This document shows positions 1 through 64,000 of a stretch of 64,000 nt of DNA, piece after piece. Source of the DNA: Alkalihalobacterium alkalinitrilicum (lineage in GTDB: Bacteria; Bacillota; Bacilli; Bacillales; Bacillaceae_F); contig NZ_KV917368.1 in the NCBI RefSeq assembly GCF_002019605.1, positions 3,858,519 to 3,922,518 on the forward strand, in the 5' to 3' direction. The stretch's first letter is position 1; the number at the start of each line of letters is the position of its first letter. The translations under genes and the position numbers were made by a program. A model generated the notes under the pieces. That model had not been told where the DNA came from. It saw nothing but the letters and a program-made list of their open reading frames with translations, and searched no databases.

Positions 1-1
1 A

Positions 2-244
2 ACCTTTGAAGAATTGTTAGAAGTAATGTGTTGGGCACAAATTGGCATTCATAAAAAACCAATTGGTGCACTAAATGTATTACATTATTACGAACCTGTC
101 AGTGAGTTGTTAAAAAAAGCATCAAATGCTGGTTTCATGCCTCAAGCTAATGTTGATTTACTCATTCTGGAAGAGAAACCAGATACTCTTCTAGAAAGAA
201 TGTTTGACAATGTGAGAGGATCTGATGATACGATAGATGTATAG
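2..244 (+). CDS. LOG-family protein, C-terminal part (5' truncated)
   Basis: The reading frame is open from base 2 and carries the end of a LOG/TIGR00730 family Rossmann-fold protein (YvdD-like). The first residues, TFEELLEVMCWAQIG, are the end of the family's PGGxGTxEE motif, followed by the usual IGIHKKPIG segment. Family members are nucleoside 5'-monophosphate phosphoribohydrolases, some of which release free cytokinin-type bases; the role in bacilli is poorly defined. The N-terminal half lies outside the window, so the start cannot be judged. An in-frame TTG at 14 is internal to the conserved motif and is not a real start. The family call is strong; the substrate is unknown. Confidence 0.85.
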   Translation, partial: TFEELLEVMCWAQIGIHKKPIGALNVLHYYEPVSELLKKASNAGFMPQANVDLLILEEKPDTLLERMFDNVRGSDDTIDV

Positions 245-327
245 CCTCATTTTAACAGAAGCGGACTTTTGATGGATCAAGTGTAAAGCTCTTTATAAAG
301 TTGCTAAAGACAATTGAAACGATTGTC

Positions 328-370
328 AGCAAAAGGGCAAAGACACTTCGAGCATGTCTGCTTTTTTGCT
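328..370 (+). terminator. probable terminator of the LOG-family gene
   Basis: Outer arms AGCAAAA (328-334) and TTTTGCT (364-370) and inner arms AGACA (341-345) and TGTCT (355-359) form an interrupted hairpin with a T-run at 362-367. A smaller hairpin, GACAAT/ATTGTC, precedes it at 309-327. The rest of the gap up to 500 shows nothing I recognise. Confidence 0.45.
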
Positions 371-513
371 GTTGATCGCACTATAGAGATTGTATGTACT
401 ATATAGGGAATGTCCAATTTCAAGGGCTGAAATCTGAAGTGAATGAAACAGAAATGACGAAATCCTTAGAGCTCTATTTTGGTTATGTTATGATAGAAAG
501 GCTTCAAAGAAAA

Positions 514-543
514 TTGTCGTTTGAAGTAAAATTTTAGTATAAA
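514..543 (+). promoter_or_regulatory. candidate sigma-A promoter of the desaturase gene
   Basis: TTGTCG (514-519), an 18-nt spacer and TATAAA (538-543) lie about 70 nt upstream of the desaturase start. Both boxes are imperfect, so this is only a candidate. Desaturases of this type are cold-induced through DesKR in B. subtilis; no desKR genes or obvious DesR site are seen here. Confidence 0.35.
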
Positions 544-613
544 AAGGAAGTTATTTTAGAAAGAATAAGCAGTGTGAATATAAAAATAGTGTCAAAGTTG
601 GAAGGAGTATGAA

Positions 614-1708
614 ATGAAGGAATATGAATCACTATCTTGGTATGCAGCTCGAATTAAACCCCATCTCCCAAAAGAGGCGTTTAAGCCTGTACCCTCTCGT
701 CTATTAGGTGGACTAGCGTTTCTTATCATTGCCATAGGAGGGATATTGGCAGTTAGCTTATTGGAACTCAGCCTGTGGTTAAACTTATTGATTACGATTG
801 TTTTAGGGGCAAGTTACGCCAGTCTTGGATTTTTGGGCCATGAAATTCTTCATGGAACTGTCGTTCGGAAACCGTGGCTTCGCGATCTTTTAGGTGCGAT
901 TACGTTTTGGCCATTATGTACTGGACCAAGTCTTTGGCGGAAATGGCATAATATGAACCATCACGTTCATACTCAAGATGAGCATAAAGACCCTGACGCT
1001 TGGATCAGTGCTAGTGAATTAGAAAAAAAACCACTCGTTCGCTTGTTGTATCGAATTCCCCTAGCTATTCGAGCAACCTTTAGTTTGTTTTCATTAGCGC
1101 TAACATTTACAGTCCATTCTTTTCGAATGTTTACTGTTTATATAAAAGACTTTGATCCAAGAAATCGACCAAAAGTATGGGTTCAGTTAGTTTTACCTTG
1201 GGTTTCATGGATAGGTCTTTTATTCGCAATTGGGTTTGTAAAGTGGTTGTTTGTGTTTTTACTACCGTTGTTAATAGCGAATTTTATTGTAATGGCTTAT
1301 ATTTCAACGAACCACAGGCTAAACCCACTCGTACCTGTTAATGATCCGTTAGCGAATAGTTTGTCAGTGACGGTTCCAAAATGGGTGGATGCAATTCACT
1401 TTAACTTTTCGTACCATACGGAACATCATCTGTTTCCGTCGGTCAATCCGAAATATTATCCGCTAGTAAAAGCACATATTAAAAAGAATTGGCCAGAGCG
1501 TTATCATGAAATGCCGTTTTTGAAAGCGATGGTTGCTTTATTTAAAACACCACGAATTTATTACGATCAAAAAGAATTGGTCGATCCACGTGAAGGAATG
1601 ATGTATGGTTCGTTAGGAAATGGACTTAACCCAAATCAAATTATCTCTCGTAGAAGTGATGATGATTTTCAAAGCGAGATCAAGCCATCAAAAAATACAG
1701 ATGTATAA
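614..1708 (+). CDS. membrane fatty acid desaturase
   Basis: A 364-residue integral membrane desaturase (FA_desaturase, PF00487). Three histidine boxes that bind the di-iron centre are visible: HEILH (76-80), HNMNHH (112-117) and HTEHH (268-272). Hydrophobic segments lie near 31-75, 150-175 and 190-230, as expected for the four-helix membrane fold. The family introduces a double bond into acyl chains of membrane lipids using O2 and reduced ferredoxin or flavodoxin; the position of the bond cannot be read from sequence. B. subtilis Des is a delta-5 desaturase of similar length. The ATG at 614 follows GGAAGGAG at good spacing. The gene appears monocistronic. Confidence 0.9.
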   Translation: MKEYESLSWYAARIKPHLPKEAFKPVPSRLLGGLAFLIIAIGGILAVSLLELSLWLNLLITIVLGASYASLGFLGHEILHGTVVRKPWLRDLLGAITFWPLCTGPSLWRKWHNMNHHVHTQDEHKDPDAWISASELEKKPLVRLLYRIPLAIRATFSLFSLALTFTVHSFRMFTVYIKDFDPRNRPKVWVQLVLPWVSWIGLLFAIGFVKWLFVFLLPLLIANFIVMAYISTNHRLNPLVPVNDPLANSLSVTVPKWVDAIHFNFSYHTEHHLFPSVNPKYYPLVKAHIKKNWPERYHEMPFLKAMVALFKTPRIYYDQKELVDPREGMMYGSLGNGLNPNQIISRRSDDDFQSEIKPSKNTDV

Positions 1709-1713
1709 AACGA

Positions 1714-1754
1714 AACGACTATTCAATGGGTCAATGATCCATTGAATAGTCGTT
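1714..1754 (+). terminator. 16-bp perfect hairpin after the desaturase gene
   Basis: The arms at 1714-1729 and 1739-1754 are perfectly complementary over 16 bp (core ACGACTATTCAATGG) around a 9-nt loop. No T-run follows. The right arm ends inside the -35 box of the next promoter. It probably ends the desaturase transcript, but the missing T-run makes this uncertain. Confidence 0.55.
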
Positions 1755-1781
1755 GACAACAGCTGGTGAACTACCTATAAT
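1753..1781 (+). promoter_or_regulatory. consensus sigma-A promoter of the preQ1 riboswitch-queF unit
   Basis: TTGACA (1753-1758), exactly 17 nt, then TATAAT (1776-1781): both boxes match the sigma-A consensus perfectly. Transcription should start near 1788, about 35 nt before the riboswitch aptamer. Such a strong promoter fits a gene whose output is set by premature termination. Confidence 0.85.
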
Positions 1782-1821
1782 TAATTCGGTATAAAAGAAT
1801 ACAAAGCTGTGGTATCGCAGG

Positions 1822-1858
1822 AGAGGTTCTAGCTCAAACCCTCTATAAAAAACTAAGG
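1822..1858 (+). ncRNA. preQ1 class I riboswitch aptamer
   Basis: The sequence matches the preQ1-I aptamer of the B. subtilis queCDEF leader nearly base for base. It has AGAGG (1822-1826), the TTCTAGC loop, CCTCT (1840-1844) closing P1, and the A-rich tail ATAAAAAACTAA that packs into the minor groove and supplies the CUAA strand of the pseudoknot. It lies in the 5' leader of queF, whose enzyme consumes preQ0 and makes preQ1, so ligand and gene agree. preQ1 binding is expected to favour the terminator at 1871-1908. Confidence 0.93.
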
Positions 1859-1870
1859 GAATATTATCAA

Positions 1871-1908
1871 ACGTCATCCTTCCTTTAGGATGCGTTTTTC
1901 TTTTTTTC
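1871..1908 (+). terminator. riboswitch expression platform (intrinsic terminator)
   Basis: CATCCT (1875-1880) pairs with AGGATG (1887-1892). The stem is extended by ACG/CGT around a bulged T and followed by a long T-rich run (1895-1908). It sits 13 nt after the aptamer and about 175 nt before queF. From there to 2083 I see only a weak CGGATAA...TTATCCG inverted repeat (near 1923-1964) and no ORF. Confidence 0.85.
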
Positions 1909-2083
1909 TAGCCATATATGATCGGATAAAGGTAATGTATTAGCCGAATTGGAGATATTATCCGTTTGTCAATTTTATTAGTGAAAATCCAGCTATATTG
2001 GCCAAACTCGAGGTTTTATAAGCCAAGGCGTGAAAACGACAGGCTCCGTTACTCATTTTTATATTAAGAAAGGTGGAAATACA

Positions 2084-2581
2084 GTGGTTGGTAGAAAAGA
2101 TGAAGACCTACAAGATGTAACACTGCTAGGCAATCAAAATACGAAGTACGATTATCAATATAATCCTGAAGTGTTAGAGACGTTTGATAATCAACATCCA
2201 GGACGAGATTATTTCGTAAAATTTAATTGTCCAGAATTTACAACGCTCTGCCCTAAAACAGGACAACCAGATTTTGCAACGATTTATATTAGTTATATAC
2301 CAGATACAAAAATGGTCGAAAGTAAGTCGCTGAAACTGTATTTATTTAGTTTCCGTAATCATGGTGATTTTCATGAAGATAGTGTTAATACAATAATGAA
2401 CGATCTTATAAAATTGATGGAACCACGATATATTGAAGTATGGGGGAAATTTACACCACGTGGGGGAATTTCTATCGATCCATACTGTAATTACGGGCGA
2501 CCAGGTACGAAGTTTGAAGAAATGGCCAATTTTCGTTTGATGAATCATGATTTATATCCTGAGACAATAACGAACCGCTAA
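2084..2581 (+). CDS. queF: NADPH-dependent 7-cyano-7-deazaguanine reductase QueF
   Basis: QueF reduces the nitrile of preQ0 to the aminomethyl group of preQ1 with two NADPH, in queuosine tRNA modification. The unimodular (short) QueF form is recognised by [19 protein letters not shown], with the thioimide-forming Cys at 56 and the proton-donor Asp at 63, and by the C-terminal [13 protein letters not shown] chose GTG at 2084, preceded by AAAGGTGG with 7-nt spacing. This gives 165 residues, the same as the B. subtilis protein, and starts at the conserved VVGRKDEDL region. The frame continues upstream to 2030, but those residues have no counterpart in the family. The gene stands alone, apart from queC/D/E, and is controlled by its own preQ1-I riboswitch. 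Confidence 0.96.
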
Positions 2582-2748
2582 GTTCCATTTGCTTTTTGGT
2601 GAAAAAAGTAATATACTTACATTAGTGTTAAAAAGTCATAAATTGAGATTTTCATATCGGCCTCTTTAATTTGCATTTAGAGTTGTACGGGAACATCTTC
2701 AGTTTTTACTTTTAACAAAGTTTGTTTTTTTTAAGGAGGCCATATATC

Positions 2749-2946
2749 ATGGTAGGAAAAGTAAAATGGTTTAACGCAGAAAAAGGTTTTGGATTTATCG
2801 AGCGCGAAGGTGGAGACGATGTATTCGTACACTTTAGTGCAATTCAAGGTGAAGGCTTTAAGACTTTAGAAGAAGGCCAAGACGTTGAATTTGAAATTGT
2901 TGAAGGAAACCGTGGACCACAAGCAGCTAACGTAACTCGTCTATAA
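2749..2946 (+). CDS. cold-shock protein (Csp family)
   Basis: A 65-residue single cold-shock domain, close to B. subtilis CspB/CspD. RNP1 (KGFGFIE) and RNP2 (VFVHF) are present and would bind single-stranded RNA or DNA as an RNA chaperone. The ATG at 2749 follows TAAGGAGG with ideal spacing; a frame extension back to 2722 is not conserved. The gene is monocistronic with a terminator just downstream. It lies next to the DEAD-box helicase cshA, a protein class that cooperates with Csp proteins on structured mRNA, though each has its own leader. Confidence 0.95.
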
Positions 2947-2972
2947 TCGATTAATATACGTTAAGATAATGG

Positions 2973-3003
2973 CCATATTCCGTATGACTGGAATATGGTT
3001 TTT
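2973..3003 (+). terminator. intrinsic terminator of the csp gene
   Basis: CCATATTCC (2973-2981) pairs with GGAATATGG (2990-2998) and is followed by TTTTTCTTCTTTTT. The stretch 3010-3256 before cshA contains no ORF and probably holds the cshA promoter and leader. Confidence 0.85.
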
Positions 3004-3256
3004 CTTCTTTTTACTCCTACTTCCAAAATATGGACCTCATATAGATTGTTCCTCCAGTTGTTTATTTAGGCTATTTTTGCAAACTTGTTGCTATTCAACT
3101 TAAGTGATTTGCTTAGTATACTACAACAGTAAATAGCAAATATTTTAAGAAAGAAGCCTTTATTTAAGAAGTCTTATAATTGGCTCTGATAAATCTGATC
3201 AAAAAAGCAAACGATATAATATAAATAATTTTAGATACAAAGGAGAATAAGATCCA

Positions 3257-4759
3257 TTGGCAACTTTTAAAGAGTTTGGAATACACCAACAAATTGTAAA
3301 AGCAATTACAGACATGGGTTTTGAAGAGGCAACGCCTATTCAAGAACAAACGATTCCTACATTACTTGCAGGAAAAGACGTTATCGGACAAGCACAAACA
3401 GGAACAGGGAAAACCGCAGCTTTTGGTATTCCATTAATTGAAAAGGTAGATATTGAAGCAGGAACGATTCAAGGACTTGTATTAGCACCTACTCGTGAAC
3501 TTGCGGTTCAAGTAGCAGAAGAACTTAATAAGATTGGAAACCTTCGTGGTGTTAGAGCACTACCGATTTACGGTGGACAAGATATCGTCCGACAAATTAA
3601 GGCACTAAAACGTAAACCACAAATTATTGTGGCAACACCAGGTCGTTTTATGGATCATATGCGTCGTAAAACGATTCGTATGAACACAATTGAAATGGTT
3701 ATTTTAGATGAAGCAGATGAAATGTTAAACATGGGCTTTATTGAAGACATTGAAACCATTTTGAAAGAAGTTCCAAATGAACGACAAACACTATTGTTCT
3801 CGGCGACAATGCCTAAACAAATTCGTGGTCTTGCGGAGAAGTTTATGAAGCCAGATGCGGAAGCAATTATGGTTAAATCGGTTGAGATTACTACAGCGAA
3901 TGTTGAACAAGAGTATATGGAAGTATCTGAATCAAAGAAATTCGATGTGCTTAGCCGCATGTTAGACATTCATTCACCGACGTTAGCGATTGTATTCGGT
4001 CGTACGAAAAGACGTGTTGACGAAGTCGCTGAAGCGTTAAATAAACGTGGTTATAGTGCAGAAGGGTTACATGGTGATATTAACCAAAACCAACGTGACC
4101 GTGTCATTAAAAAGTTTAAAGAAGGTACAGTAGAAGTACTTGTTGCGACAGATGTAGCAGCACGTGGTTTAGATATTTCAGGAGTAACGCACGTCTATAA
4201 CTTTGATATTCCACAAGATCCAGAAAGCTATGTTCACCGTATTGGTCGTACAGGTCGTGCTGGAAATAAAGGGTTAGCATTAACACTGGTTACACCAAGA
4301 GAATTGACGCATTTAAAAACAATCGAAAAAACGTCCAACCGTAAAATTACGCGAAAACCTGTGCCAACGTTAGCTGAAGCGATGGAAGGTCAGCTGCGTA
4401 TGACGGTAGAAGGTTTAATGAAGACGGTTGAGGAAAATGATTTCCAATCGTATCGTATGTCAGCTGAACAACTTCTTGACGAAACAGATTCTGTAACGTT
4501 ACTTTCTGCTGCATTGAAAATGTTAACGAAAGAACCAATTGATGTCCCAATCAAGTTAACAGAAGAAGCGCCGCTACGTGTAAAAGGTTTTAAATCTGGC
4601 GGTGGCGGAAGAGGAAAAGGTAAAGGAAAAGGTGGTTTTGGTGGCCGCGGCGGTGATAAAGGCCGTGATCGCGACCGGGATCGCAAAGGTGGTTCAAGAG
4701 GTGGCGGTCCATCGAAAAATGGAAAAGTAAGAGTAGCCGCTTCACGGAAGAAGAAATAA
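3257..4759 (+). CDS. cshA: DEAD-box ATP-dependent RNA helicase CshA
   Basis: A 500-residue helicase with all family motifs: Q motif near 8-31, Walker A AQTGTGKT (46-53), PTREL (78-82), DEAD (151-154), SAT (182-184), and domain 2 with HRIGRTGR (327-334). The C-terminal tail from about 447 is rich in Gly, Arg and Lys (RGG-like), which anchors CshA-type helicases to RNA. CshA unwinds rRNA and mRNA, associates with the RNA degradosome and supports ribosome assembly and cold growth. The start is TTG at 3257 behind AAAGGAG; it begins right at the conserved F-x-x-F-G-I region. Strong downstream terminator; monocistronic. Confidence 0.95.
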
Positions 4760-4766
4760 AGAATAG

Positions 4767-4818
4767 GGTGCCTGCACTTTTAACACATCATTGAGTTAAA
4801 GGTGCGGGCACCTTTTTT
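4767..4818 (+). terminator. intrinsic terminator of cshA
   Basis: Arms 4767-4784 and 4795-4812 form an 18-bp stem with two wobbles, followed by T6. The arms have the GGTGCC...GGCACC plus AAAGGTGC pattern that recurs at 31921, 39102 and 62487, so this terminator belongs to a dispersed repeat family. Confidence 0.9.
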
Positions 4819-4827
4819 GATTCTCTA

Positions 4828-4844
4828 TGTCAGATTATCTTACA
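4828..4844 (+). promoter_or_regulatory. GlnR/TnrA operator 1 of glnA
   Basis: TGTCAGATTATCTTACA matches the GlnR/TnrA consensus TGTNA-N7-TNACA exactly. Its centre (4836) is 37 bp upstream of the -10 box, about -49, the position at which TnrA activates transcription in B. subtilis. The amtB promoter has a related box at the same distance. Confidence 0.85.
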
Positions 4845-4850
4845 ATAGCG

Positions 4851-4878
4851 TTGCGGAAATTTTGAGATTATTTAAAAT
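4851..4878 (+). promoter_or_regulatory. candidate glnA promoter
   Basis: TTGCGG (4851-4856), 16 nt, then TAAAAT (4873-4878); start expected near 4885. The -35 is poor, as is usual for activator-dependent promoters. An alternative, TTGAGA (4862-4867) with TAACAA (4885-4890), cannot be excluded. Confidence 0.5.
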
Positions 4879-4894
4879 AAGAGGTAACAAGAGA

Positions 4895-4911
4895 TGTTAA
4901 TTAAGATTACA
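4895..4911 (+). promoter_or_regulatory. GlnR/TnrA operator 2 of glnA
   Basis: TGTTAATTAAGATTACA is a second perfect TGTNA-N7-TNACA box, centred about +18 relative to the proposed start and only 18 nt before the ATG. A protein bound here would block or road-block transcription, so the two boxes may act in opposite directions or loop. Confidence 0.8.
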
Positions 4912-4929
4912 TGAAAGGGAAGTGTTAAA

Positions 4930-6285
4930 ATGAGTGCAGTTACTACAAAGGAATTAACGTTAGAGGCGATTAAAGAGATTATTAAAGAAAAACATGTGGA
5001 GCTTTTGCATATGCAATTCGTTGACATTGAAGGTACATTAAAGCATGTAACAGTAACAGCAGAACAAATTGATCAATGTGCTGAAGGAAAAGTAATGTTT
5101 GACGGTTCATCGATTACGGGATTTTCACCAATTAATAAATCAGACTTATATTTACTGCCTGACTTAAATACATTTTGTGTTCTTCCTTGGTCGGTTGAGG
5201 AAGGGTACTCAGAAGCTCGCTTCCTTTGCGGGGTAAAAAACCCAGATGGAACGGATTTTGAAGGAGATCCTCGTCATGTTTTAAAAAGAACAGAAGAGAA
5301 AGCGAAAGAGCAAGGCTATTCAATTAGTGTTGGACCAGAGCTAGAATTTTTCTTATTTGAAACAGACGAAAAAGGACGTCCTACATTAAATACACAAGAT
5401 CTTGGTGGATACTTTGAGCCATCTCCTCATGATTATGGTGAAAAAGTTCGCCTAGCAATCTATCGGACGTTAAAAGAAATGGGCTTCACGATTGAAGCAT
5501 CTCACCATGAAGTAGCAGAAGGTCAGCACGAGATTAACTTTAAGTATGCTGATGCACTAGGTGCTGCAGACAATGCAACTACGTATAAGTGGGTTGTAAA
5601 AACAGTTGCAAGACAATTTGGTTTACATGCATCGTTTATGCCGAAGCCGATTGCAGGTGCAAACGGAAGCGGAATGCATGTTAACATTTCATTATTTGAT
5701 ATTGCAAAGCAAGAAAATGCATTTTATGACGAAAAAGACAGCCGTCAACTTTCAGAGAAATCGTATAAATTTATCGCTGGTTTATTAGACAATATTGATA
5801 ACTTTGTAGCGGTGACAAACCCATTAGTTAACTCTTATAAGAGATTAGTACCAGGTTATGAGGCACCTTGTTACGTTGCTTGGTCTGCATCCAACCGTTC
5901 TGCTCTTATTCGTATTCCAGCTACTCGTGGAGCTGGTACTCGTGTAGAAATCCGTTGTCCAGATCCATCTGCAAACCCATACTTAGCATATGCAATTATT
6001 GCATCTGCAGGTTTAGACGGTATTAACCGTGATCTAGATGTACCAGCTGAAGTTACAGATGATATCTTTAGCATGTCAGCTGCTGAATTAAAAGAAAGAG
6101 GTATCCGTAACTTGCCAACTAGCCTTGAAGCAGCAGTAACTGCACTTGAAGAAGGGCAAATCGGACGCGATACATTAGGCGACCATGTTTTTACAGAGTA
6201 CGTTGATCTAAAGCGTGCTGAGTATGATAGCTTTAGAATAGCTGTTCATGGCTGGGAAATTGACAGCTATCAGACAAAATTCTAA
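4930..6285 (+). CDS. glnA: glutamine synthetase type I, stand-alone, lacking the feedback Arg
   Basis: A 451-residue GS-I enzyme that joins ammonia to glutamate at the cost of ATP. Family segments seen: MFDGSS (56-61), the EFF metal-site region, NGSGMHVN, the VPGYEAP flap and NRSALIRIP. Two departures from B. subtilis GlnA stand out. No glnR precedes it, and the motif GFVR, whose Arg62 carries glutamine feedback inhibition and is needed for contact with TnrA/GlnR, reads GFSP here (Pro67). The enzyme may thus be feedback-insensitive and unable to signal. It is probably a second GS beside a glnR-glnA operon elsewhere, though that cannot be seen. It is monocistronic, with two GlnR/TnrA boxes upstream and a terminator downstream. 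ATG at 4930 follows AAGGGAAGTG. Confidence 0.93.
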   Translation: MSAVTTKELTLEAIKEIIKEKHVELLHMQFVDIEGTLKHVTVTAEQIDQCAEGKVMFDGSSITGFSPINKSDLYLLPDLNTFCVLPWSVEEGYSEARFLCGVKNPDGTDFEGDPRHVLKRTEEKAKEQGYSISVGPELEFFLFETDEKGRPTLNTQDLGGYFEPSPHDYGEKVRLAIYRTLKEMGFTIEASHHEVAEGQHEINFKYADALGAADNATTYKWVVKTVARQFGLHASFMPKPIAGANGSGMHVNISLFDIAKQENAFYDEKDSRQLSEKSYKFIAGLLDNIDNFVAVTNPLVNSYKRLVPGYEAPCYVAWSASNRSALIRIPATRGAGTRVEIRCPDPSANPYLAYAIIASAGLDGINRDLDVPAEVTDDIFSMSAAELKERGIRNLPTSLEAAVTALEEGQIGRDTLGDHVFTEYVDLKRAEYDSFRIAVHGWEIDSYQTKF

Positions 6286-6295
6286 AAACATACAA

Positions 6296-6325
6296 CAAAA
6301 CCGCTCGGAGCTGGGCGGTTTTGTT
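6296..6325 (+). terminator. intrinsic terminator of glnA
   Basis: CAAAACCGC (6296-6304) pairs with GCGGTTTTG (6315-6323) around a 10-nt loop; the T-run is inside the right arm. Confidence 0.8.
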
Positions 6326-6450
6326 TACGTGCAGCAAATAATTTCTAAATTATAAATTAAAGTGTATTACTTTACCCTTAATCATATATAATGTTAATAA
6401 TCCTGTATTGGGTGGAAAACAATTTTAATAAAAGCGATAGGGGTAATAGT

Positions 6451-6762
6451 ATGGATACAATTTTAGTGACAGGTTATGCAAAGGCTCCACAAGGGAGTGC
6501 GATGTATGAAAAGTACAAGTATTCAGGCATTGTATTAGAAATTAATAAGAAAACACATATAATTGAAAATGTTGAATTTACGTTTATAACGAATTTGGCA
6601 AAAGACTACATAAAAAGATTAATGGTTGGTTATGATCTATCAAAGGGTTTAGATGAGATCATAAATAAAATTGAAAGTAACTATATAGCACCATCTACAA
6701 ATTCGGTCATAGTAGCTTTAAAAGCTGCATATAAACGTTATTTGGAAAAAACAAACAGTTGA
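6451..6762 (+). CDS. DUF3870 family protein
   Basis: A 103-residue protein of family DUF3870 (PF12986), recognised by ILVTGYAKAPQGSAM at the start and by the segment THIIENVEFTFITNLAKDYIKRLMVGYDL. Function unknown. I chose ATG 6451, with GATAGGGG upstream, over the longer frame from 6391, whose extra residues are not conserved. DUF3870 genes often sit beside short-chain acid or amino acid catabolism genes (family knowledge, recalled), which agrees with its place just ahead of the transporter-CoA-transferase operon. A TTGACA-N15-TATAAT-like pair overlaps its stop codon, with spacing that is too short. A strong terminator at 6880 separates it from the transporter gene. Confidence 0.75.
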   Translation: MDTILVTGYAKAPQGSAMYEKYKYSGIVLEINKKTHIIENVEFTFITNLAKDYIKRLMVGYDLSKGLDEIINKIESNYIAPSTNSVIVALKAAYKRYLEKTNS

Positions 6763-6879
6763 CATTCTGTAAGATTCGTTATAATTTATAAATATAAAGT
6801 ATTTAAATAGTTCGAAATTACGTGAGAAAAGTGAATTTTTTAATAATTGGAACAAACCATTCCAGTTCAATTAAAGAAT

Positions 6880-6960
6880 ACCTAGCTTTTCCATTAGTAA
6901 TAAAGGGTAGCTTTTGATTCCCCTTATTATTTATGGATGAGCTAGGTTTTTTTGTTTTTC
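6880..6960 (+). terminator. long nested terminator hairpin
   Basis: Outer arms ACCTAGC (6880-6886) and GCTAGGT (6941-6947) are extended inward by CCAT/ATGG and then by TAATAAAGGG (6898-6907) against CCCTTATTA (6921-6929). A long T-run follows (TTTTTTTGTTTTT). The 380-nt gap between the DUF3870 gene and the transporter holds this element, a cre-like site, and a strong AAAGGAGGAG at 6966 with no ORF behind it. Confidence 0.85.
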
Positions 6961-7056
6961 TCGTGAAAGGAGGAGACGGAATAAATAAAATTTTTGAGAA
7001 AGTAATAGGTAATAGCTCAATAGGGAAGTTATAATAATACCCTTTGAACTAAATTT

Positions 7057-7070
7057 TGTAAGCGGTTAAA
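7057..7070 (+). promoter_or_regulatory. cre-like CcpA site
   Basis: TGTAAGCGGTTAAA matches the cre consensus TGWNANCGNTNWCA at all but one position (A for C at position 13). It lies 73 bp before the first transporter gene. The paralogous transporter at 19842 has a perfect cre, which supports this one. Confidence 0.6.
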
Positions 7071-7142
7071 TAAGGCAACACAAGAGCCTATTTAAAATAC
7101 TCTTGAGTTAAATCAACGTAGAAGTAAAAGGGGGAACAAAGA

Positions 7143-8477
7143 ATGACGAAACTAACGAATTTCTTTACTAGACTTATGAATAAATATTTACCTGATCCAT
7201 TTGTATTTGCAATCGGTTTAACATTGCTAACTGTCGTATTGGCAATGGTTGTTGAGAGAAGTAGCTTTACTGATATCACGTACTATTGGGGAAGTGGATT
7301 TTGGGATTTACTTGCTTTTACCACACAGATGGCCGTTATTCTTGCAGCGGGTTACGTTCTAGCAAAGACTCCGTTTGTTGATAAAATCTTAAATATGATT
7401 GTATCAAAAGTACATCAGCCAAGAACAGCTGTAGCCGTAGCAACTTTAGTTGGTGGAATCGGAAGTTATCTAAACTGGGGTTTTGGACTTATTATTGGCG
7501 GAATTATTGCAACGAAATTAGCACGTGGAGTAAAAGGAGTCCATTATCCATTAATTATTGCCGCTGGTTATAGTGGGTTTGCTCTTTACGGTCTCGGATT
7601 ATCTGGAAGTGTACCTGTTTTGATTTCAACACCGGGTCACTTTTTAGAAGGTCAAATTGGTATTATTCCATTATCAGAAACGATTTTTTCTTTCCCGATG
7701 CTCATCACTTCTCTGTTGCTAATCACTACATTACCAATTGTAAACGCTCTTTTACATCCGAAGAGAGAAGAAGACATCATTGAAATTAATCCAGATTTAG
7801 GAATTGTTAATGAAGCTGCTGCAACAGTTGAGGATCTTAAACACGAAACAATTGCTTCAAAATTAAATAACAGTAAGTTTTTCGGAGTTTCTATTGGATT
7901 GTTAGGGATGCTTTATATTTTCCTCTATTTCTCTAGAGGTGGTTCAATCGACTTAAATATCATTAACTTTATCTTACTATTCTTAGGAATTTTATTATTA
8001 GGAACACCAGCTCGTTATATTGAAACATTAAATAGTGGTATCAAAACAATATCTGGAATTATACTACAATTTCCATTTTACGCAGGGATCATGGCTATTA
8101 TCGTTGGAACAGGCTTAGTTGGTACGATTGCACAAGGATTTGTCAGTATTTCTACTCCTGAAACATTGCCATTTTGGGGATTAATAAGTGCCTTCTTTAT
8201 CAATATACTCGCTCCTTCTGCTGGAGGACAGTGGGCAGTACAAGGACCAATAATGATAGAAGCTGCACAAAGTATTGGAGCATCTATTACCCAAACGTCG
8301 ATGGCTGTAATGTTAGGTGATGCATGGAATAATATGGTTCAGCCTTTCTGGATCCTGCCTGTCTTAGCATTATCTAGCTTGAAATTAAAAGATGTAATGG
8401 GTTATACTGTAGTTATCATGTTATGGATTGGTGCCATTTTTGTTAGCGTCTTCTTATTATGGGGATATTTTGGATAA
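7143..8477 (+). CDS. short-chain fatty acid transporter, AtoE/SCFA_trans family (copy 1)
   Basis: A 444-residue polytopic membrane protein of the AtoE family (PF02667). Some 10-12 hydrophobic segments run through the protein. Family stretches include LNWGFGLIIGG, LSGSVPVLISTPGHFLE and LAPSAGGQWAVQGP. It probably imports short-chain fatty acids or acetoacetate for the CoA-transferase encoded next. ATG 7143 follows AAAAGGGGG. It is about 60-65% identical by eye to the second copy at 19842, so the island has two related importers at its two ends. A terminator-like hairpin (8552) separates it from the CoA-transferase genes. Confidence 0.9.
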   Translation: MTKLTNFFTRLMNKYLPDPFVFAIGLTLLTVVLAMVVERSSFTDITYYWGSGFWDLLAFTTQMAVILAAGYVLAKTPFVDKILNMIVSKVHQPRTAVAVATLVGGIGSYLNWGFGLIIGGIIATKLARGVKGVHYPLIIAAGYSGFALYGLGLSGSVPVLISTPGHFLEGQIGIIPLSETIFSFPMLITSLLLITTLPIVNALLHPKREEDIIEINPDLGIVNEAAATVEDLKHETIASKLNNSKFFGVSIGLLGMLYIFLYFSRGGSIDLNIINFILLFLGILLLGTPARYIETLNSGIKTISGIILQFPFYAGIMAIIVGTGLVGTIAQGFVSISTPETLPFWGLISAFFINILAPSAGGQWAVQGPIMIEAAQSIGASITQTSMAVMLGDAWNNMVQPFWILPVLALSSLKLKDVMGYTVVIMLWIGAIFVSVFLLWGYFG

Positions 8478-8551
8478 TTTAATAAATGATTAGTTCATGA
8501 AAAGTCGATTCTCAATGGTGAAAACTACCATTTTCATATAATTGAGATAAC

Positions 8552-8617
8552 AAGCCTTTTCAAAAGAAACTTTGAGGATCAATTGCATCTTCAAATTCTT
8601 TTGGAAAGGCTTTTTTT
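8552..8617 (+). terminator. rod-like hairpin with T-run inside the operon
   Basis: Arms 8552-8568 and 8596-8612 pair over 17 bp with one wobble. The loop itself folds (TTTGAGGAT with ATCTTCAAA), making an almost continuous 26-bp rod, and T7 follows. It ends 23 nt before the CoA-transferase start. It acts either as a full terminator for the transporter or as an attenuator that lowers expression of the distal genes. Confidence 0.8.
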
Positions 8618-8640
8618 ATTACTTTAAAGAGGTGAAAAGA

Positions 8641-9327
8641 ATGAAAAATAAAATCATGAATACAAAAGAAGCGATTTCTAAAATAAAAAGTAACGATACG
8701 ATCATGGTTGGTGGCTTTGGCTTAGTAGGTGCGCCACTTACATTAATCGATGAGTTAACGAAGCATGAAATTGAAGGTTTGACAGTTATTAGTAATAACA
8801 TTGGTGAGGCAGGAAAAGGTCTAGGTATTTTACTTAGACAAGGAAAAATAAAAAAAGTTGTAGGTTCTTATTTTACAAGTAACCGAGAAGTTGCAGATTA
8901 TTACAATGCAGGTGAAATCGATGTACAGCTTCTTCCGCAAGGCACTCTATCCGAATCCATTCGAGCAGGAGGTGCAGGTATAGGTGGTTACTATACGAAA
9001 ACAAGTGTAGGAACCGAGCTAGCTAAAGGAAAAGACGTAAAAGAAATTGATGGAGAAATGTATGTGTTTGAAAAAGCGCTAAAAGCCAATGTTGCAATCG
9101 TAAAGGCAGCGAAGGCCGATCGTTTAGGAAACCTGGTTTACTATAAAACAGCTAGAAATTTTAATCCGATGATGGTAACGGCTGCAGATTATGTTATTGC
9201 AGAAGTAGATGAAATTGTCGAAGTAGGACAACTTTCTCCTGAAGAAATTGTCAGTCCACATTTGTATGTAGATGCTATCGTCGAAAGTCAACTAATCTTA
9301 TCTAAGGAAGGTGTGACGGTAAAATGA
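8641..9327 (+). CDS. 3-oxoacid CoA-transferase subunit A (AtoD/ScoA type)
   Basis: A 228-residue alpha subunit of a family I CoA-transferase. GGFGLVG-AP (24-32) is the CoA-binding GxGxxGxP motif. With subunit B it moves CoA from acetyl-CoA or succinyl-CoA to acetoacetate or a short-chain acid in the cytosol. ATG 8641 follows AAAGAGGTG; the frame upstream to 8572 is not conserved and overlaps the hairpin. The stop overlaps the start of subunit B by 4 nt, so the two are translationally coupled. Confidence 0.93.
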   Translation: MKNKIMNTKEAISKIKSNDTIMVGGFGLVGAPLTLIDELTKHEIEGLTVISNNIGEAGKGLGILLRQGKIKKVVGSYFTSNREVADYYNAGEIDVQLLPQGTLSESIRAGGAGIGGYYTKTSVGTELAKGKDVKEIDGEMYVFEKALKANVAIVKAAKADRLGNLVYYKTARNFNPMMVTAADYVIAEVDEIVEVGQLSPEEIVSPHLYVDAIVESQLILSKEGVTVK

Positions 9328-9980
9328 GTATGAAAGAAATAATTGCAAAGCGAGCAGCAAAAGAACTTCAACCTTACTCAGTAATTAACCTAGGGATTGG
9401 TATTCCAACGCTAGTAACCAATTATGTAGATACAACGTTGTTTTATTTTCATACGGAAAATGGGATGTTAGGTGTGAAAGAACTTGAAGATAGAGAAAAC
9501 TTTGATCCGTTATTAGTAAACGCAGGTAAGCTACCTGTTGGAGAACAAGAGGGTTCATCTTTCTTTCATAGTGCTGATTCGTTTGGAATGATTAGAGGAG
9601 GTCATGTAGATACGGCAATTCTAGGTGCCCTTCAAGTTGATGAAAAAGGGTTAATCGCCAATTGGGCAGTACCTGGTCAAAATATTTTAGGTGTTGGCGG
9701 CGCGATGGATCTTTTAGTTGGGGCAAAGAAAGTGATCGTTACGACGAGTCATACGACGAAAAACGGTGATCCAAAAATTGTTGAATCATGTAAATACCCG
9801 ATTACTTCTACAAGACAAATTGATATGATCATTACCGAACTTGCTGTATTTGAATTCATTGATAATGAGCTCGTTTTAACAGAACTTGGCCCAGAAGCAA
9901 CCATAAAGGAAGTTATTGAAAAAACAGGAGCAACGTTTAAAATTAGTGAAGCTCTACAAATGGAGGTAGGAGAAAAATGA
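9324..9980 (+). CDS. 3-oxoacid CoA-transferase subunit B (AtoA/ScoB type)
   Basis: The 218-residue beta subunit. HTENGMLG (43-50) contains the catalytic glutamate (E45), which forms the glutamyl-CoA thioester, and GIGIPTLV is the usual N-terminal segment. Starts at ATG 9324 within the stop of subunit A, with a second ATG two codons later; ends with another ATGA overlap to the thiolase. AtoDA and ScoAB cannot be separated by sequence alone, but the AtoE transporter and thiolase neighbours favour an acetoacetate or short-chain fatty acid route. Confidence 0.93.
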   Translation: MSMKEIIAKRAAKELQPYSVINLGIGIPTLVTNYVDTTLFYFHTENGMLGVKELEDRENFDPLLVNAGKLPVGEQEGSSFFHSADSFGMIRGGHVDTAILGALQVDEKGLIANWAVPGQNILGVGGAMDLLVGAKKVIVTTSHTTKNGDPKIVESCKYPITSTRQIDMIITELAVFEFIDNELVLTELGPEATIKEVIEKTGATFKISEALQMEVGEK

Positions 9981-11170
9981 GTAATCGCGTTTATATCGTA
10001 ACAGCTGAACGTACGCCCGTCGGGAAATTAGGTGGAATGTTCAAGGATATTCAACCAGATGATTTATTATTGCCTTTATTTGGGAGTCTTCAAGAGAAAA
10101 ATCTGTTTTCACTAGATAAAATCGATGAAGTCATCATTGGTCAAGCAAAACAAAGTCAAGATCAATCAAATATTGCGCGAAAAGTATTATTAAAATCAGG
10201 TCTGTCCGAAGCGATACCTGGTTATACGGTTCACCGTCAATGCGGATCAGGTATGCAAGCAATTCAAAATGCCTTTCTGTCTATTAAAGCGGGTGTGGGC
10301 AATGCTTTTATCGTTGGTGGTGTTGAAAGTATGAGTACAGCTCCGTACTATATTAGAAATGCTAGATTTGGGTATTTAGCTGGAAATGGAGAAATTCTCG
10401 ACCCGAATAAGGAAAGTCAACCAGGATCACAGCCTGAAGATCAATATGGTCGTCTAGTGATGGGAGAAACAGCGGAAAATTTAGCAAGAGATTATGAAAT
10501 CTCAAGAGAAGAGCAGGATACTTTTGCACTAGAAAGTCAGCAAAAAGCGTTTAACGCAATTGAATCAGGTCGTTTCAAAGATGAAATAGTCCCTGTTAGC
10601 ATGAAGGACCGAAAAAAAGGAGAAATTAAGTTTGAGGTGGATGAACATCCTCGGAAAACAACAATGGAAAAGCTGGCTACGTTAAAACCTGCATTTAAAG
10701 CAGGAGGAACAGTAACCGCTGGAAATTCTTCAGGATTAAATGATGGCGCATCTTTGTTAACCGTCTGTTCAGAAAGTTTTCTCATTGAACATAACTTAAC
10801 TCCTTTGGCAGAAGTAGTATCTATTGGACTATCTGGAGTTGATCCTAGAATTATGGGAATTGGACCAGTAGAAGCAAGTAGAAGAGCGTTGAATATGGCC
10901 AATATTGATAGTGCCAAACTAGATTTAGTAGAATTAAATGAAGCATTTGCTGCGCAAAGTATCGCAGTAAACCGTGAAATGAAAATTCCAGAGGAGAAAA
11001 TTAATGTGAACGGGGGAGCCATTGCTTTGGGACACCCGATTGGAAATAGTGGAGCAAGAATATCAGTCACATTACTCCATGAAATGAAAAAGAGAAAAGC
11101 AGAATACGGATTAGCAACGTTATGTATAGCAGGCGGTCAAGGAATTGCGACGGTATTTAAAGGAGTATAG
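9977..11170 (+). CDS. acetyl-CoA acetyltransferase (thiolase)
   Basis: A 397-residue thiolase with all catalytic residues: acylated Cys89 (HRQCGSGMQA), His353 (GHPIGNSGAR) and Cys383 (LCIAGGQG). It would cleave acetoacetyl-CoA, made by the CoA-transferase, into two acetyl-CoA, or run in reverse. The start ATG 9977 overlaps the CoA-transferase stop by 4 nt. Distinct from the beta-oxidation thiolase at 57848. Confidence 0.93.
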   Translation: MSNRVYIVTAERTPVGKLGGMFKDIQPDDLLLPLFGSLQEKNLFSLDKIDEVIIGQAKQSQDQSNIARKVLLKSGLSEAIPGYTVHRQCGSGMQAIQNAFLSIKAGVGNAFIVGGVESMSTAPYYIRNARFGYLAGNGEILDPNKESQPGSQPEDQYGRLVMGETAENLARDYEISREEQDTFALESQQKAFNAIESGRFKDEIVPVSMKDRKKGEIKFEVDEHPRKTTMEKLATLKPAFKAGGTVTAGNSSGLNDGASLLTVCSESFLIEHNLTPLAEVVSIGLSGVDPRIMGIGPVEASRRALNMANIDSAKLDLVELNEAFAAQSIAVNREMKIPEEKINVNGGAIALGHPIGNSGARISVTLLHEMKKRKAEYGLATLCIAGGQGIATVFKGV

Positions 11171-11203
11171 GTTTCTAGCTTAGTATGTGAAGGAGGTGTA
11201 AGA

Positions 11204-11935
11204 GTGGACAAAAGTTTAACTTCTTTTCATTCTATTAATAATACAACTGCAATAGAGAAAATGAAACAATACAATGAGACTATCTTCAATTCATACGAAA
11301 AATTACTAGCAGAATGTATGAAAGATGGAATTTTATCGAAAAAAGAAAAGTCTTTAATTTTAGTCGGGGTTAATGCTGCTCGAAGGTATGAACAAGGTTT
11401 ACTCTATCATACAAAAGAAGCGTTAGACTTAGGGGCATCTATTGAAGAAATTGTTGATATTTTAACTCCTTGTATCCTATCAAGAGGAATTCCATCTTGG
11501 TTAGAGGGAATTAAGGCTATTGTATATGCTAGGGAATATTTAGGGTTGGAAAAAATAAGTAGAACTAGTAGTGAAACAAAAAATGTCAAACAACGTATTG
11601 AAGACTTACAAGGTGCGATTGCTTATTTTGAAGGGGAAGCGAACGGTTCGCTCCCTAAGTGGGTAGCGACCATGCTAGAATTTGCTCCTCAGGTAGCACA
11701 GTATTATGGAAGTTTACGTTCAGAAATTCTCAGAGATCATGTGATTTCTAGAAAACTTAAAGAGTTGGTCCTCGTTTGCATTAATCTTGTAGAACGTTAT
11801 GGTGAGGGAGCTCGGATTCATATAGAAACGGCTAAAAAACTAGGGGCAACGAATGAGGAGATTGCAGAAGTTGCATTTGTTGCCATGTTAGCAGGAGGTC
11901 TTCCTGTCTGGTTACTAGCCAGTGATTTTCTATAA
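11204..11935 (+). CDS. double-domain carboxymuconolactone decarboxylase (CMD/AhpD-like) protein
   Basis: A 243-residue protein with two CMD-like repeats. The first is around 30-100 (EKSLILVGVNAARRYEQGLLYHTKEALDLGAS, in part), the second around 165-240 (LVLVCINLVERYGEGARIHIETAKKLG, in part). Each has the helix pair and the H-T/E-A-x-x-L-G-A signature. The AhpD-type CxxC redox pair is missing, so a peroxidase role is unlikely; a decarboxylase, lactone-processing or structural role in the pathway is possible. GTG 11204 follows GAAGGAGGTG. It lies 33 nt after the thiolase and is probably in the same operon. Confidence 0.8.
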   Translation: MDKSLTSFHSINNTTAIEKMKQYNETIFNSYEKLLAECMKDGILSKKEKSLILVGVNAARRYEQGLLYHTKEALDLGASIEEIVDILTPCILSRGIPSWLEGIKAIVYAREYLGLEKISRTSSETKNVKQRIEDLQGAIAYFEGEANGSLPKWVATMLEFAPQVAQYYGSLRSEILRDHVISRKLKELVLVCINLVERYGEGARIHIETAKKLGATNEEIAEVAFVAMLAGGLPVWLLASDFL

Positions 11936-12066
11936 ATTTCCCGCAAAATAATCTTGGGTGATTTGATTAAGGCTAAAGTAGTTAGTGGAATAAAAGGAAA
12001 TATACAATGAAAGTAATTTGTTAGCGTAACAGGTAGTAAAATTACTGAATTTTGAGGAGGATTATC

Positions 12067-12540
12067 ATGAGTTTAGAACGTTTAGAAGAACCAAAGTTAG
12101 AATTACTCTTTGATCTGACAGTCAAAGTAAAAGCACCTAGTTTTGTCGGTACCACGCCTGTTGGAACAAGAAGAATTATCCAAGTGTCTGGTGGATCATT
12201 TAGTGGACCGATGCTTCAAGGTGAAGTGATTGAAGGAGGAGATGACTGGATTACTGTTCGTGAAGATGGGACGATTATTCAGGATGTCAGAATCATGCTA
12301 CGCACCGAAGACGGTGAAATCATTTTGATGACGTACCGCGGAATACGACAGGGACCAGAAGCTGTACTCAAACGGTTAGACAATAATGAGGATGTAGACC
12401 CGTCTGAATACTATTTCCGTACATCACCAATATTTGAAACGAATTCTACTAAATACGAGTGGTTAAATCGCAAGGTATTTGTTGGAACTGGAAAACGAGT
12501 TCCAGGGGAAGCTCGTTATTCTGTATATACTGTATTATAA
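12067..12540 (+). CDS. DUF3237 family protein
   Basis: A 157-residue DUF3237 protein, recognised by the N-terminal LELLFDLTVKVKAP, GGSFSGPMLQGEVIEGGDDW and MTYRGIRQG, and a C-terminal PIFETNSTKYEWLNRKVFVG. The fold is a small beta-barrel and the function is not established; members often occur in catabolic clusters for aromatic or cyclic acids (recalled). ATG 12067 has TGAGGAGG upstream; five extra codons from 12052 overlap that site. The 131-nt gap before it may hold a promoter, so it may start a separate unit with the hydrolase gene that follows. Confidence 0.8.
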   Translation: MSLERLEEPKLELLFDLTVKVKAPSFVGTTPVGTRRIIQVSGGSFSGPMLQGEVIEGGDDWITVREDGTIIQDVRIMLRTEDGEIILMTYRGIRQGPEAVLKRLDNNEDVDPSEYYFRTSPIFETNSTKYEWLNRKVFVGTGKRVPGEARYSVYTVL

Positions 12541-12605
12541 TTTGAAGGAAACAAAAAGAAGTACTTACCTATGTATTAAGTTTCCGTTAAAAAGGAGTAG
12601 AGCAA

Positions 12606-13445
12606 ATGAAACGTTTTACGCAAGTGGTTGGAGATAAATCTTTCGAAGTTACCGATTATCCTGGTGGTGAGAAGGGAACAATTTTCGCTATTCATGGTTT
12701 AACAGGGAATATTAATAGCTTAAGCTTTTATGCAGATGCCTTATCTAAAGAGTATCGTTTCATTTCGTATGATCTTCGTGGCCGAGGAAATAGTTCGCCT
12801 GCCGATGCGGATACGTCTATTTACACTCATACAGAAGATGCATTGCAATTAATTGAAGCTTTAAATATAGAAAAACCAATTCTTTTAGGGTATTCGATGG
12901 GTGCATTTATTTCAGCTATGGTAGCAAGTAAAATGAAGGATGTAGAAGCTTTGATCCTCCTCGATGGTGCAGGGAAAACAGCACCAGAAAAAAGAGAACT
13001 GATCAAACCGTCTATCGGTAGATTAGGGAAAGCCTATGAGTCACAAGAAGCATATGTCGATGAGGTAAAAACCATTTTCTCTTCGTTAGGGGTAGAATGG
13101 AGTCCAAGACTTGAACTTACTGCAAAATATGAAATCAAAGAGGAAAATGGCGTTTGGAAGCATAAGTCCAGCCCTGAAGCCATCGAACAAGATTTTGAAA
13201 GCTTTTATACTTTTGAGTCTAAGTCGTTTTTTCCGTCGATCCAATGTAAGACATTATTATTTACGGCTAAGGAAGGACTCGGTGCCAATCCGCCTTTATT
13301 TGATGATGAGACGTATGTAGATACGATTAAGTATGCTAATAATCTAGAAACCATCGATACTAGTTGCAATCACTATACACTAGTTCAACAAAATCAACCA
13401 AAAATTAATGATCAAATTAAAGAATTTCTTTTAAAAAACGAATGA
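12606..13445 (+). CDS. alpha/beta hydrolase
   Basis: A 279-residue alpha/beta hydrolase. HGLTG (30-34) is the oxyanion segment, GYSMG (95-99) is the nucleophile elbow with Ser97, and His256 (CNHYT) completes the triad; the acid is not clear. It resembles the MhpC/PcaD group, which cleaves esters, lactones or C-C bonds, but the substrate cannot be told. It follows the DUF3237 gene by 65 nt and has AAAGGAG before the ATG. Together with the CMD and DUF3237 proteins it suggests ring- or lactone-opening chemistry. Confidence 0.82.
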   Translation: MKRFTQVVGDKSFEVTDYPGGEKGTIFAIHGLTGNINSLSFYADALSKEYRFISYDLRGRGNSSPADADTSIYTHTEDALQLIEALNIEKPILLGYSMGAFISAMVASKMKDVEALILLDGAGKTAPEKRELIKPSIGRLGKAYESQEAYVDEVKTIFSSLGVEWSPRLELTAKYEIKEENGVWKHKSSPEAIEQDFESFYTFESKSFFPSIQCKTLLFTAKEGLGANPPLFDDETYVDTIKYANNLETIDTSCNHYTLVQQNQPKINDQIKEFLLKNE

Positions 13446-13456
13446 GTTTATACCTT

Positions 13457-13608
13457 TTAACTGGCGCTAAGACTCCCACTTAGGCTATAAGGAAAACAAG
13501 AAATTCTAAGTGGGAGGTAAGTTGTCAGTACCAAGCCGATTGGTTCAACTAATATTCAATGGGGGATGCAGGAACCCCCCTAAAGAATAAAGTTTCTCTT
13601 TCACTTTA
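13457..13608. repeat. dispersed intergenic repeat, copy 1
   Basis: Begins with TTAACTGGCGCTAAGACTCC and ends with TTTCACTTTATG, the ends shared with the copies at 31969, 36805 and 37701. Inside are an 11-bp inverted repeat (13473-13483 with 13506-13516, CTCCCACTTAG) and a GGGGG/CCCCC hairpin (13561-13579). The right end runs into the stop codon of the TetR gene. It may also terminate both convergent transcripts. Confidence 0.65.
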
Positions 13609-14238
13609 TGTTTTTTCTGGTATTTGTTTAGCTAGAACAGTTCCCTCAATAAATAATCTTAAAAACTTTATTCCTTCTTCGGCTAAACTTCGTTCGTCTT
13701 TCATTAATGTCCATTCAAAATGGGACCCCGTATAACATTTGAAAATCATTGAAATAATATCCTTTTTATCGAGGTCCGTTCTAAACTCTTTTTTCTGTTG
13801 TCCTTCTTCAACAATATTGAGAACAATCTTGTACACTTTTCTGTCTTTATGCATGGCATAAGGAATATCTTCTTTTTGGGCAAATTGGTTAGAGAAGAAG
13901 ACTCCGAGAAAGTTTCTGCCCAGTCCTTCCGAATAATCAAATCCAGCTTTTAATACATTCAATAATTTTTCTGTGGCACTCGAGTAGGGATCTAATTTTT
14001 CGTATGCTTGTACATATGTATCTTCTATTTTTTTATAATGTTCAACAACAACATCATCCTTAGATTTAAAATGTGTATAAAAGGCACCAGTTGAAGTGCC
14101 AGCTTCTCTCGTAATATCTTCTATATGAACATTTTCAAATCCATTTTCTATAAACAATCGAATCGCTGTTTCAAATAATGTTTTTCTTGTTTCTAATGCT
14201 TTTTTTTGTCGTGTTGTTAACTCATCTTTTTTTCTCAT
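13606..14238 (-). CDS. TetR-family transcriptional regulator
   Basis: A 210-residue TetR protein. The N-terminal helix-turn-helix (about 27-70) reads FENVHIEDITREAGTSTGAF and then YTHFKSKDDV. The C-terminal ligand domain is not assignable. ATG with AAAGGTG upstream. It is divergent from the thiolase-like operon at 14374 and the 135-bp space holds a perfect palindrome, so it most likely represses that operon until an acyl-CoA or pathway intermediate binds. Confidence 0.88.
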   Translation of the reverse strand: MRKKDELTTRQKKALETRKTLFETAIRLFIENGFENVHIEDITREAGTSTGAFYTHFKSKDDVVVEHYKKIEDTYVQAYEKLDPYSSATEKLLNVLKAGFDYSEGLGRNFLGVFFSNQFAQKEDIPYAMHKDRKVYKIVLNIVEEGQQKKEFRTDLDKKDIISMIFKCYTGSHFEWTLMKDERSLAEEGIKFLRLFIEGTVLAKQIPEKT

Positions 14239-14271
14239 TTAATCACCTTTTTAAATTTTTTGAAAATTCAA

Positions 14272-14301
14272 TTGACTTATTTAAATCATACAATATATAA
14301 T
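14272..14301 (+). promoter_or_regulatory. sigma-A promoter of the second catabolic operon
   Basis: TTGACT (14272-14277), 18 nt, TATAAT (14296-14301); transcription should start near 14308. Confidence 0.7.
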
Positions 14302-14312
14302 ACAAAAAAGAA

Positions 14313-14328
14313 AGTGAATTAATTCACT
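14313..14328. promoter_or_regulatory. probable TetR operator
   Basis: AGTGAATTAATTCACT is a perfect 16-bp palindrome lying directly after the expected transcription start and before the start codon at 14374. A second imperfect inverted repeat, TGAAT-TT-ATTCA, overlaps it at 14328-14339. The size and position are typical for a TetR-type repressor acting on the divergent operon. Confidence 0.7.
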
Positions 14329-14373
14329 GAATTTATTCATTTAACTAAATCATTACTAAAGGAGGTTGGTATT

Positions 14374-15522
14374 TTGGTTGCAATTGTAGGCGTAGGCGAC
14401 ACTTCCATGGGAAAATTGCCACATCTAACTTCAATAGAACTTCAAGCACTAGCAGCAAAAAATGCAGTTCAAGATGCTGGAATGAAAATGAGTGATATCG
14501 ATGGGGTTATTTCTTCGTATTCTCTAGCTGAACCACATCCGATGCCAAGTACATATTTATCAGAATACTTAGGTTTGCAACCGACTTTTAATACAGCGAT
14601 GCAATTAGGAGGCGCAAGTGGCTGTGCAGCCGTCGGTTTAGCTCAAGCTGTAATTAATGCAGGTTATTGCAAAAATGTATTAATCTCTCTTGGAGAAAAT
14701 CGCCTAACAGGATTAGGAAGAGGCGATGCTGTAAAAAAACTTTCAAACTTTGGCCATCCACAGTTTGAAGCCATATACGGGCCGACGATTCCATCGTTTT
14801 ATGCTTTAATTGCTCGCAAATATATGGAAACTTTTAATGTAACCCATGAAGATTTAGCGAGGGTCGCGGTGCTCCATCGTAATCACGCACTTCTGCATCC
14901 AAACGCCCATATGAAAACACCATTAACGATAGAAGATGTACTTGAATCCAAGTGGATTGCCGAACCGTTACGTCTCTTAGATTGTGCCTTAATTTCTGAT
15001 GGGGGTTCTGCGATTATCGTGACTTCAAAGGAAAACAGTCAAAACTTTAAATCCAAGCCCGTTCATTTATTAGGGTATGGGGAAAAGACAACGCATGAGC
15101 ATATATTTCAAAGGGAAGATTATACTTCTTTTGGCAGTGTAGAGTCTGGAACAAAAGCATTTGAAACCGCAGGCATTTCTCCAAAAGATATTGATGTTGC
15201 GCTCCTCTATGATTGCTTTACAATTACCGTTTTGATGTTATTAGAAGATTTGGGTTTTTGTGAGAAGGGAGAAGCAGCAACTTTATTAAAGAAAGACGAG
15301 TTAACAATAGGAGGAAAGCTGCCAGTAAATCCACATGGAGGATTACTCTCACACGGTCAACCTGGAACAGCAGGTGGTCTTAACCATGTACTTGAAGCTG
15401 TACGGCAATTAAGAAATGAGGCTGACAACAGACAGGTGGCTGATGCCAATATCGCCTTAGTTCATGGTAATGGAGGGGTCATGTCGGTTCAATCCACTCT
15501 CATTTTAGGGAGGGACTCATAG
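14374..15522 (+). CDS. thiolase-like (SCP-x type) protein
   Basis: A 382-residue member of the SCP-x/lipid-transfer thiolase branch. The nucleophile Cys84 lies in GGASGCAAVG, and the C-terminal HGNGG (364-368) is the branch's signature in place of the CxG of classical thiolases. NPHGG and SHGQPGTAGGLNH are also typical. Such proteins pair with DUF35 proteins, and the next gene encodes one; the pair carries out thiolytic or retro-aldol cleavage of acyl-CoA in sterol and branched-acid breakdown. Start TTG 14374 behind AAAGGAGG. Confidence 0.88.
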   Translation: MVAIVGVGDTSMGKLPHLTSIELQALAAKNAVQDAGMKMSDIDGVISSYSLAEPHPMPSTYLSEYLGLQPTFNTAMQLGGASGCAAVGLAQAVINAGYCKNVLISLGENRLTGLGRGDAVKKLSNFGHPQFEAIYGPTIPSFYALIARKYMETFNVTHEDLARVAVLHRNHALLHPNAHMKTPLTIEDVLESKWIAEPLRLLDCALISDGGSAIIVTSKENSQNFKSKPVHLLGYGEKTTHEHIFQREDYTSFGSVESGTKAFETAGISPKDIDVALLYDCFTITVLMLLEDLGFCEKGEAATLLKKDELTIGGKLPVNPHGGLLSHGQPGTAGGLNHVLEAVRQLRNEADNRQVADANIALVHGNGGVMSVQSTLILGRDS

Positions 15523-15935
15523 TGAATTTAACCAATATTAGAACCAATCGTTCTCAATATAATAAAGTCTTTTGGAATGCATTATCTGAAGAAAGGATAG
15601 TCGTCCAAACCTGTCAGACATGTCGAACTAAACAGTTTTATCCACGGATTATTTGTAACCGTTGTCAATCTGATGATTTGAAGTGGGAGGACCTTCCATT
15701 AGTTGGCGAGTTATATTCTTTTACAATCGTTCATCGTTCGCCATCACAAGAGTATTTTCCTAATGTTCCTTATGTATTAGGTGTTGTGAAAATTGATGAT
15801 GGATCGGGCGTTTGTGTTCAATTATTTGCCAACATAGTGGATGTATCGATAGAAGAAGTCCAAACTGGAATGAAAGTTAAAGCAACATTCCCCATACTAG
15901 AAGATATGACAACGCTAGCATTTACAAAGTACTGA
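15522..15935 (+). CDS. DUF35 protein (zinc ribbon plus OB-fold)
   Basis: A 137-residue acyl-CoA-associated protein: an N-terminal rubredoxin-like zinc ribbon (C31, C34, C45, C48) followed by an OB fold (about 57-135), i.e. PF12172 and PF01796. These proteins form complexes with SCP-x type thiolases and bring acyl-CoA to them. GTG 15522 overlaps the TAG of the thiolase-like gene by one base, supporting tight co-expression. Confidence 0.9.
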   Translation: MNLTNIRTNRSQYNKVFWNALSEERIVVQTCQTCRTKQFYPRIICNRCQSDDLKWEDLPLVGELYSFTIVHRSPSQEYFPNVPYVLGVVKIDDGSGVCVQLFANIVDVSIEEVQTGMKVKATFPILEDMTTLAFTKY

Positions 15936-15956
15936 ATTAGAAAGGAGAATTCTGTT

Positions 15957-17534
15957 TTGAACCATGCTCATACCTTTGGTGAACTAATCACCGAATTGAA
16001 AAAACGTCAATCAAAAGATTTATGCTGTGTTATTGAAAAAGAAGAAAGTCATTATGGGAAAATACTCTTTGAAGTAGAAGGTTTATCAAGTTACTTACAA
16101 AGCTTAGGTATTCAAAAAGGTGACCGAGTCGCAATTTGGGTTCCAAATCGTGTAGAGTGGGTTATCGCCCTCTTAGCCACTGGCCAAATCGGAGCAATTT
16201 TAGTACCGATTAATTGTCGATTTAAGGCTTCGGAAGCGAAATATGTACTCAAACATTCTGAGAGCAAAGTGTTAATCACACAATCTACTTTTCTTACTAA
16301 TCAATATGAAGAAATGGTCATGTCATGGCACTCAGGAGGGCACGACCACTTTACTAGTGAAGAGCTACCGAACTTAAAGCATTTAATTTGGATCGGTGAA
16401 ACGAAGCCGAAGCAGGCCATTTCCTGGGAAGAGGCGGTTGCTTGTAATCTTGGAAATCATGAAGTTGTTTGTAAACCTGATGATCCAGTGTTAATTCAGT
16501 ATACATCTGGGACTACATCTTTCCCTAAAGGAGCTTTGTTAACGCATTATGGAATATTAAGAAATGCGATCGATGTTGGTGTACGAATGCATATAAAACC
16601 AAAGGATAAAGTCTTTTGTGCTGGGCCATTTTTCCATATTGGTGGAGTGACAATGCAGGTAATACTCTCCTTGCTATATAACGTACCATTTTACTCCCTT
16701 TCACATTTTACACCGAGAAAGGCATTAGACATGGTCAAAAAATATAAATGTACAACGTATAGTGGGATCGATTCGTTATTTTTATTAGTGATGGAATTAG
16801 AAGAATTTCAGCGTGAAGACTTTGCCTCCGTTAGAACAGGGTGGACAACAGGTACACTTGAAACGGTGAAATTAATTAGAGAAAAGATGGGGATCAAGGA
16901 CATACTTCTTGTTTTTGGATTAAGTGAAGCCTCACCTAATGTAGCGATTTGCGACATCTCGGATCCTGAAGAAAAGAAATTAGCATCTTGTGGGCGTGCA
17001 CATCCTTCATGTGAAATTGCTATTATTGACCCACTGACAAACGAATTTCTTCCACCAGGAAATAAAGGAGAAATTGTAACAAAAGGCTACAATGTAATGT
17101 CTGAATATTTCAAAAACGAAATAGAGACAGAAAAAACCTTTTTTCAATCTTGGTTAAGAACAGGTGACTTAGGAAGTCTAGACGAAGATGGATTTTTATA
17201 TTTCCATGGAAGAATTAAAGAAATTATTCGTGTAGGTGGTGAAAACTTCTCCCCAGAAGAAGTAGAAGGAATTTTGTACGAACATCCTTTGATCGAACAA
17301 GTTGCGCTTCTTGGGATCCCAAATGAAAATTATGGTGAAATACCAGTAGCAGTTATTAGACAAAAAGCAAAGGCTAGTTTTGAACTAGAGGAACTACAAA
17401 CTTATTTAAAAGGAAGGATCGCTGGATATAAAATCCCTAAAAAACTAGTCATTGTCAATGAATTCCCAATGACGGAGTCAGGAAAAATTAAAAAAAATCA
17501 GTTAAAAGAGCAGCTATTTTCTATTAAAATATAA
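15957..17534 (+). CDS. acyl-CoA synthetase (AMP-forming)
   Basis: A 525-residue ANL-superfamily ligase. YTSGTTSFPKG (182-192) is the phosphate loop, GLSEAS is the A5 region, RTGDLGSLDEDGFLYFHGR contains A7-A8, and the catalytic lysine lies in GKIKK (509-513). It activates a carboxylic acid to its acyl-CoA via an acyl-adenylate and would provide the first CoA thioester of this operon's pathway. The acid cannot be predicted reliably. Start TTG 15957 after AAAGGAG, 21 nt behind the DUF35 gene. Confidence 0.9.
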   Translation: MNHAHTFGELITELKKRQSKDLCCVIEKEESHYGKILFEVEGLSSYLQSLGIQKGDRVAIWVPNRVEWVIALLATGQIGAILVPINCRFKASEAKYVLKHSESKVLITQSTFLTNQYEEMVMSWHSGGHDHFTSEELPNLKHLIWIGETKPKQAISWEEAVACNLGNHEVVCKPDDPVLIQYTSGTTSFPKGALLTHYGILRNAIDVGVRMHIKPKDKVFCAGPFFHIGGVTMQVILSLLYNVPFYSLSHFTPRKALDMVKKYKCTTYSGIDSLFLLVMELEEFQREDFASVRTGWTTGTLETVKLIREKMGIKDILLVFGLSEASPNVAICDISDPEEKKLASCGRAHPSCEIAIIDPLTNEFLPPGNKGEIVTKGYNVMSEYFKNEIETEKTFFQSWLRTGDLGSLDEDGFLYFHGRIKEIIRVGGENFSPEEVEGILYEHPLIEQVALLGIPNENYGEIPVAVIRQKAKASFELEELQTYLKGRIAGYKIPKKLVIVNEFPMTESGKIKKNQLKEQLFSIKI

Positions 17535-17572
17535 GGCTATATTCGAGATTCGTAATTAAGGAGTGAAAGTCA

Positions 17573-18457
17573 ATGAATTTATCAAATTGGGGACGCTGGG
17601 GTAAAGAAGATGAAATAGGCGCATTAAACTTTATTTCTCCTGAAAAAATTGTGGAAGCAGCAAGGTTAATTCAAAAAGGAAAAGTATATAGTTTGACAAT
17701 GCCTATTCATATGAACCAAACACCTTATGATGGTTCGATGCGGATGCCGCCATTTCATGTATTGACTCGTGACGGTGGGGACTATGCTGCAGGGGCAAAA
17801 AAGCCAGGTGGGTTTCAGTTTTCAGATGGATATGTTTTTTTAAACACCCATGGCGCAACGCATATGGACGCACTTTCTCATGTTTGGTATGACCAGCAAC
17901 TCTATAATGGTTATTCTGAGGATTCCGTCAAAAGTAAAGGAGCCAAGCACTGTGGAATTGAAAAGGTAAAAGGAATTACAACGAGAGCCGTTTTACTTGA
18001 TCTTCCTACGTTTAAAGGAGTAGAACATTTAGAAGGTGGTGAAGTTATCACCCCTGAAATGCTAGACGAGTGTGCAGCATCGCAAGGCATAAAGGTTAAA
18101 CCAGGAGATATGGTATTCATCCGGACAGGCTGGCTAAAAATGCTCGATAAAGACCCCCAATTATTTGAACACTCAGAACCAGGGATTGGTGAAGCTTGTG
18201 TTCAATGGATCTATGAAAAAGAAATTATCGGTATAGCTACAGATAATTTAGCGGTAGAAGTTAAGCCAGAAGAAAGAAAAGATGCGGTTCTTCCTGTGCA
18301 TATGAAAGCGCTCCGCGATTTGGGAGTTTATTTTATGGAGCTGTTTAATTTCGAAGAGCTGGCAAAGGATCAGGTGTATGAATGTATGTTTGTAGCTGCG
18401 CCACTTTCCATAACAGGTGCTGTTGGAAGTCCAATTAACCCGCTCGCAATCGTCTAA
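17573..18457 (+). CDS. cyclase-family metal hydrolase (kynurenine formamidase-like fold)
   Basis: A 294-residue member of PF04199. The metal-binding motif HGATHMDALSH gives ligands H93, H97, D99 and H103. The family includes bacterial arylformamidase, isatin hydrolase and polyketide-type cyclases, all opening or closing rings by metal-assisted hydrolysis. At 294 residues it belongs to the longer group, not the ~210-residue KynB type, so kynurenine formamidase is unlikely. The place between an acyl-CoA ligase and an ene-reductase suggests ring opening of a cyclic substrate (inference). ATG 17573 with AAGGAG upstream. Confidence 0.85.
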   Translation: MNLSNWGRWGKEDEIGALNFISPEKIVEAARLIQKGKVYSLTMPIHMNQTPYDGSMRMPPFHVLTRDGGDYAAGAKKPGGFQFSDGYVFLNTHGATHMDALSHVWYDQQLYNGYSEDSVKSKGAKHCGIEKVKGITTRAVLLDLPTFKGVEHLEGGEVITPEMLDECAASQGIKVKPGDMVFIRTGWLKMLDKDPQLFEHSEPGIGEACVQWIYEKEIIGIATDNLAVEVKPEERKDAVLPVHMKALRDLGVYFMELFNFEELAKDQVYECMFVAAPLSITGAVGSPINPLAIV

Positions 18458-18484
18458 ACAACGTCTGCAAGAAAGGAGATTACT

Positions 18485-19543
18485 ATGGAAGAAAATAGAG
18501 TGTTTGAGCCTATTCAAATTAGTTGCGTTACCGTTCCGAATCGAATTGTCATGGCACCAATGGATACGAATCTAGCAACAAAAGATGGTTATGTAACGGA
18601 CGAATTAATCGATTATTATGCCAAAAGAGCTGCTGGGGGGGTAGGTTTAATCACAGTAGAAAACACATCGGTAAGCGCAAAACGAATGGTAAAAAACGAA
18701 TATAGTTTAGCCTTATATGATGATCGTTTTATAGATGGATTATCAAAGCTTGCCTCAGCAATTAAAAGAGAAGGGGCCGTTGCCTCTTTACAATTAGGGG
18801 ATTGTTTATATCTTTCTAACCGAAAACCGAGTGATCTATCATTGGAAGAAGTAGAAGAAGTCATCGATGACTTTACTGAAGCAGCTGTTCGTGTAAAAGA
18901 AGCTGGGTTTCAAATTGTCGATTTTCACATGGCGCACAGGTATACGGTTGCCGACTTCTTATCTAAATACGCAAATAAAAGAACCGATCAATATGGTGGA
19001 AATGCAGCAGGCCGTGCTAAATTAGCGGAGATGATCGTACGTAAAACGAAGGAACGATTAGGAGAGGACTTTCCAGTTATTTGCCGGATTAATGGAGATG
19101 AATATATGGTCGGCGGAAACACATTAGTTGACGCAACTTACATTAGTAAAAAGTTGGTGAGAGCTGGTGCAGATGCAATACATGTTTCAGCTGGAGGGAG
19201 ACTTGAACTTGGAGGAAACCGTTCCTATAGTTCTTATCGTCAAGTGGCGACACATGATATGCAAGATGGTCTAAATGTTCATTTAGCTGAACAAATAAAA
19301 AAGCATATAAACGTTCCCGTTATCACGGTCGGTAAGATTGGTTCTCCATCCTTAATTGAAGATATTATTCAAAATGAAAAAGCGGATATGGTTGCTTTAG
19401 GAAGAGCTGTTATTGCTGATGCTGAGTTTGTTAATAAAATGAAAAACAATGAAAAGCATAGAAAATGTATTTGGAAAAATGATTGCGTCCGTTTATATTT
19501 AAAAAATGAACCTGTTAAATGTGTCACTTACGAAGGGAAATAA
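18485..19543 (+). CDS. OYE-type NADH:flavin oxidoreductase, short form
   Basis: A 352-residue FMN TIM-barrel protein of the old yellow enzyme family: N-terminal RIVMAPMDTN, active-site HMAHRY with ANKRTDQYGG, and the phosphate-binding region VALGRAVIAD. It would reduce an activated C=C bond, as 2,4-dienoyl-CoA reductase does. The part after the barrel, which in FadH/BaiCD enzymes carries CxxCxxxC and a later Cys for a 4Fe-4S cluster, is degenerate here (CIWKNDC ... KC), and the C-terminal flavin/NAD(P)H domain is absent. Electrons must come another way, or the cluster has been lost. ATG 18485 after AAAGGAG, 28 nt behind the cyclase gene; last gene of the operon. Confidence 0.85.
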   Translation: MEENRVFEPIQISCVTVPNRIVMAPMDTNLATKDGYVTDELIDYYAKRAAGGVGLITVENTSVSAKRMVKNEYSLALYDDRFIDGLSKLASAIKREGAVASLQLGDCLYLSNRKPSDLSLEEVEEVIDDFTEAAVRVKEAGFQIVDFHMAHRYTVADFLSKYANKRTDQYGGNAAGRAKLAEMIVRKTKERLGEDFPVICRINGDEYMVGGNTLVDATYISKKLVRAGADAIHVSAGGRLELGGNRSYSSYRQVATHDMQDGLNVHLAEQIKKHINVPVITVGKIGSPSLIEDIIQNEKADMVALGRAVIADAEFVNKMKNNEKHRKCIWKNDCVRLYLKNEPVKCVTYEGK

Positions 19544-19667
19544 AGGAATGATTTCCAATTTTGTCACCTCTCTTTTACTTTTTAATAGAATTGATGACAG
19601 CCACCGTACAGGAAGGTGCTAAAGGAACACTTATATGCTTTCAATCATGAAAATTATTAGCTTCAGC

Positions 19668-19695
19668 AAATATTGTTCAATTAAGAACAATATTT
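19668..19695. promoter_or_regulatory. 28-bp palindrome upstream of transporter copy 2
   Basis: Eleven-bp arms (AAATATTGTTC and GAACAATATTT) flank AATTAA. The core GTTCAATTAA recurs upstream of transporter copy 1 at 6865-6874, followed by AGAAT. A probable operator for an unidentified regulator. It sits 10 bp before a perfect cre. Confidence 0.55.
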
Positions 19696-19705
19696 CAAGT
19701 GATTT

Positions 19706-19719
19706 TGTAAGCGCTAACA
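19706..19719 (+). promoter_or_regulatory. perfect cre site (CcpA)
   Basis: TGTAAGCGCTAACA matches TGWNANCGNTNWCA at every defined position, 122 bp before the transporter start. It indicates repression by CcpA when sugars are present. No clear sigma-A promoter is seen between it and the gene. The rest of the 298-nt gap after 19543 holds nothing else I can name. Confidence 0.8.
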
Positions 19720-19841
19720 TGCGAAGTCTGGGTTAACTATCATTGCAAAAAGCAATGTTCAAAGAAAAAATTCTTTTAAATTAAAAAATATGAGAGAGTA
19801 GTATGAGGTCAATGATAATGAATGAAAAAGGAGAGTTGACA

Positions 19842-21179
19842 TTGGAAAGATTAACGACGTTTTTTACAAAAATCATGCACAGGTATTTACCTGAGCCATT
19901 TACGATCGCAATTGTATTAACTATTGTAACTGTAGTACTCGCCATGGGCATTCAAGGAACAGGTTTTATTGAAACAACGGTTTATTGGGGAAATGGTTTT
20001 TGGGATTTGCTAACATTTACGATGCAAATGAGCGTTATCCTCTTAACAGGATATGTACTTGCCAAAACGCCAATTGTTGACCGGCTCCTAAATAAAGCGA
20101 TAGCACCTATTAAAACCCCAGCGATGGCGATTATTATGGCAACATTAATTGCTGGAATCGGTACTTTTATCAATTGGGGATTTGGCTTAGTTATCGGTGC
20201 AATTGTTGCTAGAAAAATTGCGTTACATGTAAAAGGCGTTCATTACCCCCTTATCATTGCAGCTGCATATAGTGGCTTTGTATTGTATGGATCAGGAATA
20301 TCGGGGAGTGTACCTATCACCATTTCAACGCCAGGTCACTTTCTCGAGGAGCAAATGGGTGTCATTCCGTTATCTGAAACAATCTTTTCTCTACCAATGA
20401 TGTTAACAACATTAGCCATCTTAATTACACTACCAATCTTTAATGTTCTTATTCATCCAAAAAGAAAAGAAGATATTATTGAAATTGCCCAACCAGATGT
20501 CCAAGTTCACGAACAATCTGAAATTGCTGCCACAACAGTGGAAGAAGATACTTTCGCAAGTAAAATGAACAATAGTAAGATACTTGGTATTGGCATCGGG
20601 GTCCTCGGACTTATTTATACTGTCAGCTATTTTTCAACTGGAAACTCGCTTAATATTAATTCCTTAAACTTTATTATGTTATTTCTAGGAATGCTACTAA
20701 TGGGGACTCCAGCTCGTTATTTCAATTCTTTACTTGAGGGGATTAAAAGTATTGCTGGATTAGTTATTCAATTTCCATTCTATGCTGGGATCATTGGTAT
20801 TTTGGCAGGTACTGGTTTAGGAACAACGATCGCGCAATGGTTTGTGACGATTTCTACTCCTGAGAGTTTACCATTTTGGAGCTTAATTAGTGCCTACTTC
20901 GTTAATTTATTAGCACCTTCTGGTGGAGGACAATGGGCCATTCAAGGACCTGTTATGATTGAAGCAGCGAAAGAGCTTGGTGCCTCTACTATAAAAACAG
21001 CGATGAGTGTACAATTAGGTGATGCTTGGAATAATATGATCCAGCCATTCTTACTACTTCCTGTATTAGCCATAGCAGGATTGAAGTTAAAAGATATTAT
21101 GGGGTACTTAGTCATGATTATGTTTTGGATTGGGATCGTATTTTGCACAGCAATTTTATTATGGGGTTATTTAGGTTAA
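19842..21179 (+). CDS. short-chain fatty acid transporter, AtoE/SCFA_trans family (copy 2)
   Basis: A second AtoE-type permease, 445 residues, with the same landmarks as copy 1 (INWGFGLVIGA, ISGSVPITISTPGHFLE, LAPSGGGQWAIQGP). I chose TTG 19842: it follows AAAAAGGAGAG with 8-nt spacing and begins exactly where copy 1 begins (MERLTTFFTK against MTKLTNFFTR). The longer frame from ATG 19803 has no ribosome binding site and adds 13 unmatched residues. Monocistronic, with its own cre and palindrome, and a hairpin downstream. Confidence 0.9.
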   Translation: MERLTTFFTKIMHRYLPEPFTIAIVLTIVTVVLAMGIQGTGFIETTVYWGNGFWDLLTFTMQMSVILLTGYVLAKTPIVDRLLNKAIAPIKTPAMAIIMATLIAGIGTFINWGFGLVIGAIVARKIALHVKGVHYPLIIAAAYSGFVLYGSGISGSVPITISTPGHFLEEQMGVIPLSETIFSLPMMLTTLAILITLPIFNVLIHPKRKEDIIEIAQPDVQVHEQSEIAATTVEEDTFASKMNNSKILGIGIGVLGLIYTVSYFSTGNSLNINSLNFIMLFLGMLLMGTPARYFNSLLEGIKSIAGLVIQFPFYAGIIGILAGTGLGTTIAQWFVTISTPESLPFWSLISAYFVNLLAPSGGGQWAIQGPVMIEAAKELGASTIKTAMSVQLGDAWNNMIQPFLLLPVLAIAGLKLKDIMGYLVMIMFWIGIVFCTAILLWGYLG

Positions 21180-21261
21180 CGATATAAAAATTAAGTAGAC
21201 TGATTATGTCCACTTATTAACTGAGTCGAAGTATAGAGATCAGCGATGTTTGTCCTATAAA

Positions 21262-21292
21262 ATACCCCCTCACTATCGTAGTGAGGGGGTAT
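21262..21292. terminator. 14-bp perfect hairpin between convergent genes
   Basis: ATACCCCCTCACTA (21262-21275), loop TCG, TAGTGAGGGGGTAT (21279-21292). On the minus strand it is followed by TTTTAT, so it terminates bshB2; it can also stop the transporter transcript. Confidence 0.8.
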
Positions 21293-21299
21293 CGTTCTA

Positions 21300-21965
21300 T
21301 TAATCATCAAAAGAATAAATCCAAAACCGCTCGAATTTAAAGCGATCTAACACTTCGCCGGTTCCTTCTTTTAATGCAATTTCAGTTTGGCTAACCACTT
21401 CTTGAGTTTGTGTTTTATGTGCTTTTAAGGCATCTAGCTTCTGCTGATGAAAGCGACTGATATCATTAATAATTTGTGGTTCACCTAAATCATCGATGCA
21501 TTCTTTTGAAAAGGCTAGTGCATGTACCGTTGGACGTTGCTCCTTTGGCATCGAAGCGACAGCCTTTATCACGACGGCACCACAGGCATCGTGGTCAGGG
21601 TGTACGGCATATCCTGGGTAAAATGTAATGACGAGAGTCGGCTTGCGATCTTCTATTAATTTACTAATTCGCTCGGCTAATTTATTTTCATCTTCAAACT
21701 CAATCGTCTTATCTCTTAGTCCCATAAGGATGAGGTCATCAATTTTTAAAATTTCGGCAGCGGCTTCAAGCTCTTGTTTGCGTAACTGGGGTAATGTTTC
21801 TCGGTTAGCAAACGGTGGGTTCCCCATATTTCGTCCCATTTCTCCTAAGGTCATACATGCGTATGTAACTTTTCCACCATTTTCTTTAAAAGATAACATC
21901 GTTCCTGCAGCCCCGAATGACTCGTCATCTGGATGCGGTAAAATGACTAATAAATGATCCTCCAT
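21300..21965 (-). CDS. bshB2: bacillithiol biosynthesis deacetylase BshB2
   Basis: A 221-residue LmbE/PIG-L zinc deacetylase, the length of B. subtilis YojG. HPDDE (11-15) and the later HPDHDACG carry the zinc ligands and catalytic Asp. It removes the acetyl group from GlcNAc-malate (and may act as a bacillithiol-conjugate amidase) in synthesis of bacillithiol, the low-molecular-weight thiol of Firmicutes. Its partner gene yojF lies 11 nt upstream on the same strand, the arrangement seen in B. subtilis. ATG with AAAGGAGG upstream. Confidence 0.93.
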   Translation of the reverse strand: MEDHLLVILPHPDDESFGAAGTMLSFKENGGKVTYACMTLGEMGRNMGNPPFANRETLPQLRKQELEAAAEILKIDDLILMGLRDKTIEFEDENKLAERISKLIEDRKPTLVITFYPGYAVHPDHDACGAVVIKAVASMPKEQRPTVHALAFSKECIDDLGEPQIINDISRFHQQKLDALKAHKTQTQEVVSQTEIALKEGTGEVLDRFKFERFWIYSFDD

Positions 21966-21976
21966 ATGAACCTCCT

Positions 21977-22321
21977 TTATTTGAATGGATGTGGACTTAA
22001 CTGAAATGAAACGGCTAAACGCCCTTGATCATCTAATCCAGCAAGCAGTAATTGATCATCTGTAATGTGGCAATGGGTGAGACCTTCAGCATAAATCCAA
22101 CCGAGATCTATTTTCAACCCAACCCGATATGGATTATTCCCAGTGATTTTGCCATGTTCATATTGTACTTTCCCATTTCGGATAAATACACCAGATGTAA
22201 AAGGGGTACCGTTCCGAAAAGCAGTATATGCTCCATTGGTCGTTTCAAGGTGGATATACATTTCTTGATTAGCGTATTGATTAATAATTTCCTGTATCGA
22301 CGCTTGATTAATTACTTCCAA
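21977..22321 (-). CDS. yojF: YojF family protein (DUF1806)
   Basis: A 114-residue DUF1806 protein, recognised by position next to bshB2 and by segments such as YIHLETTNGAYTAF and LKIDLGWIYAEGLTH. Function unknown; conserved linkage suggests a role near bacillithiol synthesis. TTG start at 22321 behind GAGGAGG. The 266-nt gap before the kinase gene shows no ORF and must hold two divergent promoters. Confidence 0.85.
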   Translation of the reverse strand: MEVINQASIQEIINQYANQEMYIHLETTNGAYTAFRNGTPFTSGVFIRNGKVQYEHGKITGNNPYRVGLKIDLGWIYAEGLTHCHITDDQLLLAGLDDQGRLAVSFQLSPHPFK

Positions 22322-22587
22322 AGGTTACGCCTCCTCGCCTTCTAAAAATAATAAAATATGTAAAGACATTATACCTTATTTTGTACGATATTCTTATCAT
22401 ACTAAATCCTGTTCGGGATAGCACGTAGGAAGCAAGATTAAATTACATTTGTCTTTTTAATACCACTAACTATTCATAAAGTTCCGAAAATTCTATAATT
22501 AGATTATACTATAGGTGGTTAAAAGTAGCTCACCGTAAAATTAGTCGTTTACATGTCACAAGTATCGGAAAGGTAAGAGGTTGGGCG

Positions 22588-24564
22588 ATGAAGAAGAAAA
22601 TCATCTTTTTTTTAATTTCAATTCTAATCATTTCTGCTATTCTTGTATTTTCTTCTTACGAGCGTCCCGAGAGGATGCCAACAGCAGAAGGTGGTCAGTT
22701 AGACTTAACAGAGATCTCAATTAAAGAGGTTGGACCCATTTCTTTAGCTGGAGAATGGTATTTTAGCTGGGAACAATGGTTAGACCCTTCAGGACCAAAC
22801 AATACAGGCGAACGGGTACTCATTGACATGCCATCAAAGTGGAATGGCCAAATATGGAATGGTGAGTCATTATCAGGAGATGGATATGCGACCTATCATA
22901 TTAATATTTTCATTTCTGAAGTTGATGTCGGGAAAATGCTAGGTCTTTACTTACCAAATGCTTTTACTTCTTATAAAGTTTGGGTGAACGGAAGGCAACT
23001 CGGTGAAGCTGGGTCCCCTGGACAATCTCGGGAAAGGACAGTCCCTGCATACTTACCACAAGTAGTTTACTTTGAACCACAAGAGCAAGAAATTGATCTC
23101 GTTTTTCATGTTGCAAATTTTCATCACTCAAAAGGTGGACTTTGGCGAAGTATAAGGTTAGGGGAAGATAAGGCAATTACGAGTTTGCGCGAAAAACAGT
23201 TAGCTTTTGAAATGTTTCTTATCGGAAGTCTTTTTGTGATGGGGCTTTACCATTTAGGGTTATATATATTAAGAAGAAAAGAAAAATCAACGTTATATTT
23301 TGGACTGTTTTGTCTCGTCATTGGACTACGTGCAATGATGGTTGGCGAAGTTTTTTTTATACAAGTATTCCCACAATTCCCGTGGGAGTGGATTAAGAAA
23401 ATTGAATATATCTGTTTTTATATTGGCGTACCCTTATTTGTCTCTTTCGCTAGGCAACTGTACCCTGATGAAATTCATAAATTAATAAGCCGTCCACTTT
23501 GGGGAATTGCGAGTTTATTTGTTGCCTTCATTCTTGTGACACCTGCACGAATTTTTACCATGACATTAACGGTTTATCAAATCATTACGGTAATTGTGAT
23601 TGTCGTTGTGATTGTATCAGGATTTAAAGCGATGAAGAATAAACGTGATATGTCGGCACTAAATTTTGGGGTCGGAATTTTCTATGTTTTAACGGTGATT
23701 AATGACTTCTTGTTCTATAATCAGATTATTATTACGAGAGAACTGTCCCCGTTTGGATTATTTATCTTTTTATTTGCGCAATCTTTTCATTTATCGACTC
23801 AATTTTCCCGTGCTTTTTCGAAAGTTGAAGAGGTCACACAGCAACTTCAAGAGTTAAATCAAAATTTGGAAAAGAAAGTGGAGGAACGAACGATCGGACT
23901 AGAAAAATCACAAAAAGAAACCGTTGAAGCATTAATTGAAATGTCTGTACTTGAGGAGAGAAACCGGATTGCGCATGAAATTCATGATATAACAGGGCAC
24001 TCTTTGACAACGGTCATCGTTCAACTTGAGGCTGGAAAACGTCTCTCTAAATCCCAACCAAATGAAGCGTTTGAAAAAATGAAGCTGTCGCAAGAGTTAT
24101 TACGAAAAGGTTTACAAAGAATTAGAGAATCGGTAAGAATACTTGGGGAAGTTCAAGAAACCATGAATATGGAAGAAGCCTTGACGATGCTGATAGAAGA
24201 TACGATGAAGGCAACAGGTGTATTAATAACAACGAAAATAGAAGAAGTACCAAAGTTAAACCACGCTCAAAAGAAAGTCATTTATTATGCACTTCAAGAA
24301 GGGTTAACCAACGGAATTCGTCACGGGAATAGTACGCATTTTCACTTTACATTACAAACAAAAGGATCTTATTTACAATTCAAACTCGTCGATAACGGGA
24401 CCGGGATGGAAAAGGTTGAATTTGGTTTCGGGTTAAGTGCAATGAGAAATCGAATTCATATGATAAACGGAGATGTTTCATTAAATACGGAAAAAGGAAA
24501 AGGATGCCAATTAGTTATTACTTTGCCTTTAGACCAAGAATTTTCTAAAATAAAGGATGGATAA
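22588..24564 (+). CDS. 7TM-type membrane sensor histidine kinase (HisKA_3), no partner regulator
   Basis: A 658-residue kinase. Residues 4-22 form a signal/anchor helix. About 40-195 is an extracellular beta-sandwich with ISLAGEWYFSW and LYLPNAFTSYKVWVNG, as in 7TMR-DISMED2. About 205-400 holds seven hydrophobic helices (7TMR-DISM_7TM), then a coiled coil (410-445). HisKA_3 carries the acceptor H466 in AHEIHDITGH, and the HATPase domain shows QEGLTNGIRHG and DNGTGM. This is the NarL-type kinase class, normally next to a LuxR-type response regulator; none is present on either side. The extracellular fold suggests a carbohydrate-like ligand. ATG 22588 with AAGAGGTTGG upstream. Confidence 0.9.
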   Translation: MKKKIIFFLISILIISAILVFSSYERPERMPTAEGGQLDLTEISIKEVGPISLAGEWYFSWEQWLDPSGPNNTGERVLIDMPSKWNGQIWNGESLSGDGYATYHINIFISEVDVGKMLGLYLPNAFTSYKVWVNGRQLGEAGSPGQSRERTVPAYLPQVVYFEPQEQEIDLVFHVANFHHSKGGLWRSIRLGEDKAITSLREKQLAFEMFLIGSLFVMGLYHLGLYILRRKEKSTLYFGLFCLVIGLRAMMVGEVFFIQVFPQFPWEWIKKIEYICFYIGVPLFVSFARQLYPDEIHKLISRPLWGIASLFVAFILVTPARIFTMTLTVYQIITVIVIVVVIVSGFKAMKNKRDMSALNFGVGIFYVLTVINDFLFYNQIIITRELSPFGLFIFLFAQSFHLSTQFSRAFSKVEEVTQQLQELNQNLEKKVEERTIGLEKSQKETVEALIEMSVLEERNRIAHEIHDITGHSLTTVIVQLEAGKRLSKSQPNEAFEKMKLSQELLRKGLQRIRESVRILGEVQETMNMEEALTMLIEDTMKATGVLITTKIEEVPKLNHAQKKVIYYALQEGLTNGIRHGNSTHFHFTLQTKGSYLQFKLVDNGTGMEKVEFGFGLSAMRNRIHMINGDVSLNTEKGKGCQLVITLPLDQEFSKIKDG

Positions 24565-24588
24565 GTAAATAGGAGGAGAGGTTCGCAC

Positions 24589-25362
24589 ATGAACGAATGG
24601 TTAACGATAAAAGAACATATTAAGACATGGGTAAAAGAAGTAGGAAAAGAACAATTAATTCGAATGGAACAACCTTTTCAGATGAAATCGAAGTCATCTG
24701 ACATCGATTTAGTAACAGAGGTCGATGAGTGGAGTGAACAATACTTGATGGATAAAATTAAAAGTCAGTATCCTCATCATGCGATTATGACAGAAGAAAG
24801 CGGTTGGCATGAAGGACAAGCTGAGTATGAATGGGTTATCGACCCTATTGATGGTACCGTTAACTTTGCCCATCGTTTCCCATTTTTCTGTATATCGATC
24901 GGTGTAAAGTTTCAAGGAGAAACGGTGATCGGTGTTGTATACGTCCCAAAGATAGACGAAATGTATGAAGCAATCAAAGGGAGCGGAGCAACACTTAATG
25001 GAAAGCCAATTACCGTTTCAAGGACAGAACGGTTAAATCAAGCTGTTGTAGCGACGGGCTTTCCTTATGATCGTGCGACTGACCCGAATAATAATGTTAA
25101 TCATTTTAATGCGATCATTACAAAAGTTGGTGGCATCAGAAGGACAGGGAGTGCTGCTATCGATTTATGCCAAGTAGCAGCTGGTCGATTTGATGGGTAT
25201 TGGGAATTAAAACTGCAAGAGTGGGATATTTGTGCAGGCTTATTAATAATAGAAGAAGCAAATGGTAAGACGTTCAGCTATAAACAAGAAAAAGGGTATC
25301 AAGTACTTGTCGGTAATCCTGCTGTCTTTAATGAACTGAGTGGTATCCTCAATTGGGAGTAG
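24589..25362 (+). CDS. inositol monophosphatase family protein (SuhB/YktC-like)
   Basis: A 257-residue magnesium-dependent phosphatase of the IMPase superfamily. Metal ligands are E69-E70 (TEESG) and DPIDGT (85-90); the C-terminal WDICAG gives the last Asp. The substrate could be inositol-1-phosphate, NADP(H) or 3'-phosphoadenosine phosphate. It lies 24 nt after the kinase and 27 nt before ung, so the three may be cotranscribed, although no functional link is evident. ATG after AGGAGGAG. Confidence 0.88.
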   Translation: MNEWLTIKEHIKTWVKEVGKEQLIRMEQPFQMKSKSSDIDLVTEVDEWSEQYLMDKIKSQYPHHAIMTEESGWHEGQAEYEWVIDPIDGTVNFAHRFPFFCISIGVKFQGETVIGVVYVPKIDEMYEAIKGSGATLNGKPITVSRTERLNQAVVATGFPYDRATDPNNNVNHFNAIITKVGGIRRTGSAAIDLCQVAAGRFDGYWELKLQEWDICAGLLIIEEANGKTFSYKQEKGYQVLVGNPAVFNELSGILNWE

Positions 25363-25389
25363 TATGTTAACAGAAGAGGAGAGACGGTT

Positions 25390-26058
25390 TTGTTTATAGT
25401 AAAGAAAGAATGGTCTGCTGTTTTAAAAAGCGAATTTACAAAAGAATATTTTGTAAGTTTGCAGCAATTTTTAAAAGAAGAATACATCAAAGAAACGATT
25501 TTCCCAAATCAACCTGATATTTTTAATGCTTTTGAATATACGCCCTATTCTGAAGTGAAGGTCGTTATCTTAGGACAAGACCCATATCATGGACCTAACC
25601 AAGCTCACGGTTTAAGTTTTTCGGTTCAATCAGGTGAAAAGTTGCCGCCGTCGCTCAAAAACATTTACAAAGAACTTCATATCGATATCGGTTGTGACAT
25701 AGGAAAAAACGGATGCTTGGTTAAGTGGGCCGAGCAAGGAGTGCTGTTATTAAATACAGTTTTAACAGTGAAACAAGGTGAACCGAATTCACATAAAGGA
25801 ATCGGTTGGGAGACGTTTACGGATCGAGTCATTGAAAAGCTTAATGAGCGAAAAAAACCGATCGTTTTTATTTTATGGGGACGTCATGCTCAAACGAAAG
25901 AAGCGCTTATTCAAGCTCCCCATCATTATATTATTAAATCGCCACATCCAAGTCCGTTGTCGGCAAACCGAGGTTTTTTTGGAAGCAAGCCGTTCTCCAA
26001 GATCAATCGGTGGCTAATGGAAAAAGGAGAAGAGCCGATCGATTGGCAAATTGAGTAG
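25390..26058 (+). CDS. ung: uracil-DNA glycosylase
   Basis: A 222-residue family 1 UDG that removes uracil from DNA in base-excision repair. GQDPYHG (62-68) holds the catalytic Asp64, the uracil-stacking loop reads [16 protein letters not shown] follows, and HPSPLS (186-191) is the DNA-intercalation loop with catalytic His186. Start TTG 25390 behind AGAGGAGAG. In B. subtilis ung is close to ywdI-ywdK-gerQ-cwlJ; here 7.7 kb (amtB operon, pepF-type gene, a kinase) separates them. Confidence 0.95.
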
Positions 26059-26129
26059 GGGTTACTCCAACATATTCAGGTCAGACAAGCTCACAAAAGA
26101 CTTGTACCCTTTAAACCGAGAATTGAAAA

Positions 26130-26177
26130 AAGTTGTTCTATTCAGTAAAAATACTTACTGTTAGAACAGCTTTTTTT
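26130..26177 (+). terminator. intrinsic terminator of ung
   Basis: AAGTTGTTCTA (26130-26140) pairs with TAGAACAGCTT (26162-26172) with one wobble, an inner CAGTAA/TTACTG stem, then T7. The remaining 290 nt up to amtB hold the promoter elements listed next. Confidence 0.85.
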
Positions 26178-26367
26178 GTTTTTACTTTAACATAAATAGT
26201 AGTGGAATGAGGTAGGTATGATTTTTATAAAGATAGTGATGGCTAAAAGAAAAATTGCTATAATTAATTCCAGTTAAAGGAAAACGACCAGTAAATAGTA
26301 GAATAGACTAAGTTAATACCATTAAAAGGTAAAAACCAGTGAAACAAACAATGAAGTGTAGAAACCA

Positions 26368-26384
26368 TGTCAGATCTTCTCCCA
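26368..26384 (+). promoter_or_regulatory. GlnR/TnrA-like operator 1 of amtB
   Basis: TGTCAGATCTTCTCCCA matches TGTNA-N7-TNACA with one mismatch and shares 13 of 17 bases with operator 1 of glnA. Its centre is 37 bp before the -10 box, exactly as at glnA, about -49. Confidence 0.65.
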
Positions 26385-26412
26385 ATAATGTAGTTTCTGA
26401 AAATTGAGAATG

Positions 26413-26418
26413 TATAAT
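26413..26418 (+). promoter_or_regulatory. -10 box of the amtB promoter
   Basis: TATAAT at 26413-26418 with no recognisable -35 box, as expected for a promoter that depends on an activator such as TnrA. Start expected near 26425. Confidence 0.6.
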
Positions 26419-26433
26419 TAAGTTAACAAAAGA

Positions 26434-26450
26434 TGTTAGCTAAGCTGACG
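26434..26450 (+). promoter_or_regulatory. GlnR/TnrA-like operator 2 of amtB
   Basis: TGTTAGCTAAGCTGACG matches the consensus with one mismatch (G for A at the last base). Its centre is 29 bp after the -10 start; at glnA the figure is 30. Confidence 0.6.
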
Positions 26451-26475
26451 CAGAAACGAAGGGAGAGGTTGACAG

Positions 26476-27741
26476 ATGGAACAAATTTTAATGGATAATT
26501 TGTGGGTCATCATTGGTACTTTTTTAGTTTTACTTATGCAGGGTGGATTTATTTTACTTGAAGCAGGTTCGACTCGAATGAAAAATGCGGGTCACATCGC
26601 AGGAAAAACCATTTTCACGATTAGTCTTGGTTCAATTATTTTCTGGGCAGTAGGTTGGGGCTTCATATATGGAGATAGTGCAGGAGGGTTTATCGGAATA
26701 TCTGAATTCTTCTTCGGAGATGCTTCAGCACCAGATGGTGGATTAGCAGGATCAGTAGACTTTATGTTCCAAATGATGTTTGCACTTATTGCTTTAACGA
26801 TTGCTTTCGGTGGTTTCGCTGAGCGTGCGAAATTATCAGCTTATGTCATATTCGCTGTTTTATTCTCGGCTCTCGTATATCCAGTAGTAGCACACTGGGT
26901 TTGGGGTGATGGTTGGTTAGGAGGACTTGGTAAACAAGACTTTGCAGGTTCAACTGTTGTTCACTTAACAGGGGCAATGGCAGCTCTTGCAGCAACAATC
27001 ATTTTAAAACCACGTATTGGTAAATATAATAAGGATGGTTCATCGAACGATTTAGCAGGTCATAACCAAGTGTACACAGCTTTAGGGGTTCTTCTTCTCT
27101 GGGTAGGTTGGTTTGGATTTAACGGAGCGAGTACATTTGAAGTAGCAGATGCATTCTTTGGATATGTTCTTCTTAACACGCAATTAGCAGCAGCAGCAGG
27201 GGCAATTGCCGCGATGTTCTTAATTTGGATGATGAGTGGAAAAGCAGACGTACCAACAACATTGAACGGGGCATTAGCAGGTCTAGTTGCGATTACAGCA
27301 TCATGTGGTTTCGTAGCACCTTGGGCAGCGGTTATTATCGGTATCATTGGTGGATTGATTGTGGTAGTTAGTATGAAAATCTTTGATCGTGCGAAAATTG
27401 ATGATCCGATCTTCGCCTTATCTGTTCACGGTATGGCAGGGATTTGGGGCACACTTTCAACTGGTTTCTTTGCAGTACCAGCATTATCAACTGAAATTGG
27501 CTGGGGTCAAGCTGGATTATTTTACGGTGGTGGATTTACACAATTAGGTGTTCAAACGTTAGGTGTTGTCGCTGGTGGTATATACGCATTTGTTGTATCA
27601 TTTGCTATCCTATTCGTAATGAACAAAGTAATGGGAGGACTTCGTGTAACGGAAGAAGAAGAAATTATGGGTCTAGACATCAGTGAACATGGAAGCTATG
27701 GTTACCCTGAAAACATGTCTAATGAGAAAACAGGCGCATAA
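26476..27741 (+). CDS. amtB: ammonium transporter AmtB/NrgA
   Basis: A 421-residue Amt-family channel with 11 hydrophobic segments. The pore twin histidines are H163 (VVHLTGAM) and H318 (SVHGMAGIWGT); N-terminal GGFILLEAG and the C-terminal ITEEEE-like GLRVTEEEEIMGLD are typical. It admits ammonium under nitrogen limitation. In B. subtilis and most bacteria a PII gene (glnK) follows, but here the next genes are a DUF294 nucleotidyltransferase, an exonuclease and a GlnR-like regulator. ATG 26476 after GGGAGAGG. Confidence 0.96.
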   Translation: MEQILMDNLWVIIGTFLVLLMQGGFILLEAGSTRMKNAGHIAGKTIFTISLGSIIFWAVGWGFIYGDSAGGFIGISEFFFGDASAPDGGLAGSVDFMFQMMFALIALTIAFGGFAERAKLSAYVIFAVLFSALVYPVVAHWVWGDGWLGGLGKQDFAGSTVVHLTGAMAALAATIILKPRIGKYNKDGSSNDLAGHNQVYTALGVLLLWVGWFGFNGASTFEVADAFFGYVLLNTQLAAAAGAIAAMFLIWMMSGKADVPTTLNGALAGLVAITASCGFVAPWAAVIIGIIGGLIVVVSMKIFDRAKIDDPIFALSVHGMAGIWGTLSTGFFAVPALSTEIGWGQAGLFYGGGFTQLGVQTLGVVAGGIYAFVVSFAILFVMNKVMGGLRVTEEEEIMGLDISEHGSYGYPENMSNEKTGA

Positions 27742-27760
27742 GATTGGGTGGTGAAACCAC

Positions 27761-28747
27761 ATGAGGCAACCTGTCGTTGAAACGTATGAACAGCTCAACA
27801 TATGGAGAACTTCATATATTCAACAGGTTAAGTATGATCATACGAAGTTAAATGACTTTCACGATCAACTCATAAAGCGAACGGTGAAATTAGCAATTGA
27901 AAGAATAACAAGTGAGTGGGGCCCTCCCCCTACTCACTTTGCTTTCTTTATGATGGGAAGCGCGGCTCGCTTTGAACAAGCAATATGGAGCGATCAAGAT
28001 CATGGTCTCGTATTTGAATCAGAACATAATCAAGAAAATGAGTACTTTTTAAAATTAGGAAATGAAATTTCAAGCGGTCTTGAACGTGTTGGGTACGTTA
28101 AATGCGATGGTTTCGTGATGGCTTCGAATAAGCGATGGTGTAAACCTTTTTCATCATGGGAATTGCAGCTTCAAGATTGGATGGATGAGGAGAGTTTTGA
28201 GACATTGCGCCATTTACTTACATTTTTTGACTCAAGAGTATTTATTGGCGAGCCTCGTTTACTTGAAAACTTGAAAGAAGTGATTTTTGCCGAACTTAAG
28301 AAAAACCCTGCGCTCATTCAACGGTTTTATGACAATGTTGAACGACGTAAAAAAGCGATTGGGATTTTCGGACAATTGCTTTTAGAATCTTACGGTCCTC
28401 ATTCTAACGTTATTCATTTAAAAAATACCGTTCTCTTTCCGTATGTAAATTCGTTAAGGCTATTAGCCTTACAAGAAAAAATAAAGAGTCCTCAAACGTT
28501 AGCGAGATTTGAAGAACTTCCTGAGAGCCTTAATGAGGTTAAACAATTAAAGGAAACATTTCAAAAGCTTCTTCAATTTCGGCTCCGTTTCCAGGGAAAT
28601 GAAAAAAGCTATGAAACTATTCATCTATTAAAAGTCCATATGTTATCACCTTCCGACAAAGAAGAGCTTAAAGGTTACATTAAAGACGGTGCTCGCCTTT
28701 ACAAACTAACAAAAAGACACATCGATAAAGGGTGTGGCATGAAGTGA
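27761..28747 (+). CDS. DUF294-type nucleotidyltransferase (GlnD N-domain-like)
   Basis: A 328-residue protein with a putative nucleotidyltransferase domain: GSAARFEQ (66-73) and SDQDHGLVF (77-85) are the GSxxRxE and DxD motifs that bind Mg-NTP, as in the uridylyltransferase domain of GlnD. The C-terminal 180 residues are helical and match the DUF294_C substrate-binding type. Such proteins are sometimes fused to CBS domains; none is present here. No target is known. Being directly after amtB (19 nt) suggests modification of a nitrogen-signalling protein or nucleotide, which is inference only. ATG 27761 with a GGTGG upstream. Confidence 0.85.
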   Translation: MRQPVVETYEQLNIWRTSYIQQVKYDHTKLNDFHDQLIKRTVKLAIERITSEWGPPPTHFAFFMMGSAARFEQAIWSDQDHGLVFESEHNQENEYFLKLGNEISSGLERVGYVKCDGFVMASNKRWCKPFSSWELQLQDWMDEESFETLRHLLTFFDSRVFIGEPRLLENLKEVIFAELKKNPALIQRFYDNVERRKKAIGIFGQLLLESYGPHSNVIHLKNTVLFPYVNSLRLLALQEKIKSPQTLARFEELPESLNEVKQLKETFQKLLQFRLRFQGNEKSYETIHLLKVHMLSPSDKEELKGYIKDGARLYKLTKRHIDKGCGMK

Positions 28748-29469
28748 TTAATAATATGATCCAATATGTGAAGCAGCTGTCAGGAAAATTAAGTCCAAAT
28801 GTATATACAGCGGTTCAGCAACAATCTAATGCTGCGCAGCTGGCGTATATGAGACAACTTCAAAAAGAGTTAAAAAAGCAAAGTGTGTTAAACCAATCAT
28901 TTGATGATTTAGAAGTTGTTATTTTTGATATTGAAACAACGGGGTTTTACCCTGATCGCGGGGATAAGATTATTTCAATCGGTGCTGTAAAAGTAAAAGG
29001 AACATCGATGGTAGACGCTGATGGGTATTACTCATTAGTGCATCATGATCAGCCACTATCAGAAGAAGTTGCTTCGCTAACAGGCCTAAAAAGTGAACAT
29101 TTACAAGTAGCACCAACGATTGATAAAGTACTTGATACGTTTTTCAAATATGTAGAAGGTCGTACGTTAGTTGCTCACCACGCTCAACATGAAAAAGCAT
29201 TTATGCAACATGTTTCATGGCACATTTTAAGGACGAACTTTATCCACCGTGTCATAGATACATCGTTTCTAATAAAAATAACATCTCCTAATCAGAGCTT
29301 AGTAACATTAGATGAATGTTGTCACTTTTACAATGTCCCTATTTCGTCCCGCCATCATGCGTTAGAGGATGCTAAAATGACAGCGGAACTATGGATTAGA
29401 AATGTAGAAAAAGTGCAACAACTAGGATTTCAGACATTACAAGAGGTATATACTGAATTAGCCAAATAA
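28744..29469 (+). CDS. DnaQ-like 3'-5' exonuclease
   Basis: A DEDDh-type exonuclease of 241 residues: ExoI FDIETTGF (D62, E64), ExoII around LVAHHAQHEKAFM, and ExoIII HHALEDAKMTAELW. An N-terminal helix-rich region of about 55 residues precedes the nuclease fold. I prefer the GTG at 28744, which overlaps the previous stop as GTGA; a GTG at 28732 is also possible. Linkage of DUF294 nucleotidyltransferases with DnaQ-like exonucleases is recurrent in bacteria (recalled), but the reason is unknown. Confidence 0.85.
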   Translation: MINNMIQYVKQLSGKLSPNVYTAVQQQSNAAQLAYMRQLQKELKKQSVLNQSFDDLEVVIFDIETTGFYPDRGDKIISIGAVKVKGTSMVDADGYYSLVHHDQPLSEEVASLTGLKSEHLQVAPTIDKVLDTFFKYVEGRTLVAHHAQHEKAFMQHVSWHILRTNFIHRVIDTSFLIKITSPNQSLVTLDECCHFYNVPISSRHHALEDAKMTAELWIRNVEKVQQLGFQTLQEVYTELAK

Positions 29470-29511
29470 ACCAAAATGTCTTTACATTACAGAGCTAAAA
29501 GGAGGGAGGGG

Positions 29512-29865
29512 ATGAATAAAAATTTCCCTCGTCATGTCGCGATTTTCCCAATTAGTGTTGTCAAGGAGATGACTCAGTTAACAGCAAGGCAAATTCGTTA
29601 CTATGAAGAGCAAGGACTTATAAAACCTGCTCGTAATGAAGGAAACCAACGAATTTTTTCACTTAATGATATTGACCGATTTATCGAAATTAAATCACTC
29701 ATTGATCAAGGAGTAAATATTGCAGGGATTAAAGCGATCTTTTTTTCGAAGTATCAAGATCAGGAAAATGTCATACCGAAACAAAATGAACGTTCCATGC
29801 TGCGTTTCTCGGATAAAGAATGGGATGATTTAATTGAAAAATATCGAACAGGTGGCTTTTCATAA
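29512..29865 (+). CDS. GlnR/TnrA-type MerR regulator, short C-terminus
   Basis: A 117-residue MerR-family protein. Its DNA-binding half (about 11-75) has TARQIRYYEEQGLIKPAR, followed by QRIFSLNDIDRFIEIKSLIDQGV in overlapping segments, very close to B. subtilis GlnR and less so to TnrA. After that it is short: the long GlnR C-terminal tail, which is autoinhibitory and contacts glutamine synthetase, is reduced to SDKEWDDLIEKYRTGGFS. ATG 29512 follows AAAAGGAGGGAGG; twelve upstream codons from 29476 overlap that site. As last gene of the amtB operon it may bind the TGTNA-N7-TNACA boxes at amtB and glnA. Whether it is the only or a third GlnR-type protein cannot be seen. Confidence 0.88.
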   Translation: MNKNFPRHVAIFPISVVKEMTQLTARQIRYYEEQGLIKPARNEGNQRIFSLNDIDRFIEIKSLIDQGVNIAGIKAIFFSKYQDQENVIPKQNERSMLRFSDKEWDDLIEKYRTGGFS

Positions 29866-29881
29866 TAAAGGTTAAATGATG

Positions 29882-29910
29882 TAGGCTCGGGAAACTGGGT
29901 CTATTTTTTA
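29882..29910 (+). terminator. probable terminator of the amtB operon
   Basis: TAGGCTC (29882-29888) pairs with GGGTCTA (29897-29903), with two G-T wobbles, followed by a T6 run. The rest of the gap to 30131 shows no ORF. Confidence 0.55.
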
Positions 29911-30131
29911 TGGCTAGTAAAGTTATGTGTTTGACTAGTGATTTTGTGCGCTTCTTCAAAGAGTTTAGTGTTTTTAGTTTTCTATAAAAGTTAGTATATA
30001 GGTCATAATAATGAAGGCGGCCATTCAAGTAAGCGTAAAAAAAGAATTTTAATATATTTTCTTTTAACTTTAAGAGGAATTATTGTAAAATATTTAGAGT
30101 GACGAAATAAACTGATAGAGGAGTAGTACGC

Positions 30132-31910
30132 ATGCAAACAACTTATAATCAATTGTGGGATTTGGATAGTATTTTTCCAGGTGGAAGTGAGTCAACACAA
30201 TTAAAATCGTTTATAAAAGAAACAAAAGATGAGATAACAGCACTTGAACAATCACTCGAACAACTAAATGACGTACATAAAGAAAAGCAAACAATGGTTA
30301 ATATTATACAAACAACTCAACAAGTTGCGGCTAAAGTAAGGGAAGTTGGTGCATTTATTGGTTGCCTAACTGCACAAAACGCAGCAGATAAAAAAGCTAT
30401 TCAATTGAGTGGTTCTGCTAAAGAGCTTTCTGCTATGTATCAAGGTGTGTTAACGAGTATCGATGAAAAAGTAATGCAATTTGATGAAATGGAATGGAAG
30501 GCACTAATTGAAGAGCATTTTGAAAGCGTTGCATTTTATTTAACGGAAAGAACGCAACGAGCAAAAGATAAGCTGTCACCAGCAGAAGAGAAGCTAGCGC
30601 AAAAGTTAACGACGAGTGGTTATCATGCCTGGGCCGATATGTATAATGCGCTAGTAAACAGCATGAAAATTACGTTTGAGGATAATGGGGAATCAGAAGA
30701 ATTATCGGTAGGTCAAGCAGAGAACAAATTAGCAAACAGTGACCGCAATGTACGGAAGGATGCATTTGAAAAATGGGAACAAACATGGTCGGAGAAAGAG
30801 GATCTTTTTGCTACGACGATTAATCATCTTGCAGGCTTTAGACTAGGGCTTTACGAAAAAAGAGGTTGGACGAATGTATTAAAAGAACCATTAGAAATTA
30901 ATCGAATGTCAGAAGCGACATTAAAAGCAATGTGGGATACGATTACAGCAAATAAATCACGTTTTCTGCCATATTTAGAGCGCAAGGCTAAGCATTTAGG
31001 CATTGAAAAATTAGCTTGGTATGATGTCCATGCACCGATAGGAAGTACAAGTTCAACGATTCCTTATGAAGAAGCAGCTGAAACGATTATTGAGCAGTTT
31101 GGCAAGTTTAGCCCCAAAATGGCGGAGTTTACGAAAATGGCGTTTGAGAAAAATTGGGTAGAAGCAGAAAATCGCCCTGGAAAAAGACCAGGAGCTTTTT
31201 GTACAACTTTACCCGCTAGTGGTGAGACGCGAGTTTTTATGACTTATAGTGGCAGTGCATCGAATGTATCGACGTTAGCCCATGAATTAGGGCATGCATA
31301 CCATGCATACGTAATGCGTGATATGCCGAACTTTGCGCAGTCTTATGCAATGAATGTGGCTGAAACAGCGTCTACATTTGCTGAACTTATTGTGAGTGAT
31401 GCAGCGGTACAACAAGCGAAGTCTGATGAGGAAAAATTAGTACTCATCGAAAGTAAACTCGGCCGGGGGATTGCCTTCTTTATGAATATTCATGCTCGTT
31501 TCTTATTTGAAACGAGATTTTATGAGAAGAGAAAAGAAGGATTGCTTTCAGCGAACGAATTAAGCGAACTTATGGTAGAGGCACAAAAAGAAGCATATTG
31601 CGATTCGTTATCAGAGTATCACCCACATTTTTGGGCGGCGAAACAACACTTTCATATTACAGGTGTTCCGTTTTATAACTTCCCTTATACATTTGGCTAC
31701 TTATTTAGTCTTGGTGTTTATGCGCATGCGCTTGAACAAGGAGCTTCATTTGAAGATGGCTATATTGAGCTATTACGAGATACAGGAAGTATGAATGTTG
31801 AAGAATTAGCACAGAAGCATTTAAATGTCGACTTAACGAAGGCTGACTTTTGGCAAAAAGCCATTGATCTTGTCGTCAAGGATGTAGAAGAATTTATGCA
31901 AATGACATAA
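30132..31910 (+). CDS. M3 family oligoendopeptidase (PepF type)
   Basis: A 592-residue cytosolic zinc peptidase. HELGHAYH gives the HExxH ligands H384 and H388 with catalytic E385, and NVAETASTFAE downstream supplies the third ligand. Length and the N-terminal half match the TIGR02290 group rather than the ~670-residue PepF of B. subtilis YjbG. It hydrolyses oligopeptides of roughly 7-17 residues. Monocistronic. ATG 30132 after TAGAGGAG. Confidence 0.92.
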   Translation: MQTTYNQLWDLDSIFPGGSESTQLKSFIKETKDEITALEQSLEQLNDVHKEKQTMVNIIQTTQQVAAKVREVGAFIGCLTAQNAADKKAIQLSGSAKELSAMYQGVLTSIDEKVMQFDEMEWKALIEEHFESVAFYLTERTQRAKDKLSPAEEKLAQKLTTSGYHAWADMYNALVNSMKITFEDNGESEELSVGQAENKLANSDRNVRKDAFEKWEQTWSEKEDLFATTINHLAGFRLGLYEKRGWTNVLKEPLEINRMSEATLKAMWDTITANKSRFLPYLERKAKHLGIEKLAWYDVHAPIGSTSSTIPYEEAAETIIEQFGKFSPKMAEFTKMAFEKNWVEAENRPGKRPGAFCTTLPASGETRVFMTYSGSASNVSTLAHELGHAYHAYVMRDMPNFAQSYAMNVAETASTFAELIVSDAAVQQAKSDEEKLVLIESKLGRGIAFFMNIHARFLFETRFYEKRKEGLLSANELSELMVEAQKEAYCDSLSEYHPHFWAAKQHFHITGVPFYNFPYTFGYLFSLGVYAHALEQGASFEDGYIELLRDTGSMNVEELAQKHLNVDLTKADFWQKAIDLVVKDVEEFMQMT

Positions 31911-31920
31911 GGAATTGCTG

Positions 31921-31961
31921 CCAGGAATCTTTAGTGTACTAAAGGTGCCTGGTCTTTTTTT
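31921..31961 (+). terminator. intrinsic terminator (GGTGCC repeat family)
   Basis: CCAGG (31921-31925) and CTTTAGT (31929-31935) pair with ACTAAAG (31938-31944) and CCTGG (31948-31952) across a 3-nt internal loop, followed by CTTTTTTT. The AAAGGTGCCTGG arm is shared with the elements at 4767, 39102 and 62487. Confidence 0.85.
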
Positions 31962-31968
31962 ATTGATG

Positions 31969-32132
31969 TTTAACTGGCGCTAGACTCTCACTTCAAGACT
32001 TTGAGTTAACAAGAAAGACGGAGTGGAGTTTGAATGAACACAGACTAAGAACGTTACGTCCTGTGACAACGTATGTGTGACCAGCATCGTGTGGGGATGA
32101 AAAAACCACGACTCAATGAAGTTTCACTTTAT
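31969..32132. repeat. dispersed intergenic repeat, copy 2
   Basis: Left end TTTAACTGGCGCTAGACTC and right end GAAGTTTCACTTTAT as in the other copies. The inner part (GAATGAACACAGACTAAGAA, then ACGTCCTGTGACAACGTATG and GCATCGTGTGGG) aligns with the copy at 37701. The element runs up to the extended -10 of the kinase promoter. Confidence 0.65.
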
Positions 32133-32140
32133 GCTATAAT
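32132..32140 (+). promoter_or_regulatory. extended -10 promoter of the PAS kinase gene
   Basis: TGCTATAAT is a perfect extended -10 (TGn-TATAAT) at the right edge of the repeat. Transcription would start near 32147, after the upstream in-frame ATG at 32073 but before the start chosen at 32175. Confidence 0.6.
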
Positions 32141-32174
32141 AGAGGAAAATCTTGTCGAAAATTGGAGTTTAAGC

Positions 32175-33857
32175 ATGGTGACTCAAAAAAATAATCGGAT
32201 AGACCTTGTTAACAAGAGAAATCAATTAATGGCTAAGCTTTTAATCTTTTTTTATATGATGAGTGTGACCATTAATCTATTTGTAGATCCAGATATTCTG
32301 CTATTTGTTGTTCCTGTTGGCTTTGGCTTTTGTTTGGCCATTTACTTACTTGCTAAAAAGAAAGCTTTAGCTTTGATGACGATGTATTTATCAATCTTTT
32401 TTATTTTTAGTTTTTTTTCACTACTCATCATTTATGAGCCGCTATTAATTAATTTTATATACATATGGTTAGGATTGATTATGAGTTCGATCTATCACTT
32501 AGTGAAGCCCATCTTATTTGCAGGTATTCTCACAAGTTTTGCGACGGTCTATTTTTTCTTTCAATTCCAACAAGAGATATTTCCAGGTTCCGATTTAATT
32601 GATGTGGTCTATGTAGTATTGTTTGGTTGGTTAATTACAGCCTTTCTCTTCTACTCCAGTCGTTTTACGGAAAATTTATTATGGCAAGCAGAGCAAAAAA
32701 GTGAAAAAACATCAAAAGAATTAGTGAAAACAAAAGGATATTTAAATTCCTTATTTAACCACCTAACTGACCCGATCATTATTCATGACCAAAATGGCAA
32801 AGTTTTGCAAGTTAATAAAGGATTTGAAAAAACATACGGGTGGAAAAACGAAGATGTGGTAGGAAAGTTAATGCCACAACTTGATGATTTACAGCTTATT
32901 TTTTTACGAGAAAAGTGGAGAGCGGTAATCGAAGGAAAAACGATACACGAAATTGAGATGAAAAATTGGACGGATGAGGAGCAATTGTTAGAGGTAGCGA
33001 TGTCTGTATCAGCAATCAAAATCGAAGACGGGAGTGTCGTTGCTTTAGCAACTATTATTCGTGATATAACGGAAAAAAAACAAACGGAAGAATGGATTAG
33101 AAGGTCAGAAAAGCTTTCCGTTGTTGGTCAACTAGCCGCTGGAGTTGCCCATGAAATTCGTAATCCTATTACAGTCATTTCGGGTTTCCTTCAATTAATG
33201 CATCAACGAGAAAAACCATCGAAAACACATATACCTGTTATGTTGAGTGAACTTGCAAGAATTAATAAAATCATTAGTGAATTTCTTATGCTTGCAAAAC
33301 CAGGAGCTGAAAAGTTTGAAAAAGTGCCTATACGGCCATTAATTGAAGAAGTTCTTACACTATTAAATACGTCTGCCATTATGAAGAGCATTTCCATTTC
33401 ATCTAATTTTACGATTACTCAAACGATAATAGAATGTGAGCCGGATCAAATTAAACAAGTGCTTATCAACCTATTAAAGAACAGTATTGAAGCTATGGAT
33501 CACGGTGGACAGATTCAAGTCGATGTGAATGAATTCGATGAAAAGACGGTTCATATACAAATTATAGATGATGGAATGGGTGTCCCTAAAGAAGTGCTCA
33601 ACCGAATACGGGAACCCTTTTTTACGACTAAAGAAAAAGGGACAGGGTTAGGGCTCATGATCAGTGACAGGATCGTCGAACATCATCAAGGGGAAATGGA
33701 AATCACAAGTGTAGAAGGAGAAGGAACAACGGTTAATATCTATTTGAAGAAAGTTTTACGTAATCAGGAGGCGGAAAATGAACATTCCAGTCAAGAACGT
33801 GATCCTAAAGATCGAACAACAACTAAACGAAATGAAGTTAGAAGTCGAGCGTGGTAA
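32175..33857 (+). CDS. membrane PAS-domain sensor histidine kinase (Kin/KinE-like)
   Basis: A 560-residue kinase. Residues 20-160 contain five to six membrane helices. A PAS domain (about 188-300) has NSLFNHLTDPIIIHDQNGKV. HisKA has H326 (GVAHEIRNP), and HATPase_c has NLLKNSIEAM, DDGMGVP and GTGLGL. The layout resembles the sporulation kinases and related orphan kinases of bacilli that feed Spo0F; no response regulator is adjacent. ATG 32175 (followed by GTG) has TTGGAG upstream and lies after the predicted transcription start; the frame upstream to 32073 is repeat DNA. The last ~27 codons overlap ywdI in another frame, and the tail after the ATPase domain is not conserved sequence. Confidence 0.9.
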   Translation: MVTQKNNRIDLVNKRNQLMAKLLIFFYMMSVTINLFVDPDILLFVVPVGFGFCLAIYLLAKKKALALMTMYLSIFFIFSFFSLLIIYEPLLINFIYIWLGLIMSSIYHLVKPILFAGILTSFATVYFFFQFQQEIFPGSDLIDVVYVVLFGWLITAFLFYSSRFTENLLWQAEQKSEKTSKELVKTKGYLNSLFNHLTDPIIIHDQNGKVLQVNKGFEKTYGWKNEDVVGKLMPQLDDLQLIFLREKWRAVIEGKTIHEIEMKNWTDEEQLLEVAMSVSAIKIEDGSVVALATIIRDITEKKQTEEWIRRSEKLSVVGQLAAGVAHEIRNPITVISGFLQLMHQREKPSKTHIPVMLSELARINKIISEFLMLAKPGAEKFEKVPIRPLIEEVLTLLNTSAIMKSISISSNFTITQTIIECEPDQIKQVLINLLKNSIEAMDHGGQIQVDVNEFDEKTVHIQIIDDGMGVPKEVLNRIREPFFTTKEKGTGLGLMISDRIVEHHQGEMEITSVEGEGTTVNIYLKKVLRNQEAENEHSSQERDPKDRTTTKRNEVRSRAW

Positions 33858-34050
33858 TGAACGACGGGTACAAGAAGCAGCAACGATGATTAAAGCATAT
33901 TGTGAACTTTTAACGGTCAAAGATACTGCAGCAGTAGAAACAACAATGAAAATTGCCCAGGAAAACTACAGTTTACCAAGTAAAGCAGTCACTACGACGA
34001 GTACTGTTACTTCCTCAGCTAAAGATGAAGGAAGCTTATTAGATTTTTAA
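33778..34050 (+). CDS. ywdI: YwdI family protein (DUF5327)
   Basis: A 90-residue small protein matching YwdI: an N-terminal amphipathic helix pair (VILKIEQQLNEMKLEVE, then RRVQEAATMIKAYCELL), a Ser/Thr-rich linker and a C-terminal DEGSLLDF. Function unknown. The ATG follows AGGAGGCGG. It overlaps the kinase by 80 nt but has its own strong ribosome binding site. Position next to ywdK as in B. subtilis supports the call. Confidence 0.85.
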   Translation: MNIPVKNVILKIEQQLNEMKLEVERGNERRVQEAATMIKAYCELLTVKDTAAVETTMKIAQENYSLPSKAVTTTSTVTSSAKDEGSLLDF

Positions 34051-34105
34051 AAAAAGATTATGTTAAGATGAAGAAAATGGAAAGATAAGTAAAGGAGAAT
34101 GAACG

Positions 34106-34477
34106 ATGTTCAACATCTTTATCGTACTTGGTAGTATTGGTGCAGCAATTGGTGTCGCTTTAGGCGCGTTTGGGGCACATGGATTAGAAGGTCGCCTGAC
34201 GGAACATTATTTAAAAATATATCAAACAGGTGTACAGTATCACATGTATCATTCACTTGGATTGATCTTAGTTGGTTTGGTTAGTTGGAAAGGGATTGAA
34301 ACTAGCTTAGTTCACTGGGCTGGTTGGTTATTAGTAGTAGGAATTATTTTATTTTCAGGAAGTTTATATATTCTAGCCGTTACAGGTATTTCAAAGTTGG
34401 GAATGATTACGCCGCTCGGTGGTGTCGCGTTTATTGTAGGTTGGATATTGCTTGCTGTTAGTATGTTTAGAGCATAA
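34106..34477 (+). CDS. ywdK: DUF423 membrane protein YwdK
   Basis: A 123-residue protein with four hydrophobic helices and the DUF423 signature ALGAFGAHGLEG near the N-terminus, followed by QTGVQYHMYHSLGLI. Function unknown; the family is widespread in bacteria. ATG 34106 after AAAGGAG. Confidence 0.9.
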   Translation: MFNIFIVLGSIGAAIGVALGAFGAHGLEGRLTEHYLKIYQTGVQYHMYHSLGLILVGLVSWKGIETSLVHWAGWLLVVGIILFSGSLYILAVTGISKLGMITPLGGVAFIVGWILLAVSMFRA

Positions 34478-34480
34478 TAG

Positions 34481-34514
34481 AAAGGATGGCGCTTAATATT
34501 GCGCCATCCTTTTT
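34481..34514 (+). terminator. intrinsic terminator of ywdK
   Basis: AAAGGATGGCGC (34481-34492) pairs perfectly with GCGCCATCCTTT (34501-34512), then TT. It may also help end gerQ, which converges from the other strand. Confidence 0.85.
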
Positions 34515-34550
34515 AAGTAACGGTGACTAATGAGCCCTTTTTTTGAAAAG

Positions 34551-35069
34551 TTAGTCACGTGGAGGATATGTTGCTAACGGAGCTACATCGTTAAATGGAT
34601 AATCGTACTCAAGTGGCTCATCAAACTCAACATAGTCGAGGTTAACCATTAACAATAAGTAATAATTATCATTTACATCGTCATGAAGGATAATATGGTC
34701 TCTACCGGCTTCTTCAACATGCCCCGTGAACACCCTCGCAGGCCACTCAGGGTTATTCTCAAATGTCATATACACCCTTGCAGCTTTCCCTCGATTAAGA
34801 CGAAGAATGTTTTCAATATAAGACTGCTCCATTGGCAACATCCCTGGCACTTGCGGGAATTGTTGCGGGAATTGTTGCATTTGCGGTTGTGGGGCGTAAA
34901 ACATTGGGGGCTGCATCATCGGTTGCTGCATCATAGGCTGCTGCATCATCGGTTGTTGTGGTTGCATCATAGGTGGTTGCATCATCGGCTGCTGTTGCTG
35001 CTTATAAGGTGACATTTGACCATCCATTGTCGGATACATCGATTGCATATCCCATTGTTGCTGATACAT
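34551..35069 (-). CDS. gerQ: spore coat protein GerQ
   Basis: A 172-residue coat protein. Residues 1-75 are a low-complexity stretch of Met, Pro and Gln (repeats of QQPMMQ and QPPMM). The rest is the conserved GerQ domain (SYIENILRLNRGKAARVYMT, and YYLLLMVNLDYVEFDEP in part). GerQ is crosslinked in the coat by transglutaminase through lysines and is needed for CwlJ to be placed in the spore. It follows cwlJ on the same strand, as in B. subtilis. ATG with AAAGGAGTG upstream. Confidence 0.94.
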   Translation of the reverse strand: MYQQQWDMQSMYPTMDGQMSPYKQQQQPMMQPPMMQPQQPMMQQPMMQQPMMQPPMFYAPQPQMQQFPQQFPQVPGMLPMEQSYIENILRLNRGKAARVYMTFENNPEWPARVFTGHVEEAGRDHIILHDDVNDNYYLLLMVNLDYVEFDEPLEYDYPFNDVAPLATYPPRD

Positions 35070-35168
35070 TTTATCACTCCTTTTTGTTTTCCTTTTTATA
35101 TGTTTAGCCTGATTAAGTTCTTAGGGTAAAGATCCCCACCTATTAACGTAGCGTAGATGGGAAGTTCT

Positions 35169-35223
35169 AATCAGGTGGAGTTGAAACTCCACCTGATTCC
35201 CCGATGTTCCAGCTTGCTGGAAC
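35169..35223. repeat. two hairpins between cwlJ and gerQ
   Basis: A perfect 13-bp stem AATCAGGTGGAGT/ACTCCACCTGATT with a TGAA loop (35169-35198) and an 8-bp stem GTTCCAGC/GCTGGAAC (35206-35223). There is no T-run on either strand. They may stabilise or separate the two cistrons' RNAs. Related CCCACCT...GATGGG half-stems lie just left, at about 35135-35162. Confidence 0.55.
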
Positions 35224-35231
35224 GAGTTCGC

Positions 35232-35663
35232 TTAATAGGTACCGTAAACTGAAGGACACTCTGATGCTAAAGGTGTATAGAAGCAGTGTAGTTTAAAGCG
35301 TCCTGAGTTCCATTGGCCCCACCATTGGGCAGGACAAGATCCTTCAGGACGGAAAAACCATAAAGAAAATTCAGCTGGATGATGTCTTTCACCGTTAATA
35401 AGCTTTCTGGCTAGTCGACGCTCTTTTTCTCGAGCTCCTTGATAAAAATACCCTTTTTGTGTCGCTTCAAAGCCACCTGGTGATTGATAAACCATACGAG
35501 AAACAGAGTTAATATCAACAAAATCTAGACAAGCAGATCGAACTCGGTTGACCATTACATTGCCCGCCATCAGCATCCCGAGTTCACCTTCACCTTCTGC
35601 TTCAGCACGCATTAAACGGGCTAACAAGTCTATATCACTACTGTTAGCTTTTATAACGGCCAT
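35232..35663 (-). CDS. cwlJ: spore cortex-lytic enzyme CwlJ
   Basis: A 143-residue Hydrolase_2 (SleB catalytic type) domain without a peptidoglycan-binding or signal sequence, which is the CwlJ layout. The catalytic Glu is expected in MRAEAEGEGELGM near residue 21. CwlJ degrades the cortex during germination and responds to Ca-dipicolinate. It needs GerQ, encoded next. Start ATG with TAGGAGGTG upstream. The 263-nt space to hemQ must contain its sporulation promoter; I could not assign one. Confidence 0.95.
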   Translation of the reverse strand: MAVIKANSSDIDLLARLMRAEAEGEGELGMLMAGNVMVNRVRSACLDFVDINSVSRMVYQSPGGFEATQKGYFYQGAREKERRLARKLINGERHHPAEFSLWFFRPEGSCPAQWWGQWNSGRFKLHCFYTPLASECPSVYGTY

Positions 35664-35825
35664 GTGTTCACCTCCTATTCATTGGTGCCGTACGTGATGG
35701 GATGGAGGACTGAGATTTTGAATATGGCTACACAACATAAAGTGTTACGGCATACCCAAACACAGTTAGTTCAAATATATGTAAGGAAAAATGGGACTAT
35801 GACTTTTTCCTAAAAAAACCAAATA

Positions 35826-35897
35826 AAAAAGCCAACCTTCTAAATAAAAATGACCTTTTAAACAAAGAGTCTATCTTATAAAGAGAGATGGCTTTTT
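35826..35897 (-). terminator. candidate terminator of hemQ
   Basis: AAAAAGCCA at the minus-strand 5' side pairs with TGGCTTTTT around a long loop, and minus-strand T-richness follows. It lies 30 nt after the hemQ stop. The large loop lowers confidence. Confidence 0.45.
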
Positions 35898-35926
35898 ATG
35901 AGGTTAAAGGGATGCTTGAACCTATT

Positions 35927-36676
35927 TTATACGTGGAAATAGCGTTCAATGCCGTCTATATTTAAGAAGTTTCCGACATAGAAAGAACCGAATTCGCCAA
36001 ATCGAGCTGAAACTTCGTCAAAACGCATTTCATAAACGAGTTTTTTAAACTGGAGGACATCATCAGCAAATAGCGTTACGCCCCATTCCCAGTCATCAAA
36101 GCCAACAGAACCCGTAATAATTTGCTTTACTTTTCCTGCATACTGGCGACCGATCATGCCGTGACTGCGCATCATATTACGACGGTCTTCCATTGGAAGC
36201 ATATACCAATTATCATTCCCTTGACGACGCTTATCCATTGGATAGAAACAAACATGTTTTGCTTTCGGTAACTTAGGGAAGAGTCTAGCACGAACTTCAG
36301 GGTTTTCCATTGGATCGCCGCCATCTTTTCCTGCCATATAGTTGCTTAGTTCAACGACAGATACGTAAGAATACGTTGGAATTGTATATTCTGCAAAGCG
36401 AGTTTTATTAAATGCTGTTTCAATTTCGTTCAGTTGCTCCATAGTTGGACGAAGTAGCATCAGCATAAAGTCAGCTTTTTGACCAACAATCGTGTAAAGT
36501 GCATGACTACCTTCATTGTTTTCTTCTGTTTGGTTCCACTCTTCAAGCATTCCGATAAATTCGTTTAAGACTTGCTGACGTTCTTCACTTGAAAGCGTCT
36601 TCCAAGCAGGCCAATTAATTGCGCGGAAATCATGCAAAGAATACCAACCATCTAAAGTAACTGCTGCTTCACTCAT
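35927..36676 (-). CDS. hemQ: coproheme decarboxylase HemQ
   Basis: A 249-residue chlorite-dismutase-fold protein of the HemQ clade. It converts coproheme to heme b with H2O2, the last step of the coproporphyrin-dependent pathway in Firmicutes. The axial His172 (RSHGMIGRQ) and radical-forming Tyr145 ([11 protein letters not shown]) are in place, and the distal residue is Gln-type, not the Arg of true chlorite dismutases. hemQ next to pta and lipL matches B. subtilis ywfI-pta-ywfL. ATG with AAAGGAG upstream. Confidence 0.96.
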
Positions 36677-36756
36677 ATTAACACTCCTTTATTTACAAAA
36701 ATAATATATGTACCAAAACTTACTATACCATAAATGAGGAGGCTGTCTCAAAAGCA

Positions 36757-36795
36757 AAGCCAGGTAGACTTTGTGAACGACAAATTACCTGGCTT
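36757..36795 (-). terminator. terminator of the enoyl-CoA hydratase gene
   Basis: AAGCCAGGTA and TACCTGGCTT form a 10-bp stem; on the minus strand TTGCTTTT follows. The flanking GGAGGCTGTCTCAAAAG resembles motifs often found near IS remnants, but nothing else supports an IS here. Confidence 0.55.
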
Positions 36796-36804
36796 GGGTT
36801 GAGT

Positions 36805-36857
36805 TTATCCCGCAACAACTGGCAGTAATACCCCCACTGATGGAAGTTTCACTTTAT
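36805..36857. repeat. dispersed intergenic repeat, short copy 3
   Basis: TTATCCCGCAACAACTGGCA and GTAATA followed directly by CCCCCACTGATGGAAGTTTC and ACTTTAT. It has the two ends of copy 4 (37701) without about 100 bp of middle, so it is an internal-deletion form. Its right end contains the stop codon of the hydratase gene. Confidence 0.75.
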
Positions 36858-37594
36858 TTTTTTAAGAAACGCTGTACAGCGGCCAAATGTTCCTTTGTTT
36901 TTCCTGCAGCCGTTTGTGCTTCTTCTTCCATTTGCAGTACTTCCGCTAATGTATGTTCATAGCTATTTCTCATATTTTTCTTCATAAGCCCATAAGCCGA
37001 AGTTGGCAAAGATAGTAGTTGCCCAACGAGATCATCGGGTTGTCCAATACGATGAACTAAACCAATGCGATAGGCTTCTTCTGCTGAAATTGGTTCACCG
37101 AGAGAAATTTCAAGTGCTTTTCCTAAACCGACGAGTCGTGGCAGGAAGTATGACGCGCCTGCATCAGGAACGAGACCTATTTTTAAAAAGCTGATCGCCA
37201 TCTTTGCATTATATTCGGAAACTCGGAAGTCACATGCGAGAGCAAGACTTAACCCAGCTCCGAAGGCAACTCCATTAATGTAGGCAACAGTCGGTTTAGT
37301 TATTGTTTCCATATACAATAATAGTTTATCGTACGTATCTTTTAAATAATCCCCATAATCGATGTCACCCAGATTTTCTGTCGCAATACTCTTCAAGTCT
37401 GCTCCAGAACTAAAAGCATCGCCAGATCCAGTTAGTACAATGACTCGAACGTTTTCATCTTTATTAGCTTGTTCAAAAGCACGATATAGTTCACGATGCA
37501 TGTCTAAGTTAATTGCATTTTTCACGGTAGGACGATTTAAAGTAATTGTTGCTACGCTCTGTTGCACTTCATATGTTACAGATTGTTGCTCCAT
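36854..37594 (-). CDS. enoyl-CoA hydratase/isomerase family protein
   Basis: A 246-residue crotonase-fold protein. GSGDAFSSGADLKSI and the oxyanion-hole region NGVAFGAGLSLALACDFRV are clear, and GLVPDAGASYFLPRLVG fits the second oxyanion loop with Asp rather than the second catalytic Glu. This suggests isomerase or other crotonase activity instead of classical hydration. It could serve fatty or phenylacetic acid breakdown. Monocistronic on the minus strand between two repeat copies. ATG with GGGGAG upstream. Confidence 0.85.
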   Translation of the reverse strand: MEQQSVTYEVQQSVATITLNRPTVKNAINLDMHRELYRAFEQANKDENVRVIVLTGSGDAFSSGADLKSIATENLGDIDYGDYLKDTYDKLLLYMETITKPTVAYINGVAFGAGLSLALACDFRVSEYNAKMAISFLKIGLVPDAGASYFLPRLVGLGKALEISLGEPISAEEAYRIGLVHRIGQPDDLVGQLLSLPTSAYGLMKKNMRNSYEHTLAEVLQMEEEAQTAAGKTKEHLAAVQRFLKK

Positions 37595-37700
37595 TCAAAT
37601 TCACGCTCCCCTTTATAGTTCACTTCTTTCATTATAATGAGTCATCGTTCACTTTATCAACAAAAAATAAGAAAATTCCGAAAAAATAAGTGGTTGTTTT

Positions 37701-37855
37701 TTATCCCGCAACAACTGGCAGTAATAACTGAATGAACAAAGACTAAATGCGCCACGTCCTGCGGCAACGTCTGTGTAACCCACATCGTGTGGGCCTCAAC
37801 TAACCATCAGTGGGGAAAGAGGAAAACCCCTCACTGATGAAAGTTTCACTATTAT
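37701..37855. repeat. dispersed intergenic repeat, long copy 4
   Basis: 155 bp from TTATCCCGCAACAACTGGCA to GAAAGTTTCACTATTAT. The middle contains small hairpins (CCCACATCGTGTGGG, and CCATCAGTGGGG against CCCCTCACTGATG) and aligns with copy 2 at 31969. It fills the hydratase-pta intergenic space with no ORF. Confidence 0.75.
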
Positions 37856-37963
37856 GTAAAATATTAACGTCGTTGCTTCTGCATGAGTGTTAAGGAAGAA
37901 GGAAACGATGAAAAAGAGAATTTTAATCGTAATTTTGCGGAAGTCCTAATGAGAAAAGTGTAT

Positions 37964-37972
37964 TGATATAAT
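37964..37972 (+). promoter_or_regulatory. extended -10 promoter of pta
   Basis: TGATATAAT is a consensus extended -10. It implies a leader of about 125 nt before the pta start. In B. subtilis pta is activated by CcpA; I found no convincing cre here. Confidence 0.5.
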
Positions 37973-38103
37973 TCTTTCTAAAATAGACAAAAACGTAAGA
38001 ATATTTATACTTTTATTACATTAGCGAAGGTGGTTTATTTTTGAAATAAACAGGAGTATGCTTAGTGGTAAGGTCATCTGATCAATTGTAGGAGGAAGAT
38101 AAA

Positions 38104-39093
38104 GTGAGTGATCTCTTTACAGAAATAAAATCCAAAGTGAAAAGTCACTACCCTAATGTTGTTTTACCAGAAGGATTTGATGAACGTATTTTACAAGCTG
38201 CTAGCCAACTATCGAATGACGAAGTGGTAAAACCAATCATCATTGGTAACGAAAGTAAAATTTTTGCAAAAATGAAGGAGCTCGGCGTTACATTTAAAGA
38301 CGTTGAGATCATTGAACCAAATTCATATAAGCATTTAGACCAATTAATTGCATCATTTATAGAACGACGCAAAGGAAAAGAAACAGAAGATACTGCTAAG
38401 GAAAAGCTAATGCAAGAAAATTATTTTGGGACGATGCTCGTTCATGTAGATTATGCAGATGGCTTAGTAAGTGGCGCGGCCCACTCAACAGGAGATACGG
38501 TTCGACCCGCTTTGCAAATTATCAAAACTCAGCCAGGTATTAAAAAAACATCAGGTGTTTTCGTTATGGTTAAAGGAGATCAAAAGTTTGTATTTGGCGA
38601 TTGTGCGATTAACATTGCTCCAAATGCAGAAGAATTAGCGGAAATCGCCATTGCCACAGCGGAAACAGCAAAAGTATTTGGACTAGATCCTAAAGTTGCA
38701 ATGTTAAGCTTTTCAACGAAAGGTTCGGCATCATCGATTGAAACACGTAAAGTATCTGAAGCGACGAAGTTAGCTCAGAAAGCTCGTCCTGATTTAGTCA
38801 TTGATGGTGAATTCCAATTTGATGCAGCGTTTGTCCCAGCAGTTGCACAAAAGAAAGCACCCGATTCTCCGTTAAGAGGGGAAGCGAATGTATTTATTTT
38901 CCCGAGCTTAGAATCAGGCAATTTAGGTTATAAAATTGCTCAGCGTCTCGGTGGTTATGATGCAATTGGCCCGATCTTGCAAGGATTAAACAAACCAGTG
39001 AACGATCTTTCCCGTGGATGTAACGTAGCAGATGTGTATAAACTCTCATTGATAACAGCGATGCAATCAATTAATCAAAAAGTGCTAGCTTAA
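38104..39093 (+). CDS. pta: phosphate acetyltransferase
   Basis: A 329-residue class I Pta that converts acetyl-CoA and phosphate to acetyl phosphate in overflow metabolism. Landmarks are DGLVSGAAHSTGDTVRPALQ (part of the active-site loop), the DCAINIAPNAEELAEIA region and the C-terminal GGYDAIGPILQGL. Length is typical for the bacillar short form. GTG start behind AGGAGGAAG. Neighbours hemQ and lipL match B. subtilis. Confidence 0.96.
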   Translation: MSDLFTEIKSKVKSHYPNVVLPEGFDERILQAASQLSNDEVVKPIIIGNESKIFAKMKELGVTFKDVEIIEPNSYKHLDQLIASFIERRKGKETEDTAKEKLMQENYFGTMLVHVDYADGLVSGAAHSTGDTVRPALQIIKTQPGIKKTSGVFVMVKGDQKFVFGDCAINIAPNAEELAEIAIATAETAKVFGLDPKVAMLSFSTKGSASSIETRKVSEATKLAQKARPDLVIDGEFQFDAAFVPAVAQKKAPDSPLRGEANVFIFPSLESGNLGYKIAQRLGGYDAIGPILQGLNKPVNDLSRGCNVADVYKLSLITAMQSINQKVLA

Positions 39094-39101
39094 ATAAAAT
39101 G

Positions 39102-39146
39102 GTGCCAAGTACCTTTAATGCATTGTGCATCAAAGGTACTTGGCAC
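39102..39146. terminator. bidirectional terminator between pta and lipL
   Basis: A 21-bp stem with one wobble (39102-39122 with 39126-39146) around TTG; the arms carry GTGCCAAGTACCTTT. Strong base pairing and convergent genes support a two-way terminator. It overlaps the end of lipL, so the last residues AKYL and the stop are encoded by its right arm. Confidence 0.75.
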
Positions 39147-39972
39147 TGATTCGTTCATTCCGTTGAATAATGCGCATGTATTGCTCTTCATACGATTGAG
39201 CTTCTGCTTCTGTAAAGGTAGATGAAGTAAGGTGTGCGCCGTGTTCTTTAAATGTTAGTAAAAGCCGATGAGAGATCAACGGTATGCTAAGCTCTTCTCC
39301 TGTTAATTCGGAAAGGGATGCCATCGTTTCAGGCCGGATCTTCGGGTAATCAAACGATGCAGGCGGACCTTGGACTGCCCGACTATAGAACGTTTGAATG
39401 AGTTTTGCACGTTCACTGCCACTTCCGGTCACACAGAGATAAATTTGCACAGCGACCCCACCGCGAATGCGGCGTTGGGAAATGCCAGCAAATTTCTTAC
39501 CATTAACACTTAAGTCGTATGAACCAGGGCAATAAGACCCCACAATTTCTCTAGCATCTACTTTCACCCCATAAGGAGACAAAATTTGCTGAATAAAGGC
39601 ATACATCAATTCGTAACCCTCATTGATTGAAAACTTTTTTTCTTCTTTAAGAATGAGTGAAATATTTAAAATCCCTTCATCTAGTACGACCGCGAGTCCG
39701 CCAGAATTCCGAACGATGACGTTATAACCTTGTTGATATAAATAGTGGATACCGTCCTGAACAAAAGGAAGGCGACTATCCTGAATGCCAAGAACAACCG
39801 TATCATGATGAACCCAAGTTCTCACGATCGAGTCCGATGTTCCGTTTCCAACAGCGATACATAAGGCGTCATCATAGGCAAACGATTGTAACGCTTCAAA
39901 ATAAACGCCAAGCGTCGATTGATCAATAAAACGCCATTTTTGGTTGGCAAGATGATTGGTTAATGTATTCAT
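39130..39972 (-). CDS. lipL: octanoyl-[GcvH]:protein N-octanoyltransferase LipL
   Basis: A 280-residue BPL/LplA/LipB-fold amidotransferase that moves octanoyl groups from GcvH to E2 subunits in lipoate assembly of Firmicutes. The catalytic Cys148 is in SYCPGSYDLS, Lys160 of the GKKFAG loop binds the acyl group, and VRNSGGLAVVLDEG is the RRxxGG-like segment. Its place beside pta is the same as ywfL in B. subtilis. ATG behind AGAGGAG. Confidence 0.94.
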   Translation of the reverse strand: MNTLTNHLANQKWRFIDQSTLGVYFEALQSFAYDDALCIAVGNGTSDSIVRTWVHHDTVVLGIQDSRLPFVQDGIHYLYQQGYNVIVRNSGGLAVVLDEGILNISLILKEEKKFSINEGYELMYAFIQQILSPYGVKVDAREIVGSYCPGSYDLSVNGKKFAGISQRRIRGGVAVQIYLCVTGSGSERAKLIQTFYSRAVQGPPASFDYPKIRPETMASLSELTGEELSIPLISHRLLLTFKEHGAHLTSSTFTEAEAQSYEEQYMRIIQRNERISAKYL

Positions 39973-40113
39973 TAAAGTTTCTCCTCTAAGTATTACTAAA
40001 AATACGTCTAAAATCGCTAAATATTGCGAACGATAGTAGATATGGTATACTATCTGTTGTGAATAAATGACACTATATATCTTATCATAAACAAATGAAA
40101 GGAATTAACTCTA

Positions 40114-40335
40114 ATGGCAAACGAATTTCGCATATGTGACATTTGCCAAGCCACGAATATAAAAACTTTGTTGCCCAAGTTAAAAAAGTTAGACTCTAAC
40201 GCAGAAATTCATATTGGGTGTCAATCGTATTGTGGACCAGGTCGAAAAAAGTCTTTTACGATGGTTAATAACCGTCCAGTATCGGCTGCAAATGAAGAAC
40301 AACTCATTGAAAAAATTGAAAAAAAATTAAAGTAA
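40114..40335 (+). CDS. DUF1450 small cysteine protein
   Basis: A 73-residue DUF1450 protein (YuzB-like family) with four conserved cysteines: C8 and C11 (CDIC) and C36 and C40 (GCQSYCGPG). The pattern suggests a metal or Fe-S site, though none is proven. Function unknown. ATG after AAAGGAATT; followed by a terminator. Confidence 0.88.
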
Positions 40336-40371
40336 AGCTATCCGCTTCGAATTGAATCGGGTAGCTTTTTG
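40334..40371 (+). terminator. intrinsic terminator of the DUF1450 gene
   Basis: AAAGCTATCCG (40334-40344) pairs with CGGGTAGCTTT (40358-40368 region, one wobble), and the T-run is in and after the right arm. Confidence 0.8.
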
Positions 40372-40523
40372 CGAGTCAACAAACTATAGGAACGAGAGTC
40401 CAACTTCATATTACTATAAAGTTTTGGAAACATTATTCTTTTGTTAAGCCGTTTCAAGCGTTGGGACAAGTGGCCACTTCTTTAGTATAATATAGTTAGT
40501 AAAATGGAGATGGAGTGTGCTTT

Positions 40524-41819
40524 ATGCAGTATATTAACGGTCAATTAAGTGAAGAAAAAGTGTTTAAAGACCCTGTCCATCGTTATATACACGTTCGGGA
40601 CACGCTCATTTGGGAGCTCATTGGGACAAGAGAATTTCAACGCTTACGCCGCATTCGTCAGTTAGGTACGACATTTTTTACGTTTCATGGTGCCGAGCAC
40701 TCTCGTTTTAATCATTCTCTTGGCGTTTATGAGATTACGCGGAGAATTATTGAAGTGTTTCAAGGGCGGCCCCATTGGGATAATAACGAACGATTATTAT
40801 GCTTATCGGCAGCGTTATTACACGATATCGGTCATGGACCTTTCTCGCACTCATTTGAAAAGGTTTTTAATACAGACCATGAAGAGTGGACGAGACAAAT
40901 TATTTTAGGAAATACAGAAGTCAATAATGTATTAAGTAAAATGGGTGATGACTTCCCGCAAAAAGTGGCGGAGGTTATCGAAAAGACATATAGTAATAAA
41001 CTCGTTGTTAGTTTAATCTCTAGTCAAATTGATGCGGATCGAATGGATTATTTACAAAGAGATGCCTATTTTACGGGAGTGAGTTACGGTCACTTTGATA
41101 TGGAACGGATATTACGTGTCATGCGACCAATGGAAGATCAAGTCGTAATCAAGCAAAGTGGAATGCATGCGGTCGAAGATTATATTATGAGCCGCTACCA
41201 AATGTACTGGCAAGTATATTTCCACCCAGTAACGAGGAGTGCCGAAGTCATTTTAAGTAAAATTTTATGGCGGACGAAACACTTATATGAGACGGGCTAC
41301 CGCTTTAAACAAGATCCTGTTCACTTTTATTCCCTTTTCAATGAAAATATGAGCATAGAAGACTATTTGCGGTTAGATGAGGCGATAATCCTTTATTATT
41401 TCCAAATTTGGCATGATGAAGATGATCGCATTTTGAGTGATCTTTGTGGTAGATTTTTAAATAGAAGATTGTTTAAATACGTCGAATTTAATCCAAATTT
41501 GCAAATGAAAGAATGGCCAATTCTTTACCAACTCTTCCATGAAGCTGGTATTGACCCTGAATACTACCTCGTAGTAGACTCGTCTTCTGACCTTCCGTAC
41601 GATTTTTATCGTCCAGGTGAAGAAGAAGAACGTTTACCTATCCATTTGCAAATGCCGAACGGAAAAATTCGCGAATTGTCTCGTGAATCAGATGTTGTAG
41701 AGGCCATTTCAGGGAAAAAACGAACAGATCATAAATTGTACTTTCCATTCGATGTTCTAGAAGATGAAACAGAGAATGCAGCGATAAAGCAAAAAATTAA
41801 AGAAATTCTTTTTAAATGA
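40524..41819 (+). CDS. ywfO: HD-domain phosphohydrolase YwfO
   Basis: A 431-residue HD-superfamily protein. The metal site is built from H-SRFNH near 57-62, LLHDIGHGPFSHS with H100-D101, and the later SQIDADRMDYLQRDAYFTG. It is orthologous to B. subtilis YwfO, a dNTP/dGTP triphosphohydrolase-type protein. I chose ATG 40524, giving MQYINGQLSEEKVFKDPVHR as in YwfO; a GTG at 40515 is possible. The stop overlaps the ywgA frame. Confidence 0.92.
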   Translation: MQYINGQLSEEKVFKDPVHRYIHVRDTLIWELIGTREFQRLRRIRQLGTTFFTFHGAEHSRFNHSLGVYEITRRIIEVFQGRPHWDNNERLLCLSAALLHDIGHGPFSHSFEKVFNTDHEEWTRQIILGNTEVNNVLSKMGDDFPQKVAEVIEKTYSNKLVVSLISSQIDADRMDYLQRDAYFTGVSYGHFDMERILRVMRPMEDQVVIKQSGMHAVEDYIMSRYQMYWQVYFHPVTRSAEVILSKILWRTKHLYETGYRFKQDPVHFYSLFNENMSIEDYLRLDEAIILYYFQIWHDEDDRILSDLCGRFLNRRLFKYVEFNPNLQMKEWPILYQLFHEAGIDPEYYLVVDSSSDLPYDFYRPGEEEERLPIHLQMPNGKIRELSRESDVVEAISGKKRTDHKLYFPFDVLEDETENAAIKQKIKEILFK

Positions 41820-41833
41820 AGGGGAGGAGCGGT

Positions 41834-42337
41834 TTGTTAAAGGATCATGTTAAGCTGCTGTTCATGTTCCAACAAGCGGGAGAAATTGTTGGAAGAAAAA
41901 AGTTGCAAAAAATCGTTTTTATTTCTAAAAAATTAAACATTCCGTTTTCAGAACGATTTAAGTTTCATATGTTCGGACCGTATTCTGAAGAACTAACGCT
42001 ACGGATAGAAGAGTTGTGTAACCTCGGTTTTTTACAAGAAACGTTAGAAACGAAAAGTGGTTACCAGCAATACCGGTACATATTAACGGACGAAGGCGAG
42101 AAATTTTTGCAAATGTATACTCTTGAACTACCAAACGTTCAGCCATCGGTATCCAGCATGAATGACCAAAGCTCACGTTTTCTTGAACTTGTATCCACAG
42201 TACTTTATTTCGATGAATTAGAAAGAGATGAAATTATTGAAAAAGTAATGACGGTCAAGAAGAAACAGAATTACACGGAAGAAGAAATGGAACATGCCTT
42301 TACCTACATTAACCAATTAAAAGAAGTTGTTCAATAA
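41834..42337 (+). CDS. ywgA: YwgA family protein
   Basis: A 167-residue conserved bacillar protein: AGEIVGRKKLQKIVFISKKL, then FGPYSEELTLRIEELCNLGF. The segment resembles a winged-helix domain, and the C-terminus is helical. Function unknown. TTG 41834 is chosen because it follows AAGGGGAGGAG at 6-nt spacing and gives MLKDHVKLL, as in B. subtilis YwgA; the ATG at 41816 would overlap ywfO by 4 nt and is the alternative. Coupled to ywfO. Confidence 0.85.
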   Translation: MLKDHVKLLFMFQQAGEIVGRKKLQKIVFISKKLNIPFSERFKFHMFGPYSEELTLRIEELCNLGFLQETLETKSGYQQYRYILTDEGEKFLQMYTLELPNVQPSVSSMNDQSSRFLELVSTVLYFDELERDEIIEKVMTVKKKQNYTEEEMEHAFTYINQLKEVVQ

Positions 42338-42592
42338 TTTTAAGAAAGATAGCTCCTAACTAGACTTTTTAGGCAATTTACAACTTTAAAGCAGACAAGC
42401 AGAAGGGCGCAGAATAGAATTGATCTGCGCTTTTTGCTTCGTAGTTTTATATTTTGGTGAAATCAGCTGTACCTAATGGAGAAACTTCTTAAATGCACCA
42501 ATAATTATCATGTGATACACTATAGAGAGAATGAACGTACTAAGAAACGTGTATGCTGAGTATAGAATAACGAAGAAGGGATGATCGATTTT

Positions 42593-43126
42593 ATGGATCT
42601 CTTTGAAAAAGATAAACAGAAAAAAACAAAAACAGGTTTTAATATTTTAAGTAATGACTCTACGGATGGCCATGGAGGATATGGCACTGGAGTGATTGAC
42701 TTAAATAATGTTTCTCCAGTCATTGTTAATCTCGAAGGAGAAGAAGTATTTGTGGATATGGGAGCGTTACATGCGCGGTCTGCTGTTGAGAAACGAATTA
42801 AATTCACACCCAATCGTGAAGACTCACCAAATGGTAATTTATATTGGTTAGTATGGGTATCCGTTAGTCATAAAGAGGGTAAGCCGTTTTACGCAGGGGT
42901 GACAGCGTGTGAAATGGTCATTGATATGGAAACAAGACGTGGATATAAAAGCTTGCCTGAACATGTAAACCGCATGGATAAATCATTAAAAGGCCATATT
43001 ATTGTCGACCATATGGATGAAAAATCAAAGAAGCTGTTAGGTGATTTTTTAAAAACACACAATGAAGAGTTATGGAAACACTCAGAATTAGAGTTAAGAC
43101 AGGAACTTTTGGGTGAAGATCAATAA
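42593..43126 (+). CDS. ywhD: YwhD family protein
   Basis: A 177-residue protein matching YwhD: GFNILSNDSTDGHGGYGTG, RSAVEKRIKFTPNREDSPNG, then YAGVTACEM and GYKSLPEHVNRMDKSLKGH. Function unknown; restricted to Bacillaceae. ATG 42593 has AAGAAGGGA at 11 nt; the ATG at 42581 immediately abuts that site and is less likely. Confidence 0.9.
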   Translation: MDLFEKDKQKKTKTGFNILSNDSTDGHGGYGTGVIDLNNVSPVIVNLEGEEVFVDMGALHARSAVEKRIKFTPNREDSPNGNLYWLVWVSVSHKEGKPFYAGVTACEMVIDMETRRGYKSLPEHVNRMDKSLKGHIIVDHMDEKSKKLLGDFLKTHNEELWKHSELELRQELLGEDQ

Positions 43127-43258
43127 ATATGAGTTTGTCTAGCCCTTTTTTTCTTTGTGTTTGAACGATTTATGAACTATTTTCCAAAGGCTTGAGCTTT
43201 TCGCAAAATCGAATTAAACTTAAAACTAGTATAAATCGACACATATTTATACTAGGAC

Positions 43259-43300
43259 CGACAAAAGGCAGGGGAAAATTCCTCTGCCTTTTGTCGTTTC
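43259..43300. terminator. bidirectional terminator between ywhD and pbpG
   Basis: A 16-bp stem with one wobble (43259-43274 with 43281-43296; CGACAAAAGGCAGGGG) and loop AAAATT, followed by TTTC. It serves convergent ywhD and pbpG. Confidence 0.85.
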
Positions 43301-43319
43301 TTAATAAGTATATGAACCG

Positions 43320-45392
43320 TTAGTTGAACCATTTGATAAATCGGTCAAGAAACTTTTCCTTTTCGTGGATTTCATCTTCTGTCATTTCTAATTCAATTTC
43401 TTCTTCTGGAGCGTGATCTTGGCAATACTCGGTCGGCTCCGTCCCTGCAACAAAATAGGTTAAACGACGAACAGGGCATTCATCTGTAGCTAGAAGTCCA
43501 TTTTTAGGATTTATATATACACCTGTAACTCCAGGGGGCTTATGGAAATCTAGCTTTAATTCATCTTTTAATGCATGTTCCGTAAATTGAGCCCATATCC
43601 GCTTAGCGAATTGTCCCTCAGTTGCATGATTCAAGCGTTTTTCTTGATCATATCCAACCCACACGCCTGTCACCAGTTGAGGAGTATATCCGACCATCCA
43701 GCTATCAAAAGAAGTGGAGCCTGATTTACCAGCAACAGGTCGACTAACAAGGTGTGAAACGGATCCTCCTGTAACGCTCGTATAATCATTTAAGGAGCGA
43801 TCAAACATACCTGTCATCAAGTTCGTCATGATAAAAGCTAATTTAGGATCTAATATTTGTTCAATCACTGGTTGTTTTTCAAATAAAACCTGTCCATTTT
43901 TATCGATTACTTTTCGCACAAACCGAGGCTCGACACGTTTTCCTCCATTCGCAAAACTTGAATAACTATTTGTTAGTTCGAGTAAACCGACATCATTTGT
44001 TCCAAGCGCAAGAGAAGGTATATTCTCTAATGGGCTTTGAATGCCGAATTTTGCAGCGGTTTCAACTAATGTTTCCGTATCTAAAAAGAGATGTGTTTTG
44101 ACTGCAAAAATATTATCAGAAAATGCTAGTGCGTGTAGTAAAGTAACAAAATCATTGGCATAGTTGTTATTAAAGTTGGATGGAGAATAATCAGGTCTAC
44201 CATCATCAAATGTAAATGTCGTTGGTTCGCTCAGTAAAGTTGAAGCTGCTGTAAATCCATGCTCTAATGCAGCATAATACAAGAAGGGTTTAAATGTTGA
44301 TCCAGGCGAGCGTCTTGCTTGTGTTGCCCGATTAAATGGACTTTCTAAATGATTTCGACCGCCTACAAGTGCTTTCACATCACCTGAACGAGGATCAACT
44401 GCCACAAGTGCAGTTTGCAACTCATCAGTTGCACCAAGTTCAGCTTCAACCCAGCGTTCCGCTTCTTCTTGCATACTTCGATCAAGCGTTGTAAAAATTT
44501 GAAGACCACCTTGTTCAATTAACGTTTCATCGATTTGATATTCATTGACTAATAGTTGTTTAACAACATCTTGAAAGTAGGGACCGACAGCGGCGGTATT
44601 TTCAGCAATTGGAGCCACCAACTGCAATTGTTCGTTTTTGGCTGTATCCGCTTCAGCTTTTGTAATATATCCTGTTTGGACCATTGATCGTAAAATTAAC
44701 TCTTGCCGTTGTTTTGCACGGTCAAAATCATTTCGTGGCGAGTAATAACTCGGGCCTTTTGGAATTCCTGCTAATAGACTCGCTTCTGCTAAACTAAGTT
44801 CGGATGCTTTCTTGTTAAAAAAATGTTGGGCTGCTGCTTCGATTCCATAAGCACCATGGCCATAATAAATTGTATTTAAATAACCTTCTAAAATCTCATC
44901 TTTTGTATAGTACATCTCAAGCCTTAGCGCGTACAATGCTTCATTAAATTTCCGCTTCCACGTTTTATCGTGTGTTAAATAAAGGTTTCTTGCGTATTGC
45001 TGAGTAATGGTACTCGCACCTTGTGCTTTACCACCAGACTTTATATTGGCGACAACCGCTCCTGCAATTCGTGTTGGATCAAAACCAAAATGGTCATAAA
45101 ATTTTCGATCTTCAATGGCAAGAGTGGCATGGAGCAAATCCTCACTAATTTCTTCAAGTGGAATCCAGTAACGGTGTTGTCCTTGGTGACTTTCCCCAAT
45201 AATCGCATCATTCGCATCAAAAAAGCGAGTCGTCTGTGAGACTTGTAAAACGGGGGCATCTTCCATTTTTAAATAGGTCAACAATGAAACAGCTGCTAAC
45301 ATACATAAAACGATAACCATTAACGAGAAGCGAAATAATCGGCGAAACCAACTAATCTTCCGTTTTGAGCGTTTTTTAATGATGACTTCCAA
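43320..45392 (-). CDS. pbpG: class A penicillin-binding protein (PbpG-like)
   Basis: A bifunctional peptidoglycan synthase of about 690 residues. A single N-terminal membrane helix (about 15-42) is followed by the GT51 glycosyltransferase (AIEDRKFYDHFGFD with the catalytic Glu, GASTITQQYARNL) and the transpeptidase with SPGSTFKPF (SxxK), SDN and KSGST (KTG box). B. subtilis pbpG (ywhE), in the same place next to speE, is made in the forespore and helps form the germ cell wall. I chose TTG at 45392, because AAAGAGGTGA lies 6 nt upstream; the GTG at 45401 is part of that site. Confidence 0.92.
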   Translation of the reverse strand: MEVIIKKRSKRKISWFRRLFRFSLMVIVLCMLAAVSLLTYLKMEDAPVLQVSQTTRFFDANDAIIGESHQGQHRYWIPLEEISEDLLHATLAIEDRKFYDHFGFDPTRIAGAVVANIKSGGKAQGASTITQQYARNLYLTHDKTWKRKFNEALYALRLEMYYTKDEILEGYLNTIYYGHGAYGIEAAAQHFFNKKASELSLAEASLLAGIPKGPSYYSPRNDFDRAKQRQELILRSMVQTGYITKAEADTAKNEQLQLVAPIAENTAAVGPYFQDVVKQLLVNEYQIDETLIEQGGLQIFTTLDRSMQEEAERWVEAELGATDELQTALVAVDPRSGDVKALVGGRNHLESPFNRATQARRSPGSTFKPFLYYAALEHGFTAASTLLSEPTTFTFDDGRPDYSPSNFNNNYANDFVTLLHALAFSDNIFAVKTHLFLDTETLVETAAKFGIQSPLENIPSLALGTNDVGLLELTNSYSSFANGGKRVEPRFVRKVIDKNGQVLFEKQPVIEQILDPKLAFIMTNLMTGMFDRSLNDYTSVTGGSVSHLVSRPVAGKSGSTSFDSWMVGYTPQLVTGVWVGYDQEKRLNHATEGQFAKRIWAQFTEHALKDELKLDFHKPPGVTGVYINPKNGLLATDECPVRRLTYFVAGTEPTEYCQDHAPEEEIELEMTEDEIHEKEKFLDRFIKWFN

Positions 45393-45401
45393 TTCAGTCA
45401 C

Positions 45402-45705
45402 CTCTTTACTTTTATTATAAAATCGTAATTACATCATGCGACAATCAATGTCATTTTCTATATGCTTTAACCATCAAAAAAGGAAATCTCCTCAAATAAA
45501 AATATAACTAGACTGCAGAGTTTTTGCTTAATCATTACTATTTTTGGGAAGATCATGCATTTTTAAACATAAATATCCTTAATATCTAAATTTTTTCTTG
45601 CTTTTTTGTGCAGTTCATTTATACTTTTTTTGTTTGAACAACGTTAGTAAGAGATTGAATCTCGGGGCACAATAAGGGCAGAATTCAGATAAGAGGTGAA
45701 TTATA
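45402..45705. promoter_or_regulatory. divergent pbpG-speE intergenic region
   Basis: A 304-bp A+T-rich spacer without an ORF. The only clear motif is a 13-bp inverted repeat GAGATT-G-AATCTC (45651-45663), about 45 bp before speE, which could be an operator. No reliable sigma-A or sigma-F promoter was assigned. Confidence 0.35.
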
Positions 45706-46533
45706 ATGGAATTATGGTTTACAGAAAAGCAAACAGAGCGTTTTGGTATTACGATGAAAATCAAACGCACATTACATACAGAACAAACGGATTTTCAAAA
45801 GTTAGATATGGTCGAAACTGAAGAGTTCGGGAATATGCTCGTTCTTGATGGAATGGTCATGACGACGCAAAAAGATGAGTTCGTCTATCACGAAATGGTC
45901 GCGCACGTTCCTCTATTTACACATCCAAATCCAGAAAACGTATTAGTTGTTGGTGGTGGTGACGGTGGTGTGATCCGCGAAGTTCTCAAGCATCCGTCTG
46001 TGAAAAAAGCAACTCTCGTAGAAATTGACGGTAAAGTCATTGAGTACTCTAAACAATACTTACCTGAAATTGCAGGAATGTTAGACGATCCTAGGGTAGA
46101 AGTAAAAGTAGATGATGGATTTATGCATATTGCGAATAGTGAAAATGAGTATGATGTTATCATGGTTGATTCGACAGAGCCAGTCGGCCCAGCGGTTAAC
46201 TTGTTTACAAAAGGGTTTTATGCAGGTATTTCAAAAGCGTTAAAAGAAGAAGGTGTGTTCGTCGCGCAAACGGATAACCCTTGGTTTACACCCGAACTTA
46301 TTACCAATGTACAACGTGATGTAAAAGAAATTTTCCCGATTACTCGTTTATATATTGCGAACATTCCCACCTATCCAAGCGGGCTTTGGACGTTTACGAT
46401 CGGGTCGAAAAAACACGATCCATTAGCGATTGAAGACAGTCGTTTTCATGACATTGATACGAAATACTATACAAAAGATCTTCATAGAGCGGCATTTGCA
46501 TTGCCTCGATTTGTTGAAGATTTAATTAAGTAA
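45706..46533 (+). CDS. speE: spermidine synthase
   Basis: A 275-residue polyamine aminopropyltransferase using decarboxylated SAM and putrescine. The methyltransferase-type fold has [16 protein letters not shown] for dc[20 protein letters not shown], and the active-site region [11 protein letters not shown]. It ends 12 nt before speB, and the two form the Bacillus polyamine operon. ATG after AAGAGGTG. Confidence 0.96.
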
Positions 46534-46545
46534 GGAGGGCTTGTT

Positions 46546-47421
46546 TTGCGATTTGATGAAGCCTACTCAGGAAAAGTATTTATTATGAGCAACCCAAACT
46601 ACGAAGAAAGCGAAGCGGTTATTTACGGAATGCCAATGGATTGGACGGTCTCTTTTCGTCCAGGCTCTCGCTTTGGTCCAGCAAGAATCCGTGAAGCTTC
46701 GTTAGGATTAGAAGAGTATAGTCCTTACTTAGACAAGCATTTAGAAGAAGTAAACTATTTTGATGCAGGTGATATTCCGCTTCCGTTTGGTAACCCAGCG
46801 CGTAGCTTAGATATGATAGAAGATTATATCGACAAACTGATTGCAGATGGTAAATTCCCCATTGGGTTAGGTGGGGAACATCTCGTGTCTTGGCCTATTT
46901 TTAGAGCGATGTTCAAAAAATACGAGGATATGGCGATTATCCATATTGATGCGCATGCAGACTTAAGAGAGCAATACGAAGGAGAACCTTTATCTCATTC
47001 AACGCCAATTCGAAAAGCGTGTGAACTTATCGGACCTGAAAATGTGTATTCATTCGGCATTCGTTCTGGAATGAGAGAAGAGTTTCAGTATGCAAAAGAG
47101 GCTGGAATGCATATGTCCAAATTTGATGTCGCTGAGCCTCTGAAAGAAGTGCTACCGAAGCTGGCTGGACGCAACGTTTATGTCACGATTGACATTGATG
47201 TTCTCGACCCAGCTCACGCACCAGGGACTGGAACTGCAGAAGCGGGGGGAATTACGTCTAAAGAGTTACTAGAAGCGATTCACCTTATTGCTAATTCTGA
47301 TGTTCATGTTATTGGCGCTGATTTAGTTGAAGTAGCCCCAGCTTATGACCCAACTGAACAAACACCGATCGCAGCGAGTAAATTTATCCGCGAAATCATC
47401 CTCGGTTGGGTGCATAAATAA
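46546..47421 (+). CDS. speB: agmatinase
   Basis: A 291-residue ureohydrolase that makes putrescine and urea from agmatine. The binuclear Mn site is visible as GGEHLVSW, HIDAHADLRE and the later DIDVLDPAHAPGTG. Nearly the same length and sequence as B. subtilis SpeB. TTG 46546 after TAAGGAGGG gives MRFDEAYSGKVFI, the family N-terminus. The tandem repeat array begins 35 nt after its stop; no ordinary terminator precedes it. Confidence 0.96.
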   Translation: MRFDEAYSGKVFIMSNPNYEESEAVIYGMPMDWTVSFRPGSRFGPARIREASLGLEEYSPYLDKHLEEVNYFDAGDIPLPFGNPARSLDMIEDYIDKLIADGKFPIGLGGEHLVSWPIFRAMFKKYEDMAIIHIDAHADLREQYEGEPLSHSTPIRKACELIGPENVYSFGIRSGMREEFQYAKEAGMHMSKFDVAEPLKEVLPKLAGRNVYVTIDIDVLDPAHAPGTGTAEAGGITSKELLEAIHLIANSDVHVIGADLVEVAPAYDPTEQTPIAASKFIREIILGWVHK

Positions 47422-47455
47422 GGGTAGAAGCGGTTGTTGGAAACCAGGTGATTGA

Positions 47456-48360
47456 GGTCACTAAGAAAGGCTCATAGTGCCCGCTCGAGCAGGAATCAGG
47501 TGAGTACGGTCACTATGAAAGGCTCATAGTGCCCATCCGAGAAGGAAATCAGGTGAGTACGGTCACTAAGAAGAGCTCATAGTGCCCGCGCGAGTATGCA
47601 ACCAGGTTGTTGTGGTCACTATGAAAGGCTCATAGTGCCCATCCGAGAAGGAAATCAGGAGAGTACGGTCACTATGAAAAGCTCATAGTGACCGCTCGAG
47701 CAGGAATCAGGTGAGTACGGTCACTAAGAAAGGCTCATAGTGCCCGTCCGAGCAGGAACGCAGGTGATCGTGGTCACTAAGAAGAGCACATAGTGCCCGT
47801 CCGAGCAGGAATCAGGTGAGCGCGGTCACTAAGAAGAGCTCATAGTGCCCGTCCGAGCAGGAACCCAGGTGAGCGCGGTCATTATGAAAGGCTCATAGTG
47901 CCCGTCCGAGCAGGAATCAGGTGAGTACGGTCACTATGAAAGGCTCATAGTGCCCATCCGAGAAGGAAATCAGGTGAGTACGGTCACTAAGAAAGGCTCA
48001 TAGTGCCCGCGCGAGTATGCAACCAGGTTGTTGTGGTCACTATGAAAGGCTCATAGTGCCCATCCGAGAAGGAAATCAGGAGAGTACGGTCACTATGAAA
48101 AGCTCATAGTGGCCGCTCGAGCAGGAATCAGGTGAGTACGGTCACTAAGAAAGGCTCATAGTGCCCGCGCGAGTATGCAACCAGGTTGTTGTGGTCACTA
48201 TGAAAGGCTCATAGTGCCCATCCGAGAAGGAAATCAGGAGAGTACGGTCACTATGAAAAGCTCATAGTGACCGCCCAAGCAGGAAACCCAGTGGTCGTGG
48301 TCACTAAGAAGAGCACATAGTGCCCGTCCGAGCAGGAATCAGGTGAACGCGGTCACTATG
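47456..48360. repeat. tandem array of 17 units of 52/53 bp, each with a dyad
   Basis: Units begin with GGTCACTA at 47456, 47508, 47561, 47614, 47667, 47719, 47772, 47824, 47877, 47929, 47982, 48035, 48088, 48140, 48193, 48246 and 48299, with a broken 18th at 48351. Every unit is 52 or 53 bp (mean 52.65). Each has a left arm CACTATGA or CACTAAGA and a right arm TCATAGTG (in two units ACATAGTG), then CCC, a variable GTCCGAGCAGGAA-type segment and a CAGGTGAGTAC- or CAGGTTGTTGT-type end. Several unit types recur in blocks: units 9-13 repeat the order of units 1-5, and units 14-16 repeat types 3-5. The array is about half G+C, richer than its surroundings, and has no long ORF in any frame. Confidence 0.93.
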
Positions 48361-48484
48361 GGCACCGCCTATCATGTAAGCTATAGTGGTTATTTTTGAC
48401 CAGAGCACTAGTATTGACCCGATGACTTTACTACTTCCTATGTTTTTCTTCCGATCTACATAAATGCTTCTTGGAAAGAACATG
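48361..48484. other. spacer after the array
   Basis: About 120 bp with no ORF, promoter or hairpin that I can support. Confidence 0.5.
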
Positions 48485-48508
48485 AGGAACGCCAAATGGG
48501 GCGTTCCT
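48485..48508 (-). terminator. hairpin downstream of the small minus-strand ORF
   Basis: AGGAACGCC (48485-48493) pairs with GGCGTTCCT (48500-48508), loop AAATGG. On the minus strand it lies 20 nt after the stop of the small ORF at 48529 and is followed by a T-rich stretch (CATGTTCTTT). Confidence 0.5.
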
Positions 48509-48528
48509 TGATTTGTTTCTACTTGCGG

Positions 48529-48732
48529 TTATCGTATTTCCTTAATTTCCTGCGGCTCGCTCCAGTTTGTAAGGTCGCCAAAAGGGCGCTTACGTTTTAT
48601 AGTGTAATTTCCTCTATTAACAATAAGAACATTGTCGGGCGCCCACTCAATAAAATTGATCATACTAATCGACAATTCTTCTTGCAACGGTTGGACAAAC
48701 TCGCTAAACTTGAAAAATAGAAAGGTGGGCAA
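48529..48732 (-). CDS. small hypothetical protein, uncertain
   Basis: A minus-strand frame of 67 codons from TTG 48732, or 44 codons from ATG 48663. The product (MINFIEWAPDNVLIVNRGNY, then TIKRKRPFGDLTNW) has ordinary amino acid composition and is followed by a hairpin at 48485. Neither start has a good ribosome binding site, and the longer form would overlap the ywiB leader. I do not recognise it. It could be a decayed gene. The plus-strand frame over the same bases (48496-48720) looks worse. Confidence 0.35.
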   Translation of the reverse strand: MPTFLFFKFSEFVQPLQEELSISMINFIEWAPDNVLIVNRGNYTIKRKRPFGDLTNWSEPQEIKEIR

Positions 48733-48737
48733 ATCCG

Positions 48738-49178
48738 ATGTCCATGGAAGGAAAAAGAAGCATTAAAATACGGATGGAAACGAACATTCGTCACAATAAT
48801 GAAAAAGAAACCCACTTCCTGAAAGGAAAAGGGAATGTATATGAGAAAAACGGCTATACTTATTTATTATTTAAAGAAATACATAATGATAAAATGAATG
48901 TTCAAACTACAATCAAAATTGGACATAATGAAGCTACGATAATCCGGCATGGTGATTTAGCGATGCGGCAAAACTACACGGTTGGAGAAAATACAGAAGG
49001 GACTTATCGAAGTCCATATGGTTTTTGGAAAACAAACGCCAAAACGCATGCCTGTACATATAAGGAGCCAACAAATAAAAATAAAGGCTTACTGCTATTA
49101 AAATATGATTATTTTTTACAAGATGAACCGTCTGGAACATTTGATGTAAGGATTACGATAGAGGAGGAAAACGAATGA
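48738..49178 (+). CDS. ywiB: YwiB family protein (DUF1934)
   Basis: A 146-residue DUF1934 beta-barrel protein: [54 protein letters not shown]. Function unknown. ATG 48738 follows AAAGGTGGG; a second ATG two codons on is possible. The stop overlaps argS by 4 nt, as in other bacilli, so it is cotranscribed with argS. Confidence 0.9.
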
Positions 49179-50845
49179 ACAGTGTAGAGCAATTAAAAGA
49201 ACAATTAAGAGCAGAGATTATCTCTGCAGTTGTAGCTGCAGGACTAGCAGAAGAAAGCCAAATTCCTGAAGTCATTTTAGAAACACCAAAAGATAAGGCA
49301 CATGGTGATTATGCAACGAATATGGCGATGCAGTTAGCTAGAGTGGCAAAAAAAGCGCCGCGTATGATTGCTGACGAATTAGTAAGTCATTTAAATAAAG
49401 AAAAAGCTTCAATTGAAAAGATTGAAATTGCTGGACCAGGATTTATTAATTTTTATATGAATAATAGTTATTTGCGCGATATCATCCCTTCTGTTCTCGA
49501 AGCTGGAGTGGAGTATGGCCAGACAAATGTAGGGAACGGAAAGAAAATTCAAGTCGAGTTTGTGTCGGCAAATCCAACAGGAAGCCTTCATTTAGGACAT
49601 GCTCGTGGTGCAGCTGTTGGTGATGCGCTATGTAATATTTTAAGTAAAGCAGGCTACGATGTGCAAAGAGAGTATTATATTAATGATGCTGGTAATCAAA
49701 TTCACAATTTAACATTATCAGTGGAAGCACGTTATTATCAAGCGCTCGGCTTAGATAAAGCTATGCCTGAAGATGGCTACCATGGAGAAGACATTGTAGG
49801 CTTTGGTCAAGATTTAGCGAAAGAGTATGGCGATCGTTTCGTTCATGTGGATGAAGAAGAGCGACATGAATTCTTGCGAGCATATGGTTTAAAAAGAGAG
49901 CTAGCCAAATTAAAAAAAGACTTAGGTGATTTCCGCGTCCAATTCGATAATTGGTTTTCAGAAACCTCTCTTTATACATCAGGTAAAGTAGAAGAGACGT
50001 TAAAATTATTAGCAGAAAAAGGCGAAACCTATGAGCAAGACGGAGCAAGATGGTTCCGAACAACAGCCTATGGCGATGATAAGGACCGTGTCTTGATTAA
50101 AAATGACGGGACCTATACGTACTTAACACCAGACATTGCTTATCATAAAGACAAATTAGAGCGTGGCTTTGATAAATTAATTAATATTTGGGGCGCAGAC
50201 CATCATGGTTATATTCCGCGAATGAGTGCAGCGATCCAAGCACTTGGTTATGGAAAAGAACAAATGAGTGTTCAAATTATTCAAATGGTTTCTTTATTCC
50301 AGAACGGTGAGAAAGTGAAGATGAGTAAACGTACAGGTAAAGCGGTGACGTTACGTGACTTGATGGAAGAAGTAGGTATTGATGCGACTCGTTACTTCTT
50401 TGCAATGCGCAGTGCGGATACGCAGTTAGATTTTGATATGGATTTAGCAGTAAGTAAATCAAATGAAAACCCTGTATACTACGTCCAATATGCACACGCA
50501 CGTATTTGTAGTATGTTAAGACAAGGGGAAGAGCAAGGGTTACCAGTTAATGATACAACAAAACTTACGTTTATTTCCTCGGAAAAAGAATATGATTTAT
50601 TGAAAAAAGTTGGTGAATTCCCAGAAGCTATTGCTGAAAGTGCTGAGAAATTATCACCGCATCGATTAACAAATTATGCTTTTGAACTTGCGTCAGCTCT
50701 TCATAGTTTCTACAATGCAGAACGCGTTATTGACCCAGAAGACCGCGAAAAAAGTACTGCTCGACTCGCGCTTGTAAAATCAGTTCAAATCACGCTCCAA
50801 AATGCATTGAAACTAATCGGGGTGTCCGCGCCTGAACGAATGTAA
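49175..50845 (+). CDS. argS: arginyl-tRNA synthetase
   Basis: A 556-residue class I synthetase. The HIGH motif appears as SLHLGHARG and the second signature as KMSKRTG; the N-terminal additive domain (about 1-105) and the C-terminal DALR anticodon-binding domain (about 440-556) are both complete. ATG 49175 overlaps the ywiB stop (ATGA) with GAGGAGG upstream. Confidence 0.97.
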
Positions 50846-50881
50846 CGCCAATTTTCGTGTGAAAGTTTATACCATAAAGAT

Positions 50882-50915
50882 AACCTTGAGAACAGTCATT
50901 GTTCTCAAGGTTTTA
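50882..50915 (+). terminator. intrinsic terminator of ywiB-argS
   Basis: AACCTTGAGAACA (50882-50894) pairs perfectly with TGTTCTCAAGGTT (50900-50912), followed by TTACTTTTTAG. Confidence 0.88.
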
Positions 50916-51060
50916 CTTTTTAGACGTGGCGTTAAGGTCATGCGGAACCAAAGTTGTAATTTATAAAATAAATAAAAAAAGTCCGTCCCTCTATTTGGAA
51001 TAAATAGAAGGGTTGTTTTTTGGATACTTTAATAAAAGATTAAGAAAAGGTGTGAATGAA

Positions 51061-51231
51061 ATGCAAGAAGTCATATTAGCGATCATAGCAGGATTAGTTG
51101 TTGGATTTATATTTGCATTAATAAAATTACCTATTCCAGCTCCACCTGCGTTACCTGGCATTGCAGGAATTGTTGGGATTTACTTAGGTTATAAATTGTT
51201 ACAATGGGTATTGCCTTACTTTACTAGTTAA
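51061..51231 (+). CDS. XapX domain protein (DUF1427)
   Basis: A 56-residue membrane peptide with two hydrophobic helices around the motif KLPIPAPPALPGIAGIVGIY, the XapX/DUF1427 signature. Function unknown. ATG 51061 after AAAAGGTGTG; the frame upstream to 51013 is not conserved. Confidence 0.85.
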   Translation: MQEVILAIIAGLVVGFIFALIKLPIPAPPALPGIAGIVGIYLGYKLLQWVLPYFTS

Positions 51232-51266
51232 ACCGACGCGTATTAACATTATTGGGGGGAATTATT

Positions 51267-52049
51267 GTGCCGTACGTTCAAGGACGGTTTCAGTCACCGA
51301 TATACTATGAGACCATTGGAAAGGGAGTTCCGATCATATTTATACATCCTCCTGGAATGGGGCTAGTCACGTTTGAGAAACAACGTGTATTAGCAAAGCA
51401 ATTTCAATTAATTTTCTTCGATATTAGAGGAAACGGAAGAAGTGAAGCAGGGAGCGAACGAATTACGATGTCCCTGCTTGCCGAGGATATAGCCAACATA
51501 TTAGATGACTTGAATATAAAAAAGGCGGTTATTTTTGGATACTCTAACGGTGGTTCCATTGCGCAAGAGTTTGCTATTTCTTACCCTGAACGAACGATGG
51601 CAGTCGTAATGAGTGGTTCGTTTCCTGAAGTGAACAGTTTTCTCTTAAGAAATGAATTTCGACTCGGTATGCTCGTTACGCGTCTAAAAGGAGTGAACTT
51701 TTTAGCGAGTGTACTGGCTTTTGCTCACGCTTCTAAAAACGAAACGGCGTTTAGAGAAAAAATGAAAACCTATTTTGCACACGGAAAGCCTCATATTACG
51801 TATCAGTTCTATAAAGAAGGATTACATTACCGTTCGACCCATAGGTTAAATGAAATTAATGTGCCTGTTTTAGTTGTATACGGTAAACTTTCTTTTTATT
51901 TACACCACTATGCTCGAATGTTTATTCAACGGATAGAAGATATCGAAATCGTAACAGTCGATAAGGCAACGCACCAAATTCCAACGAAACATGCACAAGA
52001 ACTTAATCGAATAATGAGTGATTTTTTAAAAAGGAAAGTACTTCATTAA
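51267..52049 (+). CDS. alpha/beta hydrolase
   Basis: A 260-residue alpha/beta hydrolase: oxyanion HPPGMG near 27-32, nucleophile elbow GYSNG with Ser93, and His236 (KATHQIP). The acid is not obvious. The substrate is unknown. GTG 51267 follows TTGGGGGGAA; the frame from 51252 begins inside that site. It converges on the metal ATPase with stop codons directly abutting and no terminator between them. Confidence 0.85.
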   Translation: MPYVQGRFQSPIYYETIGKGVPIIFIHPPGMGLVTFEKQRVLAKQFQLIFFDIRGNGRSEAGSERITMSLLAEDIANILDDLNIKKAVIFGYSNGGSIAQEFAISYPERTMAVVMSGSFPEVNSFLLRNEFRLGMLVTRLKGVNFLASVLAFAHASKNETAFREKMKTYFAHGKPHITYQFYKEGLHYRSTHRLNEINVPVLVVYGKLSFYLHHYARMFIQRIEDIEIVTVDKATHQIPTKHAQELNRIMSDFLKRKVLH

Positions 52050-53921
52050 TTAATTTTTTAGAAGTCTTAAGCCATTCAATATAACAAGAATTGTACTGCC
52101 TTCGTGTCCGATGACACCAAGTGGTAAGGAAACATGTTGCATGAAATTTCCAACTATCAACAATAAGATTACCGCTATTGAAAAAATGATATTTTGCATA
52201 ACAATTCGATTTAATCGTTTGGAAAGTTGAATGGCTTTTGTTATTTTGGAGAGATTGTTTTTAACAAGGACGATGTCTGCTGTTTCAATGGCAGCATCAG
52301 TGCCTGCTCCCATTGCAATTCCAATGTTTGCTTTTACTAATGCTGGTGCATCATTAATGCCATCTCCAACCATCGCTACTTTATGAAATTCCTGTTTTAA
52401 CTTTTCAATTTCAATGACTTTTTCTTCAGGAAGACAATTGGCTGAATAGCCGTCAAGTTGAACTTCTGCAGCGATTTTTTTAGCTGTTTTTTCATGGTCC
52501 CCCGTAATCATATAGGTCGCAATACCTTCATTTTTCATACTCCTGATGGCCTCAATTGCAACATCGCGCACCGTATCTTCAACCGCAAATACAGCAATGA
52601 CTTCGTCTAGGCCATCTTTTCCAATAAAAATAAGGGTTTGCCCAGCTTCGCTCATACCTGCAGCGACTTCTTGAAAAGCTTCTCTTTTTTCTACTTGAAA
52701 AAAGTCAGGCTTACCAATTTTCCATGCTTCGCCTTCAACAGTTCCCATAATCCCCCAACCACTTTTCGTCTCGATTAAATCAGGCATGATAGGCTCAATA
52801 CCTTTTTGTTTACAGTAAGTAACTACGGCTTTTGCTAACGGATGTGAGGATTGATTTTCAATAGCACAAACAGCAAGAAGCATGTCATTTTCGCTAAAAT
52901 CAGGGTGAACATAAACATTCGTCACGACAGGTGTACCATTTGTAATGGTGCCTGTTTTATCTAGAGCAATCGCCTTAATGTGTGCAAGTTGTTCAAGGTG
53001 AACTCCGCCTTTAAATAAAATTCCTTGCCTTGCACCGTTAGAAATAGCTGAGAGTGTTGCAGGCATAACAGAAGCTACTAAGGCACATGGTGAAGCAACA
53101 ACAAGCAAGACCATGGCACGGTAAAAACTTTCATGCCAGCTCCAATTAAGTAAAAAGTAAGGGAGGAACATCATTAAGATAACAAAAAGAAGAACGATTT
53201 TAACATAAGGACCTTCAAACTTCTCAATTGTCTGTTGCGAAGGTGATTTTTCATGTTTGGCAGACTGCACTAGTGTAATGATCTTTTGGAATAGCGTCTC
53301 TTCCGCGAGCTTCGTGACAGAGACATCAATCATTCCTGAAAGATTAACGGTTCCTGTATACACCTCGTCTCCGCGTTGTTTCGTTATAGGCATCGATTCG
53401 CCGGTTAATGCAGATTCATCAATTGTCGTTCGTCCTTTATCAATGACCCCATCTGTTGAAATTCTCTCACCAGGTTTGATTCGAACGATATCGCCAATTT
53501 TTAAAGTAGATACATTAACGGTTTGTTCTATACCATTGCTTAATAAAGTAGCTTCTTCAGGTTGAAGTTTCATCAATGCCGAAATTTCACGATGACTTTT
53601 ATTGAGTGTGTATGTTTCTAGTGCTCCACTTAAAGCAAAAATAAAGATGAGGATGGCCCCTTCCATCCAATAGCCAATCCAGGCAGCGCCAATGGCGGCT
53701 AATATCATTAATATTTCAACAGAGAATTTTCGTTGTTTTATAAATTCATCAAGACCTTCTTTAGCTTTGTAAAATCCCCCAATAAGGTACGAGATACTAA
53801 ATAAGCTGATAGTCAAAAAATCTGAACTTGCAGAACGTTCGAAAAGCCAAGCCATAACAATTAGTCCCCCGCTTACTAAAGCAAAAAGCAATTGCCGATG
53901 TTCTTTCCATACTTTTGGCAT
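52050..53921 (-). CDS. P1B-4-type metal-transporting ATPase (ZosA/PfeT-like)
   Basis: A 623-residue heavy-metal P-type ATPase with no N-terminal metal-binding domain. The membrane motif is SPC (277-279) in place of CPC, and the last helix has HEGST (606-610); both mark the P1B-4 group. TGES (173-176), the phosphorylated Asp321 in DKTGT, and GDGINDAP are intact. B. subtilis PfeT (ZosA) of this group exports ferrous iron under PerR control; cobalt or zinc export is known in relatives. ATG with GGGAGGGG upstream. A long leader with a hairpin and a PerR-like box precedes it. Confidence 0.88.
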   Translation of the reverse strand: MPKVWKEHRQLLFALVSGGLIVMAWLFERSASSDFLTISLFSISYLIGGFYKAKEGLDEFIKQRKFSVEILMILAAIGAAWIGYWMEGAILIFIFALSGALETYTLNKSHREISALMKLQPEEATLLSNGIEQTVNVSTLKIGDIVRIKPGERISTDGVIDKGRTTIDESALTGESMPITKQRGDEVYTGTVNLSGMIDVSVTKLAEETLFQKIITLVQSAKHEKSPSQQTIEKFEGPYVKIVLLFVILMMFLPYFLLNWSWHESFYRAMVLLVVASPCALVASVMPATLSAISNGARQGILFKGGVHLEQLAHIKAIALDKTGTITNGTPVVTNVYVHPDFSENDMLLAVCAIENQSSHPLAKAVVTYCKQKGIEPIMPDLIETKSGWGIMGTVEGEAWKIGKPDFFQVEKREAFQEVAAGMSEAGQTLIFIGKDGLDEVIAVFAVEDTVRDVAIEAIRSMKNEGIATYMITGDHEKTAKKIAAEVQLDGYSANCLPEEKVIEIEKLKQEFHKVAMVGDGINDAPALVKANIGIAMGAGTDAAIETADIVLVKNNLSKITKAIQLSKRLNRIVMQNIIFSIAVILLLIVGNFMQHVSLPLGVIGHEGSTILVILNGLRLLKN

Positions 53922-53981
53922 TATATTTCCCCTCCCGTGTGTATGTAATTGAGAAATACAATCAACATCATTTAGCTACTA

Positions 53982-54014
53982 AAACAACGAAAGCTGCCAC
54001 CGTGGGGTGACAGC
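53982..54014 (-). terminator. hairpin in the leader of the metal ATPase gene
   Basis: On the minus strand GCTGTCACC pairs with GGTGGCAGC (one wobble, loop of 4), followed by TTTCGTTGTTTT. It may end the upstream cardiolipin synthase transcript or attenuate the ATPase gene. Confidence 0.65.
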
Positions 54015-54040
54015 AAATCTCCAATAAAGCTTTTATTAAG

Positions 54041-54055
54041 TTAGAATGGTTATTA
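54041..54055. promoter_or_regulatory. PerR/Fur-like box, weak
   Basis: TTAGAATGGTTATTA matches the PerR consensus TTATAATNATTATAA at 11 of 14 defined positions. It lies about 120 bp upstream of the ATPase start. Suggestive only because PfeT genes are PerR targets. Confidence 0.3.
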
Positions 54056-54142
54056 ATTATATCTTCGAGTGTTAGTATTTATTACAATTTAATCATACTA
54101 TAACTGGAAAAAAATGAGTAGTGAAAAAGTGAAAAAATAGGC

Positions 54143-55339
54143 TCAAAGTAAGCCTGAAAAAATCGTCGCAAACTTCTCTTTTCCTTTTTCAAATATAGAA
54201 CGTTGGTTGTATTGTTTTAAAGTCAATCTTTCTGAAATTGAAATATCAAATTGGACTTCGTCTAAAACTTTTTGAATAAAAGTACTGTCATAGATTAAGC
54301 AGTTGATCTCATGGTCAATATGAAAACTTCGCTTATCAAAATTGGCGGTCCCAATATCACAAACTTGGTCATCAATAATAATAATCTTTGCGTGGTAAAA
54401 CCCTCTATAATATTGATAGATATCAACGCCAACATCGAGTAGGTCTTTGAAATAAGGGTACGATGCTTCTTTTACTAGGGGATGATCCGCCTTTTTCGGG
54501 ACAATTAATCGGACATTTACGCCACGCTTTGCCGCATTAATTAATTCACCTTGTAAAGCCATTCCAGGAATAAAATAGGGTGTGCCAATCGTAACCGCAT
54601 TTTCTGCCTGACGAATAAGATCAAGGAACGTATCTTCAAGATAAACCCCATCGGTCGGTAAAATCCGTAGAGCGGTATTTCCCTTTATAAGAGGTGGATA
54701 CAGTCTATCTCGTGGAATTTTTTCTTTTGTTGCCGCATACCAATCCTCAAAAAATTGTTCTTGTAAATCCTGAACACCGTCACCATCCAATCTAAGGTGA
54801 AAGTCGCGCCAGTTGCCAAACTTCGGGTCTCTTCCTAAATATTCGTCTCCTACATTATATCCGCCAACATAACCAATCTTTCCATCAATTACACTGATTT
54901 TACGATGATTGCGCCGATTTAATGTGAAAAATAAATAAGGAAATTTTATTGGATGCGAATATGAAAAAAGCACACCTGCGTCTTCCATCTGTTTAATGGA
55001 GCTTCGTTTAATGACACTACCGATTCGATCAACAAGTACACGGACTATAACCCCTTCTTTGGCTTTGTCCATTAATATTGACATCATTTTCTTGCTGATA
55101 TTGTCATCTTTTATAATGTAAAATAATATATGAATATGGTTAGATGCTTGTTGAATATCACGGAACAGATGATCAAATAAGTCATCGCCCGTCGTAAGGA
55201 GGTTGACTTTACTATAACGCATTTCTTGATGAAAGCGCTTCGCTTCTTTTCTTTGTTTTTCTTGGCCATATTTAAAGTCTAATCTTAGTAATATTACAAT
55301 AAATATAATAATGCTCATTATGATTAAGAAGAGTACCAT
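54143..55339 (-). CDS. ywjE: cardiolipin synthase (YwjE-like)
   Basis: A 398-residue phospholipase-D superfamily enzyme joining two phosphatidylglycerols into cardiolipin. A single N-terminal membrane helix (2-20) precedes two HKD motifs: HRKISVIDGKIGYVGG (H145, K147, D152) and HAKIIIIDDQVCDIGTANF. The length equals that of B. subtilis YwjE, which lies beside ywjF as here. It lacks the second membrane helix of ClsA, consistent with the minor, sporulation-linked enzyme. ATG behind TTAGGGGG. Confidence 0.9.
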   Translation of the reverse strand: MVLFLIIMSIIIFIVILLRLDFKYGQEKQRKEAKRFHQEMRYSKVNLLTTGDDLFDHLFRDIQQASNHIHILFYIIKDDNISKKMMSILMDKAKEGVIVRVLVDRIGSVIKRSSIKQMEDAGVLFSYSHPIKFPYLFFTLNRRNHRKISVIDGKIGYVGGYNVGDEYLGRDPKFGNWRDFHLRLDGDGVQDLQEQFFEDWYAATKEKIPRDRLYPPLIKGNTALRILPTDGVYLEDTFLDLIRQAENAVTIGTPYFIPGMALQGELINAAKRGVNVRLIVPKKADHPLVKEASYPYFKDLLDVGVDIYQYYRGFYHAKIIIIDDQVCDIGTANFDKRSFHIDHEINCLIYDSTFIQKVLDEVQFDISISERLTLKQYNQRSIFEKGKEKFATIFSGLL

Positions 55340-55439
55340 AAAAACCCCCTAATTTATTTGGTCTCGCTTTTCTTTATATAGTTACCAAAGTGAGCTTGTT
55401 TTAAGATGAATTTTAAAAAATATTATAAAAATCATCGAC

Positions 55440-55453
55440 TGAATGCTCATTCA
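55440..55453. promoter_or_regulatory. palindromic operator of fadF
   Basis: TGAATGCTCATTCA is a perfect inverted repeat (6-bp arms, 2-nt centre). Its half-sites equal those of the B. subtilis FadR box (TGAATG...CATTCA) but stand 4 bp closer. It covers the -35 position of the fadF promoter, so a bound TetR-type protein would block it. Confidence 0.6.
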
Positions 55454-55464
55454 CTAATCAACTG

Positions 55465-55473
55465 TGTTATAAT
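55465..55473 (+). promoter_or_regulatory. extended -10 promoter of fadF
   Basis: TGTTATAAT (TGn-TATAAT) about 80 nt before the start codon. Confidence 0.6.
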
Positions 55474-55552
55474 GGTGAAAACGAATTCAATTTTCAGAAA
55501 TTATCTATTATTTACTAACTTTTATAGAATTGAAAGGGAAGGGAGATTTATT

Positions 55553-57664
55553 ATGGGTTTATTTAAGGCAGTCAATCTTGTTCTGTTAATTGTTGTTGCA
55601 AGTTATGCAATCTATCTATTTGCTAATCTATTATTCACTCGTTACCAGTACATCAAGCTCGGGAAAAAAGAAGAGTTTGATCGAGATTTCAAAGAACGCT
55701 TTCGAGGTGTATTAGTAAATGTAATTGGTCAGCGTAAAATGTTTAAAGATGTTAAAAGTGGGATTATGCATCTCATCATGTTCTATGGTTTCTTTATTAT
55801 CCAAGTCGGATTAATTGAAATCATCATTAAAGGATTTATTGAAGGCTATCAGTATCCAATAGGTGCCCTACACAAACCATTCCATGCGATGCAGGAGTGG
55901 ACGGCCTTCCTTATGTTCGTTGCAATTCTTTATGCTTGCTACCGTCGTTATGGCGAAAAACTAACGCGATTACAATTCAAGAAGGATGGAAAAGCTCTCT
56001 TTGTATACGTGGCATTGTCCATCTTGTCGGCAACGATCCTGCTGACGCTTGGTTTCGAAAGAGTTATGTTTGGTTATGAGGCGAATTTCGGGTATGCTCC
56101 TTTTTCTAGTATCATTGCAACCGTTTTTGGTGGTGTTGGAGCAACCATTGGTATGGTTTTATTCTATGCTTCATGGTGGATTCACTTGGTCGCTGTCCTA
56201 AGCTTCATGGTGTTTGTACCGCAGTCGAAACAAGCACACGAAGTGTTTGCGATATTCAATGTTTTCTTCAAAAAAAGTGGTCCTGTAGGAAGACTGAAGC
56301 CTATTAACTTTGAAGAAGAGGATGTAGAAGTATTTGGTGTTGGGAAAGTTGAAGATTTTACTCAGCAGCAGTTAATCGATCTTTATTCTTGTGTAGAATG
56401 TGGTCGCTGTACGAATATGTGTCCAGCATCAGGAACTGGAAAAATGCTTTCGCCAATGGATTTAATGATCAAAATTCGTGATCACTTAACAGAAAAAGGT
56501 GCAGCGGTAACATCTCGTACACCGTGGTTACCAGCTTTTGCCTTTAGCCATACAACAGGCAACCAAATGGCTGCTCAATCAGCAGGAAACAAAGAGGTTG
56601 CTGCTGGTTATGATGTTAGTTTAGTTGGTGATGTTATTACGGAAGAAGAACTTTGGGCCTGTACATCATGTCGTAGCTGTGAAGATCAATGTCCAGTAAT
56701 GAATGAACACGTTGATAAAATCATTGATATGCGCCGTTACCTTGTTTTAACAGAAGGTAAAATGCCAGCTGATGCACAGCGTGCGATTTCTAATATTGAG
56801 CGTCAAGGAAACCCTTGGGGGATTAACCGTAAAGAGCGTGAAAACTGGCGTGAGGGACGTGATGATATTCACGTACCGACTGTTAAAGAAATGCAAAAAG
56901 CTGGAGAAGAATTCGAATATCTATTCTTCGTAGGTTCCATGGGATCTTACGATAAGCGAAGCCAAAAAATCGCTCAATCATTTGCGAAAGTATTAAATGA
57001 GGCTGGCGTGAAATTCGCGATTATCGGAAGTAAAGAAAAGAACTCAGGAGATACACCGCGTCGAATTGGAAATGAATTTTTATTCCAAGAACTGGCGAAT
57101 GCCAACATTGAAATGTTCCAAAAGTATGATGTGAAAAAGATTGTAACGATCGATCCACATGCGTACAACACGTTTAAAAATGAGTATCCTGACTTCGGTT
57201 TAGAAGGTGTAGAAGTGTATCACCATACAGAGCTACTTGCTCAACTCATTAAAGAAGGAAAGATTACACCGAAATATGAAGTCAATGAAACGATCGTTTA
57301 CCATGACTCTTGTTATCTAGGACGCTACAATGATGTATATAGTCCGCAAAGAGAAATCTTAGAAGCGATCCCAGGTGTGAAGGTTGTCGAGATGGAACGT
57401 AGTCATGAAGACGCCATGTGCTGTGGAGCTGGTGGCGGTATGATGTGGACTGAAGATCACTCTGGACAACGTATTAATGTCGCACGTACTGAGCAAGCAC
57501 TTGAAGTGAATCCAAGCGTTATCGGTAGTGGATGTCCTTATTGCTTAACGATGTTAAGTGATGGAACGAAAGCGAAAGAAGTGGAAGATGACGTAAAAAC
57601 TATGGATCTTGCAGAAATTTTAGAAAAATCTATTGTGAAACAAGAAGAAAAAGTACTACAATAG
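55553..57664 (+). CDS. fadF: membrane Fe-S oxidoreductase FadF (ETF:menaquinone oxidoreductase type)
   Basis: A 703-residue protein. Residues 1-235 contain five to six membrane helices of the NarI-like haem/quinone type. Two 4Fe-4S motifs follow (C280, C283, C286, C290 and C370, C373, C376, C380), then two CCG domains (HDSCYLGRYNDVY and MCCGAGGGMMW). In bacilli FadF (YwjF) replaces the classical ETF-QO and passes electrons of acyl-CoA dehydrogenases from EtfBA to menaquinone. The two acyl-CoA dehydrogenases are encoded downstream. ATG 55553 after AAGGGAAGGGAG; the frame upstream to 55406 crosses the promoter. Confidence 0.93.
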   Translation: MGLFKAVNLVLLIVVASYAIYLFANLLFTRYQYIKLGKKEEFDRDFKERFRGVLVNVIGQRKMFKDVKSGIMHLIMFYGFFIIQVGLIEIIIKGFIEGYQYPIGALHKPFHAMQEWTAFLMFVAILYACYRRYGEKLTRLQFKKDGKALFVYVALSILSATILLTLGFERVMFGYEANFGYAPFSSIIATVFGGVGATIGMVLFYASWWIHLVAVLSFMVFVPQSKQAHEVFAIFNVFFKKSGPVGRLKPINFEEEDVEVFGVGKVEDFTQQQLIDLYSCVECGRCTNMCPASGTGKMLSPMDLMIKIRDHLTEKGAAVTSRTPWLPAFAFSHTTGNQMAAQSAGNKEVAAGYDVSLVGDVITEEELWACTSCRSCEDQCPVMNEHVDKIIDMRRYLVLTEGKMPADAQRAISNIERQGNPWGINRKERENWREGRDDIHVPTVKEMQKAGEEFEYLFFVGSMGSYDKRSQKIAQSFAKVLNEAGVKFAIIGSKEKNSGDTPRRIGNEFLFQELANANIEMFQKYDVKKIVTIDPHAYNTFKNEYPDFGLEGVEVYHHTELLAQLIKEGKITPKYEVNETIVYHDSCYLGRYNDVYSPQREILEAIPGVKVVEMERSHEDAMCCGAGGGMMWTEDHSGQRINVARTEQALEVNPSVIGSGCPYCLTMLSDGTKAKEVEDDVKTMDLAEILEKSIVKQEEKVLQ

Positions 57665-57676
57665 TATATAAGAGTA

Positions 57677-57702
57677 GAGGCTGACCTTTTTAAGTCAGCC
57701 TC
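57677..57702 (+). terminator. hairpin after fadF
   Basis: GAGGCTGAC (57677-57685) pairs with GTCAGCCTC (57694-57702). The T-run lies in the loop and only a weak one follows, so it is probably a partial terminator. Confidence 0.6.
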
Positions 57703-57746
57703 GCACTTATAAATTATAACTTGAATACTTTATTAATATAGCTATT

Positions 57747-57760
57747 TGAAAGCGCAAACA
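57747..57760 (+). promoter_or_regulatory. cre-like CcpA site before the beta-oxidation operon
   Basis: TGAAAGCGCAAACA fits TGWNANCGNTNWCA with one mismatch (A for T at position 10). It lies about 90 bp before the thiolase start. Fatty-acid degradation genes of bacilli are commonly under CcpA. Confidence 0.6.
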
Positions 57761-57808
57761 ATGTAGAACGACTTTTTTAGTGTCGATTTATTTTTTTAAG
57801 ATAACTAG

Positions 57809-57824
57809 CCGAGCGAACGCTCGG
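57809..57824. promoter_or_regulatory. G+C-rich palindromic operator of the beta-oxidation operon
   Basis: CCGAGCGAACGCTCGG has 7-bp arms around AA in an A+T-rich leader, 24 bp before the start codon. It is the type of site bound by TetR-family regulators, and one is encoded in this operon at 62547. It differs from the fadF palindrome at 55440. Confidence 0.65.
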
Positions 57825-57847
57825 TCGAAATGAGGGGGAAACGTACA

Positions 57848-59026
57848 ATGTCAACAACAGTTATTGTTGGGGGAGCAAGAACACCTTTTGGGAAATTTGG
57901 TGGAGGACTTGCATCGTTAACAGCGAGTCAACTAGGTGGGATTGCAATTAAAGAAGCATTGCGTAGAGCAGGTGTTGATCCAAATGAGGTTCAAGAGCTT
58001 ATTATGGGGAATGTTCTACAAGGAGGACAAGGACAAATACCTTCTCGTCAAGCGAGTTCTTTTGCAGAACTTCCTTGGCATGTGACGACGGAAACTGTCA
58101 ATAAAGTATGTGCTTCGGGCATGCGTAGTGTGACTATGGCTGATCAAATCATCCGTGCGAAAGATGCTGAAGTTGTTGTAGCGGGTGGTATGGAATCGAT
58201 GAGTAACGCCCCATATTTTATTCCAAATGCAAGATGGGGAATGAGAATGGGTGATAGCAAGGTTGTTGACTTAATGGTTCACGACGGTTTAACTTGCTCA
58301 TTCAACAAAGTTCATATGGGGACATACGGAAACTCTGTTGCAGAAGAACTTGGTCTTACTCGTGAGGCACAAGATGCTTGGGCCTACAGGAGTCATGAGC
58401 GAGCGCTCGCTTCGATTGAAACAGGCAAGTTTGCTGAAGAAATCGTTCCAGTTGAAGTTCCACAACGTAAAGGTGACCCAATTGTTGTTTCTCAAGATGA
58501 AGCACCACGCGCTGAGACATCAGTTGAAGGTCTTAGCAAATTAAAACCAGTATTCGGTAAAGAAGGTTCAATCACAGCAGGGAATGCACCAGGTGTAAAT
58601 GATGGTGCAGGTGCACTTGTCCTTATGTCTGAAGAACGTGCAAAACAAGAAGGAAAGCAAGTATTAGCGAAGATCATTGGTCATGCAGCAATTTCAATTG
58701 AGCCAAAGGATTTCCCGAAAACACCAGGTTTAGTAATTAAGAAACTACTAGAAAAAACAGGAAAGACGTTAGAAGAAATTGCATTGTTTGAAATCAATGA
58801 AGCTTTCGCGGCAGTTGCCCTTGCAAGTAACCAACTAGCAAACTTAGACCCGGAAAAAGTGAATGTGAACGGTGGTGCCGTAGCGTTAGGACACCCAATT
58901 GGTGCTAGTGGTACACGAGTCATTTTAACATTAGCATATGAATTGAAGCGTCGTGGTGGTGGAATAGGTATCGCATCGATTTGTAGTGGTGGCGGTCAAG
59001 GTGACGCTATCATGATCGAAGTTTAA
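57848..59026 (+). CDS. acetyl-CoA C-acyltransferase (beta-oxidation thiolase)
   Basis: A 392-residue thiolase: Cys88 (NKVCASGMRSV), His349 (GHPIGASGTR), Cys379 (ICSGGGQG). First gene of the operon with hbd and two acyl-CoA dehydrogenases, thus probably the thiolytic step of short- to medium-chain fatty acid oxidation (MmgA-like). ATG 57848 follows GAGGGGG; the ATG at 57830 overlaps that site. A 12-bp palindrome GCGAGCGCTCGC at 58399-58410 in the coding region resembles the operator upstream. Confidence 0.93.
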   Translation: MSTTVIVGGARTPFGKFGGGLASLTASQLGGIAIKEALRRAGVDPNEVQELIMGNVLQGGQGQIPSRQASSFAELPWHVTTETVNKVCASGMRSVTMADQIIRAKDAEVVVAGGMESMSNAPYFIPNARWGMRMGDSKVVDLMVHDGLTCSFNKVHMGTYGNSVAEELGLTREAQDAWAYRSHERALASIETGKFAEEIVPVEVPQRKGDPIVVSQDEAPRAETSVEGLSKLKPVFGKEGSITAGNAPGVNDGAGALVLMSEERAKQEGKQVLAKIIGHAAISIEPKDFPKTPGLVIKKLLEKTGKTLEEIALFEINEAFAAVALASNQLANLDPEKVNVNGGAVALGHPIGASGTRVILTLAYELKRRGGGIGIASICSGGGQGDAIMIEV

Positions 59027-59191
59027 TAGAAAAGCGGAAGCGGCCGTTCAGCGACGAAGGGACTGGAGCTCCACCGTATGAGATAAAGGAAACACGGTGA
59101 GGCAACGAACCGATGTTGACTTATCGTAAGGAGGAGAGCGAAGTCTACAAGGCGCTGGTCGCTAGAGCTAGACAATAGAAAAGCGGAAGCG
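59025..59191. repeat. dispersed ~150-bp repeat inside the beta-oxidation operon
   Basis: The element starts at the thiolase stop with AATAGAAAAGCGGAAGCG and ends with GCTAGAGCTAGACA near 59174; the same 18 bases then occur again at 59174-59191, as the start of a second, truncated copy. I recognise this family (AAAAGCGGAAGCG ... GGAGCTAGACA) as a widely scattered intergenic repeat of bacilli. No ORF, and no terminator T-run, so the operon should read through. Confidence 0.75.
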
Positions 59192-59238
59192 ACGGTTACA
59201 AACAAAACTAACAATAGTCAGATAGGAGAGAGTAGAAA

Positions 59239-60090
59239 ATGGCAGTTCAAACAGTAATGGTAATTGGCGCAGGCCAAATGGGATCTGGAATTGTTCAAGT
59301 GCATGCAATGGCAGGAATTCAAGTTTATATGCACGACTTAAAAGAAGAATTTGTTGAAAAAGGTATGAACACGATTAAGAAAAACTTAGATCGTCAAGTC
59401 GAAAAAGGAAGATTGACAGAAGCTGAGCGAAATGAAATTGTAGCTCGTATCACCCTATCAACAGACATTCAAAATGCAGCAAAAGTAGATTTAGTTATAG
59501 AAGCAGCGGTTGAAAATATGGAGATTAAATCAAAGATCTTCAGTGAATTAGATCAAATTGCCCCTGAACATACAATTTTAGCAACAAATACATCATCTTT
59601 ACCGATTACAGAAATCGCTGCATCTACTAACCGTCCAGAAAAAGTTATTGGGATGCACTTTATGAACCCAGTACCTGTTATGAAGCTAGTTGAAATTATT
59701 CGTGGATTAGCAACATCCGATGAAGTGTACGGTGTAATTGAAGATTTATCTCGTCAATTAGGAAAAACGCCAGTTGAAGTAAACGACTTCCCAGGTTTCG
59801 TATCAAACCGTATATTAATGCCAATGATCAATGAAGCGATCTATACAGTATTTGAAGGAGTTGCCACTCCAGAAGCGGTCGATGAAGTAATGAAATTAGG
59901 TATGAATCACCCAATGGGGCCTCTAACCCTTGCTGACTTTATCGGTTTAGATACGTGTCTTTACATTATGGAAACATTACATGAAGGTTTTGGTGACGAT
60001 AAGTACCGTCCTTGCCCATTGCTTCGCAAATATGTAAAGGCAGGCTGGCTTGGTAAGAAATCAGGTCGCGGATTTTATAACTACAACTAA
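59239..60090 (+). CDS. hbd: 3-hydroxybutyryl-CoA dehydrogenase
   Basis: A 283-residue NAD-dependent dehydrogenase of 3-hydroxyacyl-CoA. The Rossmann motif GAGQMGSG is at 10-17, and [19 protein letters not shown] contains the catalytic His. The C-terminal helical domain has [16 protein letters not shown]. It follows the repeat by about 48 nt. ATG after AGGAGAGAG. Similar to MmgB and BH Hbd enzymes. Confidence 0.95.
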
Positions 60091-60114
60091 GATTAATATA
60101 GTGGAGTGATAACG

Positions 60115-61254
60115 ATGAACTTACGTTTTACAGAAGAACAAGAAATGATGAGAAAGATGGTTCGAGATTTTGCCAATGAGAAAATTACTCCATTTATTGA
60201 AGAAATGGAAGAGAACGATACGTTTCCACGTGCAATCGTCGACCAAATGGGTGAACTGGGGTTAATGGGAATTCCCATTTCTGAGGAGTTTGGCGGAGCT
60301 GGGATGGACTTTACTTCTTATATTATCGCAATCAATGAACTATCAAGAGTAAGTGCAACTGTAGGGGTTATTCTTTCTGTACACACATCAGTAGGAACAA
60401 ATCCAATCCTCTATTTTGGAACGGAAGAACAAAAGAAAAAGTATGTTCCTAAACTAGCTTCAGGTGAATATTTAGGAGCTTTCGGGTTAACGGAACCAGG
60501 AGCAGGATCAGATGCAGGAAGTTTAAAAACATCGGCCGTAAAAAAAGGTGATAACTACGTATTGAATGGTTCAAAAGTTTTTATTACAAATGGGGGCGAA
60601 GCGGATACGTATGTTGTGTTTGCGTCAACTAACCCTGAAGAAGGTTCTACTGGAATTTCGACCTTTATCGTTGAAAAAGATACACCTGGATTTACCGTAG
60701 GAAAGAAAGAAAAGAAAATGGGGTTACATGGTTCGAATACCGTTATGTTGATGTTTGAAGATGTGATTGTTCCAGCTGAAAACTTACTAGGCCAAGAAGG
60801 TGAAGGCTTTAAAATTGCGATGTCTAATTTAGACAATGGACGTATCGGAATTGCAGCACAAGCTCTCGGAATTGCAGAAGCAGCTCTAGAAGCAGCAACA
60901 AAATATGCAAAAGAACGTAAACAATTCGGTCGTGCTATTGGAACTCAACAAGGTTTAGCGTTTAAATTAGCGGATATGGCAACAAAAGTCGAAGCTGCAA
61001 GACTATTAGTCTATCAAGCGGCTAACATGAAAGATCGTGGCTTACCGTGTGGTCAACAAGCATCAATGGCAAAGTTATTCGCATCACGTTCAGCTGTGGA
61101 AGTGGCAATTGAGGCGGTTCAAGTATTCGGTGGTTACGGATATACGAAAGAATATCCAGTTGAGCGTTTCTTTAGAGATGCAAAAGTAACCGAGATTTAC
61201 GAAGGAACAAGTGAGATTCAAAAGATTGTAATTAATAAATACCTTTTTGATTGA
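60115..61254 (+). CDS. acyl-CoA dehydrogenase (copy 1)
   Basis: A 379-residue short-chain acyl-CoA dehydrogenase (FAD; catalytic Glu363 in IYEGTSEIQ). [10 protein letters not shown] and VFITNGG are the FAD-binding stretches. It hands electrons to EtfBA and on to FadF. Start ATG 60115 after GTGGAGTG; an ATG at 60106 overlaps that site. The next gene is a paralogue. Confidence 0.94.
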   Translation: MNLRFTEEQEMMRKMVRDFANEKITPFIEEMEENDTFPRAIVDQMGELGLMGIPISEEFGGAGMDFTSYIIAINELSRVSATVGVILSVHTSVGTNPILYFGTEEQKKKYVPKLASGEYLGAFGLTEPGAGSDAGSLKTSAVKKGDNYVLNGSKVFITNGGEADTYVVFASTNPEEGSTGISTFIVEKDTPGFTVGKKEKKMGLHGSNTVMLMFEDVIVPAENLLGQEGEGFKIAMSNLDNGRIGIAAQALGIAEAALEAATKYAKERKQFGRAIGTQQGLAFKLADMATKVEAARLLVYQAANMKDRGLPCGQQASMAKLFASRSAVEVAIEAVQVFGGYGYTKEYPVERFFRDAKVTEIYEGTSEIQKIVINKYLFD

Positions 61255-61322
61255 TTAGAAAATTGTTCAAATAAGCTGTTCAAATTGTCTATAAATTAAA
61301 ATGAATTTAGGGAGAGATCAAG

Positions 61323-62465
61323 ATGAACTTTCAATTAACTGAAGAGCAAGAAATGCTAAGAAAAATGATTAGAGATTTTGCTGAAAATGAAGTAGCTCCA
61401 ACGGCTGAAGAGCGTGATGAAGAAGAGCGTTTTGACCGTGCTATTTTCGATAAAATGGCTGAGCTTGGTATTACAGGTATCCCGTTCCCTGAAGAGTATG
61501 GCGGAATTGGAGCGGACTATGTAAGTTACGCTATCGCTGTTGAAGAGCTTTCACGTGTTTGTGCTTCTACAGGTGTTACACTATCAGCACACGTTTCACT
61601 TTGCAGCTGGCCAATCTACAAATTTGGAACAGAAGAGCAAAAGCAAAAATATTTACGTGCATTAGCTGAAGGGCGCAGTATTGGTGCTTACGGTTTAACG
61701 GAGCCAGGTGCAGGTTCTGACGTAGCGAGCATGAAAACAACAGCAAAAGAAGATGGCGACCATTACGTTTTAAACGGCTCTAAGATCTTCATTACAAACG
61801 GTGGAGTTGCAGACATTTATGTTGTTTTTGCTGTAACAGATGCAGATAAAAAGCACAAAGGCATTACAGCATTTATCGTAGAAAGTGACATGCCAGGATT
61901 TTCAGTAGGGAAGAAGGAAAAGAAATTAGGAATTCGTTCATCACCTACAGCAGAAATCATCTTTGAAGATTTACGTGTACCAAAAGAAAACATTCTTGGT
62001 AAAGAAGGCGAAGGATTTAAGGTTGCCATGATGACACTAGATGGCGGACGTAACGGTATCGCTGCTCAAGCATTAGGAATTGCACAAGGTGCATTAGATG
62101 CTGCTATTGGCTATGCGAAAGAGCGTAAACAATTTGGTAAAACAATTGGAGCACAACAAGGGATTGGCTTTAAACTAGCAGATATGGCTACAAAAATTGA
62201 AGCAGCTCGCCTATTAACGTATCAAGCGGCTTGGAAAAAGAGTGAAGGAATTCCAAACGGGCAAGAGGCTGCGATGTCAAAACTATTTGCTGGAGACACT
62301 GCAATGGAAGTGACAGTAGAAGCTGTTCAAGTATTTGGTGGATATGGATATACGAAAGACTATCCAGTAGAGCGTTATATGCGTGATGCGAAAATCACAC
62401 AAATCTATGAGGGAACGCAAGAAATTCAACGTCTCGTTATCTCAAAAATGTTATTAGCAGACTAA
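61323..62465 (+). CDS. acyl-CoA dehydrogenase (copy 2)
   Basis: A 380-residue paralogue of the preceding protein with the same motifs ([17 protein letters not shown], Glu363 in IYEGTQEIQ). The two are about 65-70% alike by eye, differing in the N-terminal half that lines the acyl pocket, which may mean different chain length or branching. ATG 61323 after AGGGAGAG. With icmF downstream, one of the two may act on isobutyryl-CoA or butyryl-CoA. Confidence 0.94.
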
Positions 62466-62486
62466 TAAAAGTGTGTTAGAGTAGTT

Positions 62487-62526
62487 CCAGGTACCTTTAA
62501 TATAGTAAAGTGGTAAAGGTGCCTGG
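62487..62526. repeat. GGTGCC-family hairpin without T-run
   Basis: CCAGGTACCTTTA (62487-62499) pairs with TAAAGGTGCCTGG (62514-62526), one wobble. It is the same sequence family as the terminators at 4767, 31921 and 39102, but GAAAGGAGG follows at once, so transcription may continue into the TetR gene. Confidence 0.7.
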
Positions 62527-62546
62527 CACCGAAAGGAGGTCTTTGG

Positions 62547-63170
62547 TTGCGAAAAAAGAAAGTGCCTTCCATGGTAAAAGATCAACAACTTATTAAGAAG
62601 CGCCGCGAACAAATGATCAAAGGTGCTGTCAACTTATTTAAAGAAAAAGGCTTTCATCGAACGACTACTCGCGAGATCGCCAAAGAGTCGGGATTTAGTA
62701 TTGGGACGTTATATGAATATATTGGGTCAAAAGAAGATATTTTATATCTCGTCTGTGACTCAATTTATGAAGAAGTTCGTGATCGACTCAAACAATATTT
62801 AGACCATGATCGCTCAGGTATTGATCGGTTGAAGCAAGCGATCACCTCCTATTTTAAAGTCGTTGATGAAATGAACGACGAATTTCTAGTTATGTACCAA
62901 GAAGCCAAGTCATTGCCAAAAGAAGCCCTACCCTATGTGTTGCAAAAAGAACTTGAAATGACAGAAATGATTGAACTTATCGTTCGAGATTGTGTTAATG
63001 ATGGTCTATTAGATCTAAATGAAGAAGCTGAAATTAAACTGGTTGCACATAACATCCTTGTTCAAGGGCATATGTGGACATTTAGACGATGGGTATTGAG
63101 AAAACAGTTTTCGTTAGAACAGTATACTGAGCTTCAAATCGAACAACTATTAAAGGGTATTGTAAAATAA
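62547..63170 (+). CDS. fadR: TetR-family regulator, FadR-like
   Basis: A 207-residue TetR regulator. The helix-turn-helix is at about 33-60 (TTREIAKESGFSIGTLYEYI). It sits between acyl-CoA dehydrogenase and icmF as the FadR/YvdT-type regulator does in related bacilli, and probably represses this operon unless long-chain acyl-CoA is bound. Candidate sites are 57809 and 55440. TTG 62547 after AAAGGAGGT; an ATG eight codons later lacks a binding site. The symbol is by position and family, not by a binding test. Confidence 0.82.
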   Translation: MRKKKVPSMVKDQQLIKKRREQMIKGAVNLFKEKGFHRTTTREIAKESGFSIGTLYEYIGSKEDILYLVCDSIYEEVRDRLKQYLDHDRSGIDRLKQAITSYFKVVDEMNDEFLVMYQEAKSLPKEALPYVLQKELEMTEMIELIVRDCVNDGLLDLNEEAEIKLVAHNILVQGHMWTFRRWVLRKQFSLEQYTELQIEQLLKGIVK

Positions 63171-63206
63171 TAAGTAGAGTAGAAATGAAATGGAGGAATT
63201 AATAGT

Positions 63207-64000
63207 ATGCAAACGGTTGAAATTTATCGTCCGAAACATTCAGTTCGTTTTGTAACGGCTTCGAGTTTATTCGATGGCCACGATGCATCAATTAATATTA
63301 TGAGACGCATTCTTCAAGCGAGTGGGGCAGAGGTGATTCACCTAGGTCATAACCGTTCCGTAGAAGAAGTTGTTGACGCTGCTATTCAAGAAGATGTCCA
63401 AGGAATTGCCATTTCTTCATATCAAGGTGGTCACACAGAATATTTCAAATACATGTATGACCTTTTAAAAGAAAAAGGAGCAGGTCACATTCGTATATAC
63501 GGTGGTGGCGGTGGTGTAATCACTCCTCCAGAAATAAAAGAGTTACATGAATATGGGATTTCGCATATTTTCTCACCGGAAGATGGCCGTCAGAATGGTC
63601 TTCAAGGAATGATTAACGATATGCTTAAAGAGTGTGACTTTCCAACTGTGCGCGACTTATCGAATGAAGTTGAACAATTAAAAGAAAAAAATGCTCGTGC
63701 AGTTGCTAGATTAATTTCATTAGCTGAACAACAAGAAATGGGATTAAATGAAGTGGCAGCTACAGCAGAAAAAACGTTAAATGAAATCAAGCAAATCACT
63801 GAAAATGTACCTGTACTTGGAATTACAGGAACAGGTGGAGCTGGAAAAAGTTCATTAACGGATGAAATCGTTCGCCGTTTCTTAAACGAATTTGAAGATA
63901 AAACAATCGCTATTCTTTCAATCGATCCAACCAAACAAAAAACAGGTGGAGCATTATTAGGTGACCGTATTCGTATGAATTCGATTAACAGCCCACGTGT
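63207..64000 (+). CDS. icmF: fused isobutyryl-CoA mutase IcmF, N-terminal part (3' truncated)
   Basis: The frame from ATG 63207 (GGAGG upstream) stays open to the window edge, 264 codons. The first about 135 residues are a B12-binding domain: SLFDGHDAS supplies the lower His ligand of cobalamin, and [20 protein letters not shown] and YGGGGGVI follow. From about 207 the MeaI-type G-protein domain begins, with P-loop [12 protein letters not shown] and then [17 protein letters not shown]. IcmF interconverts isobutyryl-CoA and n-butyryl-CoA and carries its own chaperone GTPase. The mutase domain is beyond the window. Confidence 0.95.

Follow-up and report, generated by a model that had tools for sequence, protein, structure and literature searches.

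The window analysed here is a stretch of 64,000 nucleotides of the Alkalihalobacterium alkalinitrilicum genome, and a tandem array fills most of the gap between two of its genes on the same strand. The upstream gene is a speB-like agmatinase gene (46546–47421, + strand; TIGR01230, E 1.8e-113), whose stop codon lies 34 nt before the first core of the array, and the next gene is ywiB-like (48738–49178, + strand; DUF1934, PF09148, E 8.8e-23). The array itself (47439–48360, + strand) comprises 17 full units of 52 or 53 bp with partial ends, and TRF reports it with a period of 53, and also of 105 and 158, at scores from 1055 to 1129. Each unit consists of a 27-bp dyad, with arms of ~11 bp and a 5-nt spacer, and a linker of ~25 bp. 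The first core, GGTCACTAAGA-AAGGC-TCATAGTGCCC, occupies 47456–47482 (+), and cores 2–17 start on the same strand at 47508, 47561, 47614, 47667, 47719, 47772, 47824, 47877, 47929, 47982, 48035, 48088, 48140, 48193, 48246, and 48299. The core pattern, searched on both strands with up to three mismatches, matches 35 times in the window, with 32 of these matches inside the array, compared to a mean of 0.39 in 100 shuffles. The 17 full cores extend from 47456 to 48325, and their 16 spacings measure 52 bp in five cases and 53 bp in eleven; the original prediction of 17 units that are always 52 or 53 bp long is thereby borne out, with the mean period corrected from 52.65 to 52.69 bp.

The G+C content is 0.525 in the array and 0.382 in the whole window, in agreement with the predicted enrichment over the surroundings. 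The array also appears to code for nothing, as claimed: there is no ORF of at least 50 aa inside it, one 63-aa ORF overlaps its last 57 bases, and the period is not a multiple of three. The + strand is rich in purines, with a fraction of 0.64 in the linkers and 0.80 in the loops. A repeat search of the window aligns 47439–47738 with 47860–48159 at 96% over 300 nt. The block of units 1–5 (47456–47718, +) recurs in the same order as units 9–13 (47877–48139) with unit identities of 0.92, 1.00, 0.96, 1.00, and 0.98, as had been proposed. Units 14 and 15 (48140–48245, +) are exact copies of units 11 and 12. Unit 16, which had been assigned to the same series as a further repeat of types 3–5, fits it less well, with an identity of 0.81 to unit 13 and 0.83 to unit 5. 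The left arm is variable (CACTATGA, CACTAAGA), and 15 of the 17 units share the right arm TCATAGTG, so the left arm does change without matching changes on the right. Elsewhere in the window, at 34551–35069 (−), a 172-aa ORF carries PMMQ-type repeats (TRF rows at 34851–35001) and is spore-coat-like by composition.

The unit is not restricted to this gap. A 24-base core pattern with up to three mismatches, in an unsaturated search with all matches listed, occurs at 67 places in the 5.5-Mb source genome, between 3.07 and 4.54 Mb, and the backwards control gives none. A tandem-pair model, for which the best 150 of 1390 candidates were scored, finds the 27-bp dyad core of the window at 17 loci, from 2.70 to 4.87 Mb along the genome; the one at 2.70 Mb is degenerate, and four others (L013, L015, L020, and L028) have only two to four clear units. 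These loci share GGTMACTA/TAGTGMCC-like arms, one the reverse of the other within a unit, and differ in their linkers. The units of the window array are up to 0.89 identical to those of the array at 3.07 Mb, and such similarity between different loci suggests that units may have moved from one to another. Upstream of the array at 4.87 Mb there is an ORF that by eye resembles a reverse transcriptase of the group II intron type (L017, 930–2204, +).

The dnaA gene is found at 3.7506 Mb, and exact parS-like sites are found at 3.759, 3.762, and 3.848 Mb, which would place oriC at ~3.752 Mb. All 17 loci from the best 150 of the 1390 candidates lie within 1.12 Mb of this point, equivalent to 0.41 of the half chromosome (Kolmogorov–Smirnov p ~5e-6); the search ranks by similarity, and diverged arrays in the terminus half may escape it. 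A 51/52-bp array with a second core type, AGTCCTTCAT...ATGAAGGACA, is also present in this genome near the presumed origin, at 3.819 Mb (L083, G000:C1:3817614-3820640, array at 1342–1562).

The arrays lie 3′ of genes, and their position relative to transcription terminators bears on whether they act as RNA. A terminator scan shows an intrinsic terminator between the upstream stop codon and the array in 13 of the 17 loci drawn from the best 150 of 1390 candidates, and a fourteenth (L019) is evident by eye. Terminators within 350 nt 3′ of the array are found at three of the 17, and L020 has one on both sides. Genes upstream of these arrays include eno, prfB, thyA, murC, and those for serine hydroxymethyltransferase and a MazF-type protein. 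At the window locus, the scan detects no terminator between speB and the array and one intrinsic-terminator-like hairpin 3′ of the array (48483–48519, +). With no terminator in front of it, the window array may therefore be transcribed, as an exception among the arrays. In the orthologous speB gap of the genomes G001, G002, and G003, a terminator-like hairpin directly 3′ of speB can be recognized by eye, and G005 has a hairpin-like stretch at this place. The hairpins 3′ of speB in G002 and G001 (L060, L061) are long and contain GGTACCTGGCACC or GGTGCCTGGCACC, and a similar hairpin with GTGTCAGGCACC forms the terminator 3′ of prfB in the source genome (L024); they look like another dispersed repeat.

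A transcribed array would form a series of tandem hairpins separated by single-stranded, purine-rich linkers, which could serve as a sponge or hold up 3′-exonucleases. The purine-rich loops and linkers, mostly on the gene strand, and the arrangement of terminators at the window locus would fit this idea, and transcripts of 52-nt B. coagulans satellites have been reported from RNA-seq (PMC8625621). RNA folding of the window array beats 20 of 20 shuffles on both strands, with z values of −9.4 and −7.6 that are inflated, as shuffling destroys the repeats and any dyad array would fold better than its shuffles. Against this stand the terminators in front of 13 of the 17 arrays and the nature of the stem mispairs. 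In 92 arrays there are 162 G·U and 141 A·C mispairs, with G·U prevailing in 39 arrays, A·C in 28, and ties in 25. G·U is not clearly in excess and the dyad is therefore not apparently kept as one RNA strand; hairpins may still form as a by-product. In the core type of the window, 73% of the stem pairs (662 of 902) are Watson–Crick, and an Rfam search of 47300–48600 gives no match at E up to 1. We consider selection for an RNA hairpin unlikely. The hairpin ladder behind speB that had been among the original suggestions finds no support as a common rule, to which the window array itself may be an exception.

The arrays have a direction, given by purine content. The purine fraction of loops and linkers on the strand that is leading according to GC skew averages 0.73 in the source genome, 0.83 in G006, and 0.62 in the named Neobacillus and Bacillus records, compared to 0.53–0.54 in flanking intergenic DNA; the excess is small in G215 (0.57 versus 0.51) and G243 (0.58 versus 0.53). 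Of 90 arrays, 79 have their purine-rich strand in the direction of the local GC skew, including 21 of 25 between convergent genes. In the source genome, 16 of the 17 loci are oriented along the replication fork, with L018 as the exception, as are four of the five convergent arrays. Where the flanking ORFs are codirectional, the array follows them in 52 of 64 cases: 11 of 11 in the source genome, 15 of 17 in the named records, where L113 and L114 run opposite to the genes, 11 of 12 in G006, 8 of 11 in G215, and 7 of 13 in G243. The gene rule has no significant support in the type-B arrays of the last two genomes, and the strand rule is not universal, as G243 illustrates. With a stricter purine threshold 79 of the 98 arrays remain, and agreement is 43 of 49 with genes and 65 of 71 with skew. 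These counts cover loci with two adjacent cores, so that L013 of the source genome and seven of the 34 named stretches contribute no array, and L116 and L121 enter only as edge rows. The script treated L015 as convergent because of an ORF that we judge spurious; by hand it is codirectional, which would give 12 of 12 in the source genome instead of 11 of 11.

Codirectional pairs with clear GC skew that lie on the lagging side number only five. The array runs with the genes in one of these five; a clear purine direction is seen in two, which are split one and one. Gene direction itself partly determines the skew over 7–8 kb, and replication and transcription are not well separated as causes of array direction. 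Regarding gene context, 64 arrays lie between codirectional genes, 28 between convergent and four between divergent genes, and two at contig edges, where the context genes are plain ORFs and some assignments may be wrong; in one of the divergent cases (L107) the right-hand ORF is 1.5 kb away. A circular chromosome has as many convergent as divergent pairs, and the 28 to 4 distribution therefore points to avoidance of gaps that contain only promoters (binomial p ~2e-5, with arrays taken as independent).

Orientation along the leading strand and purine-rich linkers would also be expected if the arrays were polar, KOPS/SRS-like sequences that guide a SpoIIIE/FtsK-type DNA translocase, and the hexamer GAGAAG occurs in 11 first units, compared to 5.0 in shuffled linkers. 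The SpoIIIE/FtsK guide sequence of B. subtilis is the octamer GAGAAGGG. It is absent from all 98 arrays, where shuffled linkers would give 0.43, and the arrays found among the best 150 of 1390 candidates crowd near oriC and not near the terminus. A guide function of this kind is very improbable, and we rejected it.

In related genomes the arrays are found at other places. With the tandem-pair model, three of 41 genomes match at E 1e-4, namely the source genome and two congeners. G001 and G002 have 52-bp arrays elsewhere in the genome, with diverged 27-bp cores (approximately GGTMACYAAA...ATRGTKMCC). In the draft genome G001 contigs end inside 52-bp arrays (L031, L042), and draft assemblies probably undercount them. 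TRF finds no 52-bp array in the speB gap of G001, G002, G003, or G005. In G003, a sister species, the speB–ywiB gap contains a 21-bp tandem array (L062, 1280–1369), so that two published size classes, 21 bp and 52 bp, occupy one orthologous place. The genome_contigs collection of 84,980 genomes, which may omit the source genome, contains the core in 34 stretches. Neobacillus or Bacillus records account for 30 of these; the other four are isolated matches in unrelated metagenome bins and look like chance. The named stretches contain 27 arrays of at least two cores, the core is repeated every 52 bp in Neobacillus, and it is present on the closed chromosome of Neobacillus sp. DY30. A search of the unit in this genome and in related Bacillaceae, which the original prediction had proposed, thus yields at least 17 loci in the former and the core in another genus. 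The same prediction had allowed for a neutral minisatellite found only here with random copy number; confinement to this locus does not stand, as the unit is dispersed in the genome and common to Neobacillus. With up to two mismatches, the second core type, TGTCCTTCAT-N7-ATGAAGGACA, which comes from B. coagulans and B. litoralis (PMC8161180), matches in 54 of the 397 genomes of the order that were scanned, from 29 of 135 genera; a match is not always an array. The other 343 genomes have no match to this core, and the backwards control matches in four genomes. At least two core types are thus shared by more than one species.

Much of this distribution could be explained by a selfish or neutral satellite, amplified by slippage and unequal exchange with some copying between loci, that persists mostly where it does no harm, 3′ of terminators, and whose direction reflects its strand of origin or its stability in replication. 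The block duplications in the window array, the similar units at 3.07 Mb, the absence of such an array from the orthologous gap of four relatives, the agreement with GC skew, also between convergent genes, and the scarcity of arrays in divergent gaps are all consistent with this explanation, which is possible and nearly as likely as the protein-binding reading developed below. It accounts less well for what is conserved. Comparison between 16 arrays of the source genome gives mean identities of 0.885 for the arms, 0.58 for the loop, and 0.42 for the linker. The spacings below 70 bp in this genome are of 51 (3), 52 (80), 53 (43), and 57 bp (1), i.e., 126 of 127 fall within 51–53 bp. A neutral repeat should drift in its arms, in its period, and in the core types that recur across genera, and fixed arms and a fixed length combined with drifting linkers are not what is expected of one.

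A dyad is also common among published repeats of this length. Of the 27 consensus families in Table 1 of PMC8161180, nine have no dyad at p < 0.05 versus mononucleotide shuffles; the other 18 do, and their cores measure 25 to 35 bp. In seven of the 27, the triplets GTC and GAC form an inverted pair at a span of exactly 25 bp. None of 2000 shuffles reaches seven families at spans of 25–27 bp and GTC ranks first of the 64 triplets, in a test that overstates independence, as the seven include related pairs and represent about five types. Where the pair is present, GTC and GAC are 22 bp apart, or about two helical turns, and the units are about five turns apart. The geometry is weak in the window family and is not its rule: the pair is found in two of the 17 units (units 5 and 16, those with GTGACC) and in two of 16 consensus cores of the source genome (L018 and L022), at what are the less conserved arm positions of the family.

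Conserved arms, a maintained period, and mispairs that are symmetric between the strands together favor a reading in which the arrays are helically phased sites for a putative dimeric DNA-binding protein, located in the zone behind terminators. We give this reading somewhat less than an even chance. The dyad arms would be recognized as double-stranded DNA, with the two contacts of the dimer about two helical turns apart on one face. With units five turns apart, dimers would stack on the same face and form a local protein–DNA fiber, and such a fiber between a terminator and the next gene might organize the nucleoid or stop leftover transcription. Copies grow by duplication of multi-unit blocks, perhaps through unequal exchange or slippage, and the arrays change position between species. 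The protein-binding array in the original prediction is in this way favored, also by the recurrence of the core in another genus; its helical phasing does not suffice on its own to set the length, as other whole-turn lengths are not main classes (PMC8161180). A symmetric dyad also leaves the strand direction and the purine-rich linkers unexplained. The array is absent from the speB gap of four relatives and most genomes of the order have no match to the second core, and the function can therefore be neither general nor essential.

A more far-reaching and rather doubtful proposal is that the 52-bp satellites of Bacillales in general serve as landing strips for a putative dimeric architectural protein. 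Such a protein would read the outer arms of a 25–27-bp dyad (GTC-N19-GAC in several families), build a one-faced fiber with five turns per unit, and mark, along the leading strand, the regions that follow terminators; the different core types would be co-evolved variants of one protein–site pair. If a protein binds, many Bacillales would have an architectural protein that could not come to light in B. subtilis, which lacks 51–53-nt repeats (PMC8161180, Table 4).

Among other known repeats, REP/BIME elements carry GTAG or CGTC as a tag tetranucleotide at the base of their palindrome. These elements (PMC3733652) resemble our arrays in being short, dispersed palindromes in many copies and differ from them in that the arrays are head-to-tail with a constant 52-bp spacing. 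Palindromic and dispersed units oriented with replication might be moved as single-stranded DNA hairpins by a Y1 transposase (RAYT/IS200 type), and all 13 array-rich genomes have matches to PF01797. Such matches are also found in 10 of 13 array-poor genomes, and G215, whose genome is closed and rich in arrays, has a single match, a piece of 40 residues interrupted by a stop. Transposase and arrays show no clear co-occurrence, and mobilization of this kind is highly unlikely. CRISPR arrays likewise have dyad repeats of 24–28 bp and spacers of regular length, which are unique; the linkers described here are repeated within each array and differ between arrays, and we rejected this assignment.

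The closest relatives are the 52-nt non-coding tandem repeats of Bacillus, of constant length and species-specific sequence, and described there without an assigned function (Subirana & Messeguer 2021, PMC8161180). The window array belongs to this published kind: it is non-coding, consists of more than four repeats of mostly equal length between 51 and 53 nt, and is one of several arrays in a genome that share short signals, often with the reverse in the same unit, and that are only partially conserved from strain to strain. The core type of the window is absent in this form from Table 1 of that study, and by eye the family 61_52_6 of B. cellulosilyticus looks like a diverged relative. The same study describes non-coding size classes of 20–21 and 51–53 nt, with a few repeats of 40–41 nt tied to the former. 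The 20–21-nt repeats are, like our arrays, whole numbers of turns long, largely non-coding, and species-specific, and they differ in spanning about two turns rather than five. Binding of a nucleoid protein that polymerizes along the DNA, or a role as small RNA, was already proposed there. Its main text, in a word search, does not contain terminator, orientation, downstream, or intergenic, and neither there nor in the open-licence literature did we find the strand rule, the site behind terminators, or a comparison of dyad geometry across families, which are what the present analysis adds. The published picture is one of species-specific repeats that only close relatives have in common, and cores that extend beyond a single species add to it. 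Taken together, the dyad geometry, the cross-genus core, the strand rule, and the preference for sites behind terminators make the function of the 52-nt satellites testable.
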